Below are positions 1 through 34,661 of a DNA stretch of 34,661 nt, piece after piece; position 1 is the first letter of the stretch, and each line of letters opens with the position of its first letter. Location: NCBI GenBank assembly GCA_946479985.1, contig CAMLIF010000029.1, positions 1-34,661 of the forward strand, written 5' to 3'. A program made the position numbers and the translations under genes. Below the pieces are notes generated by a model, which ran no database searches, was not told where the DNA came from, and was given only the letters and a program-made list of their open reading frames with translations. The stretch comes from an uncultured Flavobacteriales bacterium. GTDB lineage: Bacteria > Bacteroidota > Bacteroidia > Flavobacteriales > Crocinitomicaceae.

Positions 1-1
1 A

Positions 2-838
2 ACAAGTGCTGGAATGGCTATTCAGGGGCAATACTATTTTTCTGCTGAAAACGGCTCTGTTACATCAGCCACAGCTTTAAACAATCCTTATGAAAACAAT
101 GTGACAGTTGATCATACTCCATTTTTGAATAACGACGTTTTATCAGATGTTATAACCGATACTCACTTCGATAATCCCGATCGTTCTGGCCGATTAATGA
201 CATTCATGGCTCGAATGAGAATGGATGACGGAATTGTTCCCAAAGCCATTGCGTGTAACGAATATGTGGCGGTTTGTATTGATCCGATTACAGAAACTGC
301 TAGTGTTTATGGTGATTATCCAAACTATGATGAATTTGCTTTTTTTCTTCAGCTGAATTGTGAAGAACCAAATAATGATCCTGAAACATGTGTGGTAGGT
401 TCTCCGCTTAATTGGTCCGTAAACAACAATGCCGTTAAGGTGTATAAAGTTCCCGGAACTATGAATGGTACAAATACATTTTCACTCGCAGATTGGTCAA
501 CCGGATCTGGTGGATACTGGGAAGCCTGGTCAGTTTCAAACGGTGTTTTAAACAAAGTTGCAGCTCCTGCTTTAGATTGTAGTCTTGGAATTCAACTTGA
601 AAAAATAGCTGATTTTGAACTTTTCCCGATTCCGGCATCATCCGAAATAATAATTGTTTCGGACAAAGAATTCAGTTACCTGGAAATCATGACTCCAGAA
701 GGAAAAAACATTCAAACACAAGAAATTGCAGGAACGTTGGTTCATTCGCTGGATATAGCGGATTTGCCGGCAGGAGTTTATTTTCTGAAAATAGGATCTT
801 CCGCTGTAGTTTTCGGGCAACGATTCGTGAAGCAATAA
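2..838 (+). CDS. Secreted peptidase S51 / cyanophycinase-like protein with T9SS sorting domain (5' truncated)
   Basis: The frame is open to the left window edge, so the N-terminus is missing. The first complete codons read T-S-A-G-M, which matches the GTSAG nucleophile elbow of peptidase family S51 (cyanophycinase), placing the catalytic Ser at bases 5-7. About 50 residues on, TDTHFDNPDRSGRL resembles the conserved DxHF...R.GRL segment that carries the family's His. The following AIACNEYVAVCID fits the family's next strand. The last ~75 residues (ELFPIPAS... GVYFLKI... RFVKQ) form a type A T9SS C-terminal sorting domain, so the product should be exported across the outer membrane. Known members hydrolyse cyanophycin or act as alpha-aspartyl peptidases; the substrate here is unknown. 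The next gene starts 40 bp downstream with its own -7 box. Confidence 0.75.
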   Translation, partial: TSAGMAIQGQYYFSAENGSVTSATALNNPYENNVTVDHTPFLNNDVLSDVITDTHFDNPDRSGRLMTFMARMRMDDGIVPKAIACNEYVAVCIDPITETASVYGDYPNYDEFAFFLQLNCEEPNNDPETCVVGSPLNWSVNNNAVKVYKVPGTMNGTNTFSLADWSTGSGGYWEAWSVSNGVLNKVAAPALDCSLGIQLEKIADFELFPIPASSEIIIVSDKEFSYLEIMTPEGKNIQTQEIAGTLVHSLDIADLPAGVYFLKIGSSAVVFGQRFVKQ

Positions 839-2887
<2,049 letters not shown>

Positions 2888-4669
2888 TTAGTTTATTAAT
2901 TCTCTTAATTCCAGCTTTTTGATTCGTGAATGAATCGCACCGCGTGTTCTTCCAAAATGGTCGGCTATTACTTTGATCTTAATTCCGTCAAAAAACATTC
3001 TGCTCAATTCTGAATCCGAATCGGCGGTCCAGGGTTTATAAGCGTCTGCATGCGTTTTTCGAATTTCTTCGTAGCTATAAGCTTTTTCCAAAGTCGATTG
3101 CGATTCTGAACCAACGTTCTCGTAACCTTCATTAAGATCAAGTGGTTCTGCAATTTCATTCGGTATTACAATTACATGTTCTGAAGCTTTAAATTCTTTA
3201 GGAACCAATGATTCCGGGATCTTTAAAATGTTTCGCGTCCTGGTAATTGCAACGTATAACAGGTTAATTTCTTCATTTAGTTTTGCAATTCCAATATTTT
3301 CTTTCTCTTTGGTTTCTGAAATCTTTCTCAACTGATCTTCCGTTATAAAATCGTTTATCAGCTCAATTTCATCATACTCCATTCCTTTGCAGCGATGAAC
3401 GGTAGAAAAAACGATTTGAGCCTTGTCTTTTTCATCCTTTTCAACATGCATTTCCTTGAGTGTTTTCAAAAGTCCGGGAATCTCATTACCATAAGTGTGT
3501 ACAATTTTTACCATCATTCCTAGCTGCAGGTCTTCTGTTTTATCAATGTATTCTTCCAGCTCGTTTATATTGCTCATTGATTTGATGAGTTTGTCTTTAA
3601 TTAGATATCGTTTGGAATTATACAGATTGAGCACATCATATAGCGAAGCACCTTCATCGGCGTAGGTGTACGAGTGAATGTTTCCTTCAAAGTAAATGTG
3701 TTTGATGTCTGTATCTTCGGAAATACATTCTATGGCTCTCATCAATAATCCGAGATTGGAACGGGCAATTATGGCTTTGGTATTTGAGTCTGTGGAAACG
3801 CCGCTTCCGATTATTTGCAGGGGTTCATAGGTGTTTATGAGTTTTTTGAAGTTTAGGACTTCACCCGCTAAATCAGCTATTTGCTGAGGGAAACGAAAAC
3901 TGGTTGAAAGAAAATGCGGAGAGAATCCCGTCCTTTCAAGTGAATTTATTGCATAACGCCATCCATAAATTTGCTGATGAGTATCGCCAACAATTACTTT
4001 TGTTGCATTTTGTTTGAGAAATACATCCAGCATTGCAGGTGACGCGTCTTGTCCTTCATCAAACAGAATGTAATCATAATTCAAATCCGGATTCGAAAGC
4101 TGGAATTTTTTGAGGTAGAAATCGTGTGTAATCTCAATTTTTCCGGTCGACATTAATTGCCAGAATACTGATGCCTGATTCACTATATAGTTATAGTGAT
4201 TGAACGCAAAACTGCGTGCTTTCCTATCGTTCAATGTGTCCAAATAGTTTGTTTCTGTCAGTTCTTTTTTGTTGCTGTTGCAATAGCACGACATGAACTT
4301 CAGGATGTGATTGGCCAGTACATATTCATTGTGTTTTTCACCTGAATTACTGATGTTCAGTATTTCGGTAAGTTCGTGTATTTGATAACCCTGATTTCTG
4401 ACTTTATAGCCATTTCTGAAAACCATGTGTCTGTATGCCAGAGAATGGGCGGTTTCTACTTGCACATTCTGTAAGTTTTTCTGAGAGAATTTCTTGATAG
4501 CATCCAGTTTTACTGATTTGTTGAATACCAGATAAAGAATTTTACTTTTCGCTGGTCGTGAACCCGCATATTCTATAACGGTAGTGGTTTTTCCTGATCC
4601 GGCAACGGCATTTATTTTAAGGTCTCCGGCCGACCCGATAATAAGCTTTTGTTCATTTGTTAATTTCAT
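2888..4669 (-). CDS. Superfamily 1A (UvrD/FBH1-like) DNA helicase with C-terminal helix-turn-helix
   Basis: ATP-dependent DNA helicase, 593 aa. Visible motifs: Walker A AGSGKTT with K27; LVFNKSVKLDA and TAHSLAYR (about 47-80), typical of the FBH1-like branch; Walker B DEGQD (204-208); motif III GDTHQQIYGWR (228-238); motif IV STSFRFP (255-261); motif V VHRCKGMEYDE; and motif VI LYVAITRTRN. The last ~45 residues (W..DSDSELSRMFFDG ... IADHFGRTRGAIHSRI) look like a DNA-binding HTH that tests 'SANT/MerR-like' spacing. I see no nuclease domain. It is oriented against both neighbours, ligA and dapA, and converges on ligA stop to stop. Known relatives dismantle recombination intermediates or act in phage and defence contexts; the role here is not determined. 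Confidence is high for the helicase family and moderate for the FBH1 link. Confidence 0.9.
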   Translation of the reverse strand: MKLTNEQKLIIGSAGDLKINAVAGSGKTTTVIEYAGSRPAKSKILYLVFNKSVKLDAIKKFSQKNLQNVQVETAHSLAYRHMVFRNGYKVRNQGYQIHELTEILNISNSGEKHNEYVLANHILKFMSCYCNSNKKELTETNYLDTLNDRKARSFAFNHYNYIVNQASVFWQLMSTGKIEITHDFYLKKFQLSNPDLNYDYILFDEGQDASPAMLDVFLKQNATKVIVGDTHQQIYGWRYAINSLERTGFSPHFLSTSFRFPQQIADLAGEVLNFKKLINTYEPLQIIGSGVSTDSNTKAIIARSNLGLLMRAIECISEDTDIKHIYFEGNIHSYTYADEGASLYDVLNLYNSKRYLIKDKLIKSMSNINELEEYIDKTEDLQLGMMVKIVHTYGNEIPGLLKTLKEMHVEKDEKDKAQIVFSTVHRCKGMEYDEIELINDFITEDQLRKISETKEKENIGIAKLNEEINLLYVAITRTRNILKIPESLVPKEFKASEHVIVIPNEIAEPLDLNEGYENVGSESQSTLEKAYSYEEIRKTHADAYKPWTADSDSELSRMFFDGIKIKVIADHFGRTRGAIHSRIKKLELRELIN

Positions 4670-4882
4670 TTCGTAGTGGTTTTGAATGTGTTTGAAAAGT
4701 GGTTCGTTATTTAAATATAAGGAAAATGTGAAGCTATTTGGATGTGTTTTTTCATTTTTTTTACCTCAAAATTTTTATTTAACTGAAAGTTAAATATTCT
4801 ATTTTCCAATTCTTTCTGTGTCGTTTGAACCCGAAAATACTTAACTTTGCACCCATTATTTAAACAATAATCCGTATTCAAA
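4670..4882. promoter_or_regulatory. Divergent intergenic region with candidate promoters for the helicase gene and dapA
   Basis: This 213-bp AT-rich spacer separates two divergent genes. On the + strand TAACTTTG at 4842-4849 matches TAnnTTTG and sits 33 bp before the dapA ATG. On the - strand TATATTTA (4712-4719) is a weaker -7-like box 43 bp before the helicase ATG. I find no gene, RNA or strong hairpin in it. Confidence 0.45.
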
Positions 4883-5764
4883 ATGAATCAATTCAAAGGC
4901 TCCGGAGTTGCACTTGTTACTCCGTTTTTAGCAGATATGTCGATTGATTATCCAGCATTGCGCCGCCTGGTGCGTGAGCAAATTGCCGGGGGAATCAATT
5001 TTCTGGTTGTGCAGGGTACAACCGGTGAATCACCAACACTAACAGTCGATGAAAAGAAGAAGGTGCTGGAAACGGTTCAGGAAGAAAACAATGGTGCTCT
5101 TCCGATCGTGTACGGAGTTGGAGGAAATGATACTTTAGCGGTTGTTGAGGCGTTCAAAAATATTCCTTCTGGTGTTGACGGAATTCTTTCAGTTGCGCCC
5201 TATTATAACAAACCTATTCAACGCGGATACGTGGCGCATTACAAAGCCCTTGCCGAGGCAACGGATTTACCGATTATCATGTATAATGTTCCCGGAAGAA
5301 CTGGTTCTAACATGACGGCAGAAACAACTTTGGAACTTGCCGAAGTGAAAAATCTTGTAGCAATGAAAGAAGCCTCCGGGAATATGGAGCAGATCATGGA
5401 AATTATTCGCTGCAAGCCGGCTGATTTCCTTTTGCTTTCCGGCGATGATGCGATTACGCTTCCAATTATTGCGGTTGGTGGAGAAGGAGTGATTTCTGTT
5501 GTGGCAAATGCTTTTCCGGCTCATTTTTCTCAAATGGTTGCCGCATCATTGAAAGGCGATTTAACAACTGCCCGTAAATTGCATTATGATTTGCTTCCGA
5601 TTACCAAATTGTTCTTTGCTGAAGGAAACCCGGGTGGAGTAAAAATTGCTCTGGAAGAACTTGGCTGGATGGCACCACACATGCGTTTACCATTGGTTCA
5701 GGTATCTGAAGGGTTGAAAAAACAGATCATTTCCGAAACAGGTAAACTGGCAATTTTGAGCTAA
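4883..5764 (+). CDS. dapA: 4-hydroxy-tetrahydrodipicolinate synthase DapA
   Basis: Cytoplasmic lysine/diaminopimelate pathway enzyme that condenses pyruvate with L-aspartate semialdehyde through a Schiff base. At 293 aa it is the standard length. The TIM-barrel signatures are intact: GTTGES with T46 and T47, MYNVPGRTG with catalytic Y134, and AMKEASG with Schiff-base K162 (E. coli T44/T45, Y133, K161). A -7 box at 4842-4849 supports this start. A perfect 10-bp palindrome (GCTAATTAGC, 5760-5769) overlaps the stop codon, but without a T-run. In Flavobacteriales dapA is often found between ligA and bamD, so its position here after ligA is expected apart from the intervening helicase. Confidence 0.97.
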   Translation: MNQFKGSGVALVTPFLADMSIDYPALRRLVREQIAGGINFLVVQGTTGESPTLTVDEKKKVLETVQEENNGALPIVYGVGGNDTLAVVEAFKNIPSGVDGILSVAPYYNKPIQRGYVAHYKALAEATDLPIIMYNVPGRTGSNMTAETTLELAEVKNLVAMKEASGNMEQIMEIIRCKPADFLLLSGDDAITLPIIAVGGEGVISVVANAFPAHFSQMVAASLKGDLTTARKLHYDLLPITKLFFAEGNPGGVKIALEELGWMAPHMRLPLVQVSEGLKKQIISETGKLAILS

Positions 5765-5816
5765 TTAGCAGTATTTTGTCAAGTTTTATTTAGATTCGCA
5801 TACTATTTTACTTTCT

Positions 5817-6677
5817 ATGAAAAAAAATACGATACTCTTTAGCGCGGCAATATTGCTTTTGTCGGCATGTGGCGGAGAAGAAAAAAAGACAGTTGATCAG
5901 GAAGATCAGGAAACGAAAAACACCGAAGTTCTGGTTGATTACAATATTCCTTCTCCTTCAGATCAGTTCAAGCTGATTGCCGATATGGGAGTTGAGAAGA
6001 ATACAGCCATAATGCACGATCCTAAAGATGCTGACCTGTATACAAATTCTGCTCAAAAAGCATTGAATTTTGGTGTTTACACTGCTGATGTGGCGTATTT
6101 AACAGCCTTCGATGAAACGAATCAATACCTAAGTTATTTCGGAAAACTGGAGAAACTTGGTAAAGATATTGGTGTGGCACAGGTTTTCGGAACCGAACTT
6201 GGTGAAATGGCTAAGAAATGGGACGGAAATGCCGATTCATTATTCCGTTTATCTGACAAAACATACAATCAAACATTTCGTCGTTTAATTGAAATTGATA
6301 AAGGTTCTGAACTTTCCTTAATGCTCGTTGGCGGATGGATCGAATCAATGCATCTGATGATTGGCAGTTCAAAAGGATTCGGAAAATCAGCGAAATTGGA
6401 TCAGGCAATTGCAGATCAAAAGATTGTGGCTGAAAATTTATTGGAGTTTTTAGTGAGTTACAAAGACAACGCTGAAGTTGCTGAGTACTCAAAAGAAATC
6501 AAGGAAATTATTAAAATTTACGATGGATTGTCATGCTCTTCCGGTGAAACTACTGTTGGAAATAACAATGGAAAGCTAACGTTTTCCGGAGGTTCCGAAT
6601 GTAAGTTGACCGATAAATGTTTCAAAGAACTTTCTGTGAAAGTAGCTTCAGTTCGTAAAAAAATTATTTCAATTTAA
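5817..6677 (+). CDS. Putative outer-membrane or periplasmic lipoprotein, function unknown
   Basis: The 286 aa product has a lipoprotein signal peptide with lipobox LLSAC (Cys18), followed by a Glu/Lys-rich linker and a mainly helical body containing FGVYTADVAYLTAFDETNQYL and a LxKLGKDIGVAQVF segment. I recognise the general type from Bacteroidota genomes but no characterised family. Two Cys residues near the C-terminus (in SGGSECKLTDKC) could form a disulfide. The next gene starts 12 bp after the stop, suggesting co-transcription. A weak -7-like TAGATTCG lies at 5791-5798. Confidence 0.85.
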   Translation: MKKNTILFSAAILLLSACGGEEKKTVDQEDQETKNTEVLVDYNIPSPSDQFKLIADMGVEKNTAIMHDPKDADLYTNSAQKALNFGVYTADVAYLTAFDETNQYLSYFGKLEKLGKDIGVAQVFGTELGEMAKKWDGNADSLFRLSDKTYNQTFRRLIEIDKGSELSLMLVGGWIESMHLMIGSSKGFGKSAKLDQAIADQKIVAENLLEFLVSYKDNAEVAEYSKEIKEIIKIYDGLSCSSGETTVGNNNGKLTFSGGSECKLTDKCFKELSVKVASVRKKIISI

Positions 6678-6689
6678 TTCATCCCAATC

Positions 6690-7181
6690 ATGAAAGGAAT
6701 TATTACACTCGCAGTATTTTCTTTGTTTACAACAATGTATGCACAGTGTCCGTCTGTTGAAACGATCCACAAAGAACACCTTAAAATGGCTGCCAAGGAA
6801 ACTCAAAAGTTTTACGTGAGTTCTCAGTCGGCAACAGGAAATATTACATCAGATAAAACGTACGAAATGTCGTTTATCGCTCAGCCTGGAACAGATTACC
6901 GTTTAACAACCAAAGCAGCGGCAGGTTCGTCAGGTTCAATCAGTTTTGAGATCTACGAAATGTCAGGTGATGCGAAAGTGGTGAATGGTGTTGAGTCACA
7001 TAAGAAAACGAAAAAGGTGCTTACGAATTCTGCATCTGCAGGGAAAGAGTCTTTGGAGTTCTCAACAGACAAGACTCGTAAAATATTTGTTGCTGTAACA
7101 TTAACAGGCGGCGAAAAAAGCAAGCCGGTTTGTGTTGGGGTTCTGGTGGAAAGCAAAAAATCAACAAAACTAGGTTTGTAA
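6690..7181 (+). CDS. Small secreted protein, function unknown
   Basis: The 163 aa product has a Sec signal peptide (MKGIITLAVFSLFTTMYAQ, cleavage after AQ expected). The mature part is rich in Ser, Thr and Lys and looks beta-stranded (FIAQPGTDYRLTTKAAAG, TDKTRKIFVAVTLTGGE), so a small periplasmic beta-sandwich is plausible. No known domain is recognised. It lies 12 bp behind the lipoprotein gene and is followed after 29 bp by a rho-independent terminator, so the two genes probably form a bicistronic unit. Confidence 0.8.
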   Translation: MKGIITLAVFSLFTTMYAQCPSVETIHKEHLKMAAKETQKFYVSSQSATGNITSDKTYEMSFIAQPGTDYRLTTKAAAGSSGSISFEIYEMSGDAKVVNGVESHKKTKKVLTNSASAGKESLEFSTDKTRKIFVAVTLTGGEKSKPVCVGVLVESKKSTKLGL

Positions 7182-7210
7182 GTAGCAAACAACTTTATAT
7201 AACATTTAAT

Positions 7211-7244
7211 AAAGCCTCGTACCTTTACGGGGCTTTCTTCTTTT
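7211..7244 (+). terminator. Rho-independent terminator, overlapping a candidate promoter of the next gene
   Basis: AAAGCCTCGTA and TACGGGGCTTT form a hairpin around a CCTT loop, followed by a T-rich tail that runs up to the ATG at 7245. The loop region also contains TACCTTTA (7220-7227), one base away from the TAnnTTTG -7 consensus. Confidence 0.8.
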
Positions 7245-8249
7245 ATGACTGTAGCAAAAACAATTTGGAATAGCGTCAAGGATGCTGAAAACATAGTAAT
7301 AACAGCGCACAAATCGCCTGATGGTGATTCGATTGGTAGTTCATTGGCGTTAAAGCATTTTTTGACCAAAATGGGATTAAATGCAAGTGTTGTCCATCCG
7401 GATGCCGCACCTGAATTTTTGCGCTGGGTTCCGGGGCAGTCGGAAATTATTGTTTTTGAAGAAAACGAGAAATTAGCTGTTGAACTTATTCAGGCAGCAA
7501 ATATTATTTTTTGCCTGGATTACAATCACCCGAGCCGTGTTGGAGAACAAATGCAGGGAGCATTGGAAAAAGCTTCGGCAGTTAAGATTATGATTGATCA
7601 TCACCTTGATCCGGCCGATTTTTGTTTGTATGCAATCTCAAATCCTAAAACCTGCTCTACAGCACAATTGATCTATCAGTTTATCGAAGATATTGAATTG
7701 CTTGATGTTCTGGATCCTTTAATCGGACAATGTGTTTACCTCGGAATAATGACTGATACAGGGTCTTTCAGATTTCCTTCTGTAGAATCAAAAACGCATC
7801 ATATCATTGCTCATTTGATAAGTGCTGGCGTTAATCACAGTGCTATCCACGAAGCTATTTATGACACGAATACAATTGATAAAATTCGTTTGAAAGGATA
7901 TTGCATGTCGGAGAAACTGGTTTGTTTACCCGATTTACCGATTGCCTATGCTTCCATGACAGCCGATGAATTACTTCGCTTTAATGCTCAAAAGGGAGAT
8001 ACAGAAGGATTGGTGAATCAAATTCTTTCGATCCAGGGAATTAAAATGGCTGTTTTCTTCGCAGAGAAAGATGGAAAGATCAAAATCTCTTTCAGATCTA
8101 AAGGCGAATATGTGGTAAATGAATTGGCTGGTGCACATTTTAGCGGCGGCGGACATGCTTATGCTTCCGGCGGAGTAAGTTCGGATGATATGACAACAAC
8201 AATTGATCGGTTTGTAACAAACGTCAAAAATTTCATTCCCGTATCATGA
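7245..8249 (+). CDS. nrnA: DHH/DHHA1 phosphoesterase, NrnA-like (nanoRNase / pAp phosphatase)
   Basis: Cytoplasmic Mn-dependent phosphoesterase of the DHH superfamily, predicted to degrade 2-5 nt RNAs and/or dephosphorylate 3'-phosphoadenosine 5'-phosphate. The 334 aa protein has the metal motifs AHKSPDGDSIGS (D26, D28), CLDYNHP (D92), the DHH triad IMIDHH (118-120) and TDTGSFRFP (about 171-179). The C-terminal DHHA1 domain has the GGGHAYASGG nucleotide loop (301-310). The ATG directly follows the T-tail of the upstream terminator, so its transcript must start within or read through that hairpin. It overlaps gldI by ATGA, indicating translational coupling. The NrnA/GldI pairing is one I recall from other Flavobacteriia. 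Confidence 0.93.
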   Translation: MTVAKTIWNSVKDAENIVITAHKSPDGDSIGSSLALKHFLTKMGLNASVVHPDAAPEFLRWVPGQSEIIVFEENEKLAVELIQAANIIFCLDYNHPSRVGEQMQGALEKASAVKIMIDHHLDPADFCLYAISNPKTCSTAQLIYQFIEDIELLDVLDPLIGQCVYLGIMTDTGSFRFPSVESKTHHIIAHLISAGVNHSAIHEAIYDTNTIDKIRLKGYCMSEKLVCLPDLPIAYASMTADELLRFNAQKGDTEGLVNQILSIQGIKMAVFFAEKDGKIKISFRSKGEYVVNELAGAHFSGGGHAYASGGVSSDDMTTTIDRFVTNVKNFIPVS

Positions 8250-8755
8250 AAAAGTTAATCTGTTTTATTTCAATTACTGTATTAGTTTCCTGTAATGAGG
8301 AGCCGGCTAAGAAAACTCCGGAATGGAATACAGAAAAATCCATCAAAATGAACGAGGAACTTGCTGAAGAGCAGGATCTGGACATTGATCTGTTTCTGGC
8401 AAAGTACGAAAGCAAAGAAATCATAAAAACAGGTTCGGGCCTTCGATATATTTTGATGAAATCTTCTACCGGAGAACAGGCTAAATCGGGCCGGGAAGCG
8501 TTTGTTTCTTATTCAGTTCAGTTGCTTGACGGAACTGAGGTTTATAAAACATCCGAAGATGAATTGGATGTTTTTGATGTTGACAATAGTCAAATTGAGT
8601 CGGGAATCCATGAAGGAATCAAACGGATGAAAGTAGGTGAGAAGGCAATACTGGTATTTCCGAGTCATCTCGCTCATGGGTTGATCGGAGATATGCATAA
8701 AATCCCGCCGCTTTCACCATTGGTTGTAGAAATTGAATTAATTGAATTGAAATAA
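8246..8755 (+). CDS. gldI: FKBP-type peptidyl-prolyl isomerase lipoprotein, GldI-like
   Basis: The 169 aa lipoprotein (lipobox LVSC, Cys16) carries one FKBP domain over about residues 55-169 (VSYSVQLLDGTEVY ... GIHEGIKRMKVGEKAILVFPS ... IPPLSPLVVEIELIEL). GldI of Flavobacterium johnsoniae is a lipoprotein FKBP needed for gliding, thought to help fold periplasmic or outer-membrane proteins. Several usual FKBP active-site positions look changed: the Trp of the PGW motif is His here, and the AYG Tyr is His. Catalytic activity is therefore uncertain. The 4-bp overlap with the DHH gene and the second FKBP lipoprotein starting 1 bp downstream indicate one operon. Family is firm; assignment to GldI is moderate. 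Confidence 0.8.
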   Translation: MKKLICFISITVLVSCNEEPAKKTPEWNTEKSIKMNEELAEEQDLDIDLFLAKYESKEIIKTGSGLRYILMKSSTGEQAKSGREAFVSYSVQLLDGTEVYKTSEDELDVFDVDNSQIESGIHEGIKRMKVGEKAILVFPSHLAHGLIGDMHKIPPLSPLVVEIELIELK

Positions 8756-8756
8756 T

Positions 8757-9656
8757 ATGAAAAACATGAAATGGTTAATTGGCTGTTTGATGCTATTGAG
8801 CTTGTCGGCTTGTGTTGAAGAAACGGTTGTAGAGGATAAACCAAAAGGCGAAACTACTCGTTCTGATTCCGGGCTTTCCAAGTTTGAGCAGGCAATTGAG
8901 CCTAAAGACCAGATTGTAGACAAAAAGAAATTTCTGAATGGAATTCAAATCCAATGGTTTGAAAAAGGAAAGGGGGAGCCGCTTCAGGCAGGAAATGTTT
9001 ACGAATTAAACTACAAAGTAAAACTGGAAAACGGAACTATTGTAGATGGGAACCATCTCTTGAAAAAAGAAATGATCCCTTTTTTACTGGGTTACAGTAT
9101 GCAGACTCCGGGTTGGGATATTGCAATGACCGAATTGCATGAAGGTGATTTTGTTGAGATTTATCTTCCGGCAAAATTTGCCCGTGGCGAAAAAGGTATT
9201 CCGGGAGTTATCCCGCCAAATTCTCCCAACATCATTTTTATGCGCGTAGGAAAAAAAATAAACCCGATTAAGACAGAAAAAGGTGTGAAAGTATGGGTAT
9301 TTGAACGCAATAAAGATTTGAAAGACTATAAAATCGGGACGAATTCTGAAGTTGCAATTGCGTATTTCGTAGGAACAAAAACCAACCCGCGTTATGACAA
9401 CAGTTATCAGCGAAATCAGCCGTTTACATTCAGAATGACTGATGCTTCACTGATTCCAGGATTAAAGATCGGACTAAAAGATATTCAGCTTTTTGATAAG
9501 TGTTTGGTGCTTGTTCCCGCTTCTCAGGCATACGGGGCAAGAGGCTATGTTGATTTGGTAAAACCGAACGAAGAACTGGTTTATGAATTGTTTATCACTG
9601 ATGTTGACCGAAAGAGTGTTGAGGTGTTAAAACGCATTGAAAAAATGAAGCATTAA
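8757..9656 (+). CDS. Lipoprotein with two FKBP-like domains
   Basis: The 299 aa product has lipobox LSAC (Cys19). Two FKBP-like units follow. The first, about residues 75-165, has NVYELNYKVKLENGTIVDG, a TPGWDIAM segment retaining Trp, and VIPPNSPNIIFMRV. The second, about 190-290, has EVAIAYFVGTKTN, LIPGLKIGLKDIQ with Leu in place of Trp, and SQAYGARGYVDLVKPNEELVYELF, which keeps the AYG Tyr. Each unit therefore keeps a different part of the classic active site. It starts 1 bp after gldI, so the two are probably made together and may act as periplasmic or outer-membrane chaperones. No gene name is justified. Confidence 0.87.
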   Translation: MKNMKWLIGCLMLLSLSACVEETVVEDKPKGETTRSDSGLSKFEQAIEPKDQIVDKKKFLNGIQIQWFEKGKGEPLQAGNVYELNYKVKLENGTIVDGNHLLKKEMIPFLLGYSMQTPGWDIAMTELHEGDFVEIYLPAKFARGEKGIPGVIPPNSPNIIFMRVGKKINPIKTEKGVKVWVFERNKDLKDYKIGTNSEVAIAYFVGTKTNPRYDNSYQRNQPFTFRMTDASLIPGLKIGLKDIQLFDKCLVLVPASQAYGARGYVDLVKPNEELVYELFITDVDRKSVEVLKRIEKMKH

Positions 9657-9690
9657 CCTTTTTTTAGACTTCACTTAGTTATAAATGGTT

Positions 9691-9698
9691 TATCTTTG
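9691..9698 (+). promoter_or_regulatory. -7 promoter box for the M23 peptidase gene
   Basis: TATCTTTG matches TAnnTTTG. Transcription would start around 9703-9706, giving a leader of about 52-55 nt that is unusually GC-rich and foldable. No convincing -33 TTG is visible. Confidence 0.5.
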
Positions 9699-9705
9699 CC
9701 GCCGA

Positions 9706-9746
9706 GCCCATTAAAACGGGTAGGTGAAGACGCCGAAAAACCCCGT
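9706..9746 (+). promoter_or_regulatory. Structured 5' leader (nested stem-loop) before the M23 peptidase gene
   Basis: ACGGG (9716-9720) can pair with CCCGT (9742-9746), enclosing a second stem GGTG (9723-9726) with CGCC (9731-9734) around an AAGA loop. An alternative upstream pairing, GCCC (9706-9709) with GGGT (9718-9721), would compete with the outer stem. The segment stands out in an AT-rich genome. I do not recognise it as a known riboswitch class. Confidence 0.4.
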
Positions 9747-9757
9747 AACAAGAACTG

Positions 9758-10711
9758 ATGAAAAGAATTTTATTATTATTCCTAGTCACTTGTTCGTTCC
9801 TGGCGAACGGTCAAACAGCAATCGATACCTTAGAAACTCCGGAAGGAGTAATGGTGATTTACAGCAACAGAACATGGAAATATCTTGAGGATAAAGCCTT
9901 CGATGGTGTCATGAATCCCTGGTTGCATTCCTATTTTGAACAAGATACTATGTATCATTTTTCTCAGAGATGGGACAATAATTCGTGCTATACCGCTTCC
10001 AAAGGAAACGATATGTCGAAAATAAAAGACACCGTTTGGCTATGCGTAATGGATAGTTTGCACTCAGCTTTTCATATTCCGGCTCCCGGAGTGGTAACAT
10101 CGCGTTATGGTTACAGAAGCGGACGTTATCATAATGGAATTGATATCGATCTAAATACCGGAGACACAGTTCGTGCTGCCTGGGCCGGTAAAGTACGTTA
10201 TGCAAAATGGAATGACGGTGGTTTCGGGAACTTAATCGTAATACGTCATTACAATGGTTTGGAAACGTTTTATGCTCACTTAAGCAAGCATTTGGTTGCT
10301 CCTGATCAGGAAGTTCAGGCAGGTGAAGTAATTGGTTTGGGTGGAAATACAGGTCGTTCTTATGGAGCGCATTTACATTTTGAAGTACGTTTCTATGATG
10401 CGCCAATGAACCCGGAAGAAGTGATTGATTTTGCTAAAAAAGAAGTGAAGGATGAAAACCTGATGGTTCACAGCGGTATCTTCCGTCCGGGAGCAAAACC
10501 GTCTGATTACCAGGTTTCGGGTGAAACAATTGCGTCTGTTCAAAGTACTCCGGCTGCAACATCTGCAAAAAGATATTACAAAGTGCGTTCGGGTGATACA
10601 CTTTCGGAAATTGCTTCACGCAATAATACTACGGTTTCTAAGTTATGCAGCTTAAACGGAATTAAACCTACGACACTTTTACAGGTAGGTCGTCAATTAC
10701 GTGTGAAGTAA
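9758..10711 (+). CDS. M23 family zinc metallopeptidase with C-terminal LysM
   Basis: Predicted periplasmic peptidoglycan hydrolase or LytM-type cell-wall factor, 317 aa. It has a signal peptide (cleavage near ANGQ, residue 19) and a ~90 aa lineage-specific N-terminal region. The M23 domain (about 107-225) has zinc ligands H125 and D129 in HNGIDID and H207 in HLHFEV, plus conserved H174 in FYAHLS and H205, so it looks catalytically complete. An Ala/Ser/Thr linker leads to one LysM repeat (about 272-317, YYKVRSGDTLSEIA), which binds glycan strands. A -7 box at 9691 and a hairpin leader precede it. A GAAGTAAT/ATTACTTC inverted repeat (10705-10730) spans its stop codon. Confidence 0.95.
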   Translation: MKRILLLFLVTCSFLANGQTAIDTLETPEGVMVIYSNRTWKYLEDKAFDGVMNPWLHSYFEQDTMYHFSQRWDNNSCYTASKGNDMSKIKDTVWLCVMDSLHSAFHIPAPGVVTSRYGYRSGRYHNGIDIDLNTGDTVRAAWAGKVRYAKWNDGGFGNLIVIRHYNGLETFYAHLSKHLVAPDQEVQAGEVIGLGGNTGRSYGAHLHFEVRFYDAPMNPEEVIDFAKKEVKDENLMVHSGIFRPGAKPSDYQVSGETIASVQSTPAATSAKRYYKVRSGDTLSEIASRNNTTVSKLCSLNGIKPTTLLQVGRQLRVK

Positions 10712-10730
10712 TTACTCCGGTTATTACTTC
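10705..10730 (+). repeat. Inverted repeat spanning the M23 stop codon
   Basis: Arms GAAGTAAT (10705-10712) and ATTACTTC (10723-10730) are perfect 8-mers around a 10-nt loop. There is no T-run, so it is at best a weak terminator or an mRNA 3'-end structure between this gene and bamD. Confidence 0.35.
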
Positions 10731-10760
10731 GAAATGAATTTAAAGAATTAGCATTTTAAA

Positions 10761-11573
10761 ATGAACAAACTAATCAAATACGCTATCCTGTGCTTAATAT
10801 GTGTTTTCACGTTAGCAAGCTGTGATAATTACAACCGCGTTGTTAAATCAGATGATTACGAAGCCAAATTTGAAGAAGCCAACAAATTGTATGATGCAGG
10901 AAAATATGAGCGTTGTGTGGGTTTATTCGAACAGGTATATCAGCGTTCACCGAAATCGCCACAGGGTGAAATATCCTACTATCGAATGGGGATGGCGTGT
11001 TATCATGTGGAAGATTGGTATTTGGCAAGTTACTACCTGGCTTCATTCCAATTAAAATTCCCTTATTCCAAGCTGGTGGAGGAAACTACATTCCTTGCTG
11101 CACTTTGTGCTGTTCACAATAGCCCTGAACCAAGTTTAGATCAAACAGAGACAGAAGTTGCTTTGAATGAACTGCAAAACTTTATCAATCGTTTCCCTAA
11201 TTCGGAAAAGGTAGATACGTGCAATGCGGTAATGGATAAACTGCGGTTTAAATTACAGACAAAAGATATGATGTCGGTTCGGCTTTATTCTAAAACCTTC
11301 AACTACAGAGCGGCAGTTGTTTCAGCTACTTCGTTCCTGGAGAATTACCCTATTTCAACTTTCCGTGAAGAAGCAATTGTGATCTTATTGAGAAATTCAT
11401 ATTTGCTAGCTGAAAACAGCGTTGAGTCTAAACTGGAAGACAGAATTAAAGTTACGGAAGATACTTATGGTAAATTCCTTGCGGAATTCCCTGAATCATC
11501 GTATCTTCGCGAATTCGAAAGCTATCCTGCTAAGCTGGAAGCATTGAGAAAATTGAAATCAGAACAAAAATAA
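10761..11573 (+). CDS. bamD: Outer-membrane assembly lipoprotein BamD
   Basis: Essential lipoprotein partner of BamA in inserting beta-barrel proteins into the outer membrane. The 270 aa protein has lipobox TLASC (Cys21) followed by TPR-type helices: YEAKFEEANKLYDAGKYERCVGLFEQVYQ, then YYRMGMACYHVEDWYLASYYLASFQLKFPYS, then LNELQNFINRFPNSEKV. The paired 'F..FP.S' and 'FINRFPNS' signatures are typical of BamD. It heads the compact block bamD, Rpb6, coaBC, DUF4835 and recN, which I recognise as conserved in Flavobacteriia. The gap to the next gene is 10 bp. Confidence 0.93.
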   Translation: MNKLIKYAILCLICVFTLASCDNYNRVVKSDDYEAKFEEANKLYDAGKYERCVGLFEQVYQRSPKSPQGEISYYRMGMACYHVEDWYLASYYLASFQLKFPYSKLVEETTFLAALCAVHNSPEPSLDQTETEVALNELQNFINRFPNSEKVDTCNAVMDKLRFKLQTKDMMSVRLYSKTFNYRAAVVSATSFLENYPISTFREEAIVILLRNSYLLAENSVESKLEDRIKVTEDTYGKFLAEFPESSYLREFESYPAKLEALRKLKSEQK

Positions 11574-11583
11574 GTAGCTAAAG

Positions 11584-11901
11584 ATGAGCTTTAAAAACAA
11601 TAATGCTGAGCGTTCTACGGTAACGCGCGACACGGTCGATTTGGAAAAAGGATCGGGAAACATTTACGAATCTATCGTAATTCTTTCTAAGCGTGCAAAC
11701 CAGATTAGTACTGCTATGAAAGAAGAATTGACTGGTAAATTGCAGGAATTTGCTTCTTCAACTGATAACCTGGAAGAAATTTTCGAAAACCGCGAACAAA
11801 TCGAGATCTCTCGTTTCTATGAAAAATTGCCAAAAGCAGTAGCTATTGCAATTGAAGAAATGAAAGCAGATCAAATTTATTCCAGACCTATTCAGGACTA
11901 A
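11584..11901 (+). CDS. rpoZ: DNA-directed RNA polymerase omega subunit, Rpb6-type
   Basis: The 105 aa product matches the Bacteroidota omega/Rpb6 homologue. It contains NIYESIVILSKRANQIS, corresponding to the conserved helix that clamps the beta' subunit, and ends in a KLPKAVAIAIEEMKADQI segment. Omega assists RNA polymerase assembly and, in other phyla, contributes to ppGpp response. The gene is 10 bp after bamD and its stop is separated from the coaBC ATG by a single base, so it is translated from the same transcript. Gene symbol follows function; many annotators simply name it an omega subunit. Confidence 0.88.
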   Translation: MSFKNNNAERSTVTRDTVDLEKGSGNIYESIVILSKRANQISTAMKEELTGKLQEFASSTDNLEEIFENREQIEISRFYEKLPKAVAIAIEEMKADQIYSRPIQD

Positions 11902-11902
11902 G

Positions 11903-13114
11903 ATGAATTTAAAAGGCAAGCGTATTTTGCTCGGTATTACGGGTGGAATTGCTGCTTATAAAATGGCGCAAACTGTGCGTCTTTTGAAGAAATCGGGGGC
12001 AGAAGTCAGATGTATGATGACTCCTGCCTCTTCTGATTTTATTACACCGCTAACCTTATCCACACTCTCGGAAAATCCGGTCGGGATTGATTTTTACGAT
12101 ACGAAAACCGGAAATTGGACCAATCATGTTGAATGGGCACTTTGGGCAGATGTTATGTTGTTCGCTCCTGTAACTGCATCTTCGCTGGCTAAAATGGCTC
12201 ATGGCTTTTCTAATAATTTTCTTCTTGCAACCTATCTGAGCGCGAAATGTCCGGTTTTTATTGCTCCGGCAATGGATCTCGATATGTATGTGCACCCAAC
12301 TACAGCTGAGAACTTGGCGAAATTGGAGAGTTTTGGATATACAATCATTCCGGCTGAATCCGGCTTTTTGGCTTCCGGTCTTATTGGTCAGGGCCGAATG
12401 GCTGAACCTGAAACACTTGTGGCGCATTTGGTAAAACATTTTGCTCAACACCACGGGTTTTCGAATAAGAAAGTGCTGATTACTGCAGGGCCAACTTATG
12501 AGGCAATAGATCCTGTTCGCTTTATCGGGAATCATTCTTCCGGAAAAATGGGTTTTGCCCTGGCAGAAGCCGCGGCAAATATGGGCGCTGAAGTAATTCT
12601 GATCTCCGGACCAACGGCTCTGACAATTACACATCCGAACGTTCAGTTGATTCCAATCAAAAGTGCAGAGGAAATGCTTACCGCAGTAAAAGAAAACTGG
12701 TCGCAATGCGATTTAGGGATTTTTGCCTCCGCCGTTGCAGATTATCGTCCGGTTCATATGGCTGATCAGAAGATCAAAAAGTCGGATGACAATTTGATGA
12801 TTGAATTAACAAAGAACCCCGATATTCTCTCCTGGGCGGCATCCGAAAAAAACAAAAATCAACTGGTGGTTGGTTTTGCTCTGGAAACTCAGAACGGGTT
12901 AGATTATGCAAAAGGGAAACTGGAAAAGAAAAAACTAGATGCCATTGTGTTGAATCAAATGGGCGAACCCGGAGTTGGCTTTGGTGTTGATACGAATTCG
13001 GTTCAATTGATTTTTCCAAACAATAATATTCGTAGTTTTGAGTTACAGTCAAAGCAACAATTAGCTTATCAACTATTAATAGCACTTCACGATGAAATAT
13101 TTGAAAATCGTTAG
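11903..13114 (+). CDS. coaBC: Bifunctional phosphopantothenoylcysteine decarboxylase / phosphopantothenate-cysteine ligase CoaBC
   Basis: Coenzyme A biosynthesis: the CoaB half joins 4'-phosphopantothenate to cysteine using CTP, and the CoaC half decarboxylates the product with FMN. The 403 aa length is normal. The N-terminal flavoprotein domain (1-180) has GITGGIAAYK and catalytic H75. However, the usual PxMNxxMW motif reads PAMDLDMY (D125 for N125), the substrate clamp reads LASGLIGQGRMAEP (S158 for the E. coli C158), and the PASANT motif reads PVTASS. The ligase domain (188-403) has ITAGPTYE, DPVRFIGNHSSGKMG with R206 and N210, and KIKK near 290. The start is 1 bp after the omega gene; the DUF4835 start lies inside its last 23 bp. 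Confidence 0.95.
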   Translation: MNLKGKRILLGITGGIAAYKMAQTVRLLKKSGAEVRCMMTPASSDFITPLTLSTLSENPVGIDFYDTKTGNWTNHVEWALWADVMLFAPVTASSLAKMAHGFSNNFLLATYLSAKCPVFIAPAMDLDMYVHPTTAENLAKLESFGYTIIPAESGFLASGLIGQGRMAEPETLVAHLVKHFAQHHGFSNKKVLITAGPTYEAIDPVRFIGNHSSGKMGFALAEAAANMGAEVILISGPTALTITHPNVQLIPIKSAEEMLTAVKENWSQCDLGIFASAVADYRPVHMADQKIKKSDDNLMIELTKNPDILSWAASEKNKNQLVVGFALETQNGLDYAKGKLEKKKLDAIVLNQMGEPGVGFGVDTNSVQLIFPNNNIRSFELQSKQQLAYQLLIALHDEIFENR

Positions 13115-14000
13115 TTTTTTAATTTTCATGCTTTCCGTTAATCTGGTAAGAGCGCAGGAATTGAACTGTACAGTAAGTATTATTACAAACGTAAATACGG
13201 AGGTCACAACCGCAGAAAAAGAATTGTTTGAGCAGTTGAAACAAACCATTTATGATTTGATGAACAATACGAAATGGACCAAAGACAAGTTCAAAGTAGA
13301 AGAGCGTATTAACTGTCAAATGCAGCTTCAGATCAATACAATTAATGCCGGGAACTTTACAGGATCTCTGCAGGTGCAGGCAACACGACCTTGTTTCAAT
13401 AGCTCGTACAACTCCACATTATTCAATTTCCAGGACGATGATTTTTCGTTTTCTTACACGAAAAGTTCGGTTGTTCTGTTCGCTCCTAATCAGTTCAGGG
13501 ATAACCTGAGTTCCATTCTCGCATTTTATGCGTATTACATTATTGGTTTAGATTACGATTCCTTTTCAAACAAAGGAGGGACACCCTATTTCCAGGAAGC
13601 TCAGCAAATTGTTAGCAATGCCCAAGCTTCGGGTTCTGCCGGGTGGAAATCGAATGAACAGGGGAAACGTAACCGTTATTGGTTAGTTGATAACGCATTG
13701 CAGCAATTGTTCGATCCGCTTAGAGAAGGTAGTTACGAATATCACCGCAAAGGAATGGACATGATGTACTCCAAACCTGAAGAGGCTAGGAAAGCAATGA
13801 TTTCGGCATTACAAAAAATGGCAAAAATTTCTTCAACTCGACCGAATTCTATCAATCTGTTAAACTTCGCCCAATCGAAAGTAACTGAGCTGAAGAGCAT
13901 TTTTGCAGATGCAACGGAAGCTGAAAAAACAGAAGTTGTTACGGTTCTAAAGAAAATTGATCCGGCGAATTCATCTAAATACGATGCTATTCTGCAGTAA
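13092..14000 (+). CDS. DUF4835 family secreted protein (PorD-like)
   Basis: The 302 aa product has a signal peptide (MKYLKIVSFLIFMLSVNLVRAQ, cleavage after AQ). The body matches DUF4835: ELNCTVSI at the mature N-terminus, LKQTIYDLMNNTKWTKDKFKVEERINCQMQLQI, RPCFNSSYNSTLFNFQDDDFSF, and a helical C-terminus with YHRKGMDMMYSKPEEARKAM. Members sit between coaBC and recN across Flavobacteriia, and the family has been annotated as T9SS protein PorD; I offer that name from memory. Its ATG is inside coaBC (23-bp overlap) and its stop overlaps the recN ATG (TAATG), indicating coupling on both sides. Expected location is the periplasm or outer membrane. Confidence 0.88.
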   Translation: MKYLKIVSFLIFMLSVNLVRAQELNCTVSIITNVNTEVTTAEKELFEQLKQTIYDLMNNTKWTKDKFKVEERINCQMQLQINTINAGNFTGSLQVQATRPCFNSSYNSTLFNFQDDDFSFSYTKSSVVLFAPNQFRDNLSSILAFYAYYIIGLDYDSFSNKGGTPYFQEAQQIVSNAQASGSAGWKSNEQGKRNRYWLVDNALQQLFDPLREGSYEYHRKGMDMMYSKPEEARKAMISALQKMAKISSTRPNSINLLNFAQSKVTELKSIFADATEAEKTEVVTVLKKIDPANSSKYDAILQ

Positions 14001-15640
14001 TGATACAATCACTTTCCATACGTAATTTTGCCCTTATTCAAGAAGCAGATTTACTTTTCCCCGCTGGATTTATTGCTATAACGGGTGAAACAGGATCTGG
14101 TAAATCCATTCTGCTTGGTGCACTTAACTTAATTCTTGGCGAACGTGCCGATTATTCCGTAATTCGTGATTCCAAGGAAAAAACCATTGTTGAAGCCAAT
14201 TTCAGAATTGACGAACAATACAAGGAATGGTTCGATGAGAATGAACTGGATTATGAACCCGTTTCGCTTATCCGTCGTGAAATAACGAGTCAGGGAAAAT
14301 CAAGAGCTTTTATAAATGACACTCCGGTTTCATTAGTTACTTTGAAAGAGTTGACAGAACAACTGGTCTATATTCACTCACAGCATCAAACGCTGGCTTT
14401 AAAGCAGGTTCAATTTCAGTTAAATGTCCTTGATGCAGTTGCTGATTCTTCTGAATTAGCGCTTGAAGTGAAATTGAAAGTTACCGAGCTTCGAAAACTT
14501 GAAAACGAATTATCAACTTTAAAAGAGAATCTGGCTGTTCAGCAACGCGAAATTGAGTTTGCACGTTTTCAGCATAACGAATTAACTGAACATCGTTTGG
14601 ATGAACTGGATTATGTTTCTTTTGAAGCTGAACTGACTGGTTTGTCGAATGTTGATCAGTTAAAGGAATTGTATATAGCCATTTCAACGGGAATTGGTGA
14701 AGATAACGGTCCTCTGGACCGATTGAGATTGTTGAAAGTGCTTGCTGAGAAATATAAATCTTCGGATAGTTTATCGGAAGATTTCTCGAATCGTCTGAAT
14801 TCTGCAATTGTTGAATTGAAAGAATTGGAAAACGATGCTCAGTCAGCTTTTGAAAAAGTAGAAGCCGATCCGGAACGCTTATTTCAATTGACAGATTCTG
14901 TTGACAAGTACAATAAATTACTGAATAAATACGGTGTTACAACCCAGGAAGAGTTACTGCAAATCCAACAAAAACTCGCAGAGCAATTAGATGCTGATGC
15001 CAACAGAGACGAACGGATTTTTTCTTTGGAACAGGCTGTTTCGAAGCTAATTCAAGAGATCACTGAAAAGTCGGACCTGTTATTCAATCAACGCAATAAA
15101 GCGGCGAAAGAAGTAGTGGTTCGAATAGAGAACAGCTTGAAAGAGCTCAAAATGGCAGATGCCAAAATAGTGTTCGATTTGCAGCGAAAAAATGAACTCG
15201 ATTCAAACGGTGGAATGACCGTTCAATGCTTGTTCTCGGCAAACGCCGGTATGGAGTTGAAATCAATTGAAAAAGCGGCAAGCGGCGGAGAACTTTCCCG
15301 ATTGATGCTTGCCATTCAGGCAGAATTAAGCCACAAAAAAGGACTTCCTACCTTGGTCCTGGATGAAATTGATACCGGAGTTTCCGGAGATGTTGCATCA
15401 CGAGTTGCACGCTTCCTGGCGAAAATCGGACAGAATATTCAGTGTGTGGTAGTAACTCATCTTCCGCAGGTTGCGGCAAAAGCAACACATCATTTGGAGG
15501 TAAGTAAGGCGAATGCTCAAACCGCTATTACTCCGCTAAACGATCAAAATCGTCTGGAAGCAATAGCTAAGATGATGTCCGGAGAATCCGTTACGGAAGC
15601 TGCTCTCGCAAATGCCAAAGAACTCATTTTAGCTGATTAA
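14000..15640 (+). CDS. recN: DNA repair protein RecN
   Basis: SMC-like ATPase acting early in double-strand-break repair. The 546 aa length is usual. The N-terminal ATPase half has Walker A GETGSGKS (29-36). A long coiled-coil region follows (about 150-380, rich in Leu, Glu and Lys). The C-terminal half has the ABC signature AASGGELSRLMLAIQAEL, Walker B TLVLDEIDTGVSG and the switch VVVTHLPQVAA. The ATG overlaps the stop of DUF4835 by one base, and the gene is the last of the bamD block. I see no SOS-box-like operator, so it probably depends on the upstream operon promoter. Confidence 0.96.
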   Translation: MIQSLSIRNFALIQEADLLFPAGFIAITGETGSGKSILLGALNLILGERADYSVIRDSKEKTIVEANFRIDEQYKEWFDENELDYEPVSLIRREITSQGKSRAFINDTPVSLVTLKELTEQLVYIHSQHQTLALKQVQFQLNVLDAVADSSELALEVKLKVTELRKLENELSTLKENLAVQQREIEFARFQHNELTEHRLDELDYVSFEAELTGLSNVDQLKELYIAISTGIGEDNGPLDRLRLLKVLAEKYKSSDSLSEDFSNRLNSAIVELKELENDAQSAFEKVEADPERLFQLTDSVDKYNKLLNKYGVTTQEELLQIQQKLAEQLDADANRDERIFSLEQAVSKLIQEITEKSDLLFNQRNKAAKEVVVRIENSLKELKMADAKIVFDLQRKNELDSNGGMTVQCLFSANAGMELKSIEKAASGGELSRLMLAIQAELSHKKGLPTLVLDEIDTGVSGDVASRVARFLAKIGQNIQCVVVTHLPQVAAKATHHLEVSKANAQTAITPLNDQNRLEAIAKMMSGESVTEAALANAKELILAD

Positions 15641-15666
15641 TTCTTAATTTCTTGTTAAACCTACAG

Positions 15667-15726
15667 GTTCGGCGTATTTTTACCGTCGAATTTTAATTGT
15701 TGGCACAAAGTTAGATTGCGCCGAAC
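15667..15726 (+). promoter_or_regulatory. GC-rich inverted repeat and candidate promoter upstream of the DUF4476 gene
   Basis: Perfect 8-bp arms GTTCGGCG (15667-15674) and CGCCGAAC (15719-15726) flank 44 nt, ending 19 bp before the chosen ATG at 15746. A possible promoter lies here: TTG at 15652-15654 and TATTTTTA at 15675-15682, 20 bp apart. If that promoter is real, the left arm lies between its two boxes, which favours an operator over an RNA hairpin. Confidence 0.35.
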
Positions 15727-15745
15727 GAAATTTAATGTAAATCTT

Positions 15746-17140
15746 ATGAAATATTTTACTCTACTATCATTTGTGATTTGCTCCTACATTGGAATGGCTC
15801 AAAATTATTCTCTGACCATTTTCAATAACAACGGACAACAATTCTTTGCCATCTTAAACGGAACGCGTCAAAACTCAATTCCACAAACAAACCTGAAAAT
15901 TTCGGGAATGGCTGCAGGATCTTATGAACTGAAATTGATTTTCGCTGATGGAAAAACGGCAGATATTAATAAAAAGTTCTGGATGGATCCTGAAACTTCA
16001 GGGGATCACGTATGTCGTGTTACCTTCAAAAAAGGAAAAGGAAAACTGAAGTACTTTGGTGTAACGAACGAAGGAATGGCTCCTGCAGGTGGAACGCCAG
16101 TTGAGTACAGACCAAATGAACAGGCTGTTTATTCTGATCAGTCAACAGCTTCAACTACAACTGGAGGCGGAACACAAACTACCTCGCAGCCAACAACAAC
16201 TTCCGGGCAAACACAAACCAATAGTGGGAGCCAATCTACAACACAAACAGGAGGAAATGGATCTGCAACCAGCCCAATGGTCTCCGGCTCAACACAAAAT
16301 GGAAATGGTTCAGGAACGATAACAACTTCTACAACGGTTTCAGATCCGAATATTAACGGAACGGGAAATGTAGGAATGACAACTTCAACAACCGTTTCAG
16401 ATCCGAACATGAACGGTGGAACAGGTAATATCGGAATGTCGACTTCGACAACTGTAACAGATCCGAATATGAATGGTGGCAACGGAAACTTCGGGATGAA
16501 TACAACTATTTCCGATCCGAATAACCCGAACGGAAATATCAATGTGAACATCAATATGAATATGAGTGATCCGATGATGAACGGAAATCAAGGTTCTTAC
16601 GGAACTTCTACAACCGTTACGGAGGGTTCGCAAACACATACAACATCAAGCAGTGTGAATGGAGTAGGGAATTCTCAAACAACAACCTCTACTTATGGTT
16701 CTTCATCTACTACCACAACAAACAACGGAGTAAGTACAACACAAAGCGATTCCTGGTCAGGTGGAGAAACAACTACAGGAGAGGTCACAACATCACAGCC
16801 TCAAACTACGTCAGCCACAACAACTACAAGTGCAACTTCAACAGGATATTCTTGTACAAAAGTAATGTCTAATGTAGACAATGAAATAGCAACTATCGGT
16901 AAATTGAATTTTGATGATGATAAGATTGCTTACATGAAAGAGAATTTAAGCGGAACTTGCGTGAGCTCAGATCAGGCTTACAAAATGGTTAATCTGTTAA
17001 TGCACGATGATGACCAATTAGATATGTCGAAATTCTTTTACGATCGTATGACTGATAAGACCAATGCAAATAAACTAATGGATTTAATGTCATTCGAAGA
17101 GGATAAACTGGAATTCGCACGTTACATGAAAAATCATTAA
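15746..17140 (+). CDS. Secreted DUF4476 protein with Ser/Thr/Asn/Gly-rich repeat region
   Basis: The best start is the ATG at 15746, giving 464 aa with signal peptide MKYFTLLSFVICSYIGMAQ; an upstream in-frame TTG at 15716 would put ten charged residues before it. Residues ~20-115 form a compact domain (YSLTIFNNNGQQFFAILNG). A long low-complexity Ser/Thr/Gly/Asn/Gln linker follows, with tandem ~20-residue units of the form TTSTTVSDPNMNGG-GN-GM. The last ~90 residues are DUF4476 (CTKVMSNVDNEIATIGKLNFDDDKIAYMKENL ... repeated 'F.DDK/EDKLEFA' helices). DUF4476 is common in Bacteroidota and its function is unknown. The repeat linker suggests a cell-surface or periplasm-spanning role. A strong terminator follows at 17152. 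Confidence 0.88.
   Translation: MKYFTLLSFVICSYIGMAQNYSLTIFNNNGQQFFAILNGTRQNSIPQTNLKISGMAAGSYELKLIFADGKTADINKKFWMDPETSGDHVCRVTFKKGKGKLKYFGVTNEGMAPAGGTPVEYRPNEQAVYSDQSTASTTTGGGTQTTSQPTTTSGQTQTNSGSQSTTQTGGNGSATSPMVSGSTQNGNGSGTITTSTTVSDPNINGTGNVGMTTSTTVSDPNMNGGTGNIGMSTSTTVTDPNMNGGNGNFGMNTTISDPNNPNGNINVNINMNMSDPMMNGNQGSYGTSTTVTEGSQTHTTSSSVNGVGNSQTTTSTYGSSSTTTTNNGVSTTQSDSWSGGETTTGEVTTSQPQTTSATTTTSATSTGYSCTKVMSNVDNEIATIGKLNFDDDKIAYMKENLSGTCVSSDQAYKMVNLLMHDDDQLDMSKFFYDRMTDKTNANKLMDLMSFEEDKLEFARYMKNH
16322..16498 (+). repeat. In-frame tandem repeats of ~60 bp within the DUF4476 gene
   Basis: Three consecutive units of 57, 60 and 60 bp (16322-16378, 16379-16438, 16439-16498) encode TTSTTVSDPN-[IM]NG-GN-G-M variants. 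Degenerate copies (SDPNNPNG, SDPMMNG) continue to about 16600. Unit lengths are multiples of three, so copy-number change would stay in frame. Confidence 0.85.
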
Positions 17141-17151
17141 TTCGAAATATT

Positions 17152-17185
17152 AAAGTCCCGGACGTGAATGTCGGGGCTTTTTTTT
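17152..17185 (+). terminator. Rho-independent terminator after the DUF4476 gene
   Basis: AAAGTCCCGGAC pairs with GTCGGGGCTTT (one bulged G) around a GTGAAT loop, followed by an eight-T run (17178-17185). It lies 12 bp after the stop codon. Confidence 0.88.
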
Positions 17186-17218
17186 GTAAATTGCTAATAG
17201 CTACTAAAAACATTTATT

Positions 17219-17566
17219 ATGAAAACATTTTTAACTTTTGTGCTTCTGGCTTTTTCAGCTCAATTATTCGCACATAATAACGAACCGTTAACTGGCGGAT
17301 CGGAGCAAGTATCAATGAAAGTCATGGGAACTAAAATTCCGTGTAACGGAACAGATGGAAACACTTCTTGCTTCCAGGTTCAAAAAGGAGCTTCTATCGG
17401 AACAGATTTTTGGGAGGTTTTACCGGAGCCAATTGCCGGATTTAACTTTGAACCGGGCTATACGTACTTTCTGACGGTGAAAATAACGACAAGAGAAAAC
17501 CCGGCTGCCGGGCAATCCAATTTTATTTACGAATTGGTGAATGTTGTTTCAAAAACAAAGGAATAA
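17219..17566 (+). CDS. Secreted DUF4377 domain protein
   Basis: The 115 aa product has a signal peptide (MKTFLTFVLLAFSAQLFA). The mature part matches DUF4377: a PCNG...SCFQVQKG segment with two conserved Cys (a probable disulfide), then W-E-V-L-P-E-P-I-AGFNFEPGYTYFLTVKI, and a final YELVNVVSK strand. These domains occur alone or behind META/HslJ-like domains in Bacteroidota and proteobacterial secreted proteins; their function is unknown. The gene is isolated behind the 17152 terminator, so it needs its own promoter, which I could not identify with confidence. Confidence 0.85.
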   Translation: MKTFLTFVLLAFSAQLFAHNNEPLTGGSEQVSMKVMGTKIPCNGTDGNTSCFQVQKGASIGTDFWEVLPEPIAGFNFEPGYTYFLTVKITTRENPAAGQSNFIYELVNVVSKTKE

Positions 17567-17621
17567 GCTTATTTATCACATTTCGATGAGCAGCTATCAA
17601 TTTTCATTCTATTTTTGAAAT

Positions 17622-18029
17622 ATGGAAAAGAAATGGTTGCTCACAGGAATTTTATTGATTATACTTTCAATTATTTTGGGTGCTTTCGGCGCTCATACAT
17701 TGAAAGAAACCTACAAATTGGAACCTGATCAATTGAACGCTTTTGAAACCGGAGTTCGTTATCAAATGTATCATGGAATTGCATTCCTGATTTTACCATT
17801 CATTTTTTCTAAGATTAACTCCACAGGGAAATCAGCGTTCTGGCTACTTCTACTGGGAGTTATTTTGTTTTCCGGAAGTATTTACGGATTAACCTTTGCC
17901 AATGTAGCGGGGGTTGAAACGGTTAAAAAAGCAATCGGTCCAATTACACCTATCGGAGGATTATTACTAATCATTGGTTGGATCGTGAACTTTGTGGCTG
18001 TTCTAAAATGGAATAATGGCAAAGCTTAA
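17622..18029 (+). CDS. DUF423 family small membrane protein (YgdD-like)
   Basis: The 135 aa integral membrane protein has four hydrophobic helices. It carries the DUF423 signature GAFGAHTLK near the N-terminus and FETGVRYQMYHGIAFL in the second helix region, then FSGSIYGLTF and a GPITPIGGLLLIIGW segment. The function of the family is not established. TATTTTTG at 17610-17617 matches the -7 consensus just 4 bp before the ATG, which would give a leaderless mRNA if used. Its last 14 bp overlap the next gene, suggesting coupling. Confidence 0.9.
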   Translation: MEKKWLLTGILLIILSIILGAFGAHTLKETYKLEPDQLNAFETGVRYQMYHGIAFLILPFIFSKINSTGKSAFWLLLLGVILFSGSIYGLTFANVAGVETVKKAIGPITPIGGLLLIIGWIVNFVAVLKWNNGKA

Positions 18030-18795
18030 GGTTACTGTTCTGGGTAGTGGAACTTCGCAGGGAGTTCCGGTAATTGCATGTAACTGTCATGTGTGTGCCT
18101 CTGCTGATCCGAAAGATAATCGTTTACGCTGTTCCATTCTTTTTGAAACTGATTCAGGCAATTATGTGATAGATTCAGGCCCCGATTTCCGTCAGCAGAT
18201 GTTGCGCGAGAAGGTCCAAACCTTAAATGCGATTTTATTTACGCATGAGCATAAAGATCATGTTGCCGGGTTGGATGACGTGCGTGCGTTCAATTTTAAA
18301 GAGAATAAAGCCATAGATGTTTATTGTACGTTTTCCGTTGAACAGGCTTTAAGAAGGGAGTTTCATTATGTTTTCCAGGAGAATTCGTATCCCGGAATTC
18401 CGCGTGTGAACCTGATTAATTTCAGTAATGCACCCATTCATTTAGATCATACATTAGAAATTACACCTATTCGTGTGATGCACTATAAAATGGAAGTTTT
18501 TGGTTTTCGGATCGGGAATTTTGCATACATCACCGATGCTAAAACGGTCGATGAAGAAGAAATTGCCAAACTAACCGGGGTAGAGGTGCTGATCATTAAT
18601 TGTTTGCGAAAAGAATTGCATATTTCGCATTTCAATCTCGAAGAAGCATTAGAGTTTATTGAGAAAGTAAATCCCAAAAAAGCTTATCTCACTCATATTT
18701 CGCACATGTTCGGGACTCACCGGGAAATTGAAAACGAATTGCCTCTGAACGTTCATGTGGCTTTTGACAGACAGCAGTTCGAATTTGAAATTTAG
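18016..18795 (+). CDS. Metallo-beta-lactamase-fold phosphodiesterase, PhnP-like
   Basis: Cytoplasmic MBL-fold hydrolase of 259 aa. It has the PhnP-type N-terminus LGSGTSQGVPVIACNCHVC, where the Cys residues form a structural metal site in that family. The metal-binding THEHKDH (H77, H79, D81, H82) is followed by further ligands in ITPIRVMHYK (His), ITDAKTV (Asp) and LTHISHMFGTH (His). PhnP cleaves cyclic ribose phosphates in phosphonate breakdown, but no phn genes are nearby. A housekeeping phosphodiesterase or LipB-associated hydrolase role, as annotated in many Bacteroidota, is equally possible. It overlaps the DUF423 gene by 14 bp and is 3 bp before the next gene. Confidence 0.88.
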   Translation: MAKLKVTVLGSGTSQGVPVIACNCHVCASADPKDNRLRCSILFETDSGNYVIDSGPDFRQQMLREKVQTLNAILFTHEHKDHVAGLDDVRAFNFKENKAIDVYCTFSVEQALRREFHYVFQENSYPGIPRVNLINFSNAPIHLDHTLEITPIRVMHYKMEVFGFRIGNFAYITDAKTVDEEEIAKLTGVEVLIINCLRKELHISHFNLEEALEFIEKVNPKKAYLTHISHMFGTHREIENELPLNVHVAFDRQQFEFEI

Positions 18796-18798
18796 TGT

Positions 18799-19335
18799 AT
18801 GAAAACAATCTGCTTACTACTTTTTCTTGCTACGGCTTTTTCTGCACATTCGCAGGTTCTTTCCATTACAGGAAACGGAAAATTGATTGCCGATTTTAAT
18901 TCTACCGGTGAAGTACCTAATGTGAAAGGACTTTATCTGGAAAAGTACCAAACGCTTGTTTCTGTGATTGAAGGAACGAATACAGTTAAATGTATGGTGC
19001 GTATTGGCGGAACGGTAAACGTGATTGGTGTTTGGGAGCTAAACGATCTCAACGATGTGAAAGTGAAAATTTACGAAGTTGAGATGGAAGCAGGGAAAAC
19101 AGATGTTTTAATGGTTGGATTGACTGACGATAAAGCCGTTCAGATGAATCTCTTTCGCCTCAATGGAGAAGATTTGGATGATCTTGGCTATAATTATTTC
19201 GAACAGAAAAACGCAGGTGAATCGATTGTTCTTAAAATTGAGGCCGACGTAGTTTCGGTATCTTACGACAAAGGAACCGAGAATCCGCGCTACGGAATAA
19301 AAGCGGGTGTTTTTCAGGAGCTTTTCGCAGAGTAA
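18799..19335 (+). CDS. Secreted protein of unknown function
   Basis: The 178 aa product has a signal peptide (MKTICLLLFLATAFSAHSQ). The mature chain is beta-rich with no recognised domain: GNGKLIADFNSTGEVPNVKGLYL, VKCMVRIGGTVNVIGVWELNDLNDVKVKIYEVEMEAG, and a C-terminal VVSVSYDKGTENPRYGIKAG. It has only one Cys in the mature region and no lipobox. It starts 3 bp after the MBL gene and is probably co-transcribed with DUF423 and MBL. fabI follows after 58 bp with its own -7 box. Confidence 0.8.
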   Translation: MKTICLLLFLATAFSAHSQVLSITGNGKLIADFNSTGEVPNVKGLYLEKYQTLVSVIEGTNTVKCMVRIGGTVNVIGVWELNDLNDVKVKIYEVEMEAGKTDVLMVGLTDDKAVQMNLFRLNGEDLDDLGYNYFEQKNAGESIVLKIEADVVSVSYDKGTENPRYGIKAGVFQELFAE

Positions 19336-19366
19336 CGAAAAGTGGTGTTAGTTTCAGCATAAATCC

Positions 19367-19374
19367 TAAATTTG
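19367..19374 (+). promoter_or_regulatory. -7 promoter box for fabI
   Basis: TAAATTTG matches TAnnTTTG and lies 19 bp before the fabI ATG, predicting a very short leader. No clear -33 TTG is seen at the expected spacing. Confidence 0.5.
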
Positions 19375-19393
19375 TGTCACTAAAAATTCAGAT

Positions 19394-20203
19394 ATGTCAA
19401 AATTATTAGAAGGAAAACGCGGTATTATCACCGGTGCTTTAGATGAGAATTCCATAGCATGGAAAGTTGCTGAAAAAGCGTACGAACATGGTGCTACTTT
19501 TGTTTTAACTAACGCTCCAATTGCCATGCGAATGGGAGAAATTAACGCGTTGGCTGAAAAAACAAATTCCAAAATTATTCCTGCTGATGCAACAAGTATT
19601 GAAGATTTGACAAAATTGTTTACCGAATCTCAGGAAGTGCTTGGCGGTAAAATTGACTTTGTTTTGCACTCTATCGGAATGTCGGTGAATATTCGTAAGA
19701 ATATCTCTTATGTTGATTCAAATTACGATTATTTCCAAAAGGGAATTGATGTTTCGGCTATGTCATTACATAAAATGCTTTCTGTAGCCAAGAAACTGGA
19801 TGCAATTAACGATTGGGGAAGCGTTGTGGCGTTATCGTATGCTGCGGCTCAAAGAACTTACCCGTTCTATACAGATATGGCAGATATTAAAGCAATGTTA
19901 GAGTCTATTGCACGTAGTTTCGGTTACCACTATGGAGTTGAGAAAAAAGTTCGTGTAAACACGGTTTCTCAATCTCCTACAAAAACTACTGCCGGAAGCG
20001 GAATTAAAGGTTTTGGCGATTTCTACGACTATGCAGATGCAATTTCCCCACTAGGAAATGCAAGTGCTGAGGATTGTGCTAATTACTGTGTTACTTTGTT
20101 CTCTGACCTTACCAGAATGGTAACGATGCAGAATTTGTTCCACGACGGTGGATATTCTTCAACCGGCGTATCGAACGCGATTATGGAAAAGTTCGGAATT
20201 TAA
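19394..20203 (+). CDS. fabI: Enoyl-[acyl-carrier-protein] reductase (NADH) FabI
   Basis: Last reductive step of type II fatty acid elongation; an SDR-fold cytoplasmic enzyme of 269 aa. The divergent SDR nucleotide loop reads GIITGALDENSIAWKVA. The FabI-type active site is complete: Y149, Y159 and K166 in YAAAQRTYPFYTDMADIK, with the same spacing as E. coli Y146, Y156 and K163. SPTKTTAGSGIKGF corresponds to the mobile substrate-binding loop. It has its own -7 box and a strong terminator at 20234, so it is monocistronic. Its acyl-ACP products ultimately supply the membrane lipids that the downstream CFA-like enzymes would modify. Confidence 0.96.
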   Translation: MSKLLEGKRGIITGALDENSIAWKVAEKAYEHGATFVLTNAPIAMRMGEINALAEKTNSKIIPADATSIEDLTKLFTESQEVLGGKIDFVLHSIGMSVNIRKNISYVDSNYDYFQKGIDVSAMSLHKMLSVAKKLDAINDWGSVVALSYAAAQRTYPFYTDMADIKAMLESIARSFGYHYGVEKKVRVNTVSQSPTKTTAGSGIKGFGDFYDYADAISPLGNASAEDCANYCVTLFSDLTRMVTMQNLFHDGGYSSTGVSNAIMEKFGI

Positions 20204-20233
20204 TTCCTGAAACATAATATAATACATTAAGAA

Positions 20234-20275
20234 GAGAGGTTGCTGAGTCCGCTGTGGCGGGAAGCACCTCTTTTT
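20234..20275 (+). terminator. Rho-independent terminator after fabI
   Basis: AGAGGTTGCT pairs with AGCACCTCT (one unpaired T on the left arm), with an inner CCGC/GCGG stem, followed by a five-T run. Long and GC-rich for this genome. Confidence 0.9.
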
Positions 20276-20323
20276 CTTTTATAACAATTCCGAAAAATCA
20301 GCGTTCTCTTAGAAAGCAATACT

Positions 20324-20980
20324 ATGAAAAACCTATTACTGGCAGTTTTGTTGTTAGGATTCAATCAGCTTACTGCACAAACGTTTAGTTATAAGAACAA
20401 AAATCAGGGTGGTACTGTTTCCATTGGAATGAGAAGTACCATGAGCTCGTTCAACGGTGGTGATCATCACCATGGAGAATCTTATACCATAGATCATTCT
20501 GAACCTGATCCTTTTGCACTAGGCTTAGGCGGACAATTCCGTGTTCAGGCGAACAATCGTGTAAATACAGAATGGTTTTTCGATTATTTGCCAAGTTCAA
20601 ATAATAAAGTCAGACGAAACGATTACCACATTGGGTGGAGCGTGATGTTCTATGTTTTGGAGAATCCGAATCCGTTATTTCGCCCCTATGTTCTTGCAGG
20701 CCATTGTTTTGATTATACGTATCGCCAGGAGTTGAACAACCGGACAAACCAGGTAAACAGATGGAGTAGTGCTGTTCAGGCAGGAATTGGAACGCATATC
20801 CGCTTAAATGACCGATTGGATATTAGTTTGATGTCGCAATACATGCTGCACCTCGGAACTCATATTGAAACAGTCTATACCGATTACGGAGTAAGTTTTG
20901 AAAAAAGTTCGGGAGGAAGCCTGGAAGGACATTTGCTTACAACAGTTAGTTTGAATTACAAAATCTCTGATTTATGGTAA
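20324..20980 (+). CDS. Small outer-membrane beta-barrel protein
   Basis: The 218 aa product has a signal peptide (MKNLLLAVLLLGFNQLTAQ) and alternating hydrophobic strands such as FALGLGGQFRVQANNRVNTEWFFDYL, HIGWSVMFYV, AVQAGIGTHIRLNDRLDISLMSQYMLHLGTH and GHLLTTVSLNYKISDLW. It ends in an aromatic residue, as expected for an outer-membrane barrel. A His-rich loop (GGDHHHGESYTIDH, about residues 46-59) could bind metal or be an exposed loop. It overlaps the next gene by 7 bp, so the two barrels are translationally coupled. No specific family name is justified. Confidence 0.82.
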   Translation: MKNLLLAVLLLGFNQLTAQTFSYKNKNQGGTVSIGMRSTMSSFNGGDHHHGESYTIDHSEPDPFALGLGGQFRVQANNRVNTEWFFDYLPSSNNKVRRNDYHIGWSVMFYVLENPNPLFRPYVLAGHCFDYTYRQELNNRTNQVNRWSSAVQAGIGTHIRLNDRLDISLMSQYMLHLGTHIETVYTDYGVSFEKSSGGSLEGHLLTTVSLNYKISDLW

Positions 20981-21549
20981 AAGTGCTGTCAATAATGGCT
21001 TGCTTGATTGTTTTTTCAGGGCTTGCTCAAGACGTTGAGAATGGCGAACGCCAGGGCTTGCTGGAAGTTTCAGGGAGTATTTATCCGACCTTTTCAATGA
21101 ACCGAAAATCGGCAATGAATTTTGTAGGCGGGCATTTTGCGTATCAGTTAGACCATAAATATTCTTTTAGAGGAGATGCTCTGGTGTTGACCAGCACACA
21201 GTCAGGAACACCTGTTTACAACGATTATTTCCTGATTGAAGCAGGTGTTCTGAGAAATTTCACAGTGAAGCGTTTCGACTTTTTTATAGGTTTGGAATTT
21301 GGTTTATCAGCAATGCAGGTATATCGCAATGAATTAGAAACACTTCAATACGAAAATCATCGCTTCTACCAACCGGTTTGGGATGGAATGATGGGGTTTA
21401 AATTTCACGCCAGCCAGTATTTCTATTTCTATGCTGAAACGAAACTCTTAAACAATCGGAATCCGGAGGCAAATAATTTACAGACAAATTTGTCAGTTAC
21501 CGGAGGTTTGGGATTGCAGTTGCCGACGAAGAAATTGCTTAAAAAGTAA
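20974..21549 (+). CDS. Small outer-membrane beta-barrel protein, partner of the preceding gene
   Basis: The 191 aa product has a signal peptide (MVKVLSIMACLIVFSGLAQ). The mature chain shows barrel-like strands: GLLEVSGSIYPTFSMNRKS, VGGHFAYQLDHKYSFRGDALVL, DYFLIEAGVLRNFTVKRFDFFIGLEFGLSAM, FYFYAETKLLNN and LSVTGGLGLQL. Function is unknown. The ATG lies inside the end of the preceding barrel gene, indicating coupled translation and probable joint function. It converges on the minus-strand lipoprotein gene. Weak 8-bp arms AGAGAATT/AATTCTCT (21550-21557 and 21604-21611) flank the short intergenic gap. Confidence 0.8.
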   Translation: MVKVLSIMACLIVFSGLAQDVENGERQGLLEVSGSIYPTFSMNRKSAMNFVGGHFAYQLDHKYSFRGDALVLTSTQSGTPVYNDYFLIEAGVLRNFTVKRFDFFIGLEFGLSAMQVYRNELETLQYENHRFYQPVWDGMMGFKFHASQYFYFYAETKLLNNRNPEANNLQTNLSVTGGLGLQLPTKKLLKK

Positions 21550-21609
21550 AGAGAATTGTTCAACCCCCTTTAATTAGTAATTCGACATTGCTCATTTGCG
21601 ATTAATTCT

Positions 21610-22521
21610 CTATCCTCCCCAATCACAATCTTTTGTTGCACAATCGAACTGAAGTAAGGGCTCATCTGCTTTTTCGATATCCTCGTTGCGTTTTCTGTAT
21701 TCCAGAAGTTTTGCTTTCTCGGTTTTAGAGACAATTCCTTCCTTAACAATCTTGTCCAATTCGGCTAGCACCCTTTCCTGTGACTGCATATAAACCGGGT
21801 GTCCCATAATCCCGATTGTTTCACTTCTGAGTTGATCAACATCTGTTTTGAAAAGGGTTGTTTTTTTCTGGTAAGCGTATGATTTTTTCAGGAATTTGTA
21901 AATCGAGTTATCTCCCAGGGTTACACCACCGCCATAATCCCATGTTCTTTCAAAATAAGTGAACCAGCCCGGATTGTAAGTTCCCTGGTTGCCTTCACAG
22001 TAGATTTTCATTTCAACAAATTCATCGTCAGCCGTGCCTTTTGTTTCTTTCGCAAGTTCGAGCAATTGTTTGAAATCATAATCGATCACAAATTCCGTAC
22101 ATTCGGCAACACAGCTTGGACGAACCGCGAAGAACTGGTTCATAAATTTCAGTTTTTCCACCAATTCATAAGCTTCCGGATTCTTCTTGCTAAACTCTGT
22201 TTGTAATTTTTCAATCAACGGTTTTGCGGAATGATAAGCCTTTTCGAAAGCTGTATCGGTTTTCACCAGTCGCATTGTTTTGATGAATTCATCCAGTTCG
22301 TTGATAGAAGTAGTTTTTAGATATGGTTTTAGCAGCTTCAGTTGCTTTGCTGATAATGTATCAACACTTTTATTCGGAACAACAGGAATAACTGCAATTT
22401 CGGGTTCAGAAGTTTCAATTTCATCCTTTTCAGAAGCATCACCTGCCGATTCGGTGACAGATGAATCTGAGCCGCAGCTTATAAGTCCGAAGAATAGAAT
22501 AGTGTAAAATACTTTGTTCAT
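21610..22521 (-). CDS. Putative lipoprotein, function unknown
   Basis: The best start is the ATG at 22521, because this gives a lipoprotein signal MNKVFYTILFFGLISC (Cys16); an upstream in-frame codon adds ten residues that would spoil it. The 303 aa chain has an acidic linker (DASEKDEIETSEPEI), a helical region (LKLLKPYLKTTSINELDEFIKTMRLVKTDTAFEKAY), a central part with several Cys (RPSCVAECTEF), and a C-terminal CATKDCDW. No family is recognised. It lies 51 bp downstream of the histidine kinase on the same strand and may be co-transcribed with it; a weak -7-like TACTTTTA (22540-22547, - strand) could give separate expression. Confidence 0.82.
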   Translation of the reverse strand: MNKVFYTILFFGLISCGSDSSVTESAGDASEKDEIETSEPEIAVIPVVPNKSVDTLSAKQLKLLKPYLKTTSINELDEFIKTMRLVKTDTAFEKAYHSAKPLIEKLQTEFSKKNPEAYELVEKLKFMNQFFAVRPSCVAECTEFVIDYDFKQLLELAKETKGTADDEFVEMKIYCEGNQGTYNPGWFTYFERTWDYGGGVTLGDNSIYKFLKKSYAYQKKTTLFKTDVDQLRSETIGIMGHPVYMQSQERVLAELDKIVKEGIVSKTEKAKLLEYRKRNEDIEKADEPLLQFDCATKDCDWGG

Positions 22522-22572
22522 AGTAAAAGCTTGATTTATTAAAAGTACCAAAAAAGCCTGAAGATGTCGGTT

Positions 22573-23769
22573 CTATTTTTCTTCTGCCGTGTTGAATAAG
22601 GAAATAGAAGCTTTCGTACCCTGGGAACCGGATTTATTTGAAAGATGAAAAGTTGCATCTATCTGCTCGCTTAGCGATTTAATTAAATCGATGCCAAGCG
22701 TGTTTTCCCGTTTTCTTTCATCTTGAATTCCAGGTCCGTTGTCTTCCAATTCAATCATAAGGTATAAGCCGTTCAACCAGACGGTGATACCGATTTCAAG
22801 TTTTTTTTCCGGTAAAACGGCATGTTTGTATACATTCGTTATCAGTTCATTGAGAATTAATCCCGTAGGAACAGCCTTGGAAATAGGTAAATATATATCG
22901 TCTTCAATTTTGATTGTCACATCGGCATTTCCACCAAATGAATGTTCTATGCTCAGAATAAGATCCGTTAAATAAGTCTTCAGGTTTAAACTACCTACCG
23001 TTTCACTGGAATACATCTGCTGGTGGACAAGCGCCATAGAAAAAACACGATTCCGGCATTCCTCCAGAGCATCCTGAACGGCTTTCGACTCGGAATTGTT
23101 TTTCAGAATATTCAACAGACTCGTTACGATATTCAGATTGTTTTTTACCCGGTGAAAAAGTTCGGCGAGTAAAGTGGCTTTATCTCCTGCCGATTTCCTG
23201 ATTTGCGATTCCTGTGAAATGTTTGTCCAGGTAATGATAATGATCAGAATGAGCCCGCAGAAAAATGAAAGCAGAATATTGAATCCCTGCAGAAAATCCA
23301 ATAGTTCAGTATCAGGTTCGAAGGGTGTATACTGTTTGGTGACAAAGATCAGAGAACTAATGCAGAGAAAGTAAATGATCAGCCATACGATCAGGTGTTT
23401 AAACGTTTCCTTCCTTCCAAGCAACTGAACAATGGAAAGTGTTAGAGGAAAAAAATACATCAGGGCGTAGCTTTCCATTTTCATGAAAACAGTTACTGCC
23501 GAAAGAATATAAATGCCGATAGCAAAGAATAAATAACTGCTGAGGAGATATTTCCCTAAGCGGTTGAATAAATAAACAAGTGTGGCCAGGCCGAAAACAG
23601 CAAAGAAGTGAATGTTTAGTTCTGTGAATCCTAAGAAAGAGAACAATGTGAGCGCGAAAAGAACATTTAGCGTTCCGATGAGATTCAGGAAATCTATTTT
23701 TCTGATGAGTATTAATTCCCATTCGGCGAGCGTTTCCGAATGATTAACTTTCAAGAATGCTTTAATCAC
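22573..23769 (-). CDS. Orphan membrane histidine kinase, HisKA_2 type
   Basis: The 398 aa sensor kinase has about six N-terminal transmembrane helices (residues ~25-180, including LNVLFALTLFSFLGF and LILIIIITW) with no obvious extracellular domain. The HisKA_2 dimerisation helix has the phospho-acceptor H206 in ELFHRVKNNLNIV. The HATPase domain has its N box in NELITNVYKHAV and G1 box in ELEDNGPGI. The only upstream start that keeps the first helix is a GTG (23767-23769), so the start is less certain than usual. No response regulator is encoded next to it. It is divergent from the GPH transporter across a dyad-rich 323-bp region. Confidence 0.9.
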   Translation of the reverse strand: MIKAFLKVNHSETLAEWELILIRKIDFLNLIGTLNVLFALTLFSFLGFTELNIHFFAVFGLATLVYLFNRLGKYLLSSYLFFAIGIYILSAVTVFMKMESYALMYFFPLTLSIVQLLGRKETFKHLIVWLIIYFLCISSLIFVTKQYTPFEPDTELLDFLQGFNILLSFFCGLILIIIITWTNISQESQIRKSAGDKATLLAELFHRVKNNLNIVTSLLNILKNNSESKAVQDALEECRNRVFSMALVHQQMYSSETVGSLNLKTYLTDLILSIEHSFGGNADVTIKIEDDIYLPISKAVPTGLILNELITNVYKHAVLPEKKLEIGITVWLNGLYLMIELEDNGPGIQDERKRENTLGIDLIKSLSEQIDATFHLSNKSGSQGTKASISLFNTAEEK

Positions 23770-23843
23770 TTTGCGTATGCGTAAATCGTTTTCATCAAGT
23801 CAAGTTTTAACTTGTAATATGTTGTAACAAAACGTAGTGAATT

Positions 23844-23851
23844 TAGATTTG
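23844..23851 (+). promoter_or_regulatory. Near-consensus promoter -7 box in the kinase/transporter intergenic region
   Basis: TAGATTTG fits TAnnTTTG and is preceded by TTG at 23822-23824 with a 19-bp gap, the best promoter match in the window. The predicted start (about 23856-23858) falls in a perfect 15-nt dyad. Confidence 0.55.
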
Positions 23852-23882
23852 AAGTTTCTAAATTAGAAATAATCACGTAAAT

Positions 23883-23917
23883 AAAAACCCCTTTGAAAAA
23901 TAGTCAAAAGGGTTTTA
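23883..23917 (+). terminator. Terminator-like hairpin shortly after an intergenic promoter
   Basis: AAAACCC pairs with GGGTTTT, and inside it TTTGA pairs with TCAAA across a C/A mismatch, around an AAAATAG loop. The T-run is only four bases. It lies between divergent genes, so it cannot end either of them; it could end a short RNA or act as an attenuator for the transporter. Confidence 0.5.
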
Positions 23918-24092
23918 AAGTGAATAATGGTAATACTATATTTTATATTCGAAAAATGATAGCTTTACCAATTCGTTGTGGTGAATTGCACTACAAAGAT
24001 GATGAAAAATGTTATTTTAACAAATATTTTGACAATTATTTCGCTAAATCAATTTAGTAATCACAAATAGTTCAATATTAAACAGATGTGAA

Positions 24093-25445
24093 ATGCCCGA
24101 TTCCCTACTAGTGCCCAAGCCTCGCGTTCCTAACAAAATCATTCTGGCTTATTCTTCAGGTATTGTTGGGTGGAGCATTTTGGTCAACATGATCTCGGTT
24201 ATTCTTGTTTTCATGTATTCTCCAACTGAAAAAAGCGGGTTACCAATCTTAATTTTTCAAGGGGCTATTTTTGCTGCTATTAATCTTATTACAATTATTA
24301 CAACAAGCGGAAGACTTTTGGATGCTCTTTTCGATCCGATAATTGCCCAAAGGAGTGACAGAAGCAATCACAAATCGGGAAGAAGGATCCCATTTATGCG
24401 TTTTGCGATTATACCTGCTTGTCTTTTTTGCTGGCTGGTGTTTATTCCTCTTACCAACACGGAAAGTAACCTCAACGCAATCTGGCTGGTATTTACGCTT
24501 ATCATGTTTTATGTTTCCGCTACTACTTATGGAATTCCATATTACGCCCTGCTTCCGGAAATGGCATCCGATTTACCGGAAAAAGTAAAGCTTACAACCT
24601 GGCAATCGGTCGGATATGTTGTGGGAATTGGATTGGCATCAAATGCATTTAACATTACATCATTATTCCAGGATACACTTGGCTGGGATAAGCTGGCAAG
24701 TTTGCAGCTAACTGTTGGATTGTATTGTGTTTTAGCGGCATTTTTCATGGCAATTCCAGTCTTGTTTATCAAAGAACGCGATTGGTGCAAGGGCGAAGCT
24801 TCTTCTATTAAACTGACCACTGCATTACGACAATCGTTGAAAAACTCTAATTTCAGACTCTATCTTTTGGCCGATTTCGCCTTCAATACTTCTATTACAA
24901 TTATACAAACCGGGCTGATCTTCTTCGTTACCATTTTGGTGAAACTACCGGAAGAAATAGGGAATAAACTGATGATCACTTTGGTGCTTTCGTCGTTTAT
25001 TTTCTACCCGATCATTGGTCCGGCATCGCGAAAATTCGGAATTAAACGAATCATTTCCTTGTCGCTGGTAATTCTTGGTTTTGTATTTACAGGATTGTAT
25101 TTCCTGGGGAATTTCGACTTTTCTCCAACTTTCCAGATTTTCTTTATTGTCTGCGTAGCAGCTCTGCCAATGGCAACTATGAATATTCTTCCGTTAGCTC
25201 TTTTGGCTGATATTATTGAAAAAGATTCTCAGCGTACCAAAGTGAACAAAGAGGCATTGTATTTTGGTGTCCGCTACTTTTTTGTGAAGCTGGCCCAGAC
25301 TTTCGGAATGGCGATTTTCTCCATGCTGCTGATCTATGGGAAGGACGTAGGTGACGATTTTGGAATTCGTTTGAGCGGCTTAGTCGGAAGTGTTTTGTGC
25401 ATTGCTGCCGGAATTTACTTTTTGCGGTATCAGGAAGAGAATTAA
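24093..25445 (+). CDS. GPH-family (MelB-like) major facilitator transporter
   Basis: The 450 aa inner-membrane carrier has about 12 hydrophobic segments. The GPH-family signature is clear between helices 2 and 3: RLLDALFDPIIAQRSDR followed by KSGRRIPFM, corresponding to the D...D..GxxxD cation-symport region of MelB. Another family segment is YGIPYYALLPEMASD. Classic members import sugars with Na+ or H+, but GPH-like carriers also occur beside CFA-type methyltransferase/DUF1365 gene sets, so a lipid or lysolipid substrate is possible here by context alone. It converges on the CFA-like gene across a hairpin-rich 257-bp spacer. Confidence 0.9.
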   Translation: MPDSLLVPKPRVPNKIILAYSSGIVGWSILVNMISVILVFMYSPTEKSGLPILIFQGAIFAAINLITIITTSGRLLDALFDPIIAQRSDRSNHKSGRRIPFMRFAIIPACLFCWLVFIPLTNTESNLNAIWLVFTLIMFYVSATTYGIPYYALLPEMASDLPEKVKLTTWQSVGYVVGIGLASNAFNITSLFQDTLGWDKLASLQLTVGLYCVLAAFFMAIPVLFIKERDWCKGEASSIKLTTALRQSLKNSNFRLYLLADFAFNTSITIIQTGLIFFVTILVKLPEEIGNKLMITLVLSSFIFYPIIGPASRKFGIKRIISLSLVILGFVFTGLYFLGNFDFSPTFQIFFIVCVAALPMATMNILPLALLADIIEKDSQRTKVNKEALYFGVRYFFVKLAQTFGMAIFSMLLIYGKDVGDDFGIRLSGLVGSVLCIAAGIYFLRYQEEN

Positions 25446-25482
25446 AAGAAAGGTTTGTTATTAACTGCTCCTTAATATCCTT

Positions 25483-25608
25483 TTCTCTAGGAATTGCTAG
25501 AGAAGTAGGTGATGGGATTGCAGTATTCTGCAATTCTCTTTGCGTTCTTATTTCTTTGCGGTAATATAATTTGAGTCATATTAACCGCAGAGAAAGAAGA
25601 TCGCAAAG
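25483..25608. terminator. Three consecutive hairpins between convergent transporter and CFA-like genes
   Basis: In order: TTCTCTAG/CTAGAGAA (25483-25504), ATTGCAG/CTGCAAT (25517-25534), and a large imperfect inverted repeat with ~27-nt arms (about 25538-25564 and 25582-25608) starting CTTTGCG and ending CGCAAAG. The last arms contain the CTTTGCG...GCGGT pattern seen as dispersed intergenic repeats in Bacteroidota. Together they probably act as a bidirectional transcription barrier. The rest of the 25446-25702 spacer holds nothing recognisable. Confidence 0.55.
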
Positions 25609-25702
25609 ATTTGGTCCGCTGTCAGTGAACCATGTGAGTTAGAAATAAAATCACCTAATCCAGGATAAGTCATTTCTCTAATTCTTAGTTTTTCAGTCTT
25701 AA

Positions 25703-26926
25703 TTATTTGCGAAGCAAGTTGTTCGGTCTGGTGTATACCAATTGCATCACGTTGATGTTTCTCATTTCGAATGCCGCTTCGCAATAATTCAGATAGTAAT
25801 TCCATTTACGGGCAAACGTTTCGCTAAATCCAAGCGCTTTCACTTCTTCCTGTTTGGCATTGAAATTCTCAAACCAGGTACGAAGAGTTCGTGCGTAGTG
25901 AAGGCCAAGGTCTTTTACATCAACAAGTGTTAGATCACTTACTTCGTTGATAATTCTGTTCATTTCCCCGATTGAAGGCAGCAGAGAACCCGGAAAAATA
26001 TGTTTTTGAATCCAGTCGACACCATTTTTCAATTCCTCAAACCGTGAATCGGGACAAGTAATTACCTGCAGGGCCAATATACCATTTGGTGCAAGTAGTT
26101 TATGGCATTGAGTGAAATAGGGTTCAAGGAAATCTGCCCCGACTGCTTCCAGCATTTCAATCGAAACAATTTTGGTGAACGTTCCTTTTACTTTTCTATA
26201 ATCCTGCAATTCAATTTTCACCAAATGATCTAATCCCGCCTGTTTTACGCGTTTTACTGCTTCTTTGTGCTGTTCAGTTGAGATAGTAATAGAAGTTACC
26301 TTACAACCGAAATTAGAAGCCATGTAAATAGCGTTTCCGCCCCAGCCTGAACCAATTTCCAGCACATGATCTTCCGGAGTTAAAAACAATTGTTCACTTA
26401 AGCGATGATATTTTGCTTTTTGTGCTTGTTCCAACGTATAATTTTCCTCCTTGAAGTAACCCGAAGAATAAGTCATTGTCGGATCGAGCCAAAGTGCAAA
26501 GAAATCGTTGTTGAGGTCGTAATGTTCAGAGATATTCTTTCGTGAACCGGAAATGCTGTTGGCTCTTCTTGAATGAAAAGTACGATTGTAAAATTTCAAA
26601 AGATTCAATACAACCGATTTCACAGAACTGCCCGAAACAGTAGGAGCGTGATCTACATTGATAAGGAACCACGAAATAACATTCGAAATGCTGTCAGTAT
26701 CCCATTCTCCGGCAACATAACCTTCTCCAAACCCAATATCTCCGTAAAGAACACAGCGTTTGAAAAACGCGGAATCATTTATTGTAATGTTCGCTGTAAA
26801 ACCGGCAGAACCGTTGCCAATTTCTTTTAATTCACCCGAAGGCAGGCGTAAATTCAAACGACCATTAGGCATTGCGCTTAATAGTTTGACAATTTGTTTT
26901 TCGTAGAATATTGGTTTATTCGTCAT
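25703..26926 (-). CDS. Cyclopropane-fatty-acid synthase family SAM-dependent methyltransferase (variant active site)
   Basis: The 407 aa protein aligns along its full length with bacterial Cfa enzymes, which transfer a methyl group from SAM to the double bond of unsaturated phospholipid acyl chains. An N-terminal substrate domain (1-115) precedes the methyltransferase domain with SAM motif VLEIGSGWGG (188-197). Against E. coli Cfa bicarbonate-site residues, C139 is S155 (MTYSS), E239 is kept as E260 (EMLEAVG), H266 is Q287 (ALQVIT), and Y317 is kept as Y344. Loss of the Cys and His suggests the product may be a methyl- or methylene-branched or otherwise modified chain, not a cyclopropane. It lies 57 bp downstream of DUF1365 on the same strand, in the usual DUF1365-CFA order. 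Confidence 0.9.
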   Translation of the reverse strand: MTNKPIFYEKQIVKLLSAMPNGRLNLRLPSGELKEIGNGSAGFTANITINDSAFFKRCVLYGDIGFGEGYVAGEWDTDSISNVISWFLINVDHAPTVSGSSVKSVVLNLLKFYNRTFHSRRANSISGSRKNISEHYDLNNDFFALWLDPTMTYSSGYFKEENYTLEQAQKAKYHRLSEQLFLTPEDHVLEIGSGWGGNAIYMASNFGCKVTSITISTEQHKEAVKRVKQAGLDHLVKIELQDYRKVKGTFTKIVSIEMLEAVGADFLEPYFTQCHKLLAPNGILALQVITCPDSRFEELKNGVDWIQKHIFPGSLLPSIGEMNRIINEVSDLTLVDVKDLGLHYARTLRTWFENFNAKQEEVKALGFSETFARKWNYYLNYCEAAFEMRNINVMQLVYTRPNNLLRK

Positions 26927-26983
26927 TGGGTAATAATCTTATTTCTATAAGTCTGATGTCTTTAATCTTTTCGTCGTGACAGA

Positions 26984-27775
26984 CTATCTCTTCTTACGAT
27001 AAACATCACGCTGCAGATCTTGAAATTCCGATTTTTTGTAAAATTTTATTTTCTTCAAATATAGCTTTAATGCTTGCCAATGAATTAATGTAATGATCTT
27101 CAGCGGAATGAATGGGAAACGGATGCTGTACCAAAATAGTCTTCGGGAAGTGAGTTCTTTTTTTATTCCTATCAGATTACTGGTAAAAATACGCTGATCG
27201 TTTTCGTAATCATCAATTCCAATGACTAATGATTCATTTGGTTCCGCAACTTTGAAATGAAAATCGGCATCATGTGAAATATAAGGCGAAACATAAAAAT
27301 ATTTGGTTCTGCGCTGTTCGAATAATTTCCCGTTAAACTCTGTTTTACCCATTAAATAAGGTTTCATTTCCTTAAAGGTATTGGTTATTTCCACCAGAAC
27401 GTTTATGAGTTCCCCGTTTACATTGTAGATGTAATAAAACGAAACAGGATTGAAGTTATATCCCAATACATTGAATCCGGTAAGGAGCATGATTTTCCCG
27501 ATTTCATCCGTTGAACCGTTTTCTTTTAAAAACAGTAAGATCTGTTGTTTAACCGGTTTCGATTTATCCGGATTTTCTAATGGAAGCTGCAAATGTTCCG
27601 AATCCCGGAAACTGAATAAATTCCACTTATTTCTTGAAATAAGCCAATGTTTTTGGGCTAAATCATCCAATTCATCCAAATCAACAAAAAAATAAAACAC
27701 ATTGTACTGAAAATGATGCTCTTTCGGAGAAAACCGATGGTGCATAACTTTTGCTTTATACAATGTTGAATTCAT
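26984..27775 (-). CDS. DUF1365 family protein
   Basis: The 263 aa protein matches DUF1365: LYKAKVMHHRFSPKEHHFQYNVFYFFVDLDEL at the N-terminus, LLTGFNVLGYNFNPVSFYYIYNVNGELINVLVEITNTFKE in the centre, and a hydrophobic FWYSIRFPFIPLKIITLIHWQALKLYL segment near the C-terminus. The biochemical role is not known. The family is almost always encoded with an FAD amine-oxidase-like protein and a CFA-type methyltransferase, both found in this window, which points to lipid acyl-chain modification at the membrane. It is the first gene of a two-gene minus-strand unit with the 407 aa methyltransferase and is divergent from the HEYGH protein gene, 58 bp away. Confidence 0.92.
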   Translation of the reverse strand: MNSTLYKAKVMHHRFSPKEHHFQYNVFYFFVDLDELDDLAQKHWLISRNKWNLFSFRDSEHLQLPLENPDKSKPVKQQILLFLKENGSTDEIGKIMLLTGFNVLGYNFNPVSFYYIYNVNGELINVLVEITNTFKEMKPYLMGKTEFNGKLFEQRRTKYFYVSPYISHDADFHFKVAEPNESLVIGIDDYENDQRIFTSNLIGIKKELTSRRLFWYSIRFPFIPLKIITLIHWQALKLYLKKIKFYKKSEFQDLQRDVYRKKR

Positions 27776-27833
27776 TTTTTCGTTAAGAGAAGATAAAGTG
27801 TAAATTTAATTGCTCAGCTTATTAGTGTGTATA

Positions 27834-28784
27834 ATGTGCGGAAAAAGTATTGAACAGGTTTCTAAGTTACGATTAATTGTACTGCTTGGTTTTTTACTCT
27901 CAAGCCGAAATTCGTTTGCAGGCTCAGAAGATCGCTCGGGGAACACCTTGTTTATAGTAGATTCCTATCTCAGTGGCTGGGTTTCCGGTTTTTGTACCGG
28001 AAAAGAAGGCAGATGGAAAAACGCCGCCCGTGTTTCAAAGTTGAAAGCCAAAAACGATTTAAAAATATGGGGCGGCTTGTTTGTTTCAGATTCAAACAAG
28101 CGTTTTATTGGTCGAACCGGAGAAGTACTTTCAAGAATAACTTATCAGCTTCCGCAAACCATTGGTGGATTTGGGACTGCACAATTCTACAATGTTTTCA
28201 CGCGAAAAGTAAATACAGTTGATTATTGTTTGGGATCCACTGTGCTGAATATGAATGTTTCCTGGCCGGGAGTTTCTTTGGGCTCATATATTCTTGCCAA
28301 AGAAGTGATCAAACCAGATCCGAATAACAAAATGTTCCAACATGAGTACGGACACTATTTACAGAGCCAGCGAATGGGTTTTGCCTATCTGATTCGTGTT
28401 GGATTACCCGCCATTATGAGTAAAGGTGAACACGATGAACATCCGGTTGAAGTGAGCTGCACCGCAGAAGCATGCATTTATTTTCATTCGACCTATTCAA
28501 ACTTTGAGAATAATACGAAATATGGCGATACGCTGGGTTGGAACTACTATTTCAATCCGCTTCCGGATACTGTAGGATACAGGGTTCCGTACAAATTAGA
28601 TAGTTTAACAGCAATTGATTTTGAGAACCACACTCACCTGGAACAACTTAAAAAACTAAAAGTTCGGGCTACTTTTATCGATTATGCCAGTTGGGTTTTT
28701 CCACCTGCTGCGTTCATTGTCGGGTGCTGTCACTCCAGAAAATATAATAAAGAGCAGTTAGCCGACGAAGCTGCTGAAGATTAA
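27834..28784 (+). CDS. Secreted HEYGH-motif protein, putative zinc-binding protein
   Basis: I chose the ATG at 27834, giving 316 aa with a hydrophobic signal-like N-terminus (LRLIVLLGFLLSSRNSFAG); an upstream TTG at 27810 is less likely. The key feature is FQHEYGHYLQSQRMG (HEYGH at 170-174), followed ~30 residues on by EHPVEVSCTAEACIYF (E206). This resembles the HExxH plus downstream Glu of metalloproteases, and similar HEYGH-LQSQ segments occur near the C-termini of Bacteroidota RHS-type proteins. LGWNYYFNPLP follows. Whether it cleaves anything is unknown. It interrupts the lipid-modification gene set in the opposite orientation. Moderately Cys-rich, it ends with a second hydrophobic stretch (WVFPPAAFIVGCC). 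Confidence 0.8.
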   Translation: MCGKSIEQVSKLRLIVLLGFLLSSRNSFAGSEDRSGNTLFIVDSYLSGWVSGFCTGKEGRWKNAARVSKLKAKNDLKIWGGLFVSDSNKRFIGRTGEVLSRITYQLPQTIGGFGTAQFYNVFTRKVNTVDYCLGSTVLNMNVSWPGVSLGSYILAKEVIKPDPNNKMFQHEYGHYLQSQRMGFAYLIRVGLPAIMSKGEHDEHPVEVSCTAEACIYFHSTYSNFENNTKYGDTLGWNYYFNPLPDTVGYRVPYKLDSLTAIDFENHTHLEQLKKLKVRATFIDYASWVFPPAAFIVGCCHSRKYNKEQLADEAAED

Positions 28785-28905
28785 TTGATTAGTTGAACTG
28801 TGAATAGTGCCGAACTGGTATTCCTCGAAAGAAATCGAAAATGTTTCGATCTAATTGTTTATATATCAGTACGTTGTTCTAAAAGCTGATGTTTTCATTG
28901 AATAT

Positions 28906-28950
28906 AGAGCTTTCAAATGTTGTTATTTCGCTTAAAGCTCTTTATTTTTA
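28906..28950 (+). terminator. Terminator-like hairpin after the HEYGH gene
   Basis: AGAGCTTT (28906-28913) and AAAGCTCT (28934-28941) are perfect 8-bp arms with a 20-nt loop, followed by TTATTTTTA. It lies 122 bp after the stop, and the loop is long, so termination is uncertain. A separate dyad, TATCTC-GAT-GAGATA, is at 28954-28968. The rest of 28785-29063 holds no gene I can support. Confidence 0.4.
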
Positions 28951-29063
28951 GAATATCTCGATGAGATAAAAGCTTGCAATCACTACGCACTGAATTCCCT
29001 TTATTCAAGGAGTGTATTGTTCTGTTTTTACCTTATTGGACTGTTACTATTTAACTGAAAACT

Positions 29064-30410
29064 ATGCCCCAAAAGGTTGTTGTCAATGGTGGTCGTACGG
29101 CTACTTTGGAAACCGGACTGAACAAATCCAGAATGCTCTCGAATTTCATCAAGATTACGACGCTGTTTTCCGTTTTTTACATTTTGGTGAGCTGGATGAT
29201 TGATTTTCATGCGGGAATGCTGATCATGAGTTGCAATACGGTCGTTTTTCTTGTAAATCTCTGGCTTTTCGATTCGGGAAAGATCTCATTTAAAGTCGCA
29301 TCGAATTTCTACATCGCGAATTGTCTGTTTGTAGCAATATTGCTTTGTACTTTTTATTCAGGCGGGATTTTTTCGCCTGTTTTACCCTGGTTTATACTCA
29401 TTCCAACCATTTCATTGCTGTTGCTCGGGATTTGCCGGGTAACAGTTTTCTGGCTTCTGCTTACTGTTTCAATTGTTCTTGCTTATGGCGTTTTAGGTCA
29501 CATGGGTTATGAATACCCCAACAATTACAATCACCAATTTTGGGATAAGATATTTACAACAACCTGTGTTTTCGGATTGGTACTGATTGTTTACCTGGTA
29601 ACTTACATTTTCGAAAGCGTTAAACAAAAAGCTTTGCTCAAACTTGCTGAGAAGAACAAGGAAATCACCGATGGCATTTATTATGCACGTTATATTCAGC
29701 AGGCAATGCTTGCTCCGGCTCCTTTGATTAACAAACATTTACCGGATAATTTCATCATATATAAACCGAAAGACATTGTTTCTGGCGATTTCTACTGGGC
29801 GCGTGAAGACGGTGAATATTTTTACCTGGCCGTTTGCGATTGTACCGGACATGGGGTTCCGGGCGCGTTTCTGAGTTTGCTTATTACAAGTTTTCTTAAC
29901 GAAGCAATTACTGAAAAAAGCATTTATGCGCCAAATGAGATTCTGAACTTTGTACGTATCCGGGTAATGGAATCCACCTCCAAAAATAATTCACAGGACG
30001 GAATGGATGGCACGGTCATGTGTCTCCATAAACCAACGGGTCATATCACATACGCTTCTGCAAACAGCAACGTCGCGCTAATCCGGGATAACGAACTGAC
30101 AAAACTCCCGAATGATAAAATGCACGTTGGTTTCAGTAGCAAAATGGATTCTTTCACATTGTTTGAAAGCCATATCGAAAAAGGTGATATGTTCTATTTT
30201 TACTCAGACGGTTTTCCGGATCTATTCGGTGGTCCGAAAGGAAAAAAATACTCTTCACGCAGGTTCAATCAGAAATTATTAATGATTTCGCATCTGGATG
30301 TTAAGGAACAGAAACGTGCCCTGGAAGATAGCTATATTTCATGGAAAGGTGAATTAGAACAAATCGATGATATCTGTGTGTTTGGATTCCGGTATGATAA
30401 TCTTGACTAA
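29064..30410 (+). CDS. Membrane-bound PP2C/SpoIIE-type Ser/Thr phosphatase
   Basis: The 448 aa protein has six hydrophobic helices (residues ~28-185), a short helical linker (KQKALLKLAEKNKEITDGIYYARYIQQAML) typical of Bacteroidota SpoIIE proteins, and a C-terminal phosphatase domain (~220-448). Metal and catalytic motifs are present: IYKPKDIVSGDFYW (GD at 241-242), CDCTGHGVPGAFLSLL (D259 and GHG), DGMDGTV, YSDGFPDLFGG and DDICVFGF. Such proteins usually dephosphorylate anti-sigma antagonists or other partners in partner-switching systems. No anti-sigma factor or STAS gene is in the window. It converges on the FAD oxidoreductase gene with a 15-bp gap. Confidence 0.92.
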   Translation: MPQKVVVNGGRTATLETGLNKSRMLSNFIKITTLFSVFYILVSWMIDFHAGMLIMSCNTVVFLVNLWLFDSGKISFKVASNFYIANCLFVAILLCTFYSGGIFSPVLPWFILIPTISLLLLGICRVTVFWLLLTVSIVLAYGVLGHMGYEYPNNYNHQFWDKIFTTTCVFGLVLIVYLVTYIFESVKQKALLKLAEKNKEITDGIYYARYIQQAMLAPAPLINKHLPDNFIIYKPKDIVSGDFYWAREDGEYFYLAVCDCTGHGVPGAFLSLLITSFLNEAITEKSIYAPNEILNFVRIRVMESTSKNNSQDGMDGTVMCLHKPTGHITYASANSNVALIRDNELTKLPNDKMHVGFSSKMDSFTLFESHIEKGDMFYFYSDGFPDLFGGPKGKKYSSRRFNQKLLMISHLDVKEQKRALEDSYISWKGELEQIDDICVFGFRYDNLD

Positions 30411-30425
30411 GAACCGGAAAAATTA

Positions 30426-31676
30426 TCAAATCAATCCCTCGCACAATTTCACTGCACTTGCATAGGCATCTTCGTGAAAACCGTATTTGAAATAGCTTCC
30501 GCAATAGTAAACGGGACCTGACAAGTTCAATTCCTGTAATCGCTCCTGTGCTTTTATTGCATCAACATCAAAAAGCGGGTGCTCGTAATCAAATTCCCGG
30601 ATGATTTTTGAAGGATGAACGCTGCCTTCTTCTGCATTGATACTTACAAAGTAGTTGTGTTTATCCGAAACTCCCTGAAGCGAGTTCATCCAATAGATGG
30701 TTGTTGGCTGCAGTTTTTGATTTTTGTTTACAATGCGGTAGTTCCAGCTGCTCCAGACTCTCTTTGTCTTTGGCATAATAGCTTCATCAGTATGAACTGT
30801 TGCCTTGTTGTATTGGTATTTGAAGCAGGAAAGCAGTTCTCTTTCAAGTGGTGTCGGATCTTTCAAACAGGCTAGAGTCTGATCTCCATGTGAAGCAAAG
30901 ATCACTTTGTCGAACAACTCTGATCGGCCGTCAATGAACGTTAGCAGCACTTTTCCGTCAGAAGTTCGTTCAGCAGAAATTACTTTGGAATTCACGTGGA
31001 TTCTGTCTTTGAATGGAGCTATAAGAATCTTTTTATAGCTTTCACTTCCACCTTCAAGAGTGTACCACTGATGCTGTGTGTTTAATCCCAGGAAACCGTG
31101 ATTGAAGAAGAATCTGATCAGTGTTTTTGCCGGGAAATCCAGCATTTTATCCATTGGGGTAGACCAAACTGCGGCACTCATTGGAACCAGGTATTTCCAC
31201 AACATGTCTTCACCGAAGTGGTGTTTTTTAATGTATTCTCCAATTGTCATCCCGTCGTAAGCAGGATCATCTAAAATCTGTACGCTTAGTTTATTGAATT
31301 TGGAGATTTTCATCAGCATCCGAACAAATTTCGGGTTGAAAATGTTCTTGCGCTGTGCAAATAATCCGCTTAATCCGGAACCGCAATATTCCAATCCGCT
31401 TGGTACATGCTGCACGCTAAACGACATGTCAGTTTTCTTAACCGGAGCTCCTATTTCTTCAAACAACTTACAGAGCTCGGGATAGGTTTTGTAATTGAAA
31501 ACCATAAATCCGGTATCCATACCCACTTCTTTGTCTCCTTCCGAAACGAAAATGGTATTGGTGTGCCCACCGATGTAATCGTTTTGCTCGAATAAGTGAA
31601 TATCGTATTTGTGCTGCAGTAAATGTCCGCAGCCCATTCCGGCTATTCCTGTTCCTACAATTGCTAATTTTTCCAT
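30426..31676 (-). CDS. FAD-dependent amine-oxidase-like oxidoreductase (COG2907 type)
   Basis: The ATG at 31676 is the best start, since the Rossmann fold begins at once (MEKLAIVGTGIAGMGCG); an upstream in-frame TTG adds four residues. The 416 aa flavoprotein has the dinucleotide motif GTGIAGMG (8-15), E30, and GGHTN (36-40) typical of amine oxidase/phytoene-desaturase-like enzymes. It also has KVIFASHGDQTLACL and a C-terminal FAD-binding end (GPVYYCGSYFKYGFHEDAYASA). This group is genomically tied to DUF1365 and CFA methyltransferases; a desaturation or reduction step on the methylated acyl chain is the favoured inference. It is the fourth gene of a minus-strand unit beginning beyond the window end. 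Confidence 0.9.
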   Translation of the reverse strand: MEKLAIVGTGIAGMGCGHLLQHKYDIHLFEQNDYIGGHTNTIFVSEGDKEVGMDTGFMVFNYKTYPELCKLFEEIGAPVKKTDMSFSVQHVPSGLEYCGSGLSGLFAQRKNIFNPKFVRMLMKISKFNKLSVQILDDPAYDGMTIGEYIKKHHFGEDMLWKYLVPMSAAVWSTPMDKMLDFPAKTLIRFFFNHGFLGLNTQHQWYTLEGGSESYKKILIAPFKDRIHVNSKVISAERTSDGKVLLTFIDGRSELFDKVIFASHGDQTLACLKDPTPLERELLSCFKYQYNKATVHTDEAIMPKTKRVWSSWNYRIVNKNQKLQPTTIYWMNSLQGVSDKHNYFVSINAEEGSVHPSKIIREFDYEHPLFDVDAIKAQERLQELNLSGPVYYCGSYFKYGFHEDAYASAVKLCEGLI

Positions 31677-31756
31677 ATCAATTATCAATTATCAATTATT
31701 AATCAAAATCATCAAGATCGTAGAAGCTATCCTCTTGATAATTTATAATTGCTAAT

Positions 31757-32905
31757 TCAGTTCTTTTTTAGTTTTGGTTTAGTTGTACAATTTGCGATAA
31801 ATCGTTCGATAGCATACGTACTAACCTGTCCGCTTGGACCATTGAAATTATAATCGCAGCCGTGTGTGGCAAACGACAATTCAATGAAAACACTCTTTAT
31901 ACGAAATTTATTTAATTTTTTCATGAGTCGAGCACTGTGCTCGTGTGAAACCATTGCATCGTTCTTTCCATGAATGAGAAGTGTTGGAGGTGTATCATAA
32001 GTGACCAATTCCGGCGAAGAAGCATCCAAATATTTATCCGGATCTTGCTGTACAGTGCATCCGATGTAGTCAGTCATTACTTTGTCAACATCCAAAACCC
32101 AATCGTTTGTTATTTGTTTTGCTCCCCAGAGCATATCTGCCGGACCATAAAACGAAATGACTCCCGCAAGTTGTTTTTTCAAATCACCATAAGCAGCCTG
32201 AAGTGCAATTTGTCCGCCGGCAGAACGACCCAACAGAATGATTTTAGTTGTATCAATATTCAGTTCATCGGCACGAGATTTCAAATGGTCAATGAGCATT
32301 TTTATGTCTTCAACAGGTGCTGGATATTGATATTTTGGTGCAAGACGATAATTCATAGCTGCCACATGAATTCCACGTTCGGAAAGATAGGAGTTTAGTT
32401 CCGGAATTTGATTCGCATCACCATCGCGCCACGAGCCGCCGTGAATAACAATTACTAAAGGGGATTTTTCTGAAGCGGAAGCTTCAAAGAATCGATAGGA
32501 ATAATCCTTTCCGTCAATTGTTTGGTACACGATTTCTTTAAATGATTTTTTTGGAACATTTAAACTCAGGGACTGCCAAAAAGAGAATGGACTTGACTTT
32601 GGATCTTCACCCGTTTTTGGTCCGAATTTTTTTTGGAGTTCTGCTTCCAGGTTTTTTGTCTGATTGTATGTTACAAACGCCGGTGTGAGAAATAATCCGA
32701 AAACCAGAAGATTGACCAAATGGAGAAAGGTGTTTTTCGGAAACCAAAATCCTTGAACACAAGTATAAATTAGAATTGTCAATAAAGGAACCCATGCGAA
32801 TTCTGTTAATAGTATGCTTACTTTCCAAAGGAAATTGGTTGGTGCTCTGAAGAACAGCAAAAGGGCTAAAAGAGCGAATAAAACCGCTGGAAGGAACTTC
32901 CACAT
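31757..32905 (-). CDS. Membrane-anchored alpha/beta hydrolase (HSL-like esterase/lipase)
   Basis: The 382 aa protein starts with about three transmembrane helices (residues ~1-80: LLALLLFF, WVPLLTILIYTCV, LVNLLVFGLFLTPAFV). It continues with an alpha/beta hydrolase domain of the hormone-sensitive-lipase type: oxyanion-hole HGGSW (155-159), nucleophile S228 in GRSAGG, acid D316 in GKNDAMV and H348 in ATHGCDY. The catalytic triad is complete and faces either the periplasm or cytoplasm depending on topology, which I cannot fix. Its ATG directly follows the stop of the second CFA-like gene (TAAATG), so translation is coupled. Context suggests a lipid ester substrate, for example release or exchange of a modified acyl chain. 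Confidence 0.9.
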   Translation of the reverse strand: MWKFLPAVLFALLALLLFFRAPTNFLWKVSILLTEFAWVPLLTILIYTCVQGFWFPKNTFLHLVNLLVFGLFLTPAFVTYNQTKNLEAELQKKFGPKTGEDPKSSPFSFWQSLSLNVPKKSFKEIVYQTIDGKDYSYRFFEASASEKSPLVIVIHGGSWRDGDANQIPELNSYLSERGIHVAAMNYRLAPKYQYPAPVEDIKMLIDHLKSRADELNIDTTKIILLGRSAGGQIALQAAYGDLKKQLAGVISFYGPADMLWGAKQITNDWVLDVDKVMTDYIGCTVQQDPDKYLDASSPELVTYDTPPTLLIHGKNDAMVSHEHSARLMKKLNKFRIKSVFIELSFATHGCDYNFNGPSGQVSTYAIERFIANCTTKPKLKKN

Positions 32906-33940
32906 TTAAGGGTTGGTTTTATTAAATAGGTAATGGCTTACAATCCATTCTTCGCCGTTATTGAAGCCCCAGAGTTCTGCACACGACATGTAGAAAATAC
33001 GCCAGAAAACCCACCATTTTACCGCATTTTCTTTTCCATATGTTTCTTCGAAAAGCGGCATGATCGAAGTTTTGTTTGCATCCATGCGCTGCAGCCAGGC
33101 TTCTGACGTTTTTTGGTAATGCTGTCCGCTAACATGCCAGTGTTGTTCTATTTTCAGATCGTCGTTGAAGTAAAACATCAAATCATCAGAAGGCATAATT
33201 CCGCCTGTGAAAAAATATTTGCTCATCCAATCGCTTTCGTCAACCACTTCAAACTTATAGGCGTATTCTTTGTGTGTAAAAATGTGAATGAACAGTTTCC
33301 CGTCAGGCTTCAGTTTCGATGCTACTTTGTGCATTAATTTCTCGTAGTTACGCATGTGTTCGAACATTTCAACTGAAACTACGCGATCGAATGTTTGATC
33401 AACATCAAAAACGTTCATATCCATGGTTATAACGGTCAGATTCGTTATTCCGCGCAGTTTTGCCTGTTCGTCGATATACAGTTTTTGCGTTTTGGAATTG
33501 GAAACTACGGTGAACGTCGATTCAGGATACCTGGCCGACATGAATAATGAAAGTGAGCCCCACCCGCAGCCTAGTTCCAGTACATTTTGTCCGTTTTGTA
33601 ATTCGGCACGCTGACAAGTTAATTCAAGCATTGCGCGTTCTGATTCGGCAATATCTGTCACGCCATTTTCCCAAAAACCGGAACTGTATTTTAGATGCGG
33701 TCCAAGGCAATATTGATAGAACGCTGTTGGAACTTCGTAATGCTGTTCGTTTGCATCCTTCGTATTTACTGCTATTGGTGAAGTCTTCAGTTCAGCAATC
33801 AGTTTCATTAAATGTTCCTGCTGCAGTTCCGGATTTGCTTTCTTTTCATCCTTTAAACGAGCTTTCAACAGATTACGAATGCCTTTACGGATTAAAAAAT
33901 CGGGAATTCTATTTTTTTCAAGTAGGGATGTGTACCACAT
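32906..33940 (-). CDS. CFA-family methyltransferase, coclaurine N-methyltransferase-like subtype
   Basis: The 344 aa SAM-dependent methyltransferase belongs to the CFA/CNMT superfamily. SAM motif VLELGCGWGS is at 120-129. Versus E. coli Cfa, C139 is replaced by S87 (KYSSGFW), while E194 (EMFEHM), H219 (FIHIF) and Y275 (SGQHYQKT) keep the E239, H266 and Y317 positions. The C-terminal WVFWRIFYMSCAELWGF-type segment followed by NNGEEWIVSHYLF is typical of the subgroup that includes plant N-methyltransferases. The enzyme may methylate lipid chains or another membrane-associated acceptor. It is clearly not a recent copy of the 407 aa paralogue. It lies 81 bp downstream of DUF1295 and abuts the hydrolase gene. 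Confidence 0.9.
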   Translation of the reverse strand: MWYTSLLEKNRIPDFLIRKGIRNLLKARLKDEKKANPELQQEHLMKLIAELKTSPIAVNTKDANEQHYEVPTAFYQYCLGPHLKYSSGFWENGVTDIAESERAMLELTCQRAELQNGQNVLELGCGWGSLSLFMSARYPESTFTVVSNSKTQKLYIDEQAKLRGITNLTVITMDMNVFDVDQTFDRVVSVEMFEHMRNYEKLMHKVASKLKPDGKLFIHIFTHKEYAYKFEVVDESDWMSKYFFTGGIMPSDDLMFYFNDDLKIEQHWHVSGQHYQKTSEAWLQRMDANKTSIMPLFEETYGKENAVKWWVFWRIFYMSCAELWGFNNGEEWIVSHYLFNKTNP

Positions 33941-34021
33941 GGTTAATTGAGAATGGGACTTCGACGTTGTTCGGCCACCTTCTAGTTTGAATGAAGGTTA
34001 CGAGCTTAGTCGAGACTATTT

Positions 34022-34661
34022 TTAGTATAATTGTTTTTTGGGTAACGGAATAAATGCGCTGGTTGTTTTCTGATAAATTTTATACAATTCCCCTTTTGAA
34101 CGAATTGATTGTTCTTCCGTCATAGGAATCCCTGTAACGTTAAAGATCAGGTAAGCAATACTTAACGGACAAACTGCCGCAATATAACCGTACGGTGAAC
34201 CAAGCGCAAAAATGAAAACACCTGTCCATATCATTGTTTGAAAAAAGTAATTCGGGTGGCGTGAGTAATACCATAATCCATCTTCACAAACTTTTCCTTT
34301 GTTCGCCGGATTTTTTTTGAAGCGTGCCAATTGAAAATCAGACATTCCTTCACCAACAATTGCGATTAGCCAGATTGCCGCTCCAATATATTCAATGATT
34401 GAAAGATGCGGTTCCGGATTACAGGCAATGATGAAGTAGGGGATGGAAAGAAATACGTTTGAAACTCCCTGCATTTGAAAGAACCCGAAGAATTTCAGAT
34501 TCACATTTTTAGCCCATTCCCGGCGCAGCTGAACATATCGTCCTTCTTCATGACGGATGTGCTTAAAAACACGTGAACCAAGAAAAATGCCTAGACGACA
34601 ACTCCAAAATGCAGCCAGTCCGCACACAAGCAGTTTTCTGTCTTCAAATCCATCAGCTTTG
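34022..34661 (-). CDS. DUF1295 / steroid 5-alpha-reductase-like membrane protein (5' truncated by window end)
   Basis: The frame is open through the window edge: codons upstream of the first in-frame GTG read ADGFEDRKLLV, which fits the DUF1295 pattern (D.....L...v..W..RLg.fl..R), so the true start lies outside. The visible ~213 residues contain CRLGIFLGSRVFKHIRHEEGRY, several membrane helices, and the signature GLWYYSRHPNYFFQTMIWTGVF, shared with 5-alpha-reductase and isoprenylcysteine methyltransferase families. DUF1295 proteins recur with FAD amine-oxidase-like and CFA-type genes. It is the first visible gene of the minus-strand unit; upstream regulators, if any, are beyond the window. Confidence 0.88.
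   Translation of the reverse strand, partial: KADGFEDRKLLVCGLAAFWSCRLGIFLGSRVFKHIRHEEGRYVQLRREWAKNVNLKFFGFFQMQGVSNVFLSIPYFIIACNPEPHLSIIEYIGAAIWLIAIVGEGMSDFQLARFKKNPANKGKVCEDGLWYYSRHPNYFFQTMIWTGVFIFALGSPYGYIAAVCPLSIAYLIFNVTGIPMTEEQSIRSKGELYKIYQKTTSAFIPLPKKQLY

Follow-up and report, generated by a model that had tools for sequence, protein, structure and literature searches.

A predicted furan fatty acid operon of Bacteroidota, present in split form in an uncultured Flavobacteriales bacterium

Methylated furan fatty acids are a protective membrane lipid, the biosynthesis of which is reported to have been worked out in purple bacteria (PMC7380195). One end of the DNA analysed here (the window, 34,661 nucleotides from an uncultured Flavobacteriales bacterium) encodes two CFA-type methyltransferases (MT1 and MT2), an FAD oxidoreductase and a DUF1365 protein, which raises the question of what these genes would make together. 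A preliminary description had proposed that the genes modify acyl chains, in a Bacteroidota pathway akin to the furan genes under RpoE/ChrR control, and this fits the evidence from homology and gene order. That interpretation can be sharpened to a putative UfaM-, UfaD- and UfaO-type set plus a FufM-type enzyme, in which MT1 appears to have lost a bicarbonate ligand. We consider it likely that these genes form a furan fatty acid operon of Bacteroidota, interrupted here by two genes between the FAD gene and DUF1365, with a dimethyl-furan acyl chain as predicted product.

The gene identities, positions and order agree with the preliminary description: all named genes are open reading frames at the positions in Table 1, and their family matches are above the Pfam cut-offs. 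The HExxH protein has no match in Pfam or NCBIfam.

Table 1. Genes of the locus, with positions in the window.
Feature	Position	Strand	Evidence and remarks
DUF1295, steroid 5-alpha-reductase-like membrane protein	34022..34660	-	Pfam PF06966, 198 bits; truncated by window end
MT2, coclaurine-N-methyltransferase-like SAM methyltransferase; predicted FufM-type second methylase	32906..33940	-	CMAS, 136 bits
Membrane alpha/beta hydrolase (BD-FAE; esterase)	31757..32905	-	Pfam PF20434, 130 bits
UfaD-like FAD oxidoreductase; predicted desaturase of methylated chain	30426..31676	-	Pfam PF01593/PF13450; Amino_oxidase 60 bits
SpoIIE-type phosphatase, membrane N-terminus; one of two operon-splitting genes	29064..30410	+	Pfam PF07228, 62 bits
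Secreted-looking protein with HExxH motif; second splitting gene, outside the conserved set	27834..28784	+	
UfaO-like DUF1365 protein; predicted ring-closing monooxygenase	26984..27775	-	Pfam PF07103, 240 bits
MT1, UfaM-like CFA-family methyltransferase	25703..26926	-	Pfam PF02353 (CMAS), 288 bits
MFS_2/GPH carrier, convergent; recurrent at this operon end	24093..25445	+	Pfam PF13347, 163 bits

DUF1365 adjoins MT1, and the FAD gene lies 2.65 kb away, beyond the two opposite-strand genes, which confirms the split that had been described; the operon is unbroken in genome G368. A phosphatase 40% identical to that of the window sits at the same junction in another locus (L001), there in the direction of the operon. 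The FAD oxidoreductase starts with an ATG at 31676 (a longer TTG frame runs from 31688), and 87 of 88 relatives share its GxGxxG site, with a gap there in the one exception. The esterase gene begins on the first base past the MT2 stop; its product has three hydrophobic stretches at the N-terminus, seen as hydropathy peaks, followed by the esterase domain, where the Ser/Asp/His residues (Ser228, Asp316 and His348) are kept in 32/32 relatives. The structure model of the DUF1365 protein has a pLDDT of 92, and the DUF1295 protein additionally matches the steroid reductase family.

The gene order, which the preliminary description had suggested comparing among relatives, recurs in Bacteroidota. We counted operon content in 55 Bacteroidota loci over 20 kb, with the FAD oxidoreductase as search gene (hence 55/55). 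The typical layout is DUF1295-MT2-[esterase]-FAD-DUF1365-MT1, mostly as a one-direction operon, frequently with a desaturase and DUF1475 ahead and a convergent GPH carrier behind. MT2 is present in all 55 loci, DUF1365 and MT1 in 52 each, and DUF1295, placed before MT2, in 51; the fatty-acid desaturase (PF00487) is found in 36, DUF1475 in 32, the GPH carrier in 26 and the esterase in 22. The esterase and the second methyltransferase had both been described as additions to the pathway and both are present, but MT2 is a constant member and the esterase is the one that varies. The window locus is a split version of this conserved operon, and any desaturase and DUF1475 genes belonging to it would fall past the window end. 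Cultured carriers of the cluster include Mucilaginibacter polytrichastri (L016), Pedobacter nutrimenti (L022) and Dyadobacter frigoris (L034).

The same association is seen at the level of genomes. In a sample of 296 Bacteroidota genomes, nine contain DUF1365, and close MT2 relatives occur in the same nine (9/9 versus 0/287; Fisher p 2e-17, uncorrected for genome kinship). The FAD, DUF1365 and MT1 genes are neighbours in eight of these nine, and a single phosphatase gene lies between them in the ninth. Four of six checked genomes without DUF1365 at the locus carry it elsewhere. Since the order recurs across Bacteroidota and DUF1365 and MT2 occur together, the arrangement is not due to chance. 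In addition, all ten cluster genomes examined have exactly two CFA-family genes, both inside the cluster, with no third one.

The assignment of MT1, the FAD oxidoreductase and the DUF1365 protein as UfaM-, UfaD- and UfaO-type, and of MT2 as FufM-type, is our best reading of protein families and published descriptions. A CFA-family methylase, an FAD oxidoreductase and DUF1365 are encoded together. The three window proteins are only 31-40% identical to ChrR-linked alphaproteobacterial relatives (L099, L100 and L103); the aligned part makes up 95-99% of the length for L099 and 97-98% for L103.

The residues of MT1 differ from those of a cyclopropane synthase. In E. coli Cfa, bicarbonate is reported to be held by Glu239, His266 and Tyr317, and such ligands have been termed strictly conserved in cyclopropane synthases. 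MT1 keeps Glu239 and Tyr317, but His266 is replaced by Gln, both in the window protein and in 81/81 relatives, all of which also have Ala in place of His240. One of the ligands on which cyclopropane formation depends is missing from MT1. Many genes carry the annotation CFA synthase, and the Gln-for-His exchange may allow methyl-alkene makers among them to be told apart from cyclopropane makers by sequence.

MT2 has a different affiliation. A 100/100 branch divides it from MT1, and among solved structures it is most like plant alkaloid N-methyltransferases (E 7e-82 for coclaurine N-methyltransferase 6gkv, against 6e-32 for Cfa 6bqc); both fit a FufM-type group apart from UfaM and near plant enzymes of the LIME1/coclaurine type. 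In MT2, all three bicarbonate ligands are kept in 85/85 relatives, so that an amine substrate or ring-forming chemistry would stay compatible with its residues. Arabidopsis AT4G33110 (LIME1) is an enzyme that we take to be coclaurine-like, and our literature search found no paper describing it as such. The published data give 37.87% identity between FufM and AT4G33110, and place the latter on lipid droplets (PMC10940516). On Rhizobium plasmids, MT2-type matches number 34 records, which may include other CFA-type genes, versus five for DUF1365, an imbalance that speaks against the furan reading; DUF1295 adjoins MT2 on plasmids as well.

The proposed pathway assumes, by analogy, that the chemistry in Bacteroidota is that of the R. 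sphaeroides and R. palustris enzymes. The substrate would be a chain of a membrane phospholipid, into which a desaturase, often encoded at the operon head (here beyond the window), would introduce a cis double bond. MT1 would then add a methyl group from SAM and, with loss of the adjacent proton, yield a methyl-branched trans alkene instead of a cyclopropane, an outcome that we propose is due to the missing part of the bicarbonate site. The FAD enzyme would introduce another double bond, conjugated with the first. Ring closure to the furan, with insertion of an oxygen derived from O2, would fall to the DUF1365 protein, and MT2 would methylate the ring to give the dimethyl-furan acyl chain. DUF1295, the esterase and the carrier are linked to the operon, and their roles can only be suggested: DUF1295 probably works alongside MT2, perhaps as a membrane reductase, and the esterase, where present, probably frees or trims modified chains.

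The pathway might instead halt before the furan, with MT1 and MT2 methylating double bonds and DUF1295 saturating them to give mid-chain methyl-branched acids. The close company of DUF1295 and MT2 and the match to steroid reductases agree with this, as do two metagenome-assembled genomes (L002 and L037) in which FAD, DUF1295 and MT2 are present and DUF1365 and MT1 absent, a finding that also counts against the furan reading. We nevertheless regard it as unlikely, given the near-constant presence of DUF1365 at the locus or elsewhere in the genome. The FAD enzyme is moreover of the amine-oxidase type, and the FAD partner in tuberculostearic acid synthesis belongs to a different FAD family. The DUF1365 enzyme tested in the published work was required for the furan ring (PMC7380195).

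Plain cyclopropane synthesis, with unrelated neighbours, is highly improbable: both methyltransferases match Pfam CMAS and MT2 has a complete ligand set, but His266 is absent from all 81 MT1 relatives, MT2 belongs with the coclaurine-type enzymes, Bacteroidota conserve the gene order and share the gene set with Pseudomonadota, and none of the ten cluster genomes examined has a further CFA-family gene. Just as hard to sustain is a soluble, non-lipid product made by MT2 as an N-methyltransferase and handled by the esterase and the GPH carrier; the structural relatives of MT2 and the nearby carrier and esterase would suit it, whereas the frequent PF00487 desaturase, the lipid-enzyme families of FAD, DUF1365 and MT1, and the lipid-droplet location of AT4G33110 speak against it.

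A furan operon in this form, compact and conserved in Mucilaginibacter, Pedobacter and Fluviicola, would make Bacteroidota the second large phylum with the pathway and supply a single-locus source of the dimethyl form, and it highlights DUF1295 and DUF1475 as candidate parts. A more speculative extension, to which we give little weight, is that the operon makes a new furan lipid: MT2 and DUF1295 would form a methylase-reductase pair acting after ring closure, and the esterase and the GPH carrier would free and export the dimethyl-furan acid, which would serve as an antioxidant or a signal. In Chlamydomonas, two CFA/CNMT-type methylases and the DUF1365, DUF1295 and DUF2177 families are among the genes co-induced by singlet oxygen, and if the export reading were true, this overlap would make the pathway common to bacteria and algae.

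A tie to singlet oxygen was sought around the operon. BLAST with one query each found no ChrR, lipocalin or photolyase across 88 Bacteroidota loci, the longest of them 21 kb, a result that for ChrR applies to forms close to the query and encoded near the operon. TspO was likewise not found by BLAST near Bacteroidota operons. The sigma factor of ChrR gave weak matches in 5/88 loci, and in one locus (L090) an ECF sigma factor is paired with a zinc-finger anti-sigma factor directly upstream of the operon. ChrR/RpoE do occur near relatives of the operon genes in Rhizobium, Shinella and Qingshengfaniella.

The operon resembles several known systems. As published, the R. sphaeroides RpoE/ChrR regulon comprises UfaM (RSP2144) and RSP1091-1087 (with UfaD and UfaO). 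What it shares with the operon is a methylase of the CFA family, an FAD desaturase and a DUF1365 protein, with UfaD adjoining UfaO; three further genes of that operon were dispensable for the furan acid (PMC7380195). In Bacteroidota, in contrast, the operon itself includes the methylase and has MT2, DUF1295 and, in many loci, a desaturase in addition; a nearby ChrR was not found. A Rhodobacterales plasmid operon (L103), where an MFS_2 carrier and DUF2177 come after, has a layout like the published R. sphaeroides one. In R. palustris, FufM (RPA0924) and RPA2571-2569 form a four-enzyme set ending in dimethyl-furan acid, like the one predicted here, but fufM is far from the other three, judged by locus numbers (PMC7380195), whereas in Bacteroidota the four putative counterparts are together. 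Stenotrophomonas maltophilia (smlt2375-2367) also clusters a desaturase, an FAD oxidoreductase, two CFA-type genes and inner-membrane proteins, but with a lipocalin and sigma-Ec/ChrR control, and the published table of the cluster names no esterase or GPH carrier (PMC11832516). On a plasmid of Acinetobacter sp. WY4 (NZ_CP053948.1, L101), a desaturase, FAD, DUF1365, CFA-like, DUF1295 and MT2-like (52% identical) genes form one run, which differs in that DUF1295-MT2 come after MT1, a lipocalin and a photolyase are nearby and the esterase is absent from the run. Finally, the same enzyme families have been proposed for furan acids in a plant, Arabidopsis (AtUFAMD1, AtUFAO1 and AtFUFM1/LIME1), where one protein resembles both UfaM and UfaD and the published proposal is based on likeness and location (PMC10940516).

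The preliminary description had listed the genes from position 24093 to the end of the window and their order, and Pfam searches of the window genes bear out both. The region holds nine genes. Read on the minus strand, the order is DUF1295, the coclaurine-N-methyltransferase-like MT2, a membrane alpha/beta hydrolase, the FAD oxidoreductase, two plus-strand genes, DUF1365 and the UfaM-like methyltransferase MT1, with a GPH carrier convergent on MT1 (Pfam). The locus is thus split by two opposite-strand genes, as had been proposed. The DUF1295 gene runs off the end of the window. The last base of MT2 is 32906 and the first of the hydrolase gene 32905. The FAD gene probably starts with the ATG at 31676, because aligned relatives start at that point. 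None of the listed NCBIfam matches reached its curated cut-off (for MT2, 25 of 43 matches were listed).

Genes near or inside the split
Feature	Position	Strand	Remark
Membrane histidine kinase, HisKA_2/HWE-type	22573-23769	-	Adjoins the GPH carrier
Secreted-looking protein with HEYGH (HExxH-type)	27834-28784	+	Inside the otherwise conserved operon; zero matches in Pfam and NCBIfam searches
Membrane SpoIIE-type phosphatase	29064-30410	+	40% identical to a gene at the identical junction in L001 (Fluviicola MAG), which there runs in operon direction

The gene-order comparison suggested earlier was run over 80 Bacteroidota loci, found by scanning named genomes with a FAD-enzyme alignment and thus selected by FAD-gene likeness; the genes recur together, mostly on one strand. 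Gene presence was counted in the 55 loci longer than 20 kb, excluding the 25 shorter ones. MT2 is present in all 55, DUF1365 and MT1 in 52 each and DUF1295 in 51, followed by less constant genes for a desaturase (36), DUF1475 (32), the GPH carrier (26) and the hydrolase (22). In these 55 loci all operon genes except GPH share one strand. The genes are closely spaced. In loci that lack the hydrolase, a median of 39 bases separates MT2 from the FAD gene (n = 42). From DUF1365 to MT1 the median is 34 bases (n = 71). The loosest junction is that of the FAD gene with DUF1365 (median 95, maximum 6,451 bases), and the split in the window falls there. The order desaturase-DUF1475-DUF1295-MT2-FAD-DUF1365-MT1 is found in locus L090 and, uninterrupted and without the hydrolase, in genome G368. 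The gene set is a conserved operon in Bacteroidota. Immediately upstream of the L090 operon lie genes for an ECF sigma factor and a zinc-finger anti-sigma factor (2216-3806, +).

Co-occurrence was also followed in a sample of 296 genomes of the phylum, selected without regard to the locus. DUF1365 occurs in 9/296. An MT2 search cut at 1e-30 returned 11 genomes: the nine with DUF1365, all with E values of 2e-134 or below, plus two others at 9e-34 and 4e-32. For the co-occurrence of DUF1365 with these close MT2 relatives (9 of 9 against 0 of 287 genomes), Fisher p is 2e-17, uncorrected for kinship. MT2 and DUF1365 lie less than 5 kb apart in 9/9 genomes. Full-length DUF1295 (E <1e-40) occurs in 24/296, including all nine (p 3e-11), where it is on a separate contig in one and on the opposite strand in two. 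Eight regions were fully read, and contain MT2 (8), DUF1475 (6), desaturase (5), GPH (2) and hydrolase (1). In the family of genome G001, the FAD gene was found at 1e-60 in 2 of 150 genomes, G001 counted, so the distribution of the operon is patchy and the operon has perhaps been exchanged between lineages.

MT2 is absent from 7 of the 80 loci. In six of them the upstream sequence is shorter than 1.4 kb; in the remaining one, L064, no MT2 lies within 10 kb, but its genome carries a 69% identical MT2 at another contig place. DUF1365 and MT1 are likewise absent from 7/80, one of which (L080) stops just past the FAD gene. A genome-wide search for the remaining six found DUF1365 next to an MT1-like gene, away from FAD-MT2-DUF1295, in four (L015, L021, L029 and L059), which indicates that the operon is cut there at the window's own junction. 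Neither gene was found by whole-genome search in the genomes of L002 and L037, which are MAGs and may be incomplete.

The two METHYLTRANSFERASES, MT1 and MT2, share 24% identity, and a tree of 30 rows, taken from 170 collected, puts them on either side of 100/100 branches; the E. coli Cfa branch in this tree is long, which makes its own placement unsure. In each of ten cluster genomes there are just two CFA-family matches (1e-15), both within the cluster. The closest solved relatives of MT1 are Cfa structures. Relative to E. coli Cfa, Glu239 and Tyr317 are retained, His266 is replaced by Gln and His240 by Ala in 81/81 MT1 relatives, and the Cys139 position holds Ser (61), Ala (13), Gly (5) or Cys (2); these counts exclude fragmentary sequences as well as the E. 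coli row and include at least two duplicate rows. According to published work, Glu239, His266 and Tyr317 bind the bicarbonate, which accepts the proton when a cyclopropane is formed, and UfaM methylates with a double-bond shift, giving an 11-methyl-12-trans 18:1 chain. The change of His266 to Gln would fit a UfaM function for MT1. In MT2 the three bicarbonate ligands are all retained (85/85), and the protein matches coclaurine N-methyltransferase across nearly its full length (E 7e-82).

The hydrolase has three hydrophobic stretches ahead of residue 80, and Ser228, Asp316 and His348 are present in 32/32 relatives; that it releases acyl chains is our guess. DUF1295 is reductase-like as judged by its family alone. 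In relatives, the desaturase matches PF00487, with HRYSSH and HRMHH boxes in one sequence. The predicted DUF1365 model is beta-rich, with no more than weak barrel matches.

In published Chlamydomonas data, the genes that depend on SAK1 for their singlet-oxygen induction include CFA1, CFA2 (Cre09.g398700), a DUF1365, a DUF1295, a DUF2177 and a fasciclin-like protein; another table lists CFA2 under the name coclaurine N-methyltransferase CPLD27. As a lead, this algal set parallels the bacterial clusters, the recurring families being compared by name alone. The fasciclin-like gene also echoes fasciclin-domain genes by bacterial clusters, which we observed in two Fluviicola-like genomes (L124, 16033-16551, +; L001, near 19249) and beside ChrR/RpoE in Qingshengfaniella (L103, 2800-3267).

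As described in PMC7380195, R. sphaeroides UfaM, UfaD (RSP1091) and the DUF1365 protein UfaO (RSP1090) convert phospholipid 18:1 to a monomethyl furan acid, with the furan oxygen coming from O2; R. palustris FufM adds a second methyl, and the remaining three R. sphaeroides operon genes are dispensable for the furan product. Related sets occur on several plasmids. In that of Qingshengfaniella, RpoE-ChrR is divergent from a group made up of FAD, DUF1365, an MFS_2 carrier and DUF2177; in Rhizobium tropici, RpoE-ChrR is close to MT1, DUF1365 and FAD, and the DUF1295 and MT2 genes are divergently oriented; in Shinella, RpoE-ChrR-DUF1295-MT2 has FAD and DUF1365 close by, and MT1 was not found within the stretch examined. 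The Acinetobacter order is desaturase-FAD-DUF1365-MT1-DUF1295-MT2 (L101, NZ_CP053948.1, 100418-117425); this plasmid is mobilizable, with photolyase and lipocalin genes nearby, and MT2-type genes are on six further Acinetobacter plasmids among 40 listed records. A Cupriavidus plasmid has the gene set, without the desaturase in the stretch read, and an adjoining alpha/beta hydrolase with 28% identity to the window hydrolase over 59% of its length. In Stenotrophomonas, PMC11832516 describes a ChrR-controlled nine-gene cluster with a desaturase, an FAD enzyme and two CFA genes.

With these relatives on plasmids and in Stenotrophomonas, the gene set belongs to a kind that is already known. What sets the Bacteroidota form apart is its gene order, DUF1475 and the membrane hydrolase within the operon; in addition, BLAST searches of 88 Bacteroidota loci, using a single query apiece for ChrR, lipocalin and photolyase, picked up none of the three. 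The acyl-chain modification pathway put forward in the preliminary description was largely right, judged by families, gene order and relatives, and the locus is best filed as a Bacteroidota version of the already described furan fatty acid cluster; a furan fatty acid is its predicted product.
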